50,211 nucleotides of DNA from a virus, in the IMG/VR virus record IMGVR_UViG_3300040801_002785, positions 1 to 50,211 of that record, one strand, 5' to 3'. The notes below the pieces were generated by a model, which searched no databases, was not told where the DNA came from, and saw only the letters and a list, made by a program, of their open reading frames with translations. The position numbers and the translations under genes are program-made. Of the stretch, positions 1 through 50,211 are shown one piece after another. Each line of letters opens with the position of its first letter. Within the stretch, counting starts at the first letter, position 1.

Positions 1-117
1 ACTCATGCCACCTAGGAGGAGTGTGAACGGGGTCAGGGCCCAGCACGTAGTCTATGATCGAGACAGCGTGACGAGCGCATGCGCGAGCTCCGGCGACTGC
101 CCGACCGCCTCCACGAT
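1..117. repeat. Terminal direct repeat, left copy
   Basis: These 117 bases are identical to 50095-50211. They include the 3' part of the first minus-strand gene. An exact end overlap of this size is usual when an assembler closes a circle, and a short true terminal redundancy would look the same. Either way the non-redundant genome is 50,094 bases. Confidence 0.95.
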
Positions 118-444
118 CTCGCGCCACCGGTCGCCGTCGACGCCGTGGCGGACGTTGACCGCCTCGTCGCCCCGGTACAGCGCCGCTGCGTCGTGGAGCT
201 CGCCGGCGATGGCGCTTGGGTCCTGGTGGCCCTCGGACCAGAGCCCGTGCAAGGCGTCGGCGCAGGCGGCGCGCTCGTGTGCTTCGAGGCGATACGCGAT
301 GCACACGCCCTCGGCGTGTCGAATGGCGCGCTCATGCGCGACGAGTAGCCGGGTGATGAGAGCGGATTTGCCGCGCTCGCCGCCCCGTGCGTCGAGCACT
401 CGTGCAGCGTCGTCGGAAATCGTGAGATTGAGTCGTGCAGTCAT
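52..444 (-). CDS. Ribbon-helix-helix-like small protein
   Basis: A 130-residue protein, last gene of the leftward operon. The N-terminus (MTARLNLTISDDAARVLDA) has the alternating polar/hydrophobic strand then helix pattern of ribbon-helix-helix DNA-binding proteins, followed by a basic stretch (GERGKSALITRLL). The remainder is predicted helical and I recognise no further domain. A regulatory role is inferred from the N-terminus only. Its 3' end lies inside the terminal repeat, so the gene is complete in the left copy and cut in the right copy. Confidence 0.6.
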   Translation of the reverse strand: MTARLNLTISDDAARVLDARGGERGKSALITRLLVAHERAIRHAEGVCIAYRLEAHERAACADALHGLWSEGHQDPSAIAGELHDAAALYRGDEAVNVRHGVDGDRWREIVEAVGQSPELAHALVTLSRS

Positions 445-501
445 ACCGCCAAAGCCCCGCCGGGCCGAAGCTGGGCGGGGTGAGGCGGGGGAGCGAGATG
501 C

Positions 502-684
502 TCATGTGCCAGATTTCAAAAGCTCCCTCAGCTGGGCAGAGACAACCTTTCCTCTCTCCCACGCGGCATCAGCATCGATGCCTGTGGTAGTGCCGCACTC
601 GCGCGCTCGGTCCTCTTTGACCGCCATGCACACCAGTCGATTTCGCTCGCGCCGAAGGGCAGCGATCTTCTCTTTTCTGCTCAT
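502..684 (-). CDS. Small basic helical protein, unknown function
   Basis: A 60-residue lysine- and arginine-rich protein starting MSRKEKIAALRRERNRLV. I prefer the ATG at 684 because GGAG lies nine bases upstream; an ATG at 699 would add five residues. No known domain. It is part of the minus-strand run of small genes and follows the zinc-ribbon gene at 748-909. Confidence 0.5.
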   Translation of the reverse strand: MSRKEKIAALRRERNRLVCMAVKEDRARECGTTTGIDADAAWERGKVVSAQLRELLKSGT

Positions 685-747
685 TTTGTTTCGCTCCATG
701 ACCTCAGTCCTCGATGGGCATCGACTCGCAGGCGGCCTGCGCCTATC

Positions 748-909
748 TCAGCACTCCCCGCAAAGGCCAGAGCTGTCAGAGCAGGGACCGCCGCAGCGCC
801 GGCACCACTGGCCGGCGTTGGCGACGGCGACGACAGACCTCCTGAAGTAGTAGCTCTTGATGGCAGCGCCGTCGTTTTCAAGGTCGGCGGTGGTGATAGT
901 CTCGGTCAT
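748..909 (-). CDS. Small zinc-ribbon protein
   Basis: A 53-residue protein starting MTETITTADL; AAAGGA lies upstream of the chosen ATG. The C-terminus carries two Cys pairs (CRRCGG and CGEC), typical of a small zinc ribbon. A longer frame starting at 978 is less likely because its extra residues are low quality. The first residues match the start of the gene at 11106-11423 (MNNEITTADL). DNA just beyond the stop, read in another frame, matches that gene's C-terminus (QAACESMP), so the two loci share both ends. Confidence 0.6.
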   Translation of the reverse strand: MTETITTADLENDGAAIKSYYFRRSVVAVANAGQWCRRCGGPCSDSSGLCGEC

Positions 910-976
910 GGTGGCTGGTCCTTTCAGCTGCTGTGGGCGTCGGGAGGCAGTGACTCTCGGCGCCCTCTGTGTGTAC

Positions 977-1030
977 ACAGTATGGGTCTCGTGTGTATGA
1001 ATGCAACCCTTTGTGTGTATAAAAATGCAA
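977..1030 (-). promoter_or_regulatory. Probable promoter/operator region for the leftmost small genes
   Basis: On the minus strand, TTGCAT (1001-1006) is followed 18 bases later by TACTGT (977-982), a plausible sigma70-type pair. The segment holds two direct repeats read on the plus strand as GTGTGTATGAATGCAA (991-1006) and GTGTGTATAAAAATGCAA (1013-1030). A GTGTACAC palindrome overlaps the possible -10. Repeats next to an integrase fragment could alternatively be remains of attachment-site arm repeats. Confidence 0.4.
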
Positions 1031-1092
1031 AAAGATGCGTTTTTCTTGGTCGTTTGCTGAAATCACTCAGCTTTCCAGCACGACAGGCACCC

Positions 1093-1549
1093 TCATCCTT
1101 CGTTGACCTTCGGCAGCCTGGTCGCGAGCGGCGAATCAGGGTGATTGAGGGACCACAACAAATCGCGGACATCCTCGAGGCCGCCGACCGTGGCATTCAT
1201 CACACTGCGCTGGGCCTGCCCCTCGTTTTCCCATGTCACAACAGCGACCAGGGCAGAGAGGCGGAGCAGCTCGTAGCTGCGCGGTCCACGTGTCGGGCGA
1301 GATCTCCGACTCTCGGGCGGCGAGCCAGAGCGAGAAGAGTTCGTCGAGCGGTGGCGCCTTCAGTCGTCGTCGCTCGACGCGACCGGAAACAACCTCGGCG
1401 TAGATTCGCGCGGCGACGTCTTTAGCTGCGATCGGATCTGTCTCGCGCGTCGAGCGGTTGAACCGTCGCCCAGCGTGACGGAACCGTACCGTGTAGATGC
1501 CGGTGCGGCGGTCCTTCTTGATCGTCCAACCCTCTGCGCGTCTAGCCAT
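1093..1549 (-). pseudogene. Tyrosine integrase N-terminal fragment, frameshifted and lacking the catalytic domain
   Basis: The frame from 1549 starts MARRAEGWTIKKDRRTGIY and continues with the arm-binding domain typical of phage tyrosine integrases (YTVRFRHAGRRFNRSTRE), then the start of a core-binding region (LDELFSLWLAARESEISPDT). Beyond about 1280 this frame degrades (cysteine- and proline-rich). Another frame of the same strand continues with coding-like sequence (SYELLRLSALVAVVTWENEG) to a TGA at 1093. No Arg-His-Arg-Tyr catalytic domain is present. The start lies inside the excisionase-like gene in a different frame. Either an indel broke the gene or the read assembly is wrong here. Confidence 0.6.
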
Positions 1550-1716
1550 CGTTGTAGCTCCTCCACTTCATACATCGTGCGTGTGCCGATCGGTACGACC
1601 GCGATGTTCGGCGCGACGTGACGGTCGAAGGTCTTCACGTCGATTCCAAGCCAGGTCGCGGCCTTCTTGCGGCTCATGAGAACCGGCAGGGGCTGGATGA
1701 GGTTCGGCTCACCCAT
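1360..1716 (-). CDS. Excisionase-like HTH protein
   Basis: The first 60 residues form a MerR/Xis-type winged helix-turn-helix (LMSRKKAATWLGIDVKTFD, then GTRTMYEVEELQRWLD), the usual DNA-binding domain of phage excisionases. The ATG at 1716 overlaps the stop of the upstream small gene as ATGA. After about residue 64 the frame runs 190 bases over the integrase arm domain in another frame, and its tail is arginine- and serine-rich. The functional part is therefore probably only the N-terminal half. The original stop, or a fusion to the integrase, has apparently been lost. Confidence 0.6.
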   Translation of the reverse strand: MGEPNLIQPLPVLMSRKKAATWLGIDVKTFDRHVAPNIAVVPIGTRTMYEVEELQRWLDAQRVGRSRRTAAPASTRYGSVTLGDGSTARRARQIRSQLKTSPRESTPRLFPVASSDDD

Positions 1717-1940
1717 CACTCGCCCTCCCGGCGTACCACCACCTCACCATCACGGAGTGGGCACCAAGGCGGCACATCGCCATCTTGCACCGGCTCTGGG
1801 TCTGCCAGGTACGCATCGTCGTCGACCAGATCATCCGCCGTGCACCGCCACCGCCAAGGCATATCTCGCCCCACTTCTTCCGCCCTCGACAGCGGACACG
1901 TGTCGCAAGAGGAGCCGGCCAATAGGACTCGCTCACCCAT
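1716..1940 (-). CDS. Small cysteine protein, tandem paralogue B
   Basis: A 74-residue protein with the layout CDTCPL...C...VPPWCPLRDGEVVVR. The same pattern occurs in the preceding gene (CADCPL...C...VPPEWCPVRG...VVVR), so the two are tandem duplicates and probably bind zinc. ATG overlaps the previous TGA as ATGA, and the same junction is repeated at the next gene. Function unknown. Confidence 0.55.
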   Translation of the reverse strand: MGERVLLAGSSCDTCPLSRAEEVGRDMPWRWRCTADDLVDDDAYLADPEPVQDGDVPPWCPLRDGEVVVRREGE

Positions 1941-2176
1941 CACTCACTCTCCCCTCGCACGACCACGACCTTGCCGCGCCCACGAACCGGGCACCACTCA
2001 GGCGGCACCGGCACGTCGCGGCCCTCGGCCGCGTGGAACGTCCGGTGCTCCTCGTCGGCGCCGCAGGTCCAGCCATCGTCGTTGTACCAGTGCAACGGAC
2101 AGTCCGCGCACGTGTATCCGTAGTGCAGATAGATGGTGACGGTCGGCTCCGAGTCCACCGCGCTGCGGGCGGTCAT
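1940..2176 (-). CDS. Small cysteine protein, tandem paralogue A
   Basis: A 78-residue protein with CADCPLHWYNDDGWTCG in the middle and a PPEWCPVRGRG..VVVRGE tail. Four spaced cysteines suggest one zinc site. Start and stop both form ATGA overlaps with neighbours, indicating coupled translation. It is paralogous to the gene directly downstream. No known family recognised. Confidence 0.55.
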   Translation of the reverse strand: MTARSAVDSEPTVTIYLHYGYTCADCPLHWYNDDGWTCGADEEHRTFHAAEGRDVPVPPEWCPVRGRGKVVVVRGESE

Positions 2177-2988
2177 TGGTTGACCCCTTCGCGCGTATCC
2201 TCCAACGCCGCCCGAACCGCTTCCGCTAGCGTCATGCTGTCACGCGATACAAGCGCCTCGGGGAGTTCGGCCCACGCCTCTCGGATCACGTTTGCCTGCT
2301 CGTGCATCGCGACCTCGAGCTGGTTTGCGTCTGTAGTCGTGACCTCAAGGTGCTCGCGCAACTGCTCCGCCTGGAAGCGCATGGCATCGACAGCTTCACG
2401 ACACCGTGCGTCCACGAGCTCAGCGACTCTCCAGCGCCCGTACGTCTCGCCTGTCCACCGCATCACTCCATGCGTAACGAGTCGAGGGACACCCTCTGTG
2501 TGTTCACACCACGGGTGATGCCCAAACTCATAGGGCCCATGGTCCCACTCTCTGATCACGTCCGACCCGACGACCAGCTCTAGGAGGTGCCGCGCAGAGT
2601 AGGCGGCCTCAGCGCGCACCTCCTCCCGCAGCCGCTCCACTTCCGCCCGCAGTCCCACCGCTTCTGCGCAGAGTTCGTCGGCGCTGTCCGAAACGTCTTC
2701 AAATGCAGCCTGCCATCCCTCCACCTCCTCCCGCAGCCGCTCGACCTCCGAGCGCTCGTCACGCTCCGGCTTGGGCGGTCGTTTGTCGAGAGGGACGGCG
2801 TCGCGCACACCGCACGACCAGCCCTCGAAGCCGTCCGGCCAGATCACGTCGCTCATCACGCCCTCGCGGTCGTCGCTGTGCTGGACATCAGCACCGACGA
2901 GTTCGCCGTCGTGCTTATAGATGGCAATCACGACCATGAAGGCGTCGCCTCGGACCCACACGTCGCCGGGCCTTGGTGTGTGCGTCAT
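2173..2988 (-). CDS. Coiled-coil protein, unknown function
   Basis: A 271-residue protein starting MTHTPRPGDVWVRGD. The first 75 residues look like a small beta-rich domain (DVWVRGDAFMVVIAIY). Long charged helices with heptad character follow (SEVERLREEVEGWQAAF; AEVERLREEVRAEAAY) and a helical C-terminus. A start at 3081 is rejected because its extra residues only read an arginine-rich shadow of the repeat in the next gene. Coupled to both neighbours by ATGA overlaps. Function not inferable. Confidence 0.6.
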   Translation of the reverse strand: MTHTPRPGDVWVRGDAFMVVIAIYKHDGELVGADVQHSDDREGVMSDVIWPDGFEGWSCGVRDAVPLDKRPPKPERDERSEVERLREEVEGWQAAFEDVSDSADELCAEAVGLRAEVERLREEVRAEAAYSARHLLELVVGSDVIREWDHGPYEFGHHPWCEHTEGVPRLVTHGVMRWTGETYGRWRVAELVDARCREAVDAMRFQAEQLREHLEVTTTDANQLEVAMHEQANVIREAWAELPEALVSRDSMTLAEAVRAALEDTREGVNQ

Positions 2989-3353
2989 GGCTCTACCCTG
3001 CCGTAGCCGTGGCCGTCGCCGTAGCCGTCGCCATCGCCGTAGCCGTGGCCGTAGCCGTCGCCTTCGCCGTAGCCGACGCAAACGCCATAGCCATGACCGT
3101 CGCCATCGCCGTAGCCGTGGCCGTATCCACAGCCGTAGCCGTCAAGGCCACATGCAAGGCGGGCCCACTCCGCATCATCGGGTGTCATTGCACTCAGAAG
3201 GTCATCGAGTCTCACGCTCTCGCGGTCTCCAATGAACTTAAGTGCACGTTGAAGCCCATCCTTGCATGGAGGGTCGCCCAGTGAGTCTCGAAGTGCGCGG
3301 CACCAAGAAGCGTCCACGTAGTCGGGAATAGGCTGTATTTGCTTCAGAACCAC
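2985..3353 (-). CDS. Protein with Gly-Tyr-Asp repeat tail
   Basis: A 122-residue protein. Residues 1-68 form an ordinary helical domain. From about residue 69 to the end the chain is almost entirely Gly alternating with Tyr, Asp, His and a few others (GYGDGDGHGYG-like units), encoded by a degenerate hexanucleotide repeat at about 3000-3135. Such tails are flexible and may be prone to length change by slippage. I recall similar Gly/Tyr/Ser tails in phage hypothetical proteins, function unknown. Confidence 0.55.
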   Translation of the reverse strand: MVLKQIQPIPDYVDASWCRALRDSLGDPPCKDGLQRALKFIGDRESVRLDDLLSAMTPDDAEWARLACGLDGYGCGYGHGYGDGDGHGYGVCVGYGEGDGYGHGYGDGDGYGDGHGYGRVEP

Positions 3354-3622
3354 GGCTCACTCCGAAAAGCTGCTAGCGCCTCTTCGCTCACGCCAAGAAA
3401 TGCGTGAACGTCACTAATCACTGCCTTGTCAAGCGCGGGCGAGATGCGGCACTCCCGCCTAGGCCCATTCGTGCCCAGTTCGAATAGACCGCGGACGCCA
3501 CGCCACGCGACGACCATTCGAGCCTCGTGCAGCGTCGCACGCTTGTGCTCTTCGTCCCATGCGACGAGCTTGCCGCAGCACACGCCGCGGTTCTTATCAG
3601 TTACGATTACGTACTTGTTCAT
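3344..3622 (-). CDS. DUF6948-like protein
   Basis: A 92-residue protein starting MNKYVIVTDKNRGVCCGKL. The pattern of a short beta-rich start, a GKLV turn, a WRGVRGLFEL segment and a C-terminal SEEALAAF helix fits the DUF6948 family of small phage proteins of unknown role. I chose the ATG at 3622 because GGAGG lies just upstream; starts at 3625 and 3634 are possible. The 5' end overlaps the helicase 3' end by about 26 bases. Confidence 0.6.
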   Translation of the reverse strand: MNKYVIVTDKNRGVCCGKLVAWDEEHKRATLHEARMVVAWRGVRGLFELGTNGPRRECRISPALDKAVISDVHAFLGVSEEALAAFRSEPWF

Positions 3623-6149
3623 CATTTCCTCCATCTGATTCTCCCTCTTCTTTAAAAGTCACGCCGACGACTCGTTGGTATTTGCCCTCGGCCAGTATCT
3701 CGATTCCGATCACACGTCGCAGTTCGTTTTTGCGCGCCAGCGCTTCGTCGACGGTCGTTGGAACGTCGCCGTCTGACCGGGAGCGCCACCAGTCGCGCGC
3801 CTTGCGCGCTGCAAAACCGTCGTGCTCGATACACACCCACTCGCTCACGTTGAAGAAATCGCCAGACCAATACACGACGCGCATTGAGTCGGGCTTTCCC
3901 GCCTTCTGGTGCCGCTTGTATTCAACGCGCGTAATATCGACGCGCTCGGACTTCACGTCGCGCGAGAGCACCGCTTTCGTGGTGGCCGTGGCGTCGTGTG
4001 CCGCTGTCTCGACGATCGGGAACTCCGCGTTGCACACGGGGCAGTGCGTGACCGCAACCGGGCAATACTCGAGGCACACCGCGCAGACTTTGAGCGGCGC
4101 ATCGGCCGGCTCGTCGCTGCTCTTCGAACTGCCGCCGGCGGCGTCCGCTGAGATCAAATCAATGGGGCCGTGCCGGTCGATGTTGCCGGCGAAATCCATG
4201 ACCATACAGTTGTGGACTAAGAGCCCCTCGACAGTGAAGCGATGTAGGGGTCCGGCGTTGAGTATGTCCCATACACGCCTTTGGGCTTGTGGCTTGGCTT
4301 CCTGTACCGTTCCACCACTTCCTCGGGTGTTAGAGTTCGAAGCAGTTTCTCCAGTGTCGAATCTGCGTACTTCACCCACGGATACTGGAGGCGGAAGGCG
4401 TGTCGTGCTGCGACTCCACGGAAGACCGCATTCGTATTGCACTGGTTCTCCGACGCTGTGGACCATCGAAGATTGCCAGCCGCATAGTTGCCGTTCGTAT
4501 CGATTCGATCGATTTGCTTCGAGCGGTCGAGCCCCAAGTTTTCGAGCACCCAAACCGCCATCATCGTTGGGGAAGCAAACTCGAATGAGACTCCTCGCAG
4601 ACCGTACCGACTGAACGCGGAGTCGTTTGGATTTGTGCATCTTTGGTGCGCCGCCGCACACCTCCGAACCAACCAAAGCGGAGCTCGGCGCGGGTTGCCG
4701 CATCTCCTGCAACCCGCCTTCCCCATGCGAACCGATGAGAGGTCTCGTGTTCCAATGTCGCCGCACTTCATGCAACGCACATGGCATCTCGCCCGCTTGC
4801 CGCTTTGTCGAATCACTTCGTTTGACGTGACCTCGACGGTATTGGACCGGAGTCCCACCAACGCCTGTTTTGACAATCTCTGCCCCCTCTCTCTTTGCCG
4901 ACTCAAAACTCACCCAACCGCCACTTGTCATCACAAGGTGGTCTGGGGTCGCCGTTAGTCCGGCGTATTCGATGACCTCGGCTTCACCCTTACAAACAGC
5001 GCCTTCGTGCTGGACGAACTGAACACCATCCCAAACGCGCATATGGCGTGTGACGTGCTCGATTGGGACAAGACCTCGATTGGTTAGGACTCGCTGACCC
5101 TCGGCGATACAATCGGACTTGCCGTCGGCGATTCGCAGCCCTCGACCAGTCATCTGGCAGTAGAGCCCGGCGCTCATCGTGGGACGCATCATCACAACGA
5201 CGTCGACGTTCGGCGCATCAAACCCCGTCGTGAACACGCCCACGTTGCACAGTGCGCGGATGTCGCCGGCGCGAAAGCGCTCAACCAGTTTGGCCCGCTC
5301 GTCCGCCGGCGTCTCGCCCGTGACGAGTTCGGCTTTGATGTCGTAATCACGCATCGTGTCGCGAACGTTCGTTGCGTGGTCGACGCCGGCGCAGAACACG
5401 ATCCAGCTACGCCGATCCGCGCAGTGCTCGAGCAGCTCTTGCACCGCTTCGTCGATGAGGCACGCGTCATCGACCGCTTCTTGCAGCTCGCGCTTGACGT
5501 ACTCACCGCGCCGGATGCCAACGCCGCCAAGGTTCGCGCGCGACTTCGGCGCCTTGCTTCGAATGGGCGAAAGATAGCCTTGGTCAATGAGGTGCTGAAC
5601 GCCGACCTCATAGGCGATGTCCGTAAAGATGCGCCCCTCGCCCTTGTGCAGCACGCCCGACTCCAGCCGAAATGGTGTGGCCGTGAAGCCGATCACACGA
5701 AGCTTCGGATTCTTCGCCTTCAACCCTTCGATGAGCTTGCCATACATGCTCTCGGAGCGGCGGCCCAGAAGGTGGGCTTCGTCGATGATGAGTAGGTCAA
5801 CGGGGTCGAGTTCGTCAGTGCGTTTGTAGATAGACTGCACACCAGCGACGGTGATCGGTTTGTCGAGTTCCCGCCGGCTGAGGCCCGCCGAGTAAATGCC
5901 GACGTCGTCCAGCACCAATGCCTCGAGCTTCTCCGAATCTTGCTCGATGAGCTCTTTGACGTGCGTCGCGAGCATGATGCGCGTGCTGGGGTGCGCGATG
6001 AGCGCCTCATGGCAAAACAGCGCGATGATCCAGCTTTTCCCGCCGCCGGTCGGAACGACGACGAGAGGGTTACCCTTCTTGCCGCTGCGGAAGTAGTGCC
6101 AGAGCGCGTCGACCGCCGCGCGCTGGTAGGGGCGGGGAGTGAACGTCAT
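3597..6149 (-). CDS. DEAH-type superfamily 2 helicase containing an intein
   Basis: An 850-codon frame. The ATPase core shows Walker A VVVPTGGGKS (residues 30-39), LLIIDEAHLL (119-128), GFTATP (154-159), FTTGFDAPNVD (306-316) and motif VI QMTGRGLRI (332-340). Residues 347-647 are an intein placed directly after motif VI; removing it joins ADGKSD to CMVMDFAGN, which reads as a normal helicase of about 549 residues. The C-terminus has a zinc-binding-like CAVCLEYC...CPVC cluster. The family unwinds DNA in phage recombination or replication. It shares ATGA with the upstream gene and is followed by DUF6948. Activity presumably needs protein splicing, since the insertion interrupts the core. Confidence 0.9.
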   Translation of the reverse strand: MTFTPRPYQRAAVDALWHYFRSGKKGNPLVVVPTGGGKSWIIALFCHEALIAHPSTRIMLATHVKELIEQDSEKLEALVLDDVGIYSAGLSRRELDKPITVAGVQSIYKRTDELDPVDLLIIDEAHLLGRRSESMYGKLIEGLKAKNPKLRVIGFTATPFRLESGVLHKGEGRIFTDIAYEVGVQHLIDQGYLSPIRSKAPKSRANLGGVGIRRGEYVKRELQEAVDDACLIDEAVQELLEHCADRRSWIVFCAGVDHATNVRDTMRDYDIKAELVTGETPADERAKLVERFRAGDIRALCNVGVFTTGFDAPNVDVVVMMRPTMSAGLYCQMTGRGLRIADGKSDCIAEGQRVLTNRGLVPIEHVTRHMRVWDGVQFVQHEGAVCKGEAEVIEYAGLTATPDHLVMTSGGWVSFESAKREGAEIVKTGVGGTPVQYRRGHVKRSDSTKRQAGEMPCALHEVRRHWNTRPLIGSHGEGGLQEMRQPAPSSALVGSEVCGGAPKMHKSKRLRVQSVRSARSLIRVCFPNDDGGLGARKLGARPLEANRSNRYERQLCGWQSSMVHSVGEPVQYECGLPWSRSTTRLPPPVSVGEVRRFDTGETASNSNTRGSGGTVQEAKPQAQRRVWDILNAGPLHRFTVEGLLVHNCMVMDFAGNIDRHGPIDLISADAAGGSSKSSDEPADAPLKVCAVCLEYCPVAVTHCPVCNAEFPIVETAAHDATATTKAVLSRDVKSERVDITRVEYKRHQKAGKPDSMRVVYWSGDFFNVSEWVCIEHDGFAARKARDWWRSRSDGDVPTTVDEALARKNELRRVIGIEILAEGKYQRVVGVTFKEEGESDGGNDEQVRNRN
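4209..5111 (-). other. Intein (301 residues) in the helicase
   Basis: The first residue is Cys (CIAEGQRVLTNRG, block A). Block B is GLTATPDHLVMT with the conserved Thr and His. The C-terminal blocks read RVWDILNAGPLHRF and EGLLVHN, ending in Asn followed by the extein nucleophile Cys. Terminal residues needed for splicing are therefore intact. About 190 residues between blocks B and F do not resemble a splicing or endonuclease domain in this frame. The same DNA read one base over encodes an HNH endonuclease. The middle is thus probably a linker produced by reading the endonuclease gene out of frame. Confidence 0.88.
4217..4906 (-). CDS. HNH homing endonuclease nested out of frame in the intein
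   Basis: On the same strand as the helicase but shifted by one base. The frame holds a Cys4 segment (RCMKCGD...CRRCG), an AAHQRCTNPNDSAFSRYG segment and an HNH-type core (QIDRIDTNGNYAAGNLRW, then NQCNTNAVF) typical of phage homing endonucleases. A TGA lies two codons before the TTG at 4906, so the reading frame does not come from the intein. The TTG at 4876 has the better ribosome site (GAGGGGG). The stop TAG at 4217 is eight bases before the intein end, so the last residues are probably just the intein C-terminus in another frame. Confidence 0.75.
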   Translation of the reverse strand: MSRQRERGQRLSKQALVGLRSNTVEVTSNEVIRQSGKRARCHVRCMKCGDIGTRDLSSVRMGKAGCRRCGNPRRAPLWLVRRCAAAHQRCTNPNDSAFSRYGLRGVSFEFASPTMMAVWVLENLGLDRSKQIDRIDTNGNYAAGNLRWSTASENQCNTNAVFRGVAARHAFRLQYPWVKYADSTLEKLLRTLTPEEVVERYRKPSHKPKGVYGTYSTPDPYIASLSRGS

Positions 6150-6592
6150 TCGCTGGCCCGGCGGCGAGCCTCCGCCACCATCTTTGCCCGCATGAGGATC
6201 TCGCGATCCTCGTCGGTTCCCGGACGAACGAAGCGCAGCAAATCAGCCTCTCGGCGCAGCGCTTTTCGAATGCGTCGCTCGCACTGGCTGTTGGCCTTCT
6301 GTATCTGCTCGCCCGGCCACATGCCAACAAAGCACCCCGGCGCGCTTGAGATGGCGATGGCATGCGTCTGCATGTGCCATGTCTTCCAAGCCTCCGTAGC
6401 GCTCAGGAATGCGAGGCGTAGATCCTGATGCTCTTGCGACGTCAGACGCTCATTTGGCAGTGGAAGGGGTGCTCCGAGCGCAAGGCCCACATCGCGCTTG
6501 CTAACCGTCTCACCATGCGAGAGCTTCGGCCAATCCTCTCGTGGGTCTTCCTCGATGGTCTCGATGTCTTGCGGCACCTCATCGAAGCTCAC
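6146..6592 (-). CDS. Conserved early-operon protein, unknown
   Basis: A 148-residue mostly helical protein with an acidic N-terminus (MSFDEVPQDIETIEEDPRED) and a basic helical C-terminus. It overlaps both neighbours by ATGA, between the RAMP-like gene and the helicase, so a role in the same DNA-metabolism module is likely. No family recognised. Confidence 0.55.
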   Translation of the reverse strand: MSFDEVPQDIETIEEDPREDWPKLSHGETVSKRDVGLALGAPLPLPNERLTSQEHQDLRLAFLSATEAWKTWHMQTHAIAISSAPGCFVGMWPGEQIQKANSQCERRIRKALRREADLLRFVRPGTDEDREILMRAKMVAEARRRASE

Positions 6593-7182
6593 GACGTCAC
6601 CTCGACAGCTTCAAAGCGGCCGAAGCCCCATTTGCGAGACGCGCCAATGCCGATGAATTGTGAGCCCTCCTTGACGAGTTTGCGCACGTCGTCAGCGTCA
6701 ATCTGGCCAGAGTGAAATTGGATCGTCACGCCCTCGATCGACCATTCATCAAACTTCGGAATCACCTCGGGAACACGGGTGCCGGAGCTCATCTGGACCA
6801 TGAAACGGTAGCGAAAGCTAGGGTCCTTCGTGAGCGCGTCCATTGTGCGTGGCCCCTTGTAGGAGATTTTGAGTTTCCCCATTTGCGGAAACACGCCACG
6901 CTGGATGCTCGTCTTTGTGATGCGACGCTCGCACACCACCGCGCTATCGCGCAGGAACGAAAAAATGTTCTTGGCAGGGAAGTAGGGGCCGATCTTCTCG
7001 TCGAAATAAAGCGATCCCTGGTATTTCAAATCCTCTTTCTTGCGCTGGTCTTCTTCGGTTCCTTTGCGCTTTGTCGCTGCCTTGACCGCCTTCGCGGGCT
7101 CGTAAAGCGGATCGGACATGCGCCCGTCCGAGACGAGAAGAGGGGTTGTTCCGTTGAAGTTGTACGTTTGAGTTTTGATCAT
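6589..7182 (-). CDS. Phage RAMP-like (ferredoxin-fold) protein
   Basis: A 197-residue protein starting MIKTQTYNFNGTTPLLVSD, with AAGGAG seven bases before the ATG. The opening 'GTTPLL' strand, a central YFDEKIGPYFPAKNI segment and a C-terminal glycine-rich loop (FIGIGASRKWGFGRFEA) match a widespread phage hypothetical family. The glycine loop recalls the RAMP fold seen in CRISPR Cas proteins. It lies beside nuclease and helicase genes, so nucleic-acid binding is a reasonable guess. An upstream extension to 7380 only reads the pentamer repeats and is rejected. Confidence 0.6.
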   Translation of the reverse strand: MIKTQTYNFNGTTPLLVSDGRMSDPLYEPAKAVKAATKRKGTEEDQRKKEDLKYQGSLYFDEKIGPYFPAKNIFSFLRDSAVVCERRITKTSIQRGVFPQMGKLKISYKGPRTMDALTKDPSFRYRFMVQMSSGTRVPEVIPKFDEWSIEGVTIQFHSGQIDADDVRKLVKEGSQFIGIGASRKWGFGRFEAVEVTS

Positions 7183-7195
7183 GAGGGAGCTCCTT

Positions 7196-7280
7196 GGTTC
7201 GGTAGGGTAAGGTGCGGTGCGGTCTGGTATGGTTAGGTTGGGTTTGGTCCGGCTTGGTTTGGTAGGGTACGTTGCGGTTT
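7196..7280. repeat. GGTNN pentamer array 1 (17 units)
   Basis: Seventeen consecutive five-base units of the form GGTNN on the plus strand (NNACC on the transcribed minus strand), with two deviating units (GGCTT, GTTGC). The last two bases of each unit vary freely. The array ends against the hairpin at 7281-7300 and on its other side abuts the ribosome site of the RAMP-like gene, so it forms that gene's 5' leader. Confidence 0.9.
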
Positions 7281-7300
7281 GGCCTCTCGACGAATCGAGG
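7281..7300. repeat. Hairpin element, copy 1
   Basis: CCTCTCGA-CGAA-TCGAGGGG-type inverted repeat with an eight-pair stem, including one wobble, and a four-base loop. The flanks GGTTTGG before it and GGTAGT after it are identical in copy 2 at 7401-7420. It has no T-run, so it does not look like a terminator. Confidence 0.85.
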
Positions 7301-7340
7301 GGTAGTAGCGCCCCGCCCAGCGGACGAGGTCTTTGGTTTT

Positions 7341-7400
7341 GGTTCGGTTCGGTGCGGTAAGGTGCGGTTCGGTCCGGCATGGTCCGGCGTGGTATGGTTT
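7341..7400. repeat. GGTNN pentamer array 2 (12 units)
   Basis: Twelve in-phase units, ten of them GGTNN, ending in GGTAT GGTTT directly before the second hairpin copy. It is separated from array 1 by copy 1 of the hairpin plus about 40 unrelated bases. Confidence 0.9.
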
Positions 7401-7420
7401 GGCCTCTCGACGAATCGAGG
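7401..7420. repeat. Hairpin element, copy 2
   Basis: Identical in stem and loop to the element at 7281-7300, 120 bases away, and likewise placed at the end of a GGTNN array. It lies just downstream of the stop codon of the minus-strand nuclease gene, so in the transcript the order is stop, hairpin, array 2, spacer, hairpin, array 1, ribosome site. Confidence 0.85.
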
Positions 7421-7428
7421 GGTAGTTT

Positions 7429-8514
7429 TCACTTCGGGAAGAGCTCCCACTCGTCACCGGCTTCGCGCAGTTCGTCGCTCGACGGCACGCCGTCGAAGTC
7501 CGCCGCCTTCGCGGCGCGCAACTGGCGCGACGTCATGTGATCTTCATCGCTCGCTGGGAATCCCGACGAGGCCACATTCAGGAACGTGCGCTCTTGGCCA
7601 TCAACCTGGTACCGAACCCAGCCCTCGCCGCCGGCGACTGCTTTGGCGTAGGGCACAAGGGGGGGAATGAACAGGTGCTCGCCGCATCCGCGCTCCTGCG
7701 TCGCAGGGTCGAGGAACTCGCCGGTTAGGCTGCACATCCATTTCGCGCCCGGCTCGTCGAGCATCGGCGTCGAGTGAGCGCACGTGCGACAATTCACATC
7801 CGCGACCTGATTTTCGAAGCACAGCGCTTGCGCATCGCAGTAGCAGCACGGCGGGACAACGTTCGTCGAGCTGATTCGCCGCGGAGGCTCCGTTGACTGA
7901 ATGATGCGACGCGCGCGGTCCGACAGCTGGTCGAAGGTCGATTGGTCGAACTCGACACGCTCAACGTGGATTGAATCGTCGTCCTTGTTGACCGCGATGT
8001 ACACCGCTTGTCGCAGTCCCGACCATCCCATATAGACCTGCATCTGTCCGTAGTGCGTGGGCTTCGCGCTCTTCACGCCGGACTTCTGCAAGCGCTTGAA
8101 GCCTTTCGCGTTGCTCGTCTTGAACTCGAGCAGCGACCAACCTGGTGCGCCCGGTAGGTCTTTCGCGGCGCCGTCGCCGGACCCACTAAAATGCTGGCCG
8201 AGCGACTCGTCGCACCACCACCACTGCTTCCCGCTCTCTGGATCGCGCTCAAGGACCTCGAGGCCCGCGCGCTTCATGTCTTCAATGAGCCAATCCTCTT
8301 CGCGGTGACCGCGCTGGAAGAGGCGCAGAAGGCGCCCCGAGAACCGGGGCCGAAGGGCCCAGCGCCACCCGAGCCAGATGGCTCGGTCGCACTCGCCACC
8401 GATGACAGATGCGCCAAGATGCGTCCGTCGTGGCGCTTGCCGATCATTCGCTTCGTACACGTCACGAATGGCGCGCACGAGCGGATGCACGGGGCTCTCG
8501 GGGGCCTTGCTCAT
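7429..8514 (-). CDS. PD-(D/E)XK nuclease, Cas4/RecB-like
   Basis: A 361-residue protein starting MSKAPESPVHPLVRAIRD. It has an N-terminal helical segment with a GHREEDWLIEDM motif, then the nuclease core with WSLLEFKTSNAK (the E-x-K of the family) and a downstream HYGQMQVYMGW helix. A cysteine cluster follows (PPCCYCDAQALCF, NCRTC) like the metal-binding end of Cas4/AddB-type exonucleases. It probably resects DNA ends for the annealing/recombinase pair nearby. One base separates it from the DUF669 gene. Confidence 0.78.
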   Translation of the reverse strand: MSKAPESPVHPLVRAIRDVYEANDRQAPRRTHLGASVIGGECDRAIWLGWRWALRPRFSGRLLRLFQRGHREEDWLIEDMKRAGLEVLERDPESGKQWWWCDESLGQHFSGSGDGAAKDLPGAPGWSLLEFKTSNAKGFKRLQKSGVKSAKPTHYGQMQVYMGWSGLRQAVYIAVNKDDDSIHVERVEFDQSTFDQLSDRARRIIQSTEPPRRISSTNVVPPCCYCDAQALCFENQVADVNCRTCAHSTPMLDEPGAKWMCSLTGEFLDPATQERGCGEHLFIPPLVPYAKAVAGGEGWVRYQVDGQERTFLNVASSGFPASDEDHMTSRQLRAAKAADFDGVPSSDELREAGDEWELFPK

Positions 8515-8515
8515 T

Positions 8516-9034
8516 TCAGTCGCCCCAGGGGCCCGTGCTGGACTGACGCGGCGCCGGCGCGTCGCTAAAGCCCCTCTCGGTTTGCTGCGTCGGTGTCGGC
8601 TGCGCGGATTGCGACGGCGCACGCTCTGGGGCGCGCCATGCGGTGATCTCTTCGTAGACCCTGTCGTTGTACTCGCGATGCCCGGTCACCTTGATCTCGA
8701 GGTGTTTGAAGCGAAGCTCGTCGAGCGACTTCGGCACGCTGACGCCGCACGCAAGATGGAATGCCTTGAATTGGCTGCGCCCGATCTTTTCCGCCTGCTC
8801 GCTATCGTTCTCCCATGTGAAATTCATAAAGGTGTACTTGCCTTGACGTGGGTGTGGCTGGCGTGAATCGCCCGAGTTGACCTCGCACTTTGCGGAGATC
8901 ATAGACCCGCCGCTTCTTGTCTCTTTGAGTTCGACGTCGATGACGATTACCGGGTACCACCCTTTTTCGAGTGGCTCGAATGATGGGGCGTCTTCGACCT
9001 GTTCCGGGTTGTATCCGGCAAGTGGGTTGTTCAT
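8516..9034 (-). CDS. DUF669 protein (ssDNA-binding-like)
   Basis: A 172-residue protein. The core (EKGWYPVIVIDVELKETRSG, then a conserved strand with GKYTFMNF and a helical SQFKAFHLACGV) fits DUF669, a phage family usually encoded next to Sak4-type ATPases and nucleases. The tail is disordered and ends GPWGD, an acidic-aromatic tip reminiscent of SSB proteins. Single-strand DNA binding is inferred from family context, not shown here. Confidence 0.75.
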   Translation of the reverse strand: MNNPLAGYNPEQVEDAPSFEPLEKGWYPVIVIDVELKETRSGGSMISAKCEVNSGDSRQPHPRQGKYTFMNFTWENDSEQAEKIGRSQFKAFHLACGVSVPKSLDELRFKHLEIKVTGHREYNDRVYEEITAWRAPERAPSQSAQPTPTQQTERGFSDAPAPRQSSTGPWGD

Positions 9035-9080
9035 TTGATTTTTCTTTCTTTTCTTCGTTTGATTCGCTCACCATGAGCGG

Positions 9081-9153
9081 AGCCACCGGCGGGAGTCGAA
9101 CCCGCAGCCAACGACTTACAAAATCGCTGCTCTTCCAGTTGAGCTACGGCGGC
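9081..9153 (-). tRNA. tRNA-Thr (anticodon UGU)
   Basis: Reads 5'-GCCGCCG on the minus strand with a full seven-pair acceptor stem (one G-U), a D-arm GCTC/GAGC, an anticodon loop TTTGTAA giving UGU, a five-base variable loop and a T-arm GCGGG-TTCGACT-CCCGC. No CCA is encoded after the U discriminator. The anticodon stem has two wobble pairs at its ends. It lies between coding genes of the early operon and is probably cut from that transcript. Confidence 0.9.
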
Positions 9154-9176
9154 AAGTGGGGCCGGAGCCCCCGAAC

Positions 9177-9347
9177 CTATTGCGTCGCTTCGTTGACCAT
9201 CTCGAGGTCGCACACCGAGCCGATGCCAAGCGCGAGACGCGAAGCGGCTTCATTCACCTCGCGCCGGAATAGGCGGCCGTGTTTGATCTTCTTGTAGTAC
9301 CGGCGCAGCACTCGCGCGGTGATCTCTGCGAGCTCGACTCGGGTCAT
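9177..9347 (-). CDS. Small helical protein
   Basis: A 56-residue protein (MTRVELAEITARVLRRYYKK...) whose ATG overlaps the stop of the Sak4-like gene as ATGA. It sits between that gene and the tRNA. Its codon use looks like its neighbours, and a pattern of basic helices suggests nucleic-acid or protein contact. No family recognised. Confidence 0.55.
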   Translation of the reverse strand: MTRVELAEITARVLRRYYKKIKHGRLFRREVNEAASRLALGIGSVCDLEMVNEATQ

Positions 9348-10093
9348 GACTCACCGCCACGCGCACCTCGAAGCGCATCGTAAAAATCGGCCCAATGAAG
9401 CGGAATGGTCGCCGGCATGTCGGCGCCACGTTTCTTCGCGTCATACGCTGGCGTGCCCTCGAGATGCAACACGCGACCCTGCGAGACGCCGACGCCGCGC
9501 TTCTTGTTGAAGCCCGCATCTTTCTTTGCGACGTATACCTCGTGCGCAGCGAACCCGATGTAATCCGCCCACTCTTGCGCGATCGGGTTGACCTTCTTTG
9601 CGAGCTTCATTTCATAGCGGTCATAGCTCTCGCCGCTCGGATCGTGAAATGTCTTGACGTGCGCGTGCGCGGTGCAGACGACCGCCATGTTTCGGTGGTC
9701 ACGGAGCGCGGTCAGCGAACGCAGCATGTCGCGCATGTGCTCGCCAAGAAGCACGGCGTCTTTGCCGTAGCCAAGCGCTTTGTCGTCATACGTGTCGTGC
9801 ACGTACGCGTCGCATAGCGACTCGGCCCAGTCGAGTGAGTCGAGCACCACGGTTTGGAACTCGTGCTCGTCGTTGTGCAGCGCTTTGATGACGCTGAGCA
9901 CGCTTTGCCATCGCGTTGCAACGGGTGTTCGCGTCACGTCGAGCTTGTCGCTTCCGTCTTCGGTCTGAATGAAGATGGGATTCGGTGCGCCGGCTGCAAA
10001 GCTGGACTTCCCGATCCCATGGTCGCCATACACGATGACGCGCGGCGGCTTGTTGACGGGGCCAGAAGAGAGTGTCGAGAGATCAAATGCCAT
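9344..10093 (-). CDS. Sak4-like RecA-fold ATPase
   Basis: A 249-residue protein starting MAFDLSTLSSGPV. Walker A is GDHGIGKSS (about residues 23-31) and Walker B is VVLDSLDW (about 90). This is the AAA_24/Sak4 layout of phage single-strand annealing or recombinase ATPases. AAGGAAAA precedes the chosen ATG; the longer frame from 10240 is a shadow of the upstream gene. With DUF669 and the PD-(D/E)XK nuclease it forms a recombination module. Confidence 0.82.
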   Translation of the reverse strand: MAFDLSTLSSGPVNKPPRVIVYGDHGIGKSSFAAGAPNPIFIQTEDGSDKLDVTRTPVATRWQSVLSVIKALHNDEHEFQTVVLDSLDWAESLCDAYVHDTYDDKALGYGKDAVLLGEHMRDMLRSLTALRDHRNMAVVCTAHAHVKTFHDPSGESYDRYEMKLAKKVNPIAQEWADYIGFAAHEVYVAKKDAGFNKKRGVGVSQGRVLHLEGTPAYDAKKRGADMPATIPLHWADFYDALRGARGGES

Positions 10094-10277
10094 TGTTCGT
10101 TTTCCTTGTTTCGTTTTCGTTCGATAGTTCAGCGTCGCAGTCAACGCACAGCCAGCCGTTCGACCAGTCTTCGGGCGTGCACTCGGCGCGGCCGCAGCGT
10201 TCGCAGATCGGCGATTCTTCGCAGAGCGTCGGCTCGTCATGCTCGGGGGCGCGAGTGAGCCACGAATCGAAACTCAT
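10083..10277 (-). CDS. Small zinc-finger protein
   Basis: A 64-residue acidic protein (MSFDSWLTRAPEHDEP) with ICERCGRAEC...CVDC, a four-cysteine zinc ribbon. ATG overlaps the stop of the HNH gene upstream (ATGA) and the 3' end overlaps the Sak4-like start by 11 bases. Function unknown. Confidence 0.6.
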   Translation of the reverse strand: MSFDSWLTRAPEHDEPTLCEESPICERCGRAECTPEDWSNGWLCVDCDAELSNENETRKTNNGI

Positions 10278-10780
10278 GACACCGCCCCAATGCCGGTTAT
10301 GTGAGACCACGTTTTGCCCCGGCCAATATTCGAAACCGTTGTTCGGTGAACCCCGAACTGCGCGGCAACTTCACGTGGTAGCCTCCCTTGCGAAAGCAGA
10401 TCGGCAATCGCTGCGGCTGATTCGGCATTCAGTTTGGCGCGCCCGTTGCGAACGCCGAGCACATGAACAGAGCGCCCCTTTTGCTCCATGTCAGTGACGT
10501 TGTCTGCAGCGGTACCCAGAAAAAGGTGTGAATGCCGGACGCATGCTCTAGTGTCGCAGCGGTGGCAGACGAAGAGGCATCCGGGGTCAGCACCCCAGTG
10601 CGCGTAAGCCAATCGGTGAGCGTAGGCTGTCCCGTCGCCACGATGACCAACACTCATCGCCCCGTATCCATTACGAAGCGTTCCCGTCCATATCCAACAA
10701 GGCGTATTGACATGAGGTGAGGTGACCTCGTCTTGCTTCTCGACCTTCGCCATGAAGCGGTCGAGTTGCTGCGGACTCAC
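10274..10780 (-). CDS. HNH_3-type homing endonuclease with C-terminal HTH
   Basis: A 168-residue protein. The N-terminus FMAKVEKQDEVTSPHVNTPC and the HNH_3 core (AHRLAYAHW, CHRCDTRACVRHSHLFLGT, DNVTDM) are shared with the HNH genes at 27.4-27.9 kb and 49.0-49.7 kb. The C-terminus is a helix-turn-helix (VAAQFGVHRTTVSNIGRGK). The GTG start overlaps the upstream stop as GTGA, and it lacks the hairpin leader of the other two. It is therefore fully embedded in the operon's coupled translation. Confidence 0.82.
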   Translation of the reverse strand: MSPQQLDRFMAKVEKQDEVTSPHVNTPCWIWTGTLRNGYGAMSVGHRGDGTAYAHRLAYAHWGADPGCLFVCHRCDTRACVRHSHLFLGTAADNVTDMEQKGRSVHVLGVRNGRAKLNAESAAAIADLLSQGRLPREVAAQFGVHRTTVSNIGRGKTWSHITGIGAVS

Positions 10781-11103
10781 GCCGCCACCTCGTCGGCGAA
10801 ACCCGCAAGGTCACGCGGCACGCCCATCTGGACGAGCACGGTCCACACGAACATGTTGTCGTAGTGACCGCAGAGGAGAGCGCGCATGGCGCGGACCGTC
10901 GCCTTCTCAAAACACGCATCGGTCGCGTGTCCAAGGGCGAGGTCTCGGCGGAGCGAGACCGTGTCTAGACAGTCTTGCCAAAGGCTCGGCAGTTCGGCGA
11001 CCGGAATGGGCGTCACGAAAAGCGACGCTAGGTTGCGGGCGCGCTCGTCAGCAATGGTCGGCGGATAGATGGCCTCGAGGGCCTTGGCTGCTCCGTTGAT
11101 CAT
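10777..11103 (-). CDS. Helical protein, unknown
   Basis: A 108-residue mainly helical protein (MINGAAKALEAIYPPTIADE). It follows the first gene of the leftward operon by two bases and overlaps the HNH gene by GTGA. No family recognised. Confidence 0.5.
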   Translation of the reverse strand: MINGAAKALEAIYPPTIADERARNLASLFVTPIPVAELPSLWQDCLDTVSLRRDLALGHATDACFEKATVRAMRALLCGHYDNMFVWTVLVQMGVPRDLAGFADEVAA

Positions 11104-11105
11104 GC

Positions 11106-11423
11106 TCAGCCCCCAACCGGCATCGACTCACAGGCGGCTTGCCATGCGGCGCCGATGGTCTCGCGAAGGTCGTCGGACAGACGACTTTCGACGTCGCGGC
11201 CGTTGCCCGGCCAGCCGAGCCATCCTCCGGTGACCTGGCCCCGGGTGACCTGTTCGACGATGCATGCGCCATTCCCCAGTCGGGCGTTCAGCTCGTGCTG
11301 GTACGCCTCGGTCCATGCGTCCATTTCGTCGGACGAGAGGCCGGGCATCCCGGTCGTGTACTCGTCGACGACGATGACGAGTTGGGTGTCCTGAAGGTCG
11401 GCGGTGGTGATTTCGTTGTTCAT
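11106..11423 (-). CDS. First gene of the leftward operon, unknown
   Basis: A 105-residue acidic protein (MNNEITTADLQDTQLVIVVD). Its start and its C-terminus (QAACESMP) recur at the 700-909 locus, which suggests a partial duplication. The ribosome site is weak (GAAGA before ATG). It is the first gene behind the minus-strand promoter at 11.48-11.50 kb and so should be among the earliest expressed. Confidence 0.55.
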   Translation of the reverse strand: MNNEITTADLQDTQLVIVVDEYTTGMPGLSSDEMDAWTEAYQHELNARLGNGACIVEQVTRGQVTGGWLGWPGNGRDVESRLSDDLRETIGAAWQAACESMPVGG

Positions 11424-11472
11424 TCTTCGTTTTCCGTTGCTCGTTCTTTGTTTTCGATCTCGTTACATCAAC

Positions 11473-11503
11473 CATGTTATATCATATGCGTCGAGTTGTC
11501 GAG
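11473..11503 (-). promoter_or_regulatory. Leftward early promoter with palindromic operator
   Basis: On the minus strand CTCGAC (11498-11503) is spaced 16 bases from TATAAC (11476-11481). The near-palindrome CATGTTATATCATATG (11473-11488) covers the -10. A perfect version, CATGTTATAACATG, lies in the promoter of the lipoprotein gene at 38.27 kb, so both may bind the same regulator, most simply the repressor encoded next door. Confidence 0.5.
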
Positions 11504-11651
11504 GAATAAAACCGGGAAAGTGGTCAACCCGTGCGAAATGTCACAAAACGAGGGGTTCACGCGTCGGTGGCGATTTCGCCGCGGGTCATCGTCGCAACCC
11601 TGGTAAGGGGTTCCGCATCCGCACGTTACCGGCGGGTCAGAACGCCTCTTA

Positions 11652-11679
11652 TTGCGCTCGTAACAAACTCGTGTATACG
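11652..11679 (+). promoter_or_regulatory. Possible repressor promoter
   Basis: TTGCGC (11652-11657), a 16-base spacer and TATACG (11674-11679). The start codon of the repressor is at 11688 with no ribosome site, so the transcript may begin at or next to the ATG, as for many cI genes. The region between this and the leftward promoter (about 170 bases) holds no gene that I can support. Confidence 0.4.
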
Positions 11680-11687
11680 CTGATGAT

Positions 11688-11912
11688 ATGAAAAAAGCCA
11701 CATTCGCCGAGTTGTGCGGCGGCCGGATTCGTGAGCGTCGCGATGAGCTAGGGCTCACGCGTTTTCAGCTTGCGGTCGCGGTCGGCGTGCAGCCTATGAG
11801 CATCTATCGCTACGAAACCGGGCGCAGCGCGCCCAGTTCAGAGCATCTCGCCGCGCTCGCCGAGCACCTCGACACGACGACCGACTATCTGACCGGGCGG
11901 ACTGCCGCGTGA
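11688..11912 (+). CDS. XRE-family (cI-like) repressor
   Basis: A 74-residue protein that is essentially one helix-turn-helix domain (LTRFQLAVAVGVQPMSIYRYE, GRSAPSSEHLAALAEHLD). It is divergent from the early operon, the usual place for a lysogeny repressor or Cro-like switch. No C-terminal dimerisation or peptidase domain is present. Its stop overlaps the primase start (TGATG), so the primase may be co-transcribed with it. Confidence 0.8.
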   Translation: MKKATFAELCGGRIRERRDELGLTRFQLAVAVGVQPMSIYRYETGRSAPSSEHLAALAEHLDTTTDYLTGRTAA

Positions 11913-14614
11913 TGCCGACATCCGCCGGCGAGCTCGAGCCAGTCCACGATTTTGCAGTCCGCGCGCTCGCGTGCGGCGTGTCCGTCATCGCCGTTGCGGG
12001 GGATGGCACGAAGCGGCCGGCGGTCCCTGTCGGCAAGTGGGAGCTTTTCCAGCGCGAGCGTGCGAGTGAAGAGACGCTGCGATTCTGGTTCGAGCGCAAC
12101 CCAGAGCGCGGCGTCGCCGTCGTGTGTGGGTCGATCTCCGGCAACATGGAGTGCCTGGACTTCGACGACCCTGTCGCGTTCGGCGAGTGGCGCGATCTTG
12201 TCATTCAGGCGGGGCTGGCTGACGTACTCGAACGCATCGAAGCGGGTTATCTCGAGCACTCGCCGAATGGCGTGCATTTGCTCTACCGGTGCGGCGCGAT
12301 AGATGGGCCCTTAAAGCTCGCGCACGGTGCCGGCAAAGTCCGCATTGAGACGCGGGGCGAGGGCACATACATCATCACCGCGCCGTCGTGCGGCACGGTG
12401 CACGACAGCGGGAAGCCCTACGTTCAGATTCGCGGCAGCGTCGAAAGCGTCGCGCGCATCACAAAAGACGAGCGGCGCGAGCTGCATACCATCGCGCGGA
12501 GTCTCGATGAGCAGGAGCACAAGCGCGCGGAGTTCGACGCCCGGCGATGCGAACCCTCAATTCCCGCCACGGGCGGGACACGGCCGGGTGACGACTTCGC
12601 CGCCCACAACTCGTGGCGCGACATCCTCGAGCCCCACGGCTGGAAGCCGATCTTTTCGAACGGCGAGACGACATACTGGCGCCGACCTGGCAAGGCTAAG
12701 GGCATCAGCGCGACGACGAATTACGCGGGCGCGGGCTTTTTCCACCCGTTCACGACGTCGACGGAGTTCGAGGCGAACCGGTCCTATGGCAAGTTCAGCG
12801 CCTTCGCGGTGCTGAACCACGGCGGCGACTTTCGCGCCGCAGCGTCCGACCTGCGGGACGGGGGTTATGGGGATGATGGGGAGGACGCGTCGCTCAGCTA
12901 CCCCGAACTCGAGGCGCTCTTTGCGACGCCGAGTCAGCCGCTCGCGGAGGGTGAAGATAACCCGCTCGCAGCGCGCACCAAGGGCCTCATCGATCGGCTG
13001 CACTCCGGCGAGCTCGCCCCGGTGCCGACGCCGTGGGACGAACTGAACGCCGCGCTCCGAGGCGGATATTTTCCCGGCGTGCATTTCATCATGGGCGCCA
13101 CGGGCGTCGGTAAAACCGTCTTCACGTCCACCATCGCGCTCCACGCGGCACGCGAGGGGCACCCGGTCGCCATCGCGCCGCTCGAGATGGGCGCCGAAGA
13201 AACGGTCGTCCGTGTCGCCGCCGAATCGTGCGGCGTCCCATGGGCCGCAATCATGACCGGCACCGCCACCGACGCGCAGGTCAAGACGATCAAGGCCGCC
13301 GTCGACGACATCCTTTCGCTTCCCTTCGTCATCGGCGAGATACAGCCCAAAGGCTTCGAGCCCGCCCATCTCGAAGCGCTGTGCGAGCGCGCTGCCGAGA
13401 TGTCGGTGGGCAAGACGCCGCTCGTCATCATCGATTTCGTGCAGCTCATGAGCGCCGGCAGCGGCTTCCGGAGCAGCGACCTCCGATCACAGATCCGCGA
13501 CGCCGCCTACGCGGCACGTGCAAGCGCCGTGGCCCACGGGTGCGCCGTGATCATGGTCTCGTCGGTCGGCCGACATGGGTACAAGATCGTCAGCGGCGAG
13601 TCGGAGGCGCTCAAAGCGGTCGGCGTTGGCTTCGAGACCGAATGCGGTTTCTCATTCGACGGCGACCAGCCCAACGTGAACCACTTTCTCCGCGGCGCTG
13701 GTCAGCTCGTAGGGCTCGGGAAAGAGTCCGGCGAACTTGAATACTCCGCGACGACCGTGAGCGTGCTCGTGAAGCGCCCCGCGATTCGCAACGGGGTAGC
13801 GCTCGCAATCGCGAAGCAACGCTATCTCAGCCCGACATGGATGCCCATGCGGTTCGAGGGCGGGCGGTTCATCATGCCAACGCCGGAAGAGCAGATGGCC
13901 GAGGGGCGCATTTCGAGGGCCGAAGACACGACAGAAAACGGCGGCGCGATCCGCGAAGCCATTCTCGCCGCCGTCGAAATCTCGCCCGGCATCAAAAAAA
14001 GAGACCTCCGCGAAAGGGTCGGCGCAGCCATCCGCGCAGAGGGTGGTCAAGCGGGCAAGACGCGTATCGAAAATATGATCGCGGACCTTGTTTTCTCGGG
14101 CGAAATCGTTGTCGAGAGGCACGGCATTTCGGCCCAACACTATCTTCGAACTAATCTCGCCGAATCTGGCCCCGAACTGGCCCGCGAGATTAGGGCCAGC
14201 GGGCCAGAGAGTAAATTTCCCATTGAGCTTGACTCTGGCCCCCGTTCCCCGTTAGGCTCTGCTGGAGGCGAGCCTAGGGGGCGGGCCAGAAAGTCAACTG
14301 GCGGCGCGTTTCTGGATGATGAGATCAAAGATTTCGTCTTCAACAACCCCGGCCGTAGCAAGGCTGAAGTGGAAACGGCCTTGATGGCTCGGGGAGCGTC
14401 TAGAGCCTCTGTGCGTAGGGACATGCGCGCCATGGAGGCCAAGGGCGACCTGGTCATTTCTGGGCGTGGAAGGGCCTCCAAAGTGGCTCTCGGTAATCTC
14501 GCCGATAATCTCGCCGGAATCTCGCCGGACCCCTTTTGCGAAATGGGCGAGCGGCGAGATTACGGACTGGCCCGCGAGATTGGGGCCAGTGGGGCGAGTG
14601 ACGATGAAGAGTGA
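11912..14614 (+). CDS. Primase-polymerase / DnaB-like helicase
   Basis: A 900-residue replication protein. Residues 1-180 match the bifunctional primase/polymerase domain (DGTKRPAVPVGKW; MECLDFDD carrying acidic catalytic residues). The central part has a RecA-type helicase core with GATGVGKT (about 395), PLEMGAEETVVR and LVIIDFVQLM (about 503). The C-terminus has two winged-helix-like segments (KKRDLRERVGAAI; SKAEVETALMARG). It probably primes and unwinds at the phage origin. The 3' 450 bases carry repeated AATCTCGCC-type sequences, a possible origin inside the gene. I use the ATG at 11912; a GTG lies at 11909. Confidence 0.88.
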   Translation: MPTSAGELEPVHDFAVRALACGVSVIAVAGDGTKRPAVPVGKWELFQRERASEETLRFWFERNPERGVAVVCGSISGNMECLDFDDPVAFGEWRDLVIQAGLADVLERIEAGYLEHSPNGVHLLYRCGAIDGPLKLAHGAGKVRIETRGEGTYIITAPSCGTVHDSGKPYVQIRGSVESVARITKDERRELHTIARSLDEQEHKRAEFDARRCEPSIPATGGTRPGDDFAAHNSWRDILEPHGWKPIFSNGETTYWRRPGKAKGISATTNYAGAGFFHPFTTSTEFEANRSYGKFSAFAVLNHGGDFRAAASDLRDGGYGDDGEDASLSYPELEALFATPSQPLAEGEDNPLAARTKGLIDRLHSGELAPVPTPWDELNAALRGGYFPGVHFIMGATGVGKTVFTSTIALHAAREGHPVAIAPLEMGAEETVVRVAAESCGVPWAAIMTGTATDAQVKTIKAAVDDILSLPFVIGEIQPKGFEPAHLEALCERAAEMSVGKTPLVIIDFVQLMSAGSGFRSSDLRSQIRDAAYAARASAVAHGCAVIMVSSVGRHGYKIVSGESEALKAVGVGFETECGFSFDGDQPNVNHFLRGAGQLVGLGKESGELEYSATTVSVLVKRPAIRNGVALAIAKQRYLSPTWMPMRFEGGRFIMPTPEEQMAEGRISRAEDTTENGGAIREAILAAVEISPGIKKRDLRERVGAAIRAEGGQAGKTRIENMIADLVFSGEIVVERHGISAQHYLRTNLAESGPELAREIRASGPESKFPIELDSGPRSPLGSAGGEPRGRARKSTGGAFLDDEIKDFVFNNPGRSKAEVETALMARGASRASVRRDMRAMEAKGDLVISGRGRASKVALGNLADNLAGISPDPFCEMGERRDYGLAREIGASGASDDEE
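14151..14582 (+). repeat. Iteron-like repeats in the primase gene (possible origin)
   Basis: Copies of TAATCTCGCCG or close variants at 14152-14162, 14494-14504, 14506-14516 and 14517-14527, and inverted copies at 14183-14193, 14552-14562 and 14572-14581. The first pair forms a perfect ten-base inverted repeat (CTAATCTCGC / GCGAGATTAG). An ACTGGCCCGCGAGATT segment also recurs at both ends of the region. Origins within replication genes (as in lambda O) make this a candidate initiation site. Confidence 0.55.
14232..14298 (+). repeat. Long imperfect inverted repeat
   Basis: Within the primase gene, TAGGCTC pairs with GAGCCTA around a ten-base loop, flanked by CCCC/GGGG and then CTGGCC/GGCCAG and GACT/AGTC. 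It could form a cruciform or RNA hairpin inside the iteron-like region. Confidence 0.5.
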
Positions 14615-14630
14615 ACCATGACCACAGCAA

Positions 14631-14666
14631 ATGACACGCAAAACGCTTGCGTTTCGCTTGCGTCAT
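14631..14666 (+). promoter_or_regulatory. Inverted-repeat operator upstream of the RHH gene
   Basis: ACGCAA-AACGC-TTGCGT (14636-14652) sits inside an outer ATGAC...GTCAT pair, and a second TTGCGT lies at 14659. The next start codon encodes a ribbon-helix-helix protein, a family that often binds such sites in its own promoter. Confidence 0.45.
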
Positions 14667-14680
14667 GGCACCCTGCGGGC

Positions 14681-14854
14681 ATGAAGAAAAAGACGGTCAC
14701 GATCACGATGAGCGCTGAGCTCAAGGCGCGCATTGACGCAGCCGCGCGCCGTGAATCGAGGTCGCTCGCGAGCTTCGTGCGTCGCGCGTGCGAACTGTAC
14801 GCCCAGGACGTGGAAGCCAAACGCACCGATCCGCCAGCGCGAGGCGAGCAATGA
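14681..14854 (+). CDS. Ribbon-helix-helix regulator
   Basis: A 57-residue protein, MKKKTVTITMSAELKARID..., with the classic RHH strand followed by two helices (SRSLASFVRRACELYAQD). Length and pattern fit CopG/Arc-like regulators. I chose the ATG at 14681 because the family starts with the strand; the frame is open back to 14618, but that part reads through the inverted-repeat operator. The stop overlaps the next ATG. Confidence 0.7.
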   Translation: MKKKTVTITMSAELKARIDAAARRESRSLASFVRRACELYAQDVEAKRTDPPARGEQ

Positions 14855-15393
14855 CCTACCGTGAGTTCGACGTCGCCGCGGTCATCGCATTGGCGCTGCT
14901 CTTCATGCTGCCCTGTGGCCCGCTCGAGGCCGACGGCCCGCGCTACCAGGGCGCCCGTGTCGCACGCGGCGACGACGTAACGCTTGCGGCGACCTGCGTC
15001 GGCGAGTCCGGCATGAGCCGCGATGCGTGCGCCGCCGAGATCGGCGTGCTCGCTCGCACCGCTGCACGTCGCGGCATCTCGGTCGGCGCGCAGGCTCACG
15101 CGTACAGCGCCATCTGGCGGACGGAGTCGCGGCCGTGGCTTCTCGAGCTAAATGCACGCGGCACGCGTCCGCCGTCTTGGCCTCGCGCTTCGTGGACGCG
15201 GTACCGCGGTGAGTGGGTGGCGATGCTCGAACACGTGCGGGCCGTGCTGGCGGGTGAGGTCGAGGATCCATGTCCAGCGGCGGCGCATTTTGGCGGGCCG
15301 ATGGATGCACGACGCATGCATCCCGACCAGTGGGAGCGCGTTTGCGCGGACCGGCTAGATACGCGGCAGATGTTTTGGAGGGCGCGACCGTGA
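14851..15393 (+). CDS. Exported cell-wall-hydrolase-like protein
   Basis: A 180-residue protein. Residues 8-25 form a hydrophobic signal or anchor (VAAVIALALLFMLPCG). The body has an alpha-helical CVGESGMSRDACAAEIGVL region and a C-terminus with PCPAAAHFGGPMD and RQMFW, a pattern I recall from phage lysozyme- or transglycosylase-like proteins. Catalytic assignment is uncertain. It overlaps both neighbours and lies outside the lysis cassette, so entry or early wall modification is possible. Confidence 0.5.
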   Translation: MTYREFDVAAVIALALLFMLPCGPLEADGPRYQGARVARGDDVTLAATCVGESGMSRDACAAEIGVLARTAARRGISVGAQAHAYSAIWRTESRPWLLELNARGTRPPSWPRASWTRYRGEWVAMLEHVRAVLAGEVEDPCPAAAHFGGPMDARRMHPDQWERVCADRLDTRQMFWRARP

Positions 15394-15587
15394 GCGACCT
15401 CGACGACAGCCGCCCCGGCGACCTCATTTGCGATCCGTGCGCGGGTGGTGGCACGACGTTGCTCGCCGCGGTCATCGAGGGACGTCGAGCCATCGGCGCC
15501 GAGTGCGACCCGGAGACCTTCGAGCTCGCCGTGCGACGTCTGCGACGGGGCTACACGCCGTGTCTCAACTTCGGGGGTGCGTCGTGA
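15390..15587 (+). CDS. DNA methyltransferase fragment (SAM-binding motif only)
   Basis: A 65-residue GTG-start protein, GTGA-coupled. LICDPCAGGGTTLLAAVIEG is motif I of N6-adenine/N4-cytosine methyltransferases, followed by motif II (AIGAECDPETFELAVRRL). The catalytic DPPY motif and recognition domain are absent. It corresponds to the C-terminal third of a beta-class enzyme. It may be a remnant kept by the coupled start, or a stand-alone subunit. Confidence 0.6.
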   Translation: MSDLDDSRPGDLICDPCAGGGTTLLAAVIEGRRAIGAECDPETFELAVRRLRRGYTPCLNFGGAS

Positions 15588-15892
15588 AGCGCCACTATAC
15601 AACCATCACCACGACATTGCGCCGCGCGATGCGCGAGGACTACAAGGCGGGAATCAATCGAACGCAAATCGCACGACGCTACGGCGTGAGCTGGAACGCG
15701 GTCCGGCGCCACACGAGCGACCTCCCGTGTCCTCGCGAGCGCGCCATCGCCAAGGCGGTTCGCGCCTATGCGTCCGGCGAGCCGTGCACGAAGGCGGGCC
15801 GTCGATACGGCGTAGATCCCACGTCAGTCATCATGCACGCACGTCGTGCGGGTGTTCCGATCCGGTCGAAGGGGGGTGGCTATGCTGAGTGA
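15584..15892 (+). CDS. HTH DNA-binding protein
   Basis: A 102-residue GTG-start protein with two helix-turn-helix-like units (INRTQIARRYGVSWNAVRRH and a second around CTKAGRRYGVDPTSVIMHAR). It resembles the HTH of resolvases or phage transcription regulators. It is GTGA-coupled to the methyltransferase fragment and overlaps a short membrane peptide at its 3' end. Confidence 0.6.
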   Translation: MKRHYTTITTTLRRAMREDYKAGINRTQIARRYGVSWNAVRRHTSDLPCPRERAIAKAVRAYASGEPCTKAGRRYGVDPTSVIMHARRAGVPIRSKGGGYAE

Positions 15893-15965
15893 CGTCGCGT
15901 TGGTGCCGTTCCTGATCGCCTTCGCCGGTATGTGCGCTGTGCTGCTTTGGGAGTATGAGCGATGA
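15882..15965 (+). CDS. 27-residue single-span membrane peptide
   Basis: MLSDVALVPFLIAFAGMC... is one hydrophobic helix ending in WEYER. It overlaps the HTH gene by 11 bases, and its TGA overlaps the next ATG (15962). That ATG opens a frame, MTCALRCDVC, which runs into the HNH leader and so seems to be a gene cut by the insertion. Confidence 0.4.
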   Translation: MLSDVALVPFLIAFAGMCAVLLWEYER

Positions 15966-15987
15966 CCTGCGCTCTTCGATGCGACGT

Positions 15988-16069
15988 GTGCTACAATGTG
16001 CGTGAAAACAAGTGGTCCCGGCGAGGCGGCAACCTCCCGGGACCTGACCCACAGAAAAGGTTGGTTCCC
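15988..16069 (+). promoter_or_regulatory. HNH leader element, copy A
   Basis: Begins GTGCTACAATG (TGCTACAAT resembles an extended -10), then a hairpin at 16015-16043: GTCCCGG-CG-AGG-loop CGGCAA-CCT-C-CCGGGAC, then TGACCCACAGAAAAGG and GTTCCCATGGATGA. Copies B (27898-27967) and C (48920-48990) share every segment, with compensating stem changes. Here the HNH gene behind it is almost completely lost. Confidence 0.75.
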
Positions 16070-16147
16070 ATGGATGAGCGCACTCTCGCCCGCTTTATGC
16101 CAGGCGCCGTTCCGCCCAGGAGCCTTTCCGAGGCGTGTAAGCGATGA
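16070..16147 (+). pseudogene. HNH endonuclease remnant (first ten codons)
   Basis: MDERTLARFM is nearly identical to the start of the intact HNH gene at 48991 (MDERTLAHFM), including the DNA. The frame then continues with unrelated sequence for 15 codons to a TGA that overlaps the next ATG. This is a deleted homing-endonuclease insertion whose leader and first codons survive. Confidence 0.75.
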
Positions 16148-16401
16148 GCATCATCCGCACTTGCGTCGACTGCGCTGCTACGAGCGACGGGCGGTATGCG
16201 GCGCCTTACTGCTGCGGCTCGCAGCGGATGCTGATGAGCTACGCGTGCGATGCATGCGGCGCGGTGACAGAGCGCTCGCTTCACACGTGCGGCGGGTGTC
16301 GCGGCGCCGTGACGAGCAATCCTGTGCGAAGAGCGCGAAGAGCGCGGCGAGCGGTGGTGAAGGCGCCCGTCGACGATAGCGGGCAGGGGGAGATGTGGTG
16401 A
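16144..16401 (+). CDS. Small zinc-ribbon protein
   Basis: An 85-residue protein with CVDC, CC, CDAC and CGGC pairs in the first 60 residues, probably two zinc sites, and a basic tail (RRARRARRAVVK). It is coupled by ATGA to the HNH remnant frame and by TGATG to the next gene. Function unknown. Confidence 0.55.
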   Translation: MSIIRTCVDCAATSDGRYAAPYCCGSQRMLMSYACDACGAVTERSLHTCGGCRGAVTSNPVRRARRARRAVVKAPVDDSGQGEMW

Positions 16402-16877
16402 TGGATAAGATTGGATACCACCGTCGGCATCACGACGATGAGATCGTTGATAATGTCACCGTCGAGACCGTGCCGCGCTGGAAGACCAGCGGGCTCTCTG
16501 GCGACGAGTGGCGCGTGTCCTACGTGGTGAGGCTATGGCGCAAGGGCGATGTGCTCCATCAGCGCGCCTTTGCGCGGATGCGCGATGCTTGTGCTTACAT
16601 CCCGCACGCGTTCGCATGTGCACCGTGCTGGCCAGACGAGGAGTTCCCGACCCTCTGGGACCAGCACCTGAAGGGCGAGCATCTTATATGTACGCAGGTT
16701 GGCTGCGACGCCCCAGCGACTACTCGACTCCGGCTCTCGAAGACATTCTCACCGAATGGCGAGGGGCCGCTTCCGGCGCACAGCACATACTGGCGCGGGT
16801 TCTGCGATAAGCATCGGGGGCGGGGCGACTGCGGTCGCGAGGACGCTGACCGCAACTACACCGAGGTCAAGCCATGA
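16401..16877 (+). CDS. Hypothetical protein with Cys/His cluster
   Basis: A 158-residue protein. Residues 1-80 are beta-rich (VETVPRWKTSGLSG, WRVSYVVRLW). The second half has CTQVGCDAPATTRL...FCDKHRGRGDCG, a treble-clef-like zinc site. No family recognised. It overlaps both neighbours. Confidence 0.5.
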   Translation: MDKIGYHRRHHDDEIVDNVTVETVPRWKTSGLSGDEWRVSYVVRLWRKGDVLHQRAFARMRDACAYIPHAFACAPCWPDEEFPTLWDQHLKGEHLICTQVGCDAPATTRLRLSKTFSPNGEGPLPAHSTYWRGFCDKHRGRGDCGREDADRNYTEVKP

Positions 16878-17323
16878 CCCGCGCACGCAGCAGACGGATT
16901 CGCCGGCATCGGCGGAAGCGGGAGCGACGCATGGCGGAGGCGACGGAGTCTCGCGTCTACGTCCTGACGACGCCGGAAGCGGTCGCGGCTTTCAAGGCAG
17001 CGCTTGAGCGATCGAGACCGTCGGGCCGATTGCTCACTACTCTTCGGATGAGTGAAGAGCAGCGTCTCGCTGAGATCATCGGTCCTTTTCGCGACGAAGA
17101 CCTTGAAGTCATACTTCAACGAGGCGCATGTGCTGAGCAAAAAGGCAACCTCACTCCCGGCGGTTGTGACCGGCTCGCGGCGGTTCGTCGTTTCGTGGGA
17201 TGGCGCGACTTCTGCCGAGCGCAAGAGCAGCTCGGGCCTTGGCCCGACGACGAGGAAGAGCGCCGCATTGATGACGCCATCCGCGCGATGGACTGGGACA
17301 CGAGCGAGGCGGAGCCGTGGTGA
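16874..17323 (+). CDS. Hypothetical protein
   Basis: A 149-residue protein with a very basic N-terminus (MTRARSRRIRRHRRKRERR), then an ordinary alpha/beta region. MAEATESRVY at 16931 is an alternative start that removes the arginine run. ATGA-coupled upstream and GTGA-coupled to the RuvC-like gene. No known domain. Confidence 0.5.
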   Translation: MTRARSRRIRRHRRKRERRMAEATESRVYVLTTPEAVAAFKAALERSRPSGRLLTTLRMSEEQRLAEIIGPFRDEDLEVILQRGACAEQKGNLTPGGCDRLAAVRRFVGWRDFCRAQEQLGPWPDDEEERRIDDAIRAMDWDTSEAEPW

Positions 17324-17820
17324 CCCCGCTCATCCTCGCTATCGACCCCGGCGCAACGTCGGGCGCCGCGATCCTCGACGCCGTCACCATGCATGAGTGG
17401 GCGACCGTGAAGACGGCGCGAGAGCGCAGGGAGATGGTCTGTCTCGCGCGCCAACGAGCTGCCGCCACTGGCGCCGCCCTCGTCGTCGTGGGCGAGTCGT
17501 GGAAGGGTCGGCGCACGGGCACGATGTCGATGGCGTCCATCACTGGCCTTGGCGCCGCGTGGGGTCGATGGCTCGAGCAGCTCGAGATCGTAAACCATCC
17601 GAAGCGCCGCATCATCCGCATCGACACGGGTACGTGGCGCAAGACCCTTTTCGGCGGACGACGTCGCAAGGGCGCGGAGTTCAAAGAGCTTGCGCGCCGC
17701 TGGTGCAAGCAACGTTACGGCATCGACCTTCCCCACGATGTGGCGGAAGCGGCGTGCCTTGGCAATGCTGCACTCATGACGGGGCTCGTGGACAAGGTGC
17801 TGCCGAAGGGGAAGCGATGA
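17320..17820 (+). CDS. RuvC-like Holliday junction resolvase
   Basis: A 166-residue RNase H-fold protein. LAIDPGATSGAAIL gives the first catalytic Asp, ALVVVGESW the Glu, and HDVAEAACLG the last acidic residue, in RuvC order and spacing. Phage RuvC-like enzymes cut branched recombination or packaging intermediates. A GTG at 17317 is the alternative start. A ten-codon frame (17817-17849) bridges to the next gene. Confidence 0.78.
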   Translation: MTPLILAIDPGATSGAAILDAVTMHEWATVKTARERREMVCLARQRAAATGAALVVVGESWKGRRTGTMSMASITGLGAAWGRWLEQLEIVNHPKRRIIRIDTGTWRKTLFGGRRRKGAEFKELARRWCKQRYGIDLPHDVAEAACLGNAALMTGLVDKVLPKGKR

Positions 17821-17845
17821 CGCGATCGGATGAAGGCGAGGCGGG

Positions 17846-18040
17846 ATGAGTAGTGACGCTGTGAAGTACAGGCGCCTTGGTCGCACGCGCGTTCAAGTTG
17901 ATGTCGACAGCGTGAGCGTGCTCGTGACGCAGGGGACCTCACGAGTCCTGGTGGAAGGCGAGGTACAACGCTTGAGTCGCGGGGAGCTGAAGGCTTTTGC
18001 CGAGGCGCTAATGATTGCGTTGGAGGAAACGAAGCGATGA
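17846..18040 (+). CDS. Small protein, unknown
   Basis: A 64-residue protein (MSSDAVKYRRLGRTRVQVDV), beta-rich then helical. It overlaps the next gene by ATGA. No family recognised. Confidence 0.45.
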   Translation: MSSDAVKYRRLGRTRVQVDVDSVSVLVTQGTSRVLVEGEVQRLSRGELKAFAEALMIALEETKR

Positions 18041-18447
18041 CTGACTGGGTATTCGTGTGCGAGGTTTGTAGAAGCGTGGGGCGCGGGTCGAGCGACTACG
18101 CAGCAAGGCAGGATGTTGCGCACAAGCTCGACTGCCCACGGCGTCACGACATCAAGCGAGCTGAGAAGGCCCGCGACACACAACCCCTCACCGATATAAT
18201 CCTGACTCGCCTCGCCGCCGGCGAGCGCGAGTACGGCGACGCGTCATCGAAGCGCGAGCCGGTCGAGCTCGTGCGTGAGATGCGCGAGGAAGTCGCAGAC
18301 GTCATCGGGTGGTGTCACCAGCTGGACCGTTCGCTTGAGAGGCGCGACCGCCAGACGATCATGGACACCGAACTCGGCGACGAGCTGCGTCAGCGGTGCT
18401 CGCAGCTGTGGCGGTTGTTGGCGCGCATCGAAGAGAGGGTGAAGTGA
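18037..18447 (+). CDS. MazG-like NTP pyrophosphohydrolase with N-terminal zinc finger
   Basis: A 136-residue protein. The N-terminus has CEVCRSVGRG...HKLDCPRRH, a possible Cys/His zinc site. Residues 50-95 read LTRLAAGEREYGD..., then ELVREMREEVADVIGWCHQL, the paired acidic helices that bind magnesium in all-alpha (MazG-type) NTP pyrophosphohydrolases. It may adjust nucleotide pools during infection. Family assignment is from pattern only. Confidence 0.55.
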   Translation: MTDWVFVCEVCRSVGRGSSDYAARQDVAHKLDCPRRHDIKRAEKARDTQPLTDIILTRLAAGEREYGDASSKREPVELVREMREEVADVIGWCHQLDRSLERRDRQTIMDTELGDELRQRCSQLWRLLARIEERVK

Positions 18448-18587
18448 CCGAATACCGAACCGACATCGGCGCCTTCATATGGCTCGAGCCGGATGGCGAA
18501 GAGTGTTACATCGAGCTCGACTTCTGGGTGCTCATGCGGCTGACGTGGGGGCACGTCATGCGTGATATGGAATGGGGGCAGGCGTGA
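18444..18587 (+). CDS. 47-residue acidic protein
   Basis: GTG start with a GTGA overlap on each side. VTEYRTDIGAFIWLEPDGEE then a hydrophobic aromatic helix (FWVLMRLTWGHVM). No family recognised; it is supported by its coupled position. Confidence 0.4.
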   Translation: MTEYRTDIGAFIWLEPDGEECYIELDFWVLMRLTWGHVMRDMEWGQA

Positions 18588-18841
18588 GCTACCGAACGAA
18601 CGCAAAGCCGACTGGGACGCCCGCCCGTCGCTTCCCCGTGCGTCGCGTCCTGCGCTGGCTTCGTCTGCGCTGGTACATCCGGCGCTGGGGCGGGCTGGGG
18701 CTACGCTATTGGTCTCGGTGGCCGTCGGCGCAGCGCACAATAAGGGAGTGGCCGAGGCCAAGGCCGCGGGCGCTTGTTGAGCCAAGGCCCATTGCGACGC
18801 CTACGCGACCCACGACCATCGTCGAAGATCTCCCCAAATGA
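18584..18841 (+). CDS. Arg/Trp/Pro-rich small protein
   Basis: An 85-residue protein rich in Arg and Trp (RRVLRWLRLRWYIRRWGG) with a proline-rich tail (PRPIATPTRPTTIVED). The central part could bind nucleic acid or membrane. Supported by GTGA and ATGA overlaps with neighbours; function unknown. Confidence 0.4.
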   Translation: MSYRTNAKPTGTPARRFPVRRVLRWLRLRWYIRRWGGLGLRYWSRWPSAQRTIREWPRPRPRALVEPRPIATPTRPTTIVEDLPK

Positions 18842-19701
18842 GCGCTAAGCCTCGAACTCACTACGCCGACCGCGACACAAAGGTCGGCACCCTGTCGATC
18901 TGCGGCATGCTCGCGAAGCTTGCGACGCGAGACCGCGGCGACGTGACATGCCGCCTTTGCCTCGGTCGATTGTCCGAACTCCCCTTCGCGCCATCGGAGT
19001 TGACCGAGACCACGCCATGGTCACCATCGCCCGAAATGGCCGCGCGTGTCGGAGCGCGTCATCTGTCGGACCATGACCAACAGGCCATCGATGAAAGCAT
19101 CGCCGGCGAGAAGCGTCGGCCGCTCTTCTCGAGCATGGGGCGCGCGCTGGAGGCGCTCATGGTCGCCAGGGTGGATGGGTACGGTGGCGGCAGCGTCTCT
19201 GGCAGCTACGAGGCGCTCGGTTCGCTGGGGACACTCATTCAGCACGAGCGCCGGGGCTCATCGAGCACAACGCGGCAAGCCGAGTCAGTCGCCGAAGTGG
19301 ATCGGTGCCTTGCGTGCGTGTTCGACCGCTGGGTGGGCGACATGCCGCGACGCAAAGCGGAGGCTGCCTTTTTGCTCATGGAGGTGGGGCGCCCTATCGT
19401 GGACCGCTCCGAGCGACGTGCAGGCGAGCGCGTGTTCCGGCCTCAAGGCGGTATGCGCGCATGGACACCTATGACCGCGAACGAACTGGCGGGGCCGCTC
19501 GGTGTGGCGGTGCCCGTGGTGGGTGGGCTGCGGAAGTGGGCACGGCGCAGGGTCAAAGCCGAGCTCGTTGCGCGCGGTTTGCTGGCGCGCCCCCTGCGCC
19601 CCGTCGTGAGCGAAGACCCTGAGCGGTATGATCAGCGGCTTCGACGGTGGACGTCGGAGATGCGGGCGATCGAGACGAGGGAAAAGGAGCTTGGCCGATG
19701 A
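18838..19701 (+). CDS. Hypothetical protein with N-terminal zinc motif
   Basis: A 287-residue protein. Residues 20-45 contain ICGMLAKLATRDRGDVTCRLC, like the zinc knuckle of phage regulators. The middle is helical. MTANELAGPLGVAVPVVGGL suggests a helix-turn-helix around residues 210-235, and the basic C-terminus is predicted helical. A late-gene or DNA-binding regulator is possible; no family is certain. Confidence 0.5.
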   Translation: MSAKPRTHYADRDTKVGTLSICGMLAKLATRDRGDVTCRLCLGRLSELPFAPSELTETTPWSPSPEMAARVGARHLSDHDQQAIDESIAGEKRRPLFSSMGRALEALMVARVDGYGGGSVSGSYEALGSLGTLIQHERRGSSSTTRQAESVAEVDRCLACVFDRWVGDMPRRKAEAAFLLMEVGRPIVDRSERRAGERVFRPQGGMRAWTPMTANELAGPLGVAVPVVGGLRKWARRRVKAELVARGLLARPLRPVVSEDPERYDQRLRRWTSEMRAIETREKELGR

Positions 19702-19898
19702 GTGCGACGACGAGGTTAGACGATGAAGCGGAGTGGATTTCCACGGCGCGCGCTGGGCGCTTGTGCGGCGTGTCGGGGGCGACGGTGCGCAAGTGGATCG
19801 AAGCCGGCTACCTCGAGGCGTATCGTGCCCCCGGCGGGATGATTCGCGTGAACCATGCGAGCGTGCTCGCGCTTTTGGAAAGGTGGAAAAATGTCTAA
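19698..19898 (+). CDS. MerR/excisionase-type HTH protein
   Basis: A 66-residue protein in which WISTARAGRLCGVSGATVRK and AYRAPGGMIRVNHASVLAL give a complete HTH_17 domain. ATGA-coupled to the gene before it and overlapping the ParB-like start by eight bases. It may regulate the ParB/ABC-GNAT pair or act as an excisionase. Confidence 0.65.
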   Translation: MSATTRLDDEAEWISTARAGRLCGVSGATVRKWIEAGYLEAYRAPGGMIRVNHASVLALLERWKNV

Positions 19899-20451
19899 GA
19901 AGAAAGAGCCGGCAGCGGTCTACATGGCGCCGGGAGACTTGGTGCCATGGGTTGACAACCCGCGGAAGAACGACGGAGCCGTCGACGCGGTCGCCAAGAG
20001 CATTGAGCGTTATGGGTTTGGCGCGCCGATCGTTGCTCGCGTCGAGACGCGAGAGGTCATCGCTGGTCATACCCGACTCAAGGCCGCGCTCTTGCTTGGT
20101 CTTAATGAAGTGCCCGTGCGCTTGATCGATGTGAGCGAGCGTGATGCTCACCTACTTGCGATCGCAGACAACAAGCTGGGCGAGATTGCGGACTGGGATG
20201 ATGAGCGAGTTCTCAACCTGATCTCTGACTTGTCTGTGGGGGAAGCCAACCTTCTTGGGTTCTCTGCGAAGGAACTGGAAAAGCTCGGCGCTGACTTGGT
20301 GCCGGCGGACGCCGAGCCGCTAGCAAGTGACGATTCCGCCAGCATGGATGTGGGTTATGCCATCGTGGTTGAGTGCACGGATGAAGAACACCAGCTAGAA
20401 CTTCTAGGCCGGTTCATGGATGAGGGTTTGTCATGCCGCGCGTTGACCTAG
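19891..20451 (+). CDS. ParB-like protein
   Basis: A 186-residue protein with the ParB/sulfiredoxin-type domain: LVPWVDNPRKND, then VIAGHTRLKAALLLGLNEVP and AIADNKLGEIADWD. In many phages this domain precedes a DNA methylase on the same chain. Here it ends in a short tail (YAIVVECTDEEHQLELLGRF), and the next gene, overlapping by 19 bases, encodes an ABC-ATPase/GNAT fusion instead. The pairing suggests a two-gene unit, possibly acting on DNA bases. Confidence 0.75.
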   Translation: MSKKKEPAAVYMAPGDLVPWVDNPRKNDGAVDAVAKSIERYGFGAPIVARVETREVIAGHTRLKAALLLGLNEVPVRLIDVSERDAHLLAIADNKLGEIADWDDERVLNLISDLSVGEANLLGFSAKELEKLGADLVPADAEPLASDDSASMDVGYAIVVECTDEEHQLELLGRFMDEGLSCRALT

Positions 20452-21545
20452 AGCTCAGGATTGACATCCCACGAAGCCCAAGAGTTATACAGCTCGAGGG
20501 TATGTTCGACGTTCCAGAGGCGAAAACAAGGCAGGTGTCCTACCACTTCGACGCACCCTTTGATGAGAGGGATTGGAACGTTGGCCTTATTGTCGGACCA
20601 TCTGGCGCTGGCAAAAGTTCAGTCGCCCGTCATCTGTTTGGTGATGATCTTATCGAAGGGTATGAGTGGGACGACAAGGCAGTTGTCGACAACTTCCCGA
20701 AGAGCATGTCGATTCGCGAAGTCACCAAATCGCTCAGTTCAGTGGGCTTTAGCTCGCCGCCGAGCTGGACAAAGCCATGGCACGTGCTCTCAAACGGCGA
20801 AAAGTTCAGAGCTAACCTAGCGCGTGCTTTGGTTGACAGCCGCGACGTCGTTGCATTCGACGAGTTCACCAGCGTGGTTGACCGAACGGTTGGCCAGATC
20901 GGCGCGCATGCGGTCGCAAAGCAAGTTCGAAAGTCAGGCAAGCGTTTTGTTGCCGTGACTTGTCACGAGGATGTACTTGATTGGCTTCAGCCAGATTGGG
21001 TAATCGAGCCGCATGTCGGCGGGTTCCACTGGAGGTCGGTTCAATCCCGACCGCCGATCGAAGTCGTCGTCCATCGCGTCCATGATTCGGCGTGGCAATG
21101 GTTCGCTCCACATCACTATTTGAGCGCGGAGCTTTCGAAGGGGTGTCGATGTTTCTTGGGGACGATTGGCGGTCAGCCGGCTTGCTTCGCTGCGTTGCGC
21201 AACTTCCCGCACCCGAAGCTTCGCGACCAGCAAGCGATATCTCGAGTTGTTGCCTTGCCTGACTTTCAGGGCATCGGACTTGTAGCGCATCATTTCACGG
21301 ACCTGATCGCGTCGATTGCGAAGGCCAATGGCAAACACGCACTTAGTCGGCCGGCTCACCCCGCGCTTATCAATACGAGAGCAAGATCCCCAAACTGGCA
21401 GACGATACGCGTCCCGAAGTTTAGCTCGGCTAAGGGTGCCCGAGGGAAGATCGGGCCGAAGGCAACGCGTCGCCGCATCGCGAGCTTTCGTTACGTGGGA
21501 CCACCTCACCCGGACAAGGCACTCGCATGCAAGCTGTGGAGCTAA
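20433..21545 (+). CDS. ABC-type ATPase fused to a GNAT acyltransferase domain
   Basis: A 370-residue protein. The ATPase has Walker A GPSGAGKSS (55-63), signature LSNGEKFRANLARAL (about 120-134), Walker B VVAFDEFTSV and an H-loop CHEDV. No membrane segments, so it is not a transporter. From about residue 215 comes WFAPHHYLSAELS and RVVALPDFQGIG, the acyl-CoA loop of the GNAT fold. Codon use is visibly less GC-biased than in neighbours, suggesting recent transfer. Mu Mom, a GNAT-fold enzyme that modifies adenine, is a possible functional comparison but not demonstrated. Confidence 0.7.
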   Translation: MPRVDLELRIDIPRSPRVIQLEGMFDVPEAKTRQVSYHFDAPFDERDWNVGLIVGPSGAGKSSVARHLFGDDLIEGYEWDDKAVVDNFPKSMSIREVTKSLSSVGFSSPPSWTKPWHVLSNGEKFRANLARALVDSRDVVAFDEFTSVVDRTVGQIGAHAVAKQVRKSGKRFVAVTCHEDVLDWLQPDWVIEPHVGGFHWRSVQSRPPIEVVVHRVHDSAWQWFAPHHYLSAELSKGCRCFLGTIGGQPACFAALRNFPHPKLRDQQAISRVVALPDFQGIGLVAHHFTDLIASIAKANGKHALSRPAHPALINTRARSPNWQTIRVPKFSSAKGARGKIGPKATRRRIASFRYVGPPHPDKALACKLWS

Positions 21546-21727
21546 GCGCCCATGAGCGTGAAGTGTTCTTTCGCCTTCGACTGCTCGGTGACTTCGAAGG
21601 CGCAGAAATCTATCGGAAGGAGTGTTCAAATACTCCCAGCGACCCACGAACGGGGAACGTGTCGACCAGCTCTGGGCGTTCCAGAATCCATGCCCAACCT
21701 TCAGGAGCGGGGACCATGGACGACTGA
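21527..21727 (+). CDS. Doubtful small protein
   Basis: The first 35 residues (MQAVELSAHEREVFFRLRLL) look coding, but the rest lies opposite the C-terminus of the ASCH gene and is poor in character. It could be a real gene cut by rearrangement, or chance. Confidence 0.25.
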   Translation: MQAVELSAHEREVFFRLRLLGDFEGAEIYRKECSNTPSDPRTGNVSTSSGRSRIHAQPSGAGTMDD

Positions 21728-21984
21728 GCGTGGCGCCTAGCTGCGGGAACGATGTCTACGAGCTGCACAACGCACAGTGCAACACCCGTTGGCGCGTCGC
21801 TTAGAAGACGCGTTCGCTCTTGAGCTAGCGGCGTTCTTGATGGGCGAGCGCTTGCACAGATCAACAAGGGACCACGGTATTTAGTGCGCCATGAGCGGAG
21901 CTCAACGGTCTTCTTGCCGGAAGCGATGAGTCCTGCCCACGGCTGTTTGACTGATAGCGCCTTCATGCTGCTCATGCCGTTCAT
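21610..21984 (-). CDS. ASCH-domain protein
   Basis: A 124-residue protein. SVKQPWAGLIASGKKTVELR is the diagnostic ASCH start (RNA-binding, PUA-like fold), followed by YRGPLLICASA. The C-terminal FPVRGSLGVF strand is also typical. I chose the ATG at 21984, which has GGAGG seven bases upstream and an ATGA overlap. ATGs at 21975 and 21966 are in frame. ASCH proteins are thought to bind RNA or modified nucleotides. Confidence 0.8.
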   Translation of the reverse strand: MNGMSSMKALSVKQPWAGLIASGKKTVELRSWRTKYRGPLLICASARPSRTPLAQERTRLLSDAPTGVALCVVQLVDIVPAARRHAQSSMVPAPEGWAWILERPELVDTFPVRGSLGVFEHSFR

Positions 21985-22175
21985 TGGGCGGCCTCCGCTT
22001 CGGCTTGGCTCATTCGCACGATCTGGCGCGGCGCCATCTTGAATCCAAGAACGTCTCGGATATAGGCCCACTCAGCATCGACCTCTTCACGAGTTCCCCA
22101 ATAATCCACTATGAAGTTGTCGGAGGACCGGCGCGGCTTATAGGTGATTGCCCAGACTTGATTTTCTTTGTTCAT
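21981..22175 (-). CDS. Small protein, unknown
   Basis: A 64-residue protein (MNKENQVWAITYKPRRSSDN) with AAAGGAAAC before the ATG. Alpha/beta, no family recognised. ATGA-coupled to the ASCH gene. Confidence 0.55.
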   Translation of the reverse strand: MNKENQVWAITYKPRRSSDNFIVDYWGTREEVDAEWAYIRDVLGFKMAPRQIVRMSQAEAEAAQ

Positions 22176-22197
22176 GTTTCCTTTGCTCCTTTCATGC

Positions 22198-22467
22198 TCA
22201 CTGAGCTGCCATGGCGCGAGCATGCGCGACGCGCGGACATTCGAGTCGATGCGCGTTATCGATGAGCCACGTCAGCGCAGCCGCGCCGCCCTCGGCAAGG
22301 ACTGCGCCGAACTCCTCTAGAGCCGCGGCGCGGCGCGCCTTGAGATCTTGGGGACCTTGGTTGGCTCGCTTGTGGAGCAAGATGGCGGCACGGGCGATGG
22401 GGCAGGTGATGATCATTGTGTCTCTTTCTTGGTTTGCTTCGATACTGTTTGCTTCTGCTCTTGCCAT
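22198..22467 (-). CDS. Small helical protein, unknown
   Basis: An 89-residue protein starting MARAEANSIEANQ. That opening, at DNA level too, repeats at the start of the gene at 22665-22880 (MTRTEANSIKK). An internal ATG at 22416 (MIITCPIARAA) with AGAAAGAG upstream could be the true start, with the repeated part as a leader. Confidence 0.45.
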   Translation of the reverse strand: MARAEANSIEANQERDTMIITCPIARAAILLHKRANQGPQDLKARRAAALEEFGAVLAEGGAAALTWLIDNAHRLECPRVAHARAMAAQ

Positions 22468-22473
22468 GCTCAC

Positions 22474-22668
22474 TTATGCACCTCGGGGCCAGTAAGGGGG
22501 CTCGATGCCATCGAGCGCGCAAGAAGAGACGGGGTAAAGACGACGGGCGTGCGCCTGCCAGTCTTCAGAGTGACGAAAAATCGTGCGATGGTTCGTTTTG
22601 AAGAACGACACGAAGCGGCCGTATGCTTCGATGTGGTCGCGGGAGAGGGTGAAAGATGGGGTGCTCAT
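22474..22668 (-). CDS. Small protein, unknown
   Basis: A 64-residue protein (MSTPSFTLSRDHIEAYGRFV). ATGA-overlaps the upstream gene's stop. The middle is basic and aromatic (NHRTIFRHSEDWQAHAR). No family recognised. Confidence 0.5.
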   Translation of the reverse strand: MSTPSFTLSRDHIEAYGRFVSFFKTNHRTIFRHSEDWQAHARRLYPVSSCALDGIEPPYWPRGA

Positions 22669-22880
22669 GGTTTGGCCACCACCAACTGGTTTTCGCCAAG
22701 GCAACCGACGTTCCCCACCTCAAGTCCTGCTTGCTTCAGCGAGGGAACGAGCTGTCTCGCATCTCTGCCCGTGATGATGAGACAGTCGATGACCTTACCT
22801 GTGCCGCATCGTGTAACTGTCACACTTGCGCCGGTCCTGAGGATTGCCTTTTTGATGCTGTTTGCTTCTGTTCTTGTCAT
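22665..22880 (-). CDS. Small protein, unknown
   Basis: A 71-residue alpha/beta protein (MTRTEANSIKKAILRTGASV). First gene of the minus-strand cluster, placed directly behind the promoter at 22887-22914 with almost no leader. No family recognised. Confidence 0.5.
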   Translation of the reverse strand: MTRTEANSIKKAILRTGASVTVTRCGTGKVIDCLIITGRDARQLVPSLKQAGLEVGNVGCLGENQLVVAKP

Positions 22881-22886
22881 GCCCTC

Positions 22887-22914
22887 ATTGTAACAGGTAG
22901 TTACATCGGGGCAA
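22887..22914 (-). promoter_or_regulatory. Promoter for the 21.6-22.9 kb minus-strand cluster
   Basis: On the minus strand TTGCCC (22909-22914), a 16-base spacer and TACAAT (22887-22892). The spacer and -10 hold the inverted repeat GTAAC-TACCT-GTTAC. The first start codon is about seven bases downstream, so the transcript is near leaderless. The element is the start of a divergent region whose other side drives the HTH gene at 22959. Confidence 0.55.
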
Positions 22915-22958
22915 AGAAATAATTGGCACTACGAGTAACTTTGTGGAATCATCGAGTT

Positions 22959-23174
22959 ATGAGGCACTTTTTGAGCACTAAGGCTGTTGCGGACCGATTA
23001 GGGCTTGCGCGGCAGACCATTTATCGCGATCGGAAGCGAGAAAAGCCTCGCTACCCCATATCAACGGCGACCCTTGACGGAGCGCCCATTTATGACGTCG
23101 AGGTGGTTGACGCGTGGGAAGCTGAGTGGGATCAAAGGCACGGCAACGGCGAATCTCGCGAATCTGGCGCGTAG
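22959..23174 (+). CDS. MerR/excisionase-type HTH protein
   Basis: A 71-residue protein: MRHFLSTKAVADRLGLARQT, then YDVEVVDAWEAEW, a compact HTH_17 domain. It is the first plus-strand gene after the divergent promoter region and directly precedes the packaging genes, so it may control late transcription. The frame is open to 22923 but the added residues are poor. Confidence 0.6.
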   Translation: MRHFLSTKAVADRLGLARQTIYRDRKREKPRYPISTATLDGAPIYDVEVVDAWEAEWDQRHGNGESRESGA

Positions 23175-23249
23175 CGCGCCATCTGTCCCGCCCCTCGCCC
23201 TCGACACCCACCCTTCGCACGCGCATGGTTTTTCTAGGTTGTGAGAACT

Positions 23250-23765
23250 ATGGGAAGGAAAGCCCACGAGCCCACATCGGAAGAGGTGGGCAGACTTCGC
23301 GCATACATGCGTCTTATGGGGCTTCGGCCCGCGCTCGCGAAGATGGGCATTCCAATTCGCACGGGCAACCGATGGCGCAAGCGCGGGCAGATGGACCACG
23401 AGCGCGGTCGAAAAAACGGGTTCGTTGATTGGCACCTTGTCATTGAGGAATCGTTCGCCGACAAACAGGCTCGAGCCGAGTCGCTTGTGCATCGCGCGAA
23501 CGACCCAACCCAGTTTGAAGACCTCCCCATCCGTGACCGACTCGCGCACGCTCGATGGACGGTCAAGTGTCTCGACCCCGCCACGTACGGCGACCGGACT
23601 GAGGTTCAGATACGCGGTGAGATCGAAGGCATCTGTGAATCCCTCCGTCCCCACATGAGCGCGTCAGCCTACGCAGAAATGATCAGTGCCTTTGCTACCG
23701 TCGCCAACGTGGATCTCGGCGCAAGCGACGGCGACGACGGCGAAGACGCCCTCCCTTTGCACTAA
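23250..23765 (+). CDS. Terminase small subunit (probable)
   Basis: A 171-residue protein directly before the large terminase. The N-terminal part has an HTH-like segment (EVGRLRAYMRLMGLRPALAK then IPIRTGNRWRKRG) and the rest is helical with an acidic tail. Position, size and HTH fit the DNA-recognition subunit of the packaging motor. A GTG at 23241 is an alternative start. Confidence 0.65.
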   Translation: MGRKAHEPTSEEVGRLRAYMRLMGLRPALAKMGIPIRTGNRWRKRGQMDHERGRKNGFVDWHLVIEESFADKQARAESLVHRANDPTQFEDLPIRDRLAHARWTVKCLDPATYGDRTEVQIRGEIEGICESLRPHMSASAYAEMISAFATVANVDLGASDGDDGEDALPLH

Positions 23766-25101
23766 GCCGCTTGCGGAGTTCATCCCTGCCGTCTCGCCGC
23801 GCTTCGTTTACCCTTACTGGCTTGAGGATATCTTCGTCGCGCTCCGGCGCGTCGAACTTGCCCTTCGCGGACAAGGGCCGCCGGTTAAAATCGCGTTCAG
23901 CGTGCCGCCGCAGTTCGGCAAGAGCACCGCGATTCATCATTGGCTGGCTCGTACCATCGGCCGATACCAATATTTGAACTCGGCTTATTGCTCTTATGCC
24001 TCCGAGTTCTCACGCTCGCAGTCGCGCAAGATCCGAAACATTGCGCGCGCCGCCGGCGTGCCCATCGACTCGAGCGCAAACAAGCTCGAGGAGTGGCTAA
24101 CGCCATCCGGCGGTGGTCTCGTCGCAACAGGCGTCGGCGGCCCCCTCACAGGTAAGCCCATCTCTGGCGTCGGCGTCATCGACGACCCCGTAAAGAACCG
24201 CGAGGCCGCCGAGAGCGCTGCGGTTCAGTCGATGACTTGGGGATGGTACACCGACACGTTCCTCTCGCGCCTTCACCCACAAGCGTCGCGCGTGATCATC
24301 ATGACCCGCTGGAGCGTTGGTGATCTCATCGGACGCGTGCTCGAGGAAGAGGACGATTGGATCGTCGTCAAGCTGCCCGCGATTACGGAGCTTGGCGAAA
24401 GCCTTTGGCCCGAAGGTCGCCCGCTTCCCTTCCTCAAGGAGCGCCGCCGAAATGTTGGCGAGTATGGTTGGGCGTCAATGTACATGCAGGAGCCGCGGCC
24501 TCGGGGTGGCGCACTATTCGAGCAGCCGCGAACCTGCCAGCTTTCAGACGTGCCCACCACGGGCCGCTTCTCCACCGGTATCGACCTCGCCTACAGCGCG
24601 AAGACACGCGCCGACTACACGGCCGCTGTCACGCTTGTCGAGAGCGGCGCCGATATCTACGTGGCACACGTCGAGCGATACCAGCTAAGCCCCGTCAACC
24701 GAGATGCTCGCTTACATGCGTTGGCCAATCGCTTTCCCGGTGTGCGGATGACATGGCATGCGAGCGGCACCGAAGCGCTCGAGGTTGGCGACCGCTTGTT
24801 GCGCGAGGGATTGCCACTCAACACGGTCAAAGCCACCGCGGATAAGTTTGTGCGCGCACAGCCGCTCTCGGCGGCATGGAACAAGCCCGCAAGCCGCATC
24901 ATCGTGCCTCGTGACGCGAGCTGGTCGAACGAGTTTCTTGACGAGCTCGTGTCATTCTCCGGCATCGGCGATAAGAACGACGACATGGTAGACGCGGCTG
25001 CTTCCGCATACGCTGGCCTTTCGGCAGGCACCACCACGGCCAAGGCCAACCCATCTAAGCGAACCCACCGCGCACCACGCGTCAACTGGCGCGCCATCTA
25101 G
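23686..25101 (+). CDS. Terminase large subunit
   Basis: A 471-residue packaging ATPase-nuclease. Walker A is PPQFGKST (about 74-81), Walker B-like GVGVIDDP, and the coupling motif is near IIMTRWS. The nuclease half has STGIDLAYSAKTRADYTAAV and IGDKNDDMVDAAASAYAG with catalytic acids. The start is uncertain: the frame's first usable codon is a GTG at 23686, 80 bases inside the small subunit; the first 24 residues are low complexity, so translation may begin later on a rare codon. Confidence 0.88.
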   Translation: MPLLPSPTWISAQATATTAKTPSLCTKPLAEFIPAVSPRFVYPYWLEDIFVALRRVELALRGQGPPVKIAFSVPPQFGKSTAIHHWLARTIGRYQYLNSAYCSYASEFSRSQSRKIRNIARAAGVPIDSSANKLEEWLTPSGGGLVATGVGGPLTGKPISGVGVIDDPVKNREAAESAAVQSMTWGWYTDTFLSRLHPQASRVIIMTRWSVGDLIGRVLEEEDDWIVVKLPAITELGESLWPEGRPLPFLKERRRNVGEYGWASMYMQEPRPRGGALFEQPRTCQLSDVPTTGRFSTGIDLAYSAKTRADYTAAVTLVESGADIYVAHVERYQLSPVNRDARLHALANRFPGVRMTWHASGTEALEVGDRLLREGLPLNTVKATADKFVRAQPLSAAWNKPASRIIVPRDASWSNEFLDELVSFSGIGDKNDDMVDAAASAYAGLSAGTTTAKANPSKRTHRAPRVNWRAI

Positions 25102-25104
25102 CTC

Positions 25105-26505
25105 ATGACCAATGCATCCCTATCCATCGTGTCTGGGGACAAGCGACGCGCCCCTGTGGGGCGAGCATCGCAGGCTTCTCCGATTCGTCGATGGATGGGG
25201 CGAGACATGGGCGGCATCACGCCGGACCGCGTGCTCTCGTACGTCAAGGCGGCTCGCCGCGGCGAGCTCGAAAACCTCCAGGATCTGCTCTCGTACATTC
25301 TCGAGACCGACTCGCACGTGCGCAGCGTTTATGAAACGCTATTGCGCAATGTGGTCGGCGCGCCGTTGATGTTCGATGAGGGGCCGTCGGCCGACTTCCT
25401 TCGCGAGAGCGTCTCGAGGCTTCCGAACTATGAAGACGCAATGATGCATATTGCACATGCGCACGGCGTAAGCATCACCGTCCTTGAGAAGGAGTGGGGG
25501 CGCGTCGCAGGCACCACCCGTGTCGTGCGCATGCACCCCATCGATCCGCGCGACGTGAAGTTCGACGCTGATTGGGTGCCGATGGTTCGGACCCACGCGG
25601 ATGGCCAACGATGGGTGCGCGTTGATGAAGAGCCGCTCCGCTGGCTTGTGCATGCGCCCGGTTCGGTTGGTCTTCGACCCCAGATGGCCGGCATTCTGAT
25701 CCCATGTGTTTTGCCATGGGTGTTCAAGAAGTTCGCGACCGTCTATTCGGTGCAGACTCTCGAGCGTTTCGCTCAACCGCTGCTCGTGATGATGCTCAAT
25801 GAGGGCGCGACGGAAGACACCATCGATAATGCGTTGAACTCGCTCGAAGACATTACCGCGAGTTCGTCCGGCGTCATCTCGGGTGACGGTAAGCTTGAAG
25901 TCATCAACGCTTCGAGTGGTCAAGCGGGCGAGGCGCATCGTAAATACATCCGTGAGTTCGAAGAGCAGATCACAAAGGGCATCCTCGGCTCTGACCTGAA
26001 CGTCAGCGTCGGGACAACTGGCGGCAACCGTGCGCTTGGTGAGAGCCAAGCGGAGACAACGATTCTGCCTCGCGTTCGCTCGATGGCGGATAGCATCGCC
26101 GAGACGCTCGCTGAGCAATGGTTCGCGCATGAACTTGAGCTCAATGCGCACCGGTTCGGCTCGCTTGTGCCAGAGGTCGCAAAGCCGTTCTTTGAACTCC
26201 TGCAAGACGATCCGCCAGAGGTTGACCAGCTCACGGTGGACGCGGGCGCGGTCACGGTCAACGAGCTTCGCCAGTCACGCGGACTCGAGGCATGGGAAGG
26301 CGAAGCGGGCAATCGCATCGTAACGCCGGTCGCGAAGACCGCGCCGTCATTCAGTAAGCCGGAGGTCGCACCGCCCCCTTTAGCGTCGAGCCGGTCACGC
26401 CGGCGAACGCCTCGGAAAGCGCGGCAGATGACGCTCCCGTTGTCGCAGACTTCGCCGACATGCGAGCGCTCTCGGACTCAGATCGAGAGCGTGCCGTTCG
26501 ATTGA
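25105..26505 (+). CDS. Portal protein (DUF935/Mu gp29-like)
   Basis: A 466-residue frame. The first 425 residues fit the DUF935 portal family (VLSYVKAARRGELENLQDLL; VVRMHPIDPRDVKFD; GTTGGNRALGESQAE). After residue 426 the frame changes character (SRSRRRTPRKARQ...), while the -1 frame continues smoothly into the MuF gene. At the switch the DNA reads C CCT TTA in the portal frame, a canonical slippery form. A 760-residue portal-MuF product is therefore possible. Confidence 0.85.
   Translation: MTNASLSIVSGDKRRAPVGRASQASPIRRWMGRDMGGITPDRVLSYVKAARRGELENLQDLLSYILETDSHVRSVYETLLRNVVGAPLMFDEGPSADFLRESVSRLPNYEDAMMHIAHAHGVSITVLEKEWGRVAGTTRVVRMHPIDPRDVKFDADWVPMVRTHADGQRWVRVDEEPLRWLVHAPGSVGLRPQMAGILIPCVLPWVFKKFATVYSVQTLERFAQPLLVMMLNEGATEDTIDNALNSLEDITASSSGVISGDGKLEVINASSGQAGEAHRKYIREFEEQITKGILGSDLNVSVGTTGGNRALGESQAETTILPRVRSMADSIAETLAEQWFAHELELNAHRFGSLVPEVAKPFFELLQDDPPEVDQLTVDAGAVTVNELRQSRGLEAWEGEAGNRIVTPVAKTAPSFSKPEVAPPPLASSRSRRRTPRKARQMTLPLSQTSPTCERSRTQIESVPFD
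26376..26382 (+). promoter_or_regulatory. Possible -1 ribosomal frameshift site
   Basis: CCCTTTA in the phase X XXY YYZ relative to the portal frame (codons CCT, TTA). A shift back by one base yields SVEPVTPANASESAADDAPV and then the MuF start region without a stop. An ordinary single-base deletion or sequencing error would look the same. Confidence 0.4.
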
Positions 26506-27386
26506 TCGGACGGCCTCGCGAGCTTGTCGTTCGTTCCGCCATCACAGGCGCGGCGCTCTTCGAAGACTTCCGCGACCAGCTCGCCTATGACCTATCACGC
26601 GTGACCAGCGAAAGCGCCGCCCTTGAAGCTGCGGAGCGCTGGGGACGTGAGGTGGTCGACAAGAGCCCCGCGCTCGCCAACCTCATATGGCAAGCGAACG
26701 CGCAAACGCACATGGCTGGTCAGCTCTTTGTCCGCGACATTGAGGTCGGCAGCAAGAGCCGCAGCCTCGAGGCCAAGGGCGAGACCGCCGACAACTTCGT
26801 GAACCTCGCGTTCGCGGAAGCCATCGACCAGTTTGAGTCACGCGCCATTATGCCGGCCGACGAGTTTGACGAACTGATTGACGCCGAGCGCTCTCGAGCC
26901 TTCACGGTTCGAAACGCAGTGTCGACCGGCGTTGTCCGACAAGCCTTCACGCAGATCCGCAACGCGATGGCGCCGGGCGGCCCTGGTCTTGGCGAGTTCA
27001 TCGAGAATCTGCAAGCCGGCACCGATGCGAGCGGATACCCCGGCGGCGTTCGCAGGTACCTTGAGGCGGTTTTTCGAACCAGCACGGCAACTTCGTATGC
27101 AGCTGGTCGTTATCGGCAGCAGACGGATCCAGAGCTTGGAAGCGGTTTGTTTTGGGAGTTCTTGACGGTTGGAGACAGCCGCGTACGACCGGAGCACGCA
27201 GCGCTCGAAGGCAAGCAGTGGCCCGTGGGAGACCCAGACGGAGCGAACGCTTACCCTCCGTTGGGCTACCAGTGCCGGTGCGTTATGCGGGTCATCGAGG
27301 ACCCAGACGAAGCGCAGCTCGGTCGCACCGTCGATATCTCGGGTGCAACCGATGAGGGCTTCAGTGGTGCGCCGTCGATCGAATAG
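26460..27386 (+). CDS. MuF-like head morphogenesis protein
   Basis: A 308-residue protein. The C-terminal domain DSRVRPEHAALEGKQWPVGD, then AYPPLGYQCRC is the SPP1 gp7/Mu gpF signature; these minor head proteins bind the portal during assembly. Its only ATG is inside the portal gene and the frame is open for 26 codons upstream. From about 27080 the codon use becomes less GC-biased, as in the endolysin 3' end next to the other HNH gene. Confidence 0.82.
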   Translation: MRALSDSDRERAVRLIGRPRELVVRSAITGAALFEDFRDQLAYDLSRVTSESAALEAAERWGREVVDKSPALANLIWQANAQTHMAGQLFVRDIEVGSKSRSLEAKGETADNFVNLAFAEAIDQFESRAIMPADEFDELIDAERSRAFTVRNAVSTGVVRQAFTQIRNAMAPGGPGLGEFIENLQAGTDASGYPGGVRRYLEAVFRTSTATSYAAGRYRQQTDPELGSGLFWEFLTVGDSRVRPEHAALEGKQWPVGDPDGANAYPPLGYQCRCVMRVIEDPDEAQLGRTVDISGATDEGFSGAPSIE

Positions 27387-27897
27387 GCAGGTGCTTCCAT
27401 AGGCGCCCATTCTTGATGTGAGAGATCGTAGCTCTACTCATGCCGAATATATCGGCAACAACTTGGCATGTTGCTCCGTTGGCGATCATGTCTCGAATCT
27501 CGTGAACATCATCCTCGGACAGCTTCGCGCACCCGTGAAGCTCTCCGCTTTGCTGAGGTCTTGGCACTCCAATCGTGGAACGACCTTTCAAGACCATGTC
27601 GGTGAGGTTTTCCTGTCTGGTACCAACGAACAAGTGCTCCGGGTTTACGCATGTTCGCGTATCGCAATGGTGGCAAACGCAGAGACCTGCTGTTTCGTGG
27701 CCGCCCAGGAACTTCGCCGACAGTCTGTGTGCGAGCCACTGCTTTCGACGTGTGCCAACCAGCGCGCTTAGCAATCCATAGCCTGCGTGGTTGATGCTAC
27801 CCATCCACAGCCAGCACGGCGTGTCGACATGAGGCGAGGCCATGTCGGTCTGTTTTTCGACCTTCGACATGAAGCGTCGTAGAGTCTTCTCATCCAT
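27361..27897 (-). CDS. HNH_3-type homing endonuclease with C-terminal HTH
   Basis: A 178-residue protein convergent with MuF and overlapping its end by 26 bases. N-terminus MDEKTLRRFMSKVEKQTD; core AHRLSAKFLGG, CHHCDTRTCVNPEHLFVGT, ENLTDM; C-terminal HTH (QVVADIFGMSRATISHIKNG). Same family as the genes at 10.3-10.8 and 49.0-49.7 kb. The preceding leader (copy B) carries the shared hairpin. Confidence 0.85.
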   Translation of the reverse strand: MDEKTLRRFMSKVEKQTDMASPHVDTPCWLWMGSINHAGYGLLSALVGTRRKQWLAHRLSAKFLGGHETAGLCVCHHCDTRTCVNPEHLFVGTRQENLTDMVLKGRSTIGVPRPQQSGELHGCAKLSEDDVHEIRDMIANGATCQVVADIFGMSRATISHIKNGRLWKHLPIRSTAHH

Positions 27898-27967
27898 GGG
27901 AACTACCTTTCTCGTGGGTCACGTCCCGGGCTGTTGGCGCAGCGCCGGGACACTGTATTTGTAGCAC
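27898..27967 (-). promoter_or_regulatory. HNH leader element, copy B
   Basis: On the minus strand: GTGCTACAAATAC, then the hairpin at 27951-27923: GTCCCGG-CG-CTG-loop CGCCAA-CAG-C-CCGGGAC, then GTGACCCACGAGAAAGG and GTTCCCATGGATGA. Inner stem CTG/CAG replaces AGG/CCT of copy A and CCG/CGG of copy C. Confidence 0.78.
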
Positions 27968-28020
27968 TTTCGGTTGAGTGACGCACATCGCGTTCAGCTC
28001 CCAGGTGCAGGAGTTTTCAT

Positions 28021-28440
28021 GTGTCGTTTGAACTCGAAATCACACCCGCCGCGCACGCTTCCGAGCTACGCAACGGGTTCATCTTTGTCGTCCGACAGGG
28101 CGAGCACGTGGCGTGCCGTGGACGCATGAAGCCGCAAACCGGCTTGCACTTCGACCGCGGCAGTAGCCCCGCGCCCACGAAGGCTATTGCACGCACGCTT
28201 GAGCGAATGGCGCGTGAGTACGTCGAAGACGGCACCGAGCCGGAAGACTGCGTTTTCGCGGATGACGTGCCGGAGACTGAGACGGCGCCCGAGTGGACGG
28301 AGGAAGAGCTGCGTGCCGTGATGGCGGACCAGCCTTACAAGGCAGACTTGGCTGCATGGGCTGCGACGCTTGGCGTCGAGCTCGACGACTCCAACACCCG
28401 CGACGAGATGGAGGCCGCGGCACTCGCCGCGTTGCTCTGA
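28021..28440 (+). CDS. Head-region protein, unknown
   Basis: A 139-residue GTG-start protein with AGGAG eight bases upstream. The N-terminal half is beta-rich and basic; the C-terminal half is acidic and ends in a helical KADLAAWAATLGVELDDSNT segment, a pattern seen in small phage assembly proteins. Placed between MuF and the protease; TGATG-coupled to the latter. Confidence 0.55.
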   Translation: MSFELEITPAAHASELRNGFIFVVRQGEHVACRGRMKPQTGLHFDRGSSPAPTKAIARTLERMAREYVEDGTEPEDCVFADDVPETETAPEWTEEELRAVMADQPYKADLAAWAATLGVELDDSNTRDEMEAAALAALL

Positions 28441-29888
28441 TGACTTTCCTTCGAATGTTTCCGCTCCGCGAAAAGTCGCAGGGTGACGATGGGATCCGCG
28501 CGCTCGCCCGTATCGCCGGCACGGTGGAGGCCGACGGAACCCGGTGGCAACAAATCGCATACGAGGGCGAGTGGTACGGACACTCGAACGGCGACTTCCA
28601 GCTGACCGCTGAGATCTTTGACCAGATCATCAAGAACTTCGATCGTCGCGAAGACGACGTCCCGGTGATCTACGGTCACCCCGGCGTCGGTAGCACCGAA
28701 GCCGCCCACATGGGGGCCGCTGGTTGGATTTCAGAACTCCGACGCGACGTCGACGACAAGGGCCGGCAGGCACTATTTGCGCGCGTCAAATGGACGGAGC
28801 GCACCGCCGCCAAGATCAAAGCCGATGAGTATCGATATTGCTCGGTGGTCATTTACTTTGACTCCGTCGACGAGGTGACGGGCGAAAACATCGGCCCCGA
28901 GCTTCTTGAACTGGGCGTTGTCCCGGCTGCATTTTTGGACGGAATGACCCGTCTCGCCGCGTCCCGTGCTGGGCGCGCACAAGCCCGTGCACTGGCACGA
29001 AAGGATCTAGAGATGAGTGACAAAGAGCTGATCGCGAAGGCGATGAAGGAACTCGGCGACGACTTCACCCTTGAGCAGCTGCTCAAGGTGGTCGAGGCTG
29101 AAAAGCAAAAGCAAGCCGCACTTTCCGGTGACGCATCGGAGGATGGCGAAGAGCCAGCTGAAGACATCGAGGCGAGCGACGCGACCGGTGAGGCCAACGT
29201 TGTCGAAGCCGCCGACATGCCCACCGAAGACGTCGAAGGTGCGCCATCCGAAGAGCAGGATGCCGCCCGCGGCGCTGCCGCTGACGTGATGGAGCGACTT
29301 GCGGAGATGAAGGGCGTTGATCTTCCCGCAGCCATCGCGTTCGTTGAAGAGATGCTCGAGCAGATTGCCACCATGCCGGATGGTGAAGCCGGCGCGCCCA
29401 TGGCCGAAATGAGCAAGAGCCACTCGAAGACCATCGTGGAGCTTGGGAAGGTCTCGAAGCGCGTGGCTGAACTCGAAGCGCGAGATGCGGCGCGCGAGAT
29501 TGAACTCCAGCACGCCCGGTTTGACGTGTCGCTCTCGAGGCACGTCACCGATGGCCACATCACCGATGCTGAGGCGAACGCCTTCCGCGAAATGTCGACG
29601 GACGAAGACTACGGCGCACAGGCCCTGACGGTCGCCACCAAGGCACTTTCGAAGCGTCTCAAAGGCGCACCTGCGGCGCCAAAGGGTCGCGTCTACAAGG
29701 CGGGCAAGCCGAGTGACGGTCCGCGAAGCCTGGGTGTTGAGATGACCCAAGAAGAGGCGATGAGCGCCGCCACCGACGCCGTGAAGAAGGAAGCCGCCAA
29801 GGAGGGCGTGTCGCTGAGCCGCAAGGATCTGCGCAGCCGTTCCTACGCCTACGCGAAGGCCAACTTCCCCGAGGCGCTCAACCGCTGA
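28440..29888 (+). CDS. Mu gpI-like head maturation protease with scaffold
   Basis: A 482-residue protein. Residues 1-190 fit the Mu I protease domain (GEWYGHSNGDFQLTAEIFDQ; DVPVIYGHPG; YRYCSVVIYF), and the remainder is a long acidic helical scaffold (DGEEPAEDIEASDATGEAN..., then MTQEEAMSAATDAV). The internal start at 29013 would give the scaffold alone, as in Mu I/Z. It assembles and then cleaves the prohead scaffold. Confidence 0.82.
   Translation: MTFLRMFPLREKSQGDDGIRALARIAGTVEADGTRWQQIAYEGEWYGHSNGDFQLTAEIFDQIIKNFDRREDDVPVIYGHPGVGSTEAAHMGAAGWISELRRDVDDKGRQALFARVKWTERTAAKIKADEYRYCSVVIYFDSVDEVTGENIGPELLELGVVPAAFLDGMTRLAASRAGRAQARALARKDLEMSDKELIAKAMKELGDDFTLEQLLKVVEAEKQKQAALSGDASEDGEEPAEDIEASDATGEANVVEAADMPTEDVEGAPSEEQDAARGAAADVMERLAEMKGVDLPAAIAFVEEMLEQIATMPDGEAGAPMAEMSKSHSKTIVELGKVSKRVAELEARDAAREIELQHARFDVSLSRHVTDGHITDAEANAFREMSTDEDYGAQALTVATKALSKRLKGAPAAPKGRVYKAGKPSDGPRSLGVEMTQEEAMSAATDAVKKEAAKEGVSLSRKDLRSRSYAYAKANFPEALNR
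29013..29888 (+). CDS. Internal scaffold protein (nested start)
   Basis: MSDKELIAKAMKELGDDF begins with AAGGA nine bases upstream of the ATG, in frame with the protease. It yields a 291-residue acidic scaffold, the arrangement seen in Mu gpI/gpZ and lambda C/Nu3. Confidence 0.6.
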   Translation: MSDKELIAKAMKELGDDFTLEQLLKVVEAEKQKQAALSGDASEDGEEPAEDIEASDATGEANVVEAADMPTEDVEGAPSEEQDAARGAAADVMERLAEMKGVDLPAAIAFVEEMLEQIATMPDGEAGAPMAEMSKSHSKTIVELGKVSKRVAELEARDAAREIELQHARFDVSLSRHVTDGHITDAEANAFREMSTDEDYGAQALTVATKALSKRLKGAPAAPKGRVYKAGKPSDGPRSLGVEMTQEEAMSAATDAVKKEAAKEGVSLSRKDLRSRSYAYAKANFPEALNR

Positions 29889-29997
29889 ACGAATCACGCC
29901 GGCTTGCCGGCAGGTAGCGACGCACGGCCCCGCGCTCCCGCTACCGACACCCAACCACGCTGGCCCGGGGCAGTCGGCCAAATGAATAGGAAAACCA

Positions 29998-30405
29998 ATG
30001 AGCACCAATCTCATGGCCTACCAGATGACCGAAGGGCTCTCGCAGAGCTTCGAGGCTGATGGAGCCGTAACCAAACACATGGCGGTCATCGCCGGCACGG
30101 CGGACAATCAGGTCTCGCCTCCGTCGGCCGCCAACGACGAGCCCGTCGGCATCGCAGCGCACGCTGCCGCTGACGGCGAAGACGTCGACGTCCGCTACTG
30201 GGGTCCGGCCATCGGAATCGCCAGCGCGGCAATCACTCGCGGTGCCCTCGTGGCCATCGCAGGGACCACAGGCAAGCTCGCTGCGATCACACCCGGCACA
30301 TCGACCGCCGACCTTCGAGTCGTCGGCCGCGCCATGCAAGACGCAGCGGCGGACGGTGACCAGTTCACCGTCTTTCTTCTCAACAACCCCTTTGTGATCG
30401 TCTGA
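29998..30405 (+). CDS. Head decoration protein (DUF2190-like)
   Basis: A 135-residue beta-rich protein (AVTKHMAVIAGTADNQVSPP; GIASAAITRGALVAIAG) between the scaffold and the major capsid protein. It probably binds the outside of the capsid. The 109 bases before it contain only a GCCGGC-TT-GCCGGC hairpin and its ribosome site. Confidence 0.72.
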   Translation: MSTNLMAYQMTEGLSQSFEADGAVTKHMAVIAGTADNQVSPPSAANDEPVGIAAHAAADGEDVDVRYWGPAIGIASAAITRGALVAIAGTTGKLAAITPGTSTADLRVVGRAMQDAAADGDQFTVFLLNNPFVIV

Positions 30406-30415
30406 GGAAGTCAAG

Positions 30416-31351
30416 ATGAGCAGCGCAAACGACGTCCACCTGGACGCAGGACTCTCCACATTCATCTCGGGCTACACCAACGGCGACTACATCGCCGACA
30501 CCGTTGCGCCTGTCATTGAGGTCGACCACCGCTCGGACAGTTATCGAAAGTACAAGCTTTCGGACTGGACGACCGGACAAAGTGACCGCATCGCAACTGA
30601 CGGTGAAGCAAACGATGTTCCCTACGCAATCGAGGTCGACAACTACTCGGTGACCGACCGAGCGCTTCGACGTCTCGTCACGGTCGACGAGGTCGCCAAC
30701 GCCGATGACCCGCAGAAGCCGCGCGAATACGCGGCGAAGCTCGTCATGAACAAGCTGCTTCTGAACCGTGAGATTCGCGTTGCGAACTTGCTGTTGACTT
30801 CGAGCAACTACGCGGCAGCCAACACACTCAACGGCTCCAACTGGTTCTCGGATGCGGGCACCCCTCTCGAGGATGTGGCTGCCGCCATCGAGGCCATTCC
30901 CCCGAGCATGATCGGCGGGAGCAAGCTTGTGGGTGTTGGTGGTCTCGAGATCGGTAACGCGCTTCGGCGTCACGCGGATCTTCGAGGGCCCGGCAGCGAA
31001 AACCGCGTAGAGACAATGTCTCGCATCGCGGAGATCTTGGGGCTCGATGAAATCTTCATCGGAACGGCCATCAAGAACACTGCGAACCCAGGCCAAACCG
31101 TTTCGCACGAGCGCGTGTGGGGCGACGACTCCTTCGCCATCGTGCGTGTCCCCGTTGGCGACCCCGTCAACGAGGTCGGTCTCTTCGCTGCAACGTTCCG
31201 CTTCACCGCCGGCATGCCGGTCCAAGCTCGCGTCTACGATGCGCCCCACAAGGGCCCTCGCGGTGGCGAATACGTTCAGGTCGCCTTTTCGGATGACGAG
31301 AAGACGGTCCAGGACGACATGGGCTTCCTTCTGACTGGCCTCGACGCCTGA
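30416..31351 (+). CDS. Major capsid protein
   Basis: A 311-residue protein of HK97-fold type as seen in Mu-like and related phages (YIADTVAPVIEVDHRSD; RRLVTVDEVANADDPQKPRE; FRFTAGMPVQARVYDAP). Position after protease and decoration genes supports this. Ten bases separate it from the decoration gene. Confidence 0.82.
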   Translation: MSSANDVHLDAGLSTFISGYTNGDYIADTVAPVIEVDHRSDSYRKYKLSDWTTGQSDRIATDGEANDVPYAIEVDNYSVTDRALRRLVTVDEVANADDPQKPREYAAKLVMNKLLLNREIRVANLLLTSSNYAAANTLNGSNWFSDAGTPLEDVAAAIEAIPPSMIGGSKLVGVGGLEIGNALRRHADLRGPGSENRVETMSRIAEILGLDEIFIGTAIKNTANPGQTVSHERVWGDDSFAIVRVPVGDPVNEVGLFAATFRFTAGMPVQARVYDAPHKGPRGGEYVQVAFSDDEKTVQDDMGFLLTGLDA

Positions 31352-31587
31352 TGAAGGTTCGATTCACTGAGGCATGCATCATCAACGGTCGGCGGTACGC
31401 CGCTGACGCGGTGGTGGAACTCGAAGAGTCGGAGGCACTCACTCGCGCCATTGATCGCGGGTGGGTGAAGCCTCGCAAGGTCCGCGACAAGTCGCGTGAC
31501 TCGGGGAAGGCACCCCAGAAAGCCAGCGCCGAATCGGCGAAGTCTTCGACGAGCTCGAAGGCGCCCACGACTGACGCCTCTTCGTAG
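31351..31587 (+). CDS. Small head-associated protein
   Basis: A 78-residue protein: a small beta domain (MKVRFTEACIINGRRYAADA) then a basic, Ser/Ala/Lys-rich disordered tail (KAPQKASAESAKSSTSS). Such proteins follow capsid genes in many phages; role unknown. TGATG-coupled to the capsid gene. Confidence 0.55.
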   Translation: MKVRFTEACIINGRRYAADAVVELEESEALTRAIDRGWVKPRKVRDKSRDSGKAPQKASAESAKSSTSSKAPTTDASS

Positions 31588-31606
31588 CGCGTCACTCTCA
31601 GGCAAC

Positions 31607-31643
31607 GCCCCGGAGGGACCACCCCCCTCTTTCCCTCCGGGGC
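31607..31643 (+). terminator. Strong hairpin after the capsid genes
   Basis: GCCCCGGAGGGA pairs perfectly over 12 bases with TCCCTCCGGGGC around a 13-base loop. No T-run follows, so it is more likely a processing or attenuating element that sets capsid expression above the following genes than a full terminator. Confidence 0.55.
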
Positions 31644-31671
31644 CGCGCCACCTACTTTCGAGGACTGACGA

Positions 31672-32145
31672 ATGCCCATTGCCTACGTAGACGCAGACGA
31701 CTTCGACGCGGTGTGCGATAGCAACGTTCGCCAGTCCCTCTTCACCGACAATGATGATAGTGGCTCGGAGTACGCCACGCGCTTTGGTCGTGCTGCCGAG
31801 ATCGCCTCGAGCCTCGCGCTTTCCAGTGCGAAGCAAGCCGGATATTCGCCCGCCGAAAACACGACGGACGACACCGTAAAGGCGCTGGCGCTCTCGTTTC
31901 TTGTGCACATGGCTTATGGCCGAAAGGCGCGCGACATCCCGCCATCCATCGCGGCCATCCTTGCGCCGATTCCCGAGGGCGTGCGTTCCGGCGAGCTCCC
32001 GCTTGCGTTCACCAGCGTTTCCAGCACATCGGAAGCGACGGGTGGCTCAAAGTTCACCCCCACCGAAGAGACGGTGACGGTTGGGACTACGTCACGCAAA
32101 ATCCTACGCAATCCGGTTATGCGTAACCTCGCAAACCTCGTCTGA
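31672..32145 (+). CDS. Head-tail connector (DUF1320/gp36-like)
   Basis: A 157-residue protein starting MPIAYVDADDFDAVCDSN, with a helical core (FGRAAEIASSLALSSAKQAG; ALSFLVHMAYGRK). The profile fits the Mu gp36/DUF1320 adaptor, which sits between capsid and tail-completion genes. Confidence 0.65.
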   Translation: MPIAYVDADDFDAVCDSNVRQSLFTDNDDSGSEYATRFGRAAEIASSLALSSAKQAGYSPAENTTDDTVKALALSFLVHMAYGRKARDIPPSIAAILAPIPEGVRSGELPLAFTSVSSTSEATGGSKFTPTEETVTVGTTSRKILRNPVMRNLANLV

Positions 32146-32630
32146 TGGCCGACGGATTTTCAATCAACCTGAAGTCGTTCAGCGGTCTGGCGAAGCGCTT
32201 TCGCGGCGTCAGTGAGCGACTCCAGAATCTCGACTCGATCCTAAAGCGCCGCGCGGCGTTGCTAGCCGGCGTTATCGATGAATCGTTTCGTCGCTCGCGT
32301 TCACCGAACGGCGCAGGGTGGCAAGCGCTCGCTGCGTCGACGGTCGAGAAACGACGACAAGGGTCGAACAGGCCACTCCTCGACACCGGTCAGCTTCGTC
32401 AAGCGACGACCGTGCAGGTCAAGAGCAAGGCGATTGTATTCGGCACGTCGGGCGCTCCCGCGAAATACGGCGTGTTCCACGTGACCGGAACAAGCAATAT
32501 GCCGCGCCGCGCCTATCTCCCGATGGACAGCGACGGCAACGCCGACTTCTCCGGTGGCCCGGCTGCGAATTGGCTTGAGAAAACGCGCGAAGACGTGATC
32601 CGATACATCCTAACAGGCAAGCGAGAATGA
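32145..32630 (+). CDS. Virion morphogenesis protein (Mu gpG-like)
   Basis: A 161-residue protein (ESFRRSRSPNGAGWQALAAS; RPLLDTGQLRQATTVQV; MPRRAYLPMD). This is the phage virion morphogenesis/tail completion family that includes P2 gpS and Mu gpG, acting at the neck. Confidence 0.78.
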   Translation: MADGFSINLKSFSGLAKRFRGVSERLQNLDSILKRRAALLAGVIDESFRRSRSPNGAGWQALAASTVEKRRQGSNRPLLDTGQLRQATTVQVKSKAIVFGTSGAPAKYGVFHVTGTSNMPRRAYLPMDSDGNADFSGGPAANWLEKTREDVIRYILTGKRE

Positions 32631-33160
32631 CTTTTCCAGCGCTTGCGATCATGACCCGCATTCGCGAGGTGCTCGAAGACGGCGTCGGCGCGGTGCGCAC
32701 GGTCGCCGCGGATACGTACAAACCAGGCACGCATGAGGCGCTCGACATTCTCGCTGATAGCGTGGGTTCGCTGACGTCGCCCCGCATCGAGGCGCGGATT
32801 GTGGAGCGACGACCGCACCCATCACGTCCCCCACGGCAAGGCACGTTCACGCTTCTTGCGATTGTGGTTGATGTTCGTCTCGTGCGCGACTTCAGCGGTT
32901 ACGAAGACTTGAGCACGGACGCGCGCACCGCGCTTGCTGCGCTGGCGATTGAGGATGGCCATAGCATTGCGCAGGCGCTTACATGGCCGGGCAACCTAAC
33001 AGCCACCGAGGCGGCATCCGCAACGGGGCTTGTATCTGGCTGTCTTAATGACGTCTCATCCGCAGTAGGAACCATCGAGTTTGCGGGCGGCACAAACGGC
33101 CGCCTTGTCACCACCCACCGATTCACCGGCGCTGTCCGCGTGACCACCCAAACGAGTTGA
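32627..33160 (+). CDS. Tail terminator-like protein
   Basis: A 177-residue protein (MTFPALAIMTRIREVLED; TFTLLAIVVDVRLVRD; FAGGTNGRLVTTHRFTGAVR). Size, fold pattern and position after the gpG-like gene and before the tube protein suggest a tail terminator; no specific motif confirms it. Confidence 0.55.
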   Translation: MTFPALAIMTRIREVLEDGVGAVRTVAADTYKPGTHEALDILADSVGSLTSPRIEARIVERRPHPSRPPRQGTFTLLAIVVDVRLVRDFSGYEDLSTDARTALAALAIEDGHSIAQALTWPGNLTATEAASATGLVSGCLNDVSSAVGTIEFAGGTNGRLVTTHRFTGAVRVTTQTS

Positions 33161-33164
33161 GACT

Positions 33165-34400
33165 ATGAGCATCGAACTCCACGCGCTACGACGGATTGCG
33201 CTGACTGAAGAAGCCGACGGCGCGTTCGCCACCGACGTCACGGGCTCGGCGACGTACCTCGATATTCCATTCCAGGAGGGTACTGCAAACCTGACTCTGA
33301 ACCTCCCGGAGCTTGACGCGCAGGTCGCGCAACAACGCATCGACGCACGAAACCAGATTGTGTTCGGGCCGAAAAGCGCCGAGCTTTCGGTGACCGTTCC
33401 GTTGGGTGCGACGGGTGTGGCTGCGGGCGATGGAAGTGATTCGCCGGCGTTCGATGACCAAGCGCTACTGCTCCTGCTGAAGATCGTTTTCGGTGGCGTA
33501 AATGATGAGAATACGGGCTCGGCCGTGGGTAGCGCGACTAGTGGCTACAACATCACTCCCGATGACTCCAACGCCTTCGATGGTGGCGAGGCGCTTGGTT
33601 GGGTATCATCGAACGGCCAGCTAGAAGGCCGAAGCGCGATCAACGCAGGGACTGCCGTAAACCTAAAGGACCAGCTATCTGCAACGCCAAGTTCGCCTGA
33701 TGTACTCTATGCGGGCACGACCATCCACCCGACCGCAAACCCGCTGACGTCGATTCAGATGATCGTTGAGGGCGCCGAGCAAGATGACCGTTGGTTGCTC
33801 ATGGGCGGTCAGGTCACGAGCGCACCAACGATCACCATCGCGCTCGGCGAGATTCCCACCATCTCGTTCACGATCACATTCGCGAACTGGGCGAGTGAGC
33901 CGAGCGCTGCCATTACGATCGCGGACTACGGCACCTTCACGCCCGTCGCGTACACCGGCAGCCTCCGCGCCATCAATGGCGTGGCGTCCGGCTCTACTTC
34001 TGGCGTGTGCCTCGATGCTGCGATGATCAACCTATCGATGAACGCGCCGGTCTATATGCCAGTGCGATCGGGATGCGGTACGAACACCATCAAGCGCTAC
34101 CGGCGCAATCGAGCCGTCCCTTTTTGCACGCTTACCGTGCACATCCCCTATGAGGACACGAGCTGGTTTACGGAGCGCGAAGATGGGGAATACTACGGAT
34201 TGACGATTCAAATCGGCGCCGCCGCTGGCCAAGTCGTGTTGCTCGAGATTCCGAAGGCGCAGGTGACCAACGTCCAGCTCATCGACGAGGGCGGGCTTGC
34301 GTACCAAGCGGTCACGTTTTCGGCGACCAACGATAGCTTCGTCAGCCAGGCGGATGATGACGACATCCGTTATGCTGCGTTCCGCCTGCACTTTTTGTAA
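33165..34400 (+). CDS. Major tail protein (tube)
   Basis: A 411-residue beta-rich protein (LTLNLPELDAQVAQQRIDAR; ELSVTVPLGATG; ISFTITFANWASE). It lies where a tail tube gene is expected, before the chaperones and tape measure. The size suits a tube protein with an added surface domain. No sheath gene is visible, which supports a non-contractile tail. Confidence 0.65.
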   Translation: MSIELHALRRIALTEEADGAFATDVTGSATYLDIPFQEGTANLTLNLPELDAQVAQQRIDARNQIVFGPKSAELSVTVPLGATGVAAGDGSDSPAFDDQALLLLLKIVFGGVNDENTGSAVGSATSGYNITPDDSNAFDGGEALGWVSSNGQLEGRSAINAGTAVNLKDQLSATPSSPDVLYAGTTIHPTANPLTSIQMIVEGAEQDDRWLLMGGQVTSAPTITIALGEIPTISFTITFANWASEPSAAITIADYGTFTPVAYTGSLRAINGVASGSTSGVCLDAAMINLSMNAPVYMPVRSGCGTNTIKRYRRNRAVPFCTLTVHIPYEDTSWFTEREDGEYYGLTIQIGAAAGQVVLLEIPKAQVTNVQLIDEGGLAYQAVTFSATNDSFVSQADDDDIRYAAFRLHFL

Positions 34401-34419
34401 GCGGGCGTAAGAGGGGTTT

Positions 34420-35040
34420 ATGCACAGCACAAAGGCCACCAAGCTCTATTCAGTCGTCGACACCGCCGTTGATATTGTTGGGATGGGGCGAGACGCGCAG
34501 CGCTACATGCGAACGCGCGACGCCTCACTCGTGAAGATTCATCCAGGCCAAAAGCCGACGGTGTTTACGATCAAACGCATCGACGCTGACGCGTTTGCCG
34601 CGTTCATTTCGGACGCTGCAACGGACGCGCTTCGTTATCGCGAAGCCTTTCGTCTGGCAGTTACTGGCATTGATGATCTTGTGAGCATGCAAGATGGTCA
34701 GGCGCGGCAGCGCTTCGCGCCGAGCGGCAGTCGCACACTTTGGGGTAACCGCATTCCCTGCATGTCCGATGATGACCTTCTTCACGTCGCGCCGGTATTC
34801 GTTGAAGAGATCGGAGCGGTGGCTTTTATGCGGTCTTTTTTACCGCCGAACAGCGCGGGCTCATATCAGCCGCCGCCTTTGTTGCTTGCCGCCTACACGG
34901 CGAGGCTAGCCCACCATGGTGTGGCTGCGATCGAGAAGGCGCGTTCGCTCGAAGCGTCCCGGAAGTCCGACGAGCCGGAGGCGGAGGCGCCGACGCCCGA
35001 CGATGGCGAGAGGGATACCGCTGCGACTGCGACGGAGTAA
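34420..35040 (+). CDS. Tail assembly chaperone
   Basis: A 206-residue protein with an alpha/beta N-terminus (KPTVFTIKRIDADAFAAFIS), a helical middle and an acidic, disordered tail. It lies between the tube protein and the tape measure as lambda gpG does. I see no slippery site that would join it to the next frame. Confidence 0.55.
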   Translation: MHSTKATKLYSVVDTAVDIVGMGRDAQRYMRTRDASLVKIHPGQKPTVFTIKRIDADAFAAFISDAATDALRYREAFRLAVTGIDDLVSMQDGQARQRFAPSGSRTLWGNRIPCMSDDDLLHVAPVFVEEIGAVAFMRSFLPPNSAGSYQPPPLLLAAYTARLAHHGVAAIEKARSLEASRKSDEPEAEAPTPDDGERDTAATATE

Positions 35041-35075
35041 GCCACCACTCGAGCGCGCCGCGAAGCGATGCGGCG

Positions 35076-35354
35076 ATGCGCACCCTGCACGTTATTGAAC
35101 GCTCCGCGTCCGGCGCGAAGCTCGACACCTGTCCATGGCGTGCGTTCGTCGACCCCGTCGTGCGTGATGTCTTGGCACTCCATGCGTCCGCCGTCGTTGA
35201 CCGTGAAGGTAGCGTTCACCTCGCCAGCCTGCGTGCGCAGAACCCCCACCAACACCTCTGGGAGGGCGTGCAACTGTACACGCGCCTTTTGAACCAGAAC
35301 CTTGCAGAGCTCCGCGAGCTCGCAGCGAAGAAAGCGAAAACCGCCCGTGGCTGA
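35076..35354 (+). CDS. Second tail assembly protein
   Basis: A 92-residue protein (MRTLHVIERSASGAKLDTCP; HLWEGVQLYTRLLNQNLAEL). The place of lambda gpT. Its frame is open for 13 codons upstream of the ATG (GVSHHSSAPRSDAA), so fusion to the preceding gene by frameshift is conceivable. Confidence 0.5.
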   Translation: MRTLHVIERSASGAKLDTCPWRAFVDPVVRDVLALHASAVVDREGSVHLASLRAQNPHQHLWEGVQLYTRLLNQNLAELRELAAKKAKTARG

Positions 35355-37146
35355 AGCCTTCGAAGCCGAAGTTAAGATCACGACCGACGAGGCCGTGCGC
35401 AATCTTCGCGATCTAGAGAAGGAACTCGGCGGAGTTTCCGAAGGTATGAGTGGCGCGAGCTCGTCCGGATCGAACTTCGCACAAAACCTCACCGCCGCCG
35501 TCGTCACGGTGCAGGCCGCGTTTGCCGCCATCTCGAAGCTCGTCGAAACGGTCAGGGCTGCCGCCGATGAGTTTGAGCGTCAAAGCGGTATTCTCAACCG
35601 GTTCAACGGCGACGTCAGCGAAGCGGCACGCCGCACGAATGGGCTCGTGAGTCAACTTGACCTCATGGCCGCGCAGAACCGCGTAGCCGCATCCGGGCTG
35701 CAGCTCACGGGCGAGCAGTTCGCGACGCTAAGCGTGCGCGCGTCTGAGATGGCGGCCGCGACCGGCGGCGACGCCACCGAAGGCATCAACCGTCTCATGC
35801 AGGCCATCGCGACCGGTCGCACGGGCGCGTTGCGCGAGTACGGCGTTGACCTCGAGGGCATCACCGACATGACGGAGAAGCAGGAGGAGGCGATCCGTCA
35901 ACTCACCGAAGGCTACGAAGACGCCGAGAGCTCCGCCGACACCTTCGGCGGCATGCTCGCGGTTCTTGAGACGCGCATGGAAGACGCGAAGACCGAGATG
36001 ATCGCCGCCGCGAACGACTCCGGTCTGCTTGAGCAGGCGATGGACAGCTTGAGCGGTGCAACCGCGGCGTTCACCGACGAGCTTTCCGAGATGGACTCGG
36101 GTCTGACGCTCAGCCAGGAAATCGCCATTAGCGGCGCTGCCGCCTTCGCAGCATTCGCCGAGCAGGTCGAATACTACGCCCAGGTGATGGCAGCCATCGA
36201 CTGGTCGGGCGACCTCGACAACATGGCCGCTGCAGCGCAGCGCATCCAGGCCATCCAAGACCCTGGCTCCATGACAGACCGAATCGCGGCCCTGACCATC
36301 GAAGGCCGCAACGCCGTCGCGAACCAATCTTCGACCGGCCCCGGAATGCTCGCGCGCGACGACTCGCCAGCGCGTACCCGTCGTCGAAGCAGCGGACGCC
36401 GCAACGAGCCCGACACCGTCGAGGGTCCAGCAACGGAGCTGAAACTCAAGGAAGAGCTTCTGCAGGCCATTGCTGAGCAAGAAGCGGCAGAGCAGCGCTT
36501 GCTCGAAAACCAGAGCGCAAAGGCGCAGGCCGCCGCCGATATTGCGAAGGCGGAGCGCGAGCGGGTCGAGCTGATGATTCAGCAGACCGAGGAAGCGAAG
36601 AAGCAAAAGCAACTCGCGATGGAGGCCATCGAAGCCGAGCGCGAGCGACAGGCCACGCTCCGCCGAGCGCGCCGCGTTCAGGACGGCGTCATGCAGGGCG
36701 TCGAGGGGATCGCCGAGGTCACGAAAAAGACCATCGAGCTCTCGAAAGAGGGCGGCATGTCAACGAAAGAAGCCTTCAAGACGGCTGTTGATGAGTGGCT
36801 GAAGCAGCTCGCCATCCAGGAAGCGTGGAAGGGCGCGGCCGCGACAGTCGAGGCCATCGGCCTAGCCATCACCAACCCGCCGGCGGCCGGAACGAAGGTT
36901 GCGGAAGCTGCGGGCCACTTCGCCATTGCTGCGGCCGCTGGAGGCGCAAGCGCTGCCATCCCCAATGCTGCTAGCCCTAGTGGCGGCGGTGAAGCCACAC
37001 GCCCAACGGCTGTGGGCGGCAATGACGGCGGTGGAGGCAACGGTGGGACCGTGGTCGTGAACTACAACGCGCCGACGGCTGAGGCCCAGATTGGGCGCAT
37101 GCAAGGTCGCGCGGAGAAAGCCGCTGGGCGAAGGTTTGGAACGTGA
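35347..37146 (+). CDS. Tape measure protein
   Basis: A 599-residue protein starting VAEAFEAEVKITTDEAVRNL. It has long helical and coiled-coil parts (residues 370-450 rich in Glu, Lys, Gln and Ala), a hydrophobic Ala-rich segment near 520-560 and a Gly-rich C-terminus. This is the usual tape-measure composition, though short (tail about 90 nm by the general 0.15 nm per residue rule). GTG start overlapping the chaperone. Confidence 0.82.
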   Translation: MAEAFEAEVKITTDEAVRNLRDLEKELGGVSEGMSGASSSGSNFAQNLTAAVVTVQAAFAAISKLVETVRAAADEFERQSGILNRFNGDVSEAARRTNGLVSQLDLMAAQNRVAASGLQLTGEQFATLSVRASEMAAATGGDATEGINRLMQAIATGRTGALREYGVDLEGITDMTEKQEEAIRQLTEGYEDAESSADTFGGMLAVLETRMEDAKTEMIAAANDSGLLEQAMDSLSGATAAFTDELSEMDSGLTLSQEIAISGAAAFAAFAEQVEYYAQVMAAIDWSGDLDNMAAAAQRIQAIQDPGSMTDRIAALTIEGRNAVANQSSTGPGMLARDDSPARTRRRSSGRRNEPDTVEGPATELKLKEELLQAIAEQEAAEQRLLENQSAKAQAAADIAKAERERVELMIQQTEEAKKQKQLAMEAIEAERERQATLRRARRVQDGVMQGVEGIAEVTKKTIELSKEGGMSTKEAFKTAVDEWLKQLAIQEAWKGAAATVEAIGLAITNPPAAGTKVAEAAGHFAIAAAAGGASAAIPNAASPSGGGEATRPTAVGGNDGGGGNGGTVVVNYNAPTAEAQIGRMQGRAEKAAGRRFGT

Positions 37147-37922
37147 CGCTCAAGATTGAATGCGGCTTCAACGTCGACGCGTTCGGCTCGCTGAAGATCA
37201 CGGTGGACGCAACCGTCGTGACGATCACGACGGGGAAGTTTTGCCACCAGGACATCTCAAGCGTCGACGGCGCCAGCGAGTACTCAGCACTCGAAGACGC
37301 AATCAACGCCGCGCTGACGACGGCTGGGGTTACATCAATCAACGTCGCTTATCAGGGCACCGGGAGCGGGAACGATGGCTACTATCGGATCAACCGACTT
37401 TCGGGATTCCCCAACGTCGTTTTTGGCGCCGACGAAGCGGACGCTGCGCATGTGCGCATGGGGCAGGTGCTCGGCTTTCAGTCTTCGCCCGGCGTGCTCT
37501 CCGGTAATCCGCTTGGCGACGCGCTGCCCTACTTTACCATCCTCGCAGAGATGGGCGGCAAGTCGGGTGACTCCGACGACTACGAAGCCCCGAGTTATAG
37601 CGAGGACTCCGAGGCCGAGGATGGTAGCGCGTTCGGCATTGCGACGACAGGGCGCGCCGTATACTCCGATTGGATATGCCGCTTCGAGCCGCGCGCGGTC
37701 GTCTACGCGCGCGAGGCGACTGCGGCGGTACCATGGACATGGCAGCACTTCTATCGACACTGCGCGGTGGTGCACCCGTTCCTCGTGACCGATGACTACG
37801 GCGACGAGACAGTGCACAAGCTTCGTGCAGGCGAAGACCGATTCAAGCCTGCGCGCGTCCAGCCGGATTGGCGAGACGTGCTCGATGTGAGCGTGAAAAC
37901 GCGGGTCTTGGGTCGACTCTAG
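37143..37922 (+). CDS. Tail protein (distal tail-like)
   Basis: A 259-residue beta-rich protein (MTLKIECGFNVDAFGSLKIT). A metal-site-like GKFCHQDI is present and the acidic insert SGDSDDYEAPSYSEDSEAED lies mid-chain. Position directly after the tape measure suggests a distal tail or adaptor protein; no family recognised. Confidence 0.5.
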   Translation: MTLKIECGFNVDAFGSLKITVDATVVTITTGKFCHQDISSVDGASEYSALEDAINAALTTAGVTSINVAYQGTGSGNDGYYRINRLSGFPNVVFGADEADAAHVRMGQVLGFQSSPGVLSGNPLGDALPYFTILAEMGGKSGDSDDYEAPSYSEDSEAEDGSAFGIATTGRAVYSDWICRFEPRAVVYAREATAAVPWTWQHFYRHCAVVHPFLVTDDYGDETVHKLRAGEDRFKPARVQPDWRDVLDVSVKTRVLGRL

Positions 37923-38251
37923 AGCCGAAGGTAATCTTCGGTGTCAATGCAGCGAACAAAGCTGCGCAACCTAGGCTCGCCCTCAATGCCGCACACGTCG
38001 CGAACCTCATCTTCCGGAGCCAAGGCGTTGTATGTACCCCCAGTGGATATGCCGCCTCTCCGCTCGCAGTACCCTCCGAGCGGAACGAGCACCTGAGGGT
38101 CTCGGATAGCTGCCACATTGCACACGGCCGATCGACCAGGGCCGCAGCAGATGTCATCCGCTGGATGATGCAATTCTAGCGGAGCATCCATTTCCGTTGA
38201 ACACGCCCCACACAGCGCCAGAAGCGCACCCATTATTCGCAGTCGTCGCAT
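37919..38251 (-). CDS. Small lipoprotein (moron-like)
   Basis: A 110-residue protein on the opposite strand to all neighbours. The N-terminus MRRLRIMGALLALCGACS is a lipoprotein signal with Cys in the lipobox. The mature part has seven cysteines, likely disulfide-bonded. It has its own strong promoter at 38258-38286. Single reversed genes of this kind with their own promoters are often prophage-expressed surface proteins (for example superinfection exclusion); role here unknown. Confidence 0.65.
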   Translation of the reverse strand: MRRLRIMGALLALCGACSTEMDAPLELHHPADDICCGPGRSAVCNVAAIRDPQVLVPLGGYCERRGGISTGGTYNALAPEDEVRDVCGIEGEPRLRSFVRCIDTEDYLRL

Positions 38252-38257
38252 GCCACA

Positions 38258-38286
38258 ACTATAAACATGTTATAACATGACTGCAA
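38258..38286 (-). promoter_or_regulatory. Lipoprotein promoter with 14-base palindrome
   Basis: On the minus strand TTGCAG (38281-38286), exactly 17 bases, then TATAGT (38258-38263). The spacer holds the perfect palindrome CATGTTATAACATG (38266-38279), closely matching the operator at 11473-11488 of the early promoter. It also covers the ATG of the plus-strand tail gene at 38277. Confidence 0.6.
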
Positions 38287-40868
38287 CAAAAACGAACTAT
38301 CGCCTGAAAATCGAGGGGTGGGGCGGCGAGCCGGTGACAGATCCGGCGATGGAAAAGACCATCGGGTTCGGCTTCTCACGCATTCGCGGATTGCTGCGCG
38401 AGGGTCTCACGCTCGAAGAGCAATGCGACATTGCCTACGGCGAGACCGAATCCGGCGGCATGACGATCACCATCGTCGAGCGCGATGACGAGATCTGGTG
38501 TGAGAAGTGCGCGCGGCAGCCCCAGGTGCGGACGTGGCTTACGAGCAGCGTCGATGCAACCACCGGTCCGACCGTAACGCTCGATGTTGATTCGTCATCT
38601 GGTTTTGACGTAGGCGATATCCTCCACGTTGGAACCGAGTGCATGCTGGTTTCAGACATCCCATCAGGAACCGAGATCACCGCGTTTCGCGCCTATGAGG
38701 GAACACAAAAGCAGGCGCACTACGTCGAAGACGGCGCCGAACTCACCAACCCCGTCGTGACGCACACTTACCCAACGACCCTCGAGGGTCGTCGCGTGTT
38801 CCTGTATGAGTACCAAGACGGCGACGACCTCCAGGGCCCCGGAACGCTTATCTGGCGTGGCATCGCGACGACCGACTTCCAGCTCGAAGAGGGCGGGACG
38901 CGTTGGTCGATGCAAGTTGACAGCATCTTTGCGCTGTTCCAGCAAGACGTCGGCGGTGATGCCGAAAAGACGTTCAGCTTGCGCGGCTACTATTACAGCA
39001 TCCTCGCGCCGTTGATGTTGAACTTGTATCGAGTCACGCCCGGCGACTTTAGGCCGCCGCTCGAGAAGGAAGAGCTAAACATTGTTGGCCACTTCGAGAC
39101 CGTCGACGATCTATGTGATGAGATCAATTCGCGAGTATCCGCGGTTCAGTCATGGACGGATGCGCTTGTTGAAAACTCATTCGCGGCCGTGCCGTTGCCC
39201 GACGGCTCTTGGGGCATTCGAATTGAAACCGACTCGAGCGAGACCGAGCAGTTCTTCGCGGTCGTGGACGAGTGCCGCGGCGTTGGTGGTCTGCCACCGA
39301 TCAACCACCTTGACACAACCGTCAGCTATTTCATCGATGGCGCGGTAGGCACGGCCGCTGTCTGGACGCTCGCATTTGAGCGCCCCATGGCGTCGCCTCG
39401 TGGCGTGTGGGGCCCGCACCACGGACCGATCGCGTACGAAGCGCCAACCGTCGATAACAACCAGTTCACCATCTATCCCGACGGCACGACGCTGCTCAAC
39501 TTCGGCGACATCGTCACTCTCGAATCAGATGAGGATGAAGGCCTATCGTGGACGGTGACGCGCGATGATGACGCCGAGCAGCGATACGAGATCAGTCTAG
39601 GGCCCGAGCGCGCGGCACCATTCTTCTCTCCGGAGACTGAGAATGTGCCCCGGTTCAAGCGCTTCGGAAAGTACACCCGCGGCACGCTCGCTGACTTTCG
39701 CGACGCGCTAGTCGCCAACTCGCCAGCGGACGCAAACCGCGGCGCCGCGCCGTTCGTCACCACTGAAGATCTCGCAAGCTGGGATGACGAGGTCGCGCGC
39801 GCAGAGACCACTGCGGGGCCCCTTGCGTTTCGGGACTACACCATCGCGCAGTCGGTCAAGCTTGGCGAGCTCATCGCCAATGAGTGCCGATTGCTTGGTC
39901 TGTTTCCGCGCCTCGACAGCAACGGAAAAATAGCGATGGGGTATCTCGAGCTCCCCACCGAATCGACGCCGGCCGACTTCGAACTGAACGAGTCGAACAT
40001 TCTGGTCAGTGACCAGACGCTTACGTGGGAACGAAACGCCATCTGGGGCAGCATCAACACCGTTGAACTGCTTACGGGATACGACCCGCAGGAAGATGAG
40101 CACCTGGGCACAACTTATCGCGTGCGTGACGTGACCAGCCTCAGCGTCGTGAAGACGTCGAAAGAACTGAAGATCGAGCCGCTGTCAGGTGACACCGCCG
40201 ACTTCAACGAGGCTGACGTTATCGGCGCGCTTCGTCGCACGCTGAGCGTCTTCGGTCGCCCCTACTCAGTTCTCACAGTCCAGGTGCCGTGGACACTGCG
40301 CGCATCCGCGCTGGTCGGCACTGTCTGCACCATCACGAGCCATCGTGTGCCCAACGTCCGCACCGGCGTTCGCGGCGTCTCGGGTGTAAAGGGGATGGTC
40401 ACGGGTCGGAGCTGGGATCTCGCTCGTGGCGTCGGTACGCTCACCATCATCGTCAGCGACGCGCAACTTCTTGGTTACACGCCATCGGCTGCGATCTCCG
40501 CAAGTTCACTTGTGAGCGGCACGCAATACACGCTCACCGTCGCGCTCGAGTCTCCCGACGGCGTTGACCTCGCGCCGTCTGCGCTGACGGTTACCGATGC
40601 GTTCCCCGTGGGAACTCGGATCGAAGTCATGGAATGGGACAGCACGAGCCAGACGCCGCAGGTTGGCACCGTCAACGCGGTGACGTCGACCACCATTACC
40701 GCAACGTTCGACTCGGCGCCAACGCTGACCGGCACGCGTTATGTTCGTTACGCCGCCGCAGGTGAGGTCACGGCCGAGGCGCAGCAATCATGGGCTTATA
40801 TGGCCGGCACTGACTCGCTTGTTGGATTCTTTGGCGGTGATGTCGTCGCAGGCGAGTTTTCGCCATGA
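38277..40868 (+). CDS. Large tail-tip protein
   Basis: An 863-residue beta-rich protein (MTATKTNYRLKIEGWGGEPV; MTITIVERDDEIWCEKC). It is the right size and place for a tail hub/tip protein. An internal CxxC (WCEKC) could bind metal. The ATG lies inside the palindrome of the lipoprotein promoter and has no ribosome site of its own. No enzymatic motif seen. Confidence 0.55.
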   Translation: MTATKTNYRLKIEGWGGEPVTDPAMEKTIGFGFSRIRGLLREGLTLEEQCDIAYGETESGGMTITIVERDDEIWCEKCARQPQVRTWLTSSVDATTGPTVTLDVDSSSGFDVGDILHVGTECMLVSDIPSGTEITAFRAYEGTQKQAHYVEDGAELTNPVVTHTYPTTLEGRRVFLYEYQDGDDLQGPGTLIWRGIATTDFQLEEGGTRWSMQVDSIFALFQQDVGGDAEKTFSLRGYYYSILAPLMLNLYRVTPGDFRPPLEKEELNIVGHFETVDDLCDEINSRVSAVQSWTDALVENSFAAVPLPDGSWGIRIETDSSETEQFFAVVDECRGVGGLPPINHLDTTVSYFIDGAVGTAAVWTLAFERPMASPRGVWGPHHGPIAYEAPTVDNNQFTIYPDGTTLLNFGDIVTLESDEDEGLSWTVTRDDDAEQRYEISLGPERAAPFFSPETENVPRFKRFGKYTRGTLADFRDALVANSPADANRGAAPFVTTEDLASWDDEVARAETTAGPLAFRDYTIAQSVKLGELIANECRLLGLFPRLDSNGKIAMGYLELPTESTPADFELNESNILVSDQTLTWERNAIWGSINTVELLTGYDPQEDEHLGTTYRVRDVTSLSVVKTSKELKIEPLSGDTADFNEADVIGALRRTLSVFGRPYSVLTVQVPWTLRASALVGTVCTITSHRVPNVRTGVRGVSGVKGMVTGRSWDLARGVGTLTIIVSDAQLLGYTPSAAISASSLVSGTQYTLTVALESPDGVDLAPSALTVTDAFPVGTRIEVMEWDSTSQTPQVGTVNAVTSTTITATFDSAPTLTGTRYVRYAAAGEVTAEAQQSWAYMAGTDSLVGFFGGDVVAGEFSP

Positions 40869-41437
40869 CATGGTCCACATTCATTCGCCTCGACACGGGT
40901 GAGCACTCAACGGACGACCCCATTGACACGGTGGCGAAACGGATTGCGGCGTCAAACTTGCGCCACCACCGGAAGAGCCACGGCCAAGTGCTCGCCAACT
41001 GGGCACTTGCCGATGGCGATGGCATAACCCGAGGCCGAAACGGGACGACGAGTGGCGGGCGCCCGCTGTGGGAGTCAGGGCTCATCTATCGACGCACGCG
41101 GCCGGACGGAACGCTGTTTCCGGTTCGGGTAAAGCTACGTGGACGCATTACGTCCACTGGCACTGCAACGTTCATTGTGTACGTTGGTCGAGCACAGGAA
41201 ACGTTTGTTACGTCGAGCACAACCGGCGCGTGGTTGACTGCCGGCGGCATCGGCGACGTTGATGGGCTCTTGCGTGATGACAACGTCGCGCCCATCGTCA
41301 CCGTTTCATCGCCGCAGAGCATTGGCGCAGACCCAATAACGTTCGATGATACGGCGACAACAGTTCGTGTCTACGTGTCTTCTGTTGTTGAAGTCGAACT
41401 AACCGGCGTCTACGCCGCGGAGGTTCATGGTGTCTGA
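40865..41437 (+). CDS. Tail protein, unknown
   Basis: A 190-residue beta-rich protein with a TGA-ATG overlap to the hub gene (ATGA) and overlapping the next gene. A basic N-terminal half (NLRHHRKSHGQVLANWALAD) is followed by Thr/Val-rich strands. No family recognised. Confidence 0.45.
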   Translation: MTWSTFIRLDTGEHSTDDPIDTVAKRIAASNLRHHRKSHGQVLANWALADGDGITRGRNGTTSGGRPLWESGLIYRRTRPDGTLFPVRVKLRGRITSTGTATFIVYVGRAQETFVTSSTTGAWLTAGGIGDVDGLLRDDNVAPIVTVSSPQSIGADPITFDDTATTVRVYVSSVVEVELTGVYAAEVHGV

Positions 41438-42458
41438 CTCTTCCTTCTTGCCGCCCGACGTCGACATTACCGGCATTCTCGCGAGCAATGCCGTTAGCGG
41501 CTCCGCGTGGGGGACGAATGCGCGTCTGACAAACCACCTATTGGGTCGTGGTCGTGTGCTCGTCCCCCCATTCAAGCCCAGCACGGGCGGCACACTGGGC
41601 GATGGGTCTTACACGTTCGCTTTCCGATTGGTGCCGACATACAACGCGCTTGCTCGCCGGTGGCGCGTATCAGCACGCTGCGGCGGCGATGTTGTGGTTA
41701 CTGCGAACGGCGTAACGCTCAGCCCGACCGCGCCTGGTACCTTCGAAAGCATCGAGCAGTACGAGCTCCCGCCACCCATTATCAGGGAAGAGCTCCTTTC
41801 GTCGCAGTCGAATTCGGAGAGCTCTGCGACCGTGACGGTTAGCGCATCGGCCGTCGGTGACGGAGGTGGCTCCGTCGACATCGACTCAATCGAGTGCATC
41901 GAGATCCCGCGCCGCGTGTTGGCCGAAGACGCGAACGAGCGCGGCGTCAATCTTCCATCCATGCGCACAGGCCAACCGCTCCGCGCCGATGCCTTCGCAA
42001 ACATGCTCGGCGTCTCGCAAGATGCCGACATCGGCAAGCGCGTTCTTCTGCACTGGGCGGTGCCATACCTGGTGGGCGGCGTGGCTTCAAATAGCTACGC
42101 GGCATCAACAAGCTCGAGCGCATTTGTGAGCGTGTTCCCCGTCAACCACTTCGCGTTGGCTCGCAAGATCTACAACGACGGCGCCGACACGACCAACTGC
42201 AAGGCCCGATTCTTCGCGTGGGTGAGCGGCGGCGGGTCGGGCCAGATCCGCGTTTCGGGCACCAAGGGCAACAGTTCGGCGGTCACCATCACGAACACAA
42301 CCGCGTCATGGAGTTCGCAGATCACCAACGCGCCCGTTGTCGCCGAAGACCTCGCCGCACCGGACGGTGAAGGTGGCGCTGGACACGATGCGCTGAACGT
42401 TCAGATCCGCGCCACCAGTGGCACCATCTATCTTGCAAGCGCTATCGTCTACGAGTAG
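41427..42458 (+). CDS. Tail or baseplate protein
   Basis: A 343-residue protein with Ser/Thr- and Gly-rich strands (SSATVTVSASAVGDGGGSVD; GQIRVSGTKGNSSAVTITNT), a composition typical of phage tip or fibre-attachment proteins. No enzyme motif. Confidence 0.5.
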   Translation: MVSDSSFLPPDVDITGILASNAVSGSAWGTNARLTNHLLGRGRVLVPPFKPSTGGTLGDGSYTFAFRLVPTYNALARRWRVSARCGGDVVVTANGVTLSPTAPGTFESIEQYELPPPIIREELLSSQSNSESSATVTVSASAVGDGGGSVDIDSIECIEIPRRVLAEDANERGVNLPSMRTGQPLRADAFANMLGVSQDADIGKRVLLHWAVPYLVGGVASNSYAASTSSSAFVSVFPVNHFALARKIYNDGADTTNCKARFFAWVSGGGSGQIRVSGTKGNSSAVTITNTTASWSSQITNAPVVAEDLAAPDGEGGAGHDALNVQIRATSGTIYLASAIVYE

Positions 42459-42528
42459 CGCGCACGCACTGCACACACCCCTTCCAAGTCTCGCCATCCG
42501 GCGGAGCTTTACTCGTTTGGAGAACACC

Positions 42529-42831
42529 ATGAGCGACGCAGAAAAGGTCACATACGACTTCGCCAACGCGCAAAACCTTAGCGGAACTGGCAGCCAGCGG
42601 ACCGCAGAGATGAAGGTCGGCCACTGGTACGCGCTATTCGTCGGCAATACCGCGGTGCGTGTAACGTCGGGCGGCGACAGCATCACCGCCGACTCTGACG
42701 ACCCATACATCGCCGCAGGCAGTGTCGTGCCGTTCAACCTGAATGACGCGTATGTCGCCGTCATCGGAGAGGATGGCGCAGCGCACGTCGCGCACCTTGT
42801 GCCAGCCAGCCCTGGTGCGGGCGCGGCATGA
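42529..42831 (+). CDS. Small tail protein
   Basis: A 100-residue beta-rich protein (MSDAEKVTYDFANAQNLSG) with GGAG before the ATG. It is coupled to the fibre gene by ATGA and may be its chaperone or a trimeric linker. No family recognised. Confidence 0.5.
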   Translation: MSDAEKVTYDFANAQNLSGTGSQRTAEMKVGHWYALFVGNTAVRVTSGGDSITADSDDPYIAAGSVVPFNLNDAYVAVIGEDGAAHVAHLVPASPGAGAA

Positions 42832-45305
42832 CCCGCCGCATCCCATCATTGATGCGTCGCGGCGGTCGCGCGGGTATGCGTGCAGGGGGTGGTACCCCAA
42901 GAGCTACCGCGACGACCGGCTTCGCAGACGAGTCATTCTTCGCGGGCACCAACTCACTCCCAGCAGCGGAGTCGATGGCCATCGCCACGATGTTCCGGCT
43001 TACGCAGATCCCAAGCACGGGCAATGAACGCATGTTCGGAAAATCGAACGGCAGCTCGGGCTGGTCGATGTACCTCAACAGCGCAGGACGCCTGCAGGTC
43101 ACCAGCGCTGGAGTCGCCAACCTTTTCTACGCATTCACCGCTGACGACGTCGGCAAGACGTTCATTGCGCTCTGGACACGCAACGCGAGCACGGCGGAGC
43201 TCTGGCTCTACAGCGCGGGATGGGCGGGACCTCGGCTGGCATGGGCGGACACGGACGGCGTGGGTGCGCCAGCTACCACGTCATGGGGCACGTACATCGG
43301 CGTCATGCAGAATGGCACGACCCAGACAAGCAACACTGACATCACCGAGTCTGCGGACATCATCGGCTGCGGCTACTCCTCGCAGTATCTGAACGAAGCG
43401 CAGGTCACCACGTTTATGGCAGCGTGCGTGAGCGAGGGAACGCTGCATGCGGGCGCCTCCTTCCCTGGCGCGGTCAGTGTCTATCAGGCTGCGAACGGTC
43501 TGGAGAACGACCAAGTGGGTGCCAACGACATGGTGCGTGTCGAGAACGGCGGCCCGCTGACTGACGTCACGTTCGCTCCCGCCTATCCGGGTTCCGAGCT
43601 GGATGTCTATGTGACCTGGGGGCAGTCGAACCGACGTGGTGCACAGGACTCTTCCGATTTTGCGGACGTCGCAGGTGTGGACTATACCGTCGCAGTTCCT
43701 GGCGTGCGCTACGCATTTGAGCCGTCTACAGTACTGGGCCCGCTGGACGACAGCAACGCCACCACAGGTACAGCCTCTGAGGTCTCGCTTGGTCGAGCAC
43801 TTCTCGATGCGGGACGAAGCCCCGTCATTCTGAAGCATGGCGCAGGTGGTACCACCCTCTATGAGGACTGGGACCCCGACGATCCGGGGATTGAGTGGTC
43901 CAACGGTGTCAACCACTTCTACGACACGATCCCAATGCTAGATAAAGGCGTCATTCGCTGTATGTCGTGGGCGCAGGGCGAGAGCGATGCAGCGATTGGT
44001 GAGGAAGCCAACTCGCTTGCATACGAGACAAATCTCGACAACTTGTTTACGAAATATCGCACTGAGTTTGCCGACTACCTACACCCAGACTTTCGCTTTC
44101 TGCTCATCCGTCTGAACCCTGCGGATGGTGCCCAGGACTCCAGTGCATACCCCTACATCGACAACATCCGCACCGCGCAAGAGGCCGTGGCGGCGAGCCG
44201 TAGCGATGTCCTCATCATCGACATGGACCTGGCCGTTACGACGGATGGGATCCACTGGGACGCCGCGGGACTCGTGGGCATGGGCTTCGCGGAATCGCGA
44301 GCGATTCTCAACGATTCAGACGCAGTGGCATATAACGGTATCGACATCCAGGCGCCGGAGATTGACGGGGTTCCGACCATCACAGGCACCCCCACCGTTG
44401 GCCAGACAGTCACCGTCACGCCGGCCGAGGCTGTGGGTGCGCCCATTCCCACGAACGCGCTACAACTGTACCGCGATGGTGTCGCCATCTCCGGGGCGAG
44501 TGGCACAGAAGCCTTTGATTACGTGCCCATCGAAGCGGACGAGGACGCCATCCTGACGGCGGTACAGGTGTCTACGAACAGCGAGGGCAGCGACTCTGCA
44601 ACGAGCGCGGGCTTCGGGCCAATCGAAGCCGCATCCACGTGGACACCCGGTGATTTCACGAACATCCGCGCATACTGGCGCGCAGATGACATCAGTCAAA
44701 GCGGCACAAACCTAGTACAGTTCAACGACCAGATCGGGAGCCAACACCTCCCCGTATGGCCTGGTCAGACGCCGCAGGTTGTGAGCGATCCAGCCCATTT
44801 CAATGGAGAGCAGCACGTCCTCTTTGACGGTACGCAGCTGTGCTTCATGAACAACCTCGACATCGTCAGCGACGACGTCTTCACATTTTTCTGGATCGCA
44901 AAGCTGGTATCGAGCCCTAACGGGGCTCGGCCCATGTGCTTCAATGGCGTTGGCTTCAAACCCAGAATGCTGGGCACCACCCTTAACCGGGTCTACATGG
45001 ACGTTCCCGAAGGAGGAGGCTCCATTGCGACCCAGACACTGAATGAACGAGGCATCATCCTAGCCTGGGAGAACGGTGTCGAGACCAAGTCCTATCGGGG
45101 TGGCACGTTGGAGGATTCAGACGCCTCTACAGCCGCAAAAGCCACGCTCAGCACCGTCGCGGACTTCTCGCTCGGCGGATACATCAACAACTCGGCCCAT
45201 GCACACGTCCGCATCGTCGAGGCTGGGATCCTGGGGGCTATGCCCACTCCATCAGAGCTGACCGAATGGAACAATTACCTCGCCCGTTATGGAGCGCAGG
45301 TGTGA
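42828..45305 (+). CDS. Tail fibre with SGNH/SASA-type esterase domain
   Basis: An 825-residue receptor-binding protein. Residues 35-225 look like a concanavalin/LamG-type domain. From about 258 comes a sialate-O-acetylesterase-like domain: YVTWGQSN (nucleophile Ser), SWAQGESDA and DGIHWD with the catalytic Asp and His. An Ig-like segment follows (TITGTPTVGQTVTVTPAEAV), then a second LamG-like domain. It probably removes acetyl groups from surface sugar during adsorption. Confidence 0.78.
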   Translation: MTRRIPSLMRRGGRAGMRAGGGTPRATATTGFADESFFAGTNSLPAAESMAIATMFRLTQIPSTGNERMFGKSNGSSGWSMYLNSAGRLQVTSAGVANLFYAFTADDVGKTFIALWTRNASTAELWLYSAGWAGPRLAWADTDGVGAPATTSWGTYIGVMQNGTTQTSNTDITESADIIGCGYSSQYLNEAQVTTFMAACVSEGTLHAGASFPGAVSVYQAANGLENDQVGANDMVRVENGGPLTDVTFAPAYPGSELDVYVTWGQSNRRGAQDSSDFADVAGVDYTVAVPGVRYAFEPSTVLGPLDDSNATTGTASEVSLGRALLDAGRSPVILKHGAGGTTLYEDWDPDDPGIEWSNGVNHFYDTIPMLDKGVIRCMSWAQGESDAAIGEEANSLAYETNLDNLFTKYRTEFADYLHPDFRFLLIRLNPADGAQDSSAYPYIDNIRTAQEAVAASRSDVLIIDMDLAVTTDGIHWDAAGLVGMGFAESRAILNDSDAVAYNGIDIQAPEIDGVPTITGTPTVGQTVTVTPAEAVGAPIPTNALQLYRDGVAISGASGTEAFDYVPIEADEDAILTAVQVSTNSEGSDSATSAGFGPIEAASTWTPGDFTNIRAYWRADDISQSGTNLVQFNDQIGSQHLPVWPGQTPQVVSDPAHFNGEQHVLFDGTQLCFMNNLDIVSDDVFTFFWIAKLVSSPNGARPMCFNGVGFKPRMLGTTLNRVYMDVPEGGGSIATQTLNERGIILAWENGVETKSYRGGTLEDSDASTAAKATLSTVADFSLGGYINNSAHAHVRIVEAGILGAMPTPSELTEWNNYLARYGAQV

Positions 45306-45967
45306 CCGCGCACGACGACGACATCCCGACGCGCGACTTGCGTAAGGCGTCGCCCGAGCGCTCCGCCGAAACTCGTCGTCGCCTCCGCGACCTCTTCGTC
45401 AGCGATGACGGCATCGTGTCGCCCGATGACGCAGCACGCGAACACCGCGAGCGGATGGCGTCCGAAGACGGTCGCCGCCGGGTGCGTGAGCGACGACCCT
45501 CGGCGGTCGCAGCCCGCGCCGACTTGATGATGGTGCTCGCTGAGCGCCTGCGCTCGATGCCCTTCTTTGACGCGCTCTCCGATGACGAGGTGCGCGCGAT
45601 GCATCAGCTCATCGCCGAGGCGTACGACGCGGGCGAGCGCCGCGCCGAGACGAAAGCGCAGACACTGCAGCGCCGCATCGCCGAGCTCGAGGCGCGCCGC
45701 ATCGACGCAGAGGACCGGGCGATCACGGCGGAGTCGGACCGACTCTCGCGGCCGCCGCTGACTCACGCCGGCGCCGAGACCATTGCGGCGCAGCAAGAAC
45801 TGCTTGCGCGCTACATGCGCCGGTCGGCGTGGCTCGCCGGCGAGCTCGAAGCGCGCGGTGTACGCGTGCCCGAGCCGCCGTACGCAGAGACTCGGCTCGC
45901 AGTCGTGAAGACGCCGAGTGATGACACCATCGCTGGCGAGTTTATCCGATGGGTGGACCCCTCATGA
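45302..45967 (+). CDS. Coiled-coil protein, lysis region
   Basis: A 221-residue GTG-start protein, highly charged and helical (AETKAQTLQRRIAELEARRI). It has no membrane span. It overlaps the fibre gene by GTGA and the PAS gene by ATGA. It may be a tail-fibre chaperone or part of the lysis cassette. Confidence 0.5.
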   Translation: MTAHDDDIPTRDLRKASPERSAETRRRLRDLFVSDDGIVSPDDAAREHRERMASEDGRRRVRERRPSAVAARADLMMVLAERLRSMPFFDALSDDEVRAMHQLIAEAYDAGERRAETKAQTLQRRIAELEARRIDAEDRAITAESDRLSRPPLTHAGAETIAAQQELLARYMRRSAWLAGELEARGVRVPEPPYAETRLAVVKTPSDDTIAGEFIRWVDPS

Positions 45968-46551
45968 AGGTCGCAATCATCCTCGCGTCGGCCGCGATCT
46001 TCGGGCTCGTCGTGATCCTCATGCGCGTGCAAGCGGAGTTGCGCAAGCGACTCGCGCGCCGCGACTCCGTCCCTGGCATTCAAATCGGGCCGCCCGTCGG
46101 CGACGAGGAGCTCGACGCCCTCCGCGAAGACGCGCTCATCGTCGCGGACGCATACGAGTCCGCCGGTCGCCCCATCGGCGTGCTTGTAACGGGCCCGCAT
46201 CCAGAGACGGGCATCATCACGGTGCTCGACACCGACGAATACCTGCCCAGCCTTCTCGGGATCACGCGCGAGCAGTTCCTCGCTGAGAACTGGGCGGCGC
46301 ACATCGACCCGCGCGACATCGACCGGACGCTCCGCGAGGTGCGAGCGCCGCGCGGCGAGATGACGAACCGATACATCGCCGCAGACGGACGCGCTGTACA
46401 CATCCTGTGGCGCTGGATGCGTGACTCGCGCGGCCGCGGCTACTCACTCGCCGCGCAGCATCTCGGACGCGCCGCCGAAGACCGCATGGACGAGTACCGC
46501 GACGCGCTGGAGGAGCGGCGTCGAGCACGAGAGGGGGCGGCTCATGGATAG
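45964..46551 (+). CDS. Membrane-anchored PAS-domain protein
   Basis: A 195-residue protein. Residues 3-21 are a membrane helix (VAIILASAAIFGLVVILM). From about 75 to 175 runs a PAS fold: GIITVLDTDEYLPSLLGITR, then NWAAHIDPRDIDRTL and YIAADGRAVHILWRWMRDSR. The pattern matches bacterial PAS sensors without any kinase domain. PAS proteins in phage lysis cassettes are unusual; it could sense a host signal or modulate lysis timing. Confidence 0.65.
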   Translation: MKVAIILASAAIFGLVVILMRVQAELRKRLARRDSVPGIQIGPPVGDEELDALREDALIVADAYESAGRPIGVLVTGPHPETGIITVLDTDEYLPSLLGITREQFLAENWAAHIDPRDIDRTLREVRAPRGEMTNRYIAADGRAVHILWRWMRDSRGRGYSLAAQHLGRAAEDRMDEYRDALEERRRAREGAAHG

Positions 46552-47149
46552 CACCGCCATCGCGGCCATCATCGTCGCCATCGGCACCGCCGTCGGCGCC
46601 ATCGTTACCGCAGCGATTCTCGCGGTGCGGAAACCGCAGAGAGGTGGTAGCGACGAGCAGCGTTCGGACGTCACGCCCGCACTGCGCGTGCCGAACGACC
46701 CGAACGCGCCGCTCGCGAACGAGGACACGGGCCGCTTCATCATCGAGGGGCAGGGCGAGCACCGCCGCGACCTCGAGGAAATGGGCCTTCGTGTCGAGGA
46801 GGTGCGGACTCGTGTGCGGTCGATTCACGACGGGCAAAAGGGACACTCGCGCTCGATCGTGAACATCCAGCTCGCAATGGAGCGTATCGCGCAGGATATG
46901 GAGTCGCTGTCGACGATGCAGATCCAGCACGACACCACATCGATGCAGGTGCGCCAGATCGTGAACATGCTCGAGAGCCAGAACATGGAGATCAGCCGCA
47001 TCGCATCGCGCACGTCAGACGCCATCGAGCGACTCATGCGGATGGTCATTCGCGAGGAGATGGCGGCGACCTCTGCGCCCTCGCAGATCGGCAACCCGCG
47101 TGCACCCAGATATCAGCCGCCAAAAGGCGGCGGAGGAGAGACATCATGA
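46544..47149 (+). CDS. Membrane-anchored coiled-coil protein (spanin-like?)
   Basis: A 201-residue protein with one N-terminal transmembrane helix (AIAAIIVAIGTAVGAIVTAA) and a long soluble coiled coil (residues 75-165). It resembles inner-membrane spanins in layout. ATGA-coupled to the holin-like gene. Assignment rests on topology and place only. Confidence 0.5.
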   Translation: MDSTAIAAIIVAIGTAVGAIVTAAILAVRKPQRGGSDEQRSDVTPALRVPNDPNAPLANEDTGRFIIEGQGEHRRDLEEMGLRVEEVRTRVRSIHDGQKGHSRSIVNIQLAMERIAQDMESLSTMQIQHDTTSMQVRQIVNMLESQNMEISRIASRTSDAIERLMRMVIREEMAATSAPSQIGNPRAPRYQPPKGGGGETS

Positions 47150-47424
47150 AAAACATCATCGCGCTTGCAGAGCGCTTCCGCTGGCCGCTCGTCGCGCTGC
47201 TCATCGCCGCTGTGGTGGTGTGGGTGGTGGTCGTGGGTTTTGGCTCGACCCTGGGCGTCGACGAAAGCGTGCGCGTCGCCGTTGAACGCGCCGTCACTGG
47301 CGTCTGGGGTTTCGTCGTGTCCGTGCTCCTGCCGCTCGCCGTCCGCGACAGTGACGGCGACGGGAAGCCGGACATCATCGACGACAGCATCTCGCCGCCG
47401 CCGCTGCCGGGAGGTGAGCAATGA
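47146..47424 (+). CDS. Holin-like membrane protein
   Basis: A 92-residue protein with two hydrophobic helices (WPLVALLIAAVVVWVVVVGF and GVWGFVVSVLLPLAV) and a short C-terminal DSDGDGKPD, a calcium-binding-like motif. Size and topology fit a holin. Confidence 0.6.
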   Translation: MKNIIALAERFRWPLVALLIAAVVVWVVVVGFGSTLGVDESVRVAVERAVTGVWGFVVSVLLPLAVRDSDGDGKPDIIDDSISPPPLPGGEQ

Positions 47425-47900
47425 AACTCCGCACCTACGGACTCGAGGGCGTCGGCGTGCTCATCGTCGCCGCCGTGCTCGTCGCGCTCGCCGGCTGCGG
47501 CGCGTCTGCGCTCGACCACTCCACCACCGCGCTCGGCGTTGCTCGAGCGGCTCAAGCGGGCGCGGTGAGCGTGCAGAAGGCCGGGCTCGGCGCAGACCTC
47601 GATCGTCACTGCGCCGGGCTCGTCGACCCAGCGCTCGAAGCATGCGCACGGGAGCGCGGCGAGGAGTTCAGGCGGTCCGAGACCGCCCTCGAGGCGACTC
47701 GCGAGACCGTCGACACCCTCGGTCTCGGCTTGCTCATCTGGGCTGAGCGTGTGGTCGCTGGCGAGGCTGACGAAGACACGCCGCCGCTTCCTGTCTGCGA
47801 GGCGCTCGCGCAGCTCGCCGCCGCAGCGGAAACGTGGGCGGCGGTCGCCGGCACCACACTCCCCGTGAAACCGTGGACGTGCCCAGGAGGTGCATCGTGA
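47421..47900 (+). CDS. Lipoprotein (outer spanin candidate)
   Basis: A 159-residue protein with a signal and lipobox (VGVLIVAAVLVALAGCG). The mature part is helical with four cysteines. Directly after the holin-like gene, so an o-spanin is possible, but it is longer than usual. Confidence 0.5.
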   Translation: MKLRTYGLEGVGVLIVAAVLVALAGCGASALDHSTTALGVARAAQAGAVSVQKAGLGADLDRHCAGLVDPALEACARERGEEFRRSETALEATRETVDTLGLGLLIWAERVVAGEADEDTPPLPVCEALAQLAAAAETWAAVAGTTLPVKPWTCPGGAS

Positions 47901-48172
47901 ACCGAGAACGCATCGACAACGTGCTCGGCAAGGTGGACACCCTTGCCGGCATCCTCCCCGACCTCATGCCGGGCAGCGGCATCGACGATATGGCCATCGC
48001 CGGCGCGCGCGGACTCATCGCCGTGATCCGCTCGCTCCTGCGTTCGGGTCGGGAGCCCGACGAGATCCTCGAGCTTCTGCGCCGGTGGCGCGACGAGGGC
48101 GCAGCGCGCTTCGACGTAGACGAAACGGTCGACGCATGGCTCGCGAAGCAGCGGGCGGAGCGAGGCGAGTGA
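47897..48172 (+). CDS. Small helical protein, lysis region
   Basis: A 91-residue GTG-start protein (VNRERIDNVLGKVDTLAGIL), helical. Coupled on both sides by GTGA. No family recognised. Confidence 0.45.
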   Translation: MNRERIDNVLGKVDTLAGILPDLMPGSGIDDMAIAGARGLIAVIRSLLRSGREPDEILELLRRWRDEGAARFDVDETVDAWLAKQRAERGE

Positions 48173-48336
48173 CCGACCTCGAACACGCGGCCCTCGCGTG
48201 GGCTCGCACGCAGGAGATGCCGGCGAGCACGCGGCGAGATGTGAAGCGCGCCGAGCTCGTGCTACGTGCCGCGGCGCGGCGGTACTGGGCCGAGCGACGA
48301 CTTGAAGAGGACACGAAGCCGGAGGCGGCAGAGTGA
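48169..48336 (+). CDS. 55-residue helical protein
   Basis: GTG start with GTGA overlaps on both sides. VTDLEHAALAWARTQEMPAS... is a short helical, arginine-rich protein. Function unknown; position directly before the endolysin. Confidence 0.4.
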   Translation: MTDLEHAALAWARTQEMPASTRRDVKRAELVLRAAARRYWAERRLEEDTKPEAAE

Positions 48337-48917
48337 CGCTTCCCAAGGGGGCCGAGCTCGAGGCCCGCATCGCCGGCGGCGTGCATCTGTATGACGTCTC
48401 CCACCTCCTGCCGCGCACGAAAAGTACAAAGCGCGACGAGGGCGGCATTGACCGCCTCTTCGTCCACCACAGCGGCGCCCTGGGCCGGCCCGGCTTCGAG
48501 GGGGCGCTGGCTTCTGCGCGCTACGTCGTGGGCAAACGAGGCTTCCCCGGACCGGCGTACACCTACTGGGTGCCGGCGGAGGACTACCGCGACAGCGAGG
48601 GCGCGCTCGTGGTGCTGCGGCTCAACCCCGACTCGGAGCGCTCGTGGCACACCGGAGGCAAGGCGAACGACCGCGGCGTCGCCGTGGCGTTGCAGGGCAG
48701 CACGACGGCCCGGCCGCTGACGCACTCGCATGAGGAGTGCCTCGAGGCATTGCTGCCTTACTGCATCAATAGGTATGGCCTGGTCATGCCTGAAGCGTTG
48801 TCGTTTCACGCAGAGGCAGACAAGCATGGCGGGCGAAAAAAGACTTCTTGCCCAGGTATCCATGCAGAGGCTTGGATACGTGGTTATCGGCGTGGTTGGT
48901 CGGCGCCAGCGGCGTAG
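48333..48917 (+). CDS. N-acetylmuramoyl-L-alanine amidase endolysin
   Basis: A 194-residue PGRP/amidase_2-type enzyme. FVHHSG (about 44-49) and SFHAEADKHGGRKKTSCPG (about 154-172) contain the zinc-binding His/Cys and the catalytic Lys region. GTG start. Up to about 48750 the codons are strongly GC-rich; from there to the stop they are AT-richer. An orphan copy of exactly this last part lies behind the HNH gene at 49655-49798. The 3' end therefore seems to have been replaced. Confidence 0.85.
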   Translation: MTLPKGAELEARIAGGVHLYDVSHLLPRTKSTKRDEGGIDRLFVHHSGALGRPGFEGALASARYVVGKRGFPGPAYTYWVPAEDYRDSEGALVVLRLNPDSERSWHTGGKANDRGVAVALQGSTTARPLTHSHEECLEALLPYCINRYGLVMPEALSFHAEADKHGGRKKTSCPGIHAEAWIRGYRRGWSAPAA

Positions 48918-48919
48918 GT

Positions 48920-48990
48920 GTGCTACTCATAGAGTGTCCCCGCGCCGCTGGAACGGTCGGGGACATGACCCACAGGAAAGGTTGGTTCCC
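48920..48990 (+). promoter_or_regulatory. HNH leader element, copy C
   Basis: GTGCTACTCATAG, then the hairpin at 48936-48964: GTCCCCG-CG-CCG-loop CTGGAA-CGG-T-CGGGGAC, then ATGACCCACAGGAAAGG and GTTCCCATGGATGA. Both the outer stem (CG pair in place of GC) and the inner stem differ from copies A and B while keeping pairing. It starts three bases after the endolysin stop. Confidence 0.8.
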
Positions 48991-49653
48991 ATGGATGAGC
49001 GCACTCTCGCCCACTTTATGGAGAAGGTCCAGAAGCAAAGCGAAGTCACCTCGCCGCACGTCGACACGCCGTGCTGGCTTTGGACTGGTGGCGTCGATAA
49101 AGACGGGTACGGATGTTGGTACGTAGGGGGTGCGGCTCGAGCGCATCGGAGGATGTTCGAGCACGCAAAAAGACCTCTGGGCCGCAAGTGGTGTCTGCAT
49201 GTCTGCGACACACCTTCGTGTGTAAACCCAGACCATTTGTTCGAGGGGACTCCGAAAGACAACACGCGTGACATGATTGGCAAGGGGAGGAACAAGAAGG
49301 GCAACCTCCACCACGCTCGAAGGCTGTCAAGAGCATCGGTCGTTGATGTGCGACGCCTCTATGCTCTTGGGAAAAACATCTATGACCTGGGGACCGCGTT
49401 TGACGTAGATCCATCAACAATACGAAGAGCAGTAACCGGCAAGACTTGGTCGCACGTGCCGGGTGCTGTTTCATGTCGAACAGCGGCTGAGTCCAACCGC
49501 CAAAAGTCACGAATGACGCCCGGACTTGTGCGCAAGGTGCGCTGGTTGAGGTCAGCTGGATTCACATACCCAGAGATTGGATACGCGTTCGACATCAGCC
49601 GACACCAGGCCGGTATGATATGCAGGCGAAAGATCTGGTCGCATGTATCCTAG
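48991..49653 (+). CDS. HNH_3-type homing endonuclease with two HTH units
   Basis: A 220-residue protein. N-terminus MDERTLAHFMEKVQKQSE; HNH core AHRRMFEHA, HVCDTPSCVNPDHLFEGT, DNTRDM; then two HTH units (IYDLGTAFDVDPSTIRRAVT; YPEIGYAFDISRHQAGMI). Same family as those at 10.3 and 27.4 kb. It has replaced and displaced the endolysin 3' end; its TAG is directly followed by the orphan endolysin segment. Confidence 0.86.
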   Translation: MDERTLAHFMEKVQKQSEVTSPHVDTPCWLWTGGVDKDGYGCWYVGGAARAHRRMFEHAKRPLGRKWCLHVCDTPSCVNPDHLFEGTPKDNTRDMIGKGRNKKGNLHHARRLSRASVVDVRRLYALGKNIYDLGTAFDVDPSTIRRAVTGKTWSHVPGAVSCRTAAESNRQKSRMTPGLVRKVRWLRSAGFTYPEIGYAFDISRHQAGMICRRKIWSHVS

Positions 49654-49654
49654 G

Positions 49655-49798
49655 TGCGTGGCGCGATACTCGCTGCCGATGCCCGAGGGGCTCTCGTGGC
49701 ACTCGCGGGCGACCGCGGACGGCGGGCGGAGCAAGGCCGCGTGCCCCGGAAAGGGTGCGGAGGCGTGGCTTCGGGGGTACCTGCGGAGCACCTTGTAG
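49655..49798 (+). pseudogene. Orphan endolysin C-terminal segment
   Basis: 47 codons to a TAG. Without gaps, 26 of 46 residues match the current endolysin end: shared RY, MPE, LS, GGR, CPG, AEAW and RGY blocks. It has no start codon and GC-rich codons like the endolysin body, so it appears to be the original 3' end left behind when the HNH unit inserted. Confidence 0.88.
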
Positions 49799-49828
49799 GT
49801 GACAACCCCGCTGCGTCTGCCGCACTAC

Positions 49829-49858
49829 TTGACCACTGTCACATGTAGTGACTATGTT
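49829..49858 (+). promoter_or_regulatory. Probable promoter
   Basis: TTGACC (49829-49834), 18 bases, TATGTT (49853-49858). No protein-coding frame follows before the terminator at 50010, which suggests a small RNA. Confidence 0.45.
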
Positions 49859-49864
49859 CCTCTT

Positions 49865-50041
49865 GCTAGAGGGTGTGCCGTAGATACAACCTAGGTTGTC
49901 GTATTGGTGGCGCTCCAGCAGACGGGACGGGGGTTGCACCCTCCGGACCGTCGTTTCCGCGGTGGACGCTGGAGAGGGTGATGCAGGAGCTGGCGGACTA
50001 AAAGACGATGCCCCCTCCGGCTGCAACCGAAGGGGGCTTTC
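49865..50041 (+). ncRNA. Candidate structured small RNA
   Basis: Between the promoter and the terminator. Contains the perfect palindrome ACAACCTAGGTTGT (49886-49899) and nested stems: CTCCAGC/GCTGGAG (49913-49919 with 49968-49974), ACGG/CCGT (49922-49925 with 49948-49951), GGGT/ACCC (49931-49934 with 49938-49941). No coding frame of quality. Inferred from structure only. Confidence 0.4.
50010..50041. terminator. Intrinsic terminator at the convergence of both operons
   Basis: GCCCCCT pairs with AGGGGGC, extended by CGG/CCG after one mismatch, followed by TTTCT on the plus strand; the minus side has CTTTT a few bases on. It would stop the rightward lysis transcript or small RNA, and in the circle also lies downstream of the leftward operon. 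Confidence 0.75.
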
Positions 50042-50094
50042 TACGCACGGAGTCGCACCCCGTGTTGTGTGCTGTTCCAAGACGCGCATCGCTC

Positions 50095-50211
50095 ACTCAT
50101 GCCACCTAGGAGGAGTGTGAACGGGGTCAGGGCCCAGCACGTAGTCTATGATCGAGACAGCGTGACGAGCGCATGCGCGAGCTCCGGCGACTGCCCGACC
50201 GCCTCCACGAT
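50095..50211. repeat. Terminal direct repeat, right copy
   Basis: Exact copy of 1-117, holding the cut 3' end of the ribbon-helix-helix-like gene. Confidence 0.95.

Follow-up and report, generated by a model that had tools for sequence, protein, structure and literature searches.

A conserved RNA fold, built from two covarying hairpins, spans the ribosome-binding site of the first gene behind a small phage leader. The two-hairpin structure is carried by compensatory base changes, while its function is inferred from sequence: we give about even weight to the reading that the leader is a portable cis-acting RNA of phage transcription units, tuning translation initiation of the first gene. The leader RNA appears to be a gene-control element not described before and shared by many phages.

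The DNA analysed here (the window, 50,211 nt), the sequence of a virus record, carries direct terminal repeats of 117 bp and is therefore probably a complete phage genome. A sequence-only reading had placed three copies of a leader in it, and all three were found as given, together with their motifs. The elements of each copy are as follows.

15992-15997, plus strand: possible extended -10 element of copy 1 (TGC-TACAAT), read from the sequence
16014-16044, plus strand: P1 hairpin of copy 1 (outer stem, bulged C, inner stem, CGGCAA loop), from a fold scan
16045-16069, plus strand: copy 1 linker TGACCCAC, Shine-Dalgarno AAAAGG, and GGTTCCC reaching the start codon
27921-27953, minus strand: P1 hairpin of copy 2 (CGCCAA loop), from the fold scan
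27898-27920, minus strand: copy 2 linker, Shine-Dalgarno AAAGG, GTTCCC
48934-48966, plus strand: P1 hairpin of copy 3 (CTGGAA loop), from the fold scan
48967-48990, plus strand: copy 3 linker, Shine-Dalgarno GGAAAGG, GGTTCCC

The outer stem of P1 reads GTCCCGG/CCGGGAC in copies 1 and 2 and GTCCCCG/CGGGGAC in copy 3, and the 4-bp inner stem reads GAGG/CCTC, GCTG/CAGC and GCCG/CGGT in copies 1, 2 and 3, respectively; a single bulged C lies between the two stems in every copy. The base pair just beyond the outer stem also covaries (G-C, U-G and U-A), the six-base loops all follow the pattern CNNNAA, and on the 3' side of P1 each copy continues with TGACCCAC, then the Shine-Dalgarno sequence, then GTTCCCATGGATGA. 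A fold scan of both strands of the window returned three full-length sites, namely copies 1-3, and one 5-bp partial site, while the same scan of 30 shuffled windows gave no site with an outer stem of at least 7 bp. The fixed layout, the loop pattern and the stem swaps that had been described are confirmed. A covariance model of the leader (R1) matched the copies at 16005-16092 (60.5 bits), 27869-27961 (64.2 bits) and 48926-49013 (53.3 bits). GTGCTAC is common to the window copies only; it is absent from the wider family pattern and overlaps the possible extended -10 element. Of the further elements that characterize the family as a whole (see below), the second helix P2 forms weakly in copies 1-3 and the post-start motif ANNNUA is kept in copy 2 only (ACTCTA). 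No T run follows the hairpin in the window copies. Elsewhere in the window, two 86-nt direct repeats (7221-7306 and 7341-7426) with GGT-rich units have the common ending TTTGGCCTCTCGACGAATCGAGGGGTAGT, and an array of 6-nt GCCGTN-type repeats with spacings of 12 and 18 lies at 2976-3154.

The leader had been described as shared by three HNH loci, which is true of copies 2 and 3, whereas only about 10 HNH codons are left behind copy 1. The genes concerned are listed here, along with a further HNH gene of the window.

16070-16147, plus strand: 25-codon ORF behind copy 1, with about 10 HNH codons (MDERTLARFM) followed by unrelated sequence
27361-27897, minus strand: HNH_3 and helix-turn-helix nuclease gene behind copy 2 (HNH2), 178 aa, Pfam HNH_3 E=4.5e-7
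48991-49653, plus strand: HNH_3-like gene with a helix-turn-helix match behind copy 3 (HNH3), 220 aa
10274-10780, minus strand: fourth HNH gene, without leader, 43% identical to HNH2

Judged by its HNH codons, the 25-codon ORF is the remnant of a lost HNH gene. It overlaps the next gene (ATG at 16144) by ATGA, so the leader, now an orphan, may be driving a phage operon. HNH2 lies antisense between two head genes, and the fourth HNH gene has a GTG start at the very end of its upstream gene. The copy 3 protein is 40% identical to HNH2; its Pfam matches, HNH_3 (E=0.0037) and HTH_38 (E=5.5e-4), are weak, both falling under the curated cut-offs. The free-standing HNH genes behind copies 2 and 3 are candidate homing-endonuclease cassettes. 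A 47-kb relative, G001 (loci L032, L047 and L048), has no insert at site 1 or site 2; in the window, the site 1 insert (15893-16147) consists of a 27-codon membrane-like ORF, the leader copy and the 25-codon ORF. At site 3 the C-terminus of the upstream gene occurs in two places, one ahead of the leader and one past the HNH gene, as if the end of the interrupted gene had been re-supplied by the insert. Residues 123-187 of that upstream gene (48333-48917) recur at 49595-49786 with 48% identity. In addition, the relative L002 carries a nearly identical copy-2 leader in front of a different HNH body, with the frame shifted near the start; this body is closer to the fourth HNH gene (51%) than to HNH2 (45%), which suggests that HNH bodies have been exchanged behind one leader.

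We also considered, and rejected, the possibility that the leader is a feature of one phage: scans with its flank words (TGACCCAC / AAAGG / TTCCCATGGATGA) gave only L002 and chance matches, but a search with the hairpin only found more. BLAST of the window copies against phages and plasmids found no leader. The hairpin-only pattern recovered the same fold in unrelated phages, upstream of other HNH and EndoVII-type genes, and BLAST with those new copies reached Propionibacterium phages Anatole, E1 and B3, Pseudanabaena phage Pan2, Arthrobacter phage Phrank15 and others. The last scan of viral contigs, which used the hairpin core alone and was blind to the neighbouring gene, gave at least 118 distinct sites. 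Three pairs that the pattern had left free were all kept in 108 of the 118 sites listed, against about 5% expected by chance; the remaining bases were fixed by the search pattern, and their invariance is uninformative. Prevalence and gene share are likewise biased by the pattern, and the figures given below are those among the matches listed, which come mainly from viral contigs and from few bacterial genomes.

A covariance-model search of phages, as the sequence-only reading had proposed, revealed further covariation in copies outside the search pattern. R1 was positive in 32 of 33 records, and the pattern-independent copies carry other stems (for example GCCCUCG/CGAGGGC with UCCUG/CAGGA) and have a bulge or a small internal loop in the corresponding position, with the one exception of G020, which has no bulge. 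On a single Planctomycetota genome the model gave no match, an uninformative result. Comparison with Rfam 15, also proposed, returned only a tRNA and no leader family for the window and no match at the curated score for seven leader loci; a permissive search with ten leader loci gave four matches, all far under the gathering score. In the open-access literature searched, we found no described HNH-associated leader.

Nearly all of the sites listed are leaders of about 80 nt in which P1, a UGRC motif, P2, the start codon and ANNNUA follow one another in this order. In an alignment of 89 leader sequences (A4), P1 comprises 11 pairs. Both bases vary in five of these, with double changes in 17-52 sequences, and 96.5% of cells are paired. 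When partners were slid by 1-3 columns, the two-helix covariation score of this alignment fell from 0.40 to 0.03-0.07. The P1 pairs changed on both sides, the sliding control and the held-out copies together strongly support the earlier claim of a functional hairpin held by compensatory change. Mutual information recovered the P1 pairs and, in addition, P2, in which the linker pairs with bases just 5' of the start codon. Among leaders with CC in the linker, P2 is paired in about 65-80%, and a C·A recurs at one of its positions (35 of 48). P2 holds the Shine-Dalgarno sequence in its loop or 3' strand and adjoins the start codon. The loop of P1 is GNNA-like and closed by C·A, and the G of UGRC is conserved at 90%. 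A second subtype has UGRCA, a P2 nearer the start codon, and the post-start motif at +10 rather than +7.

The earlier reading had left open whether the hairpin acts as RNA or DNA. Because P2 encloses the Shine-Dalgarno sequence and abuts the start codon, RNA is favoured. A DNA-level element, forming a cruciform or single-strand hairpin for the insertion or recombination of nuclease cassettes, would account for the different ORFs joined behind leaders and for L002, with its same leader and different HNH body; we regard it as very improbable, since P2 pairs across the Shine-Dalgarno sequence, ordinary phage operons are also headed by the leader, and no matching right-hand end was seen.

ANNNUA lies 4-13 nt past the start codon in most leaders, with its A, U and A near-invariant, and was found in the first codons of 93 leaders compared to 3-12 at shifted offsets. 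In the Arthrobacter phages it stands in a different reading frame, indicating that the constraint acts at the nucleotide level. No pairing partner for the motif was found in the leader alignments. Pairing between ANNNUA and UGRC, seen by eye in one subtype, showed no covariation, and a role for ANNNUA as a -10-like pause element (A-11, T-7) is disfavoured, T being depleted at the -12 place (4%). Upstream of the leaders, good -10-like hexamers occur in 31% of cases compared to 11% of shuffled flanks, a modest sign of a promoter close by.

P1 itself is strong, with a stability of about -15 to -28 kcal/mol, and probably lies near the 5' end of the transcript. Both features would suit a 5'-end stabilizer or processing element, in which the hairpin shields the mRNA from degradation or serves as an RNase cleavage site. 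Any strong hairpin would serve this purpose, yet the bulged C, the loop pattern, UGRC and ANNNUA are all conserved, which makes such a role quite unlikely. That P1 is instead the intrinsic terminator of the upstream gene is largely refuted: its core runs into a clear T tract in L059, L063 and L113, but these are only 3 of about 108 sites, and the rest continue into UGRC, the Shine-Dalgarno sequence and the start codon. At these three sites, including L059 1501-1529 (Acetobacter phage phiAP1), P1 core and T tract are apparently used as an intrinsic terminator.

The genes behind the leader show how far it is tied to the nuclease family, as had been proposed. Pfam searches of 94 downstream proteins gave HNH_3 in 34, HNH in 19 and HNH_5 in 17 (these HNH-type counts overlap), Endonuclease_7 in 6, GIY-YIG-like domains in a few, phage integrase in 3, Prim-Pol in 2 and resolvase in 1. 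Combining Pfam with motif inspection by eye, approximately 72 of 106 downstream genes, or about two thirds of first genes among the matches listed, are nuclease-like, among them the annotated HNH genes gp33 and gp38 of Phrank15, gp27 of Pitbull and gp98 of Richie. The tie is genuine without being exclusive: in the other direction, only 2 of 22 related HNH loci, collected by protein similarity alone, have the leader (L007 and L009), and the first genes also include integrases, primases, a resolvase and the leading genes of Arthrobacter-phage operons. The leader heads multigene units at Pitbull gp31 and gp65 and in Anekin, Auxilium, EvePickles, Zucker and Richie; in the latter five, it stands where leftward and rightward genes turn. 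From its position before operon genes and its rarity at HNH loci, we conclude that the leader marks phage transcription units, nuclease genes being the commonest among them.

These operon-leading copies in temperate phages also fit antitermination, which counts against the translation reading. In this main rival explanation, a put-like RNA for processive antitermination or anti-pausing, the two hairpins would form behind RNA polymerase shortly past the promoter and modify it so that terminators are read through. The two adjacent stem-loops, their total size, similar to that of HK022 putRNA, and their possible place near a promoter (PMC9378689) are consistent with this, as are the Arthrobacter-phage copies at the head of multigene operons next to the integrase and control region, which it fits better; the spread over phages of unrelated hosts also points to a partner found in all of them, such as RNA polymerase. 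Yet P2 is locked to the Shine-Dalgarno sequence and start codon and the conserved part enters the gene, neither of which antitermination needs, most copies lead single short nuclease genes, and the likeness to put is one of general layout, with no match seen in sequence or in structural detail. On balance we consider a put-like function unlikely.

Regulation of translation initiation is supported by the covariation of both P1 and P2, by the nucleotide-level conservation of ANNNUA, and by held-out copies that keep the fold; the element coincides with the initiation footprint of the ribosome. In the mechanism we propose, the leader would be transcribed from its own promoter just upstream and would tune translation initiation of the first gene, with P2 having to open for the ribosome and with P1, UGRC and ANNNUA as putative binding points for a factor or for the ribosome during initiation. 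We know of no factor that binds the leader. Mobile nucleases landing anywhere, even antisense, would bring the leader unit with them and so obtain weak or conditional expression. Plain Shine-Dalgarno sequestration was considered separately: the predicted mean unpaired probability of the Shine-Dalgarno sequence is 0.47 in leaders compared to 0.38 in other genes of the same contigs, and because accessibility is thus no lower than in controls, simple burial is unsupported. More broadly, and at somewhat less than even weight, these leaders may make up an undescribed family of cis-acting RNAs, widespread in tailed phages. Each would belong to a self-contained expression unit of promoter, two-hairpin leader, start codon and post-start motif that is read by machinery common to unrelated bacteria and that serves both operons and the selfish nucleases exploiting the same control.

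It is rare for a small structured leader with so much covariation to be overlooked, yet Rfam has no entry for this one, even though more than 100 phage sequences carry it among the matches listed. It offers a marker for unannotated phage transcription units and nuclease genes, and points to a layer of gene control common to phages of unrelated hosts. With isolates at hand (Arthrobacter phages Pitbull, Richie and Phrank15; Propionibacterium phage Anatole), it also provides a compact system in which to ask how selfish nucleases restrain their expression.

Several known systems resemble the leader in part. HEARO and the omega RNA of IscB are structured RNAs beside an HNH-domain gene, as here; unlike them, the leader has about 80 nt and two hairpins, no Rfam match, and small HNH_3/EndoVII nucleases and other genes behind it. 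Operators of the MS2/PP7 type have a bulged base on the 5' side, a few pairs under a 4-6-nt loop, near the ribosome-binding site, a likeness that goes no further than analogy, as the bulge here is C rather than A, the phages are tailed DNA phages, and no coat-type RNA-binding protein is known. HK022 putRNA comprises two stem-loops of about 70 nt next to early promoters and binds the beta' zinc-binding domain (PMC9378689). The leader likewise has two stem-loops and heads early operons, and there is a modest signal of a promoter nearby (31% compared to 11%), but in the leader the ribosome-binding site and start codon are joined directly to the element, which stands mostly at single nuclease genes. 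Closest in role among published systems, by analogy, are the hairpins of T4-type homing endonucleases (I-TevI, segB, Aeh1 mobE and seg43(25) of Aeromonas phage 25), which are RNA-hairpin-controlled at single loci, mostly by keeping the ribosome-binding site hidden until transcription starts from a late promoter (PMC2988022). Above all this applies to seg43(25), whose ribosome-binding site is left open by a very stable hairpin immediately 5' of it (PMC2988022). In both cases a structured RNA, covarying here, lies directly 5' of a mobile phage nuclease gene. Unlike the T4-type hairpins, however, the leader has one conserved two-hairpin form with a defined bulge, loop and post-start motif, its ribosome-binding site is not more buried than in ordinary genes (0.47 compared to 0.38), and it recurs in unrelated phages and in front of other gene classes.
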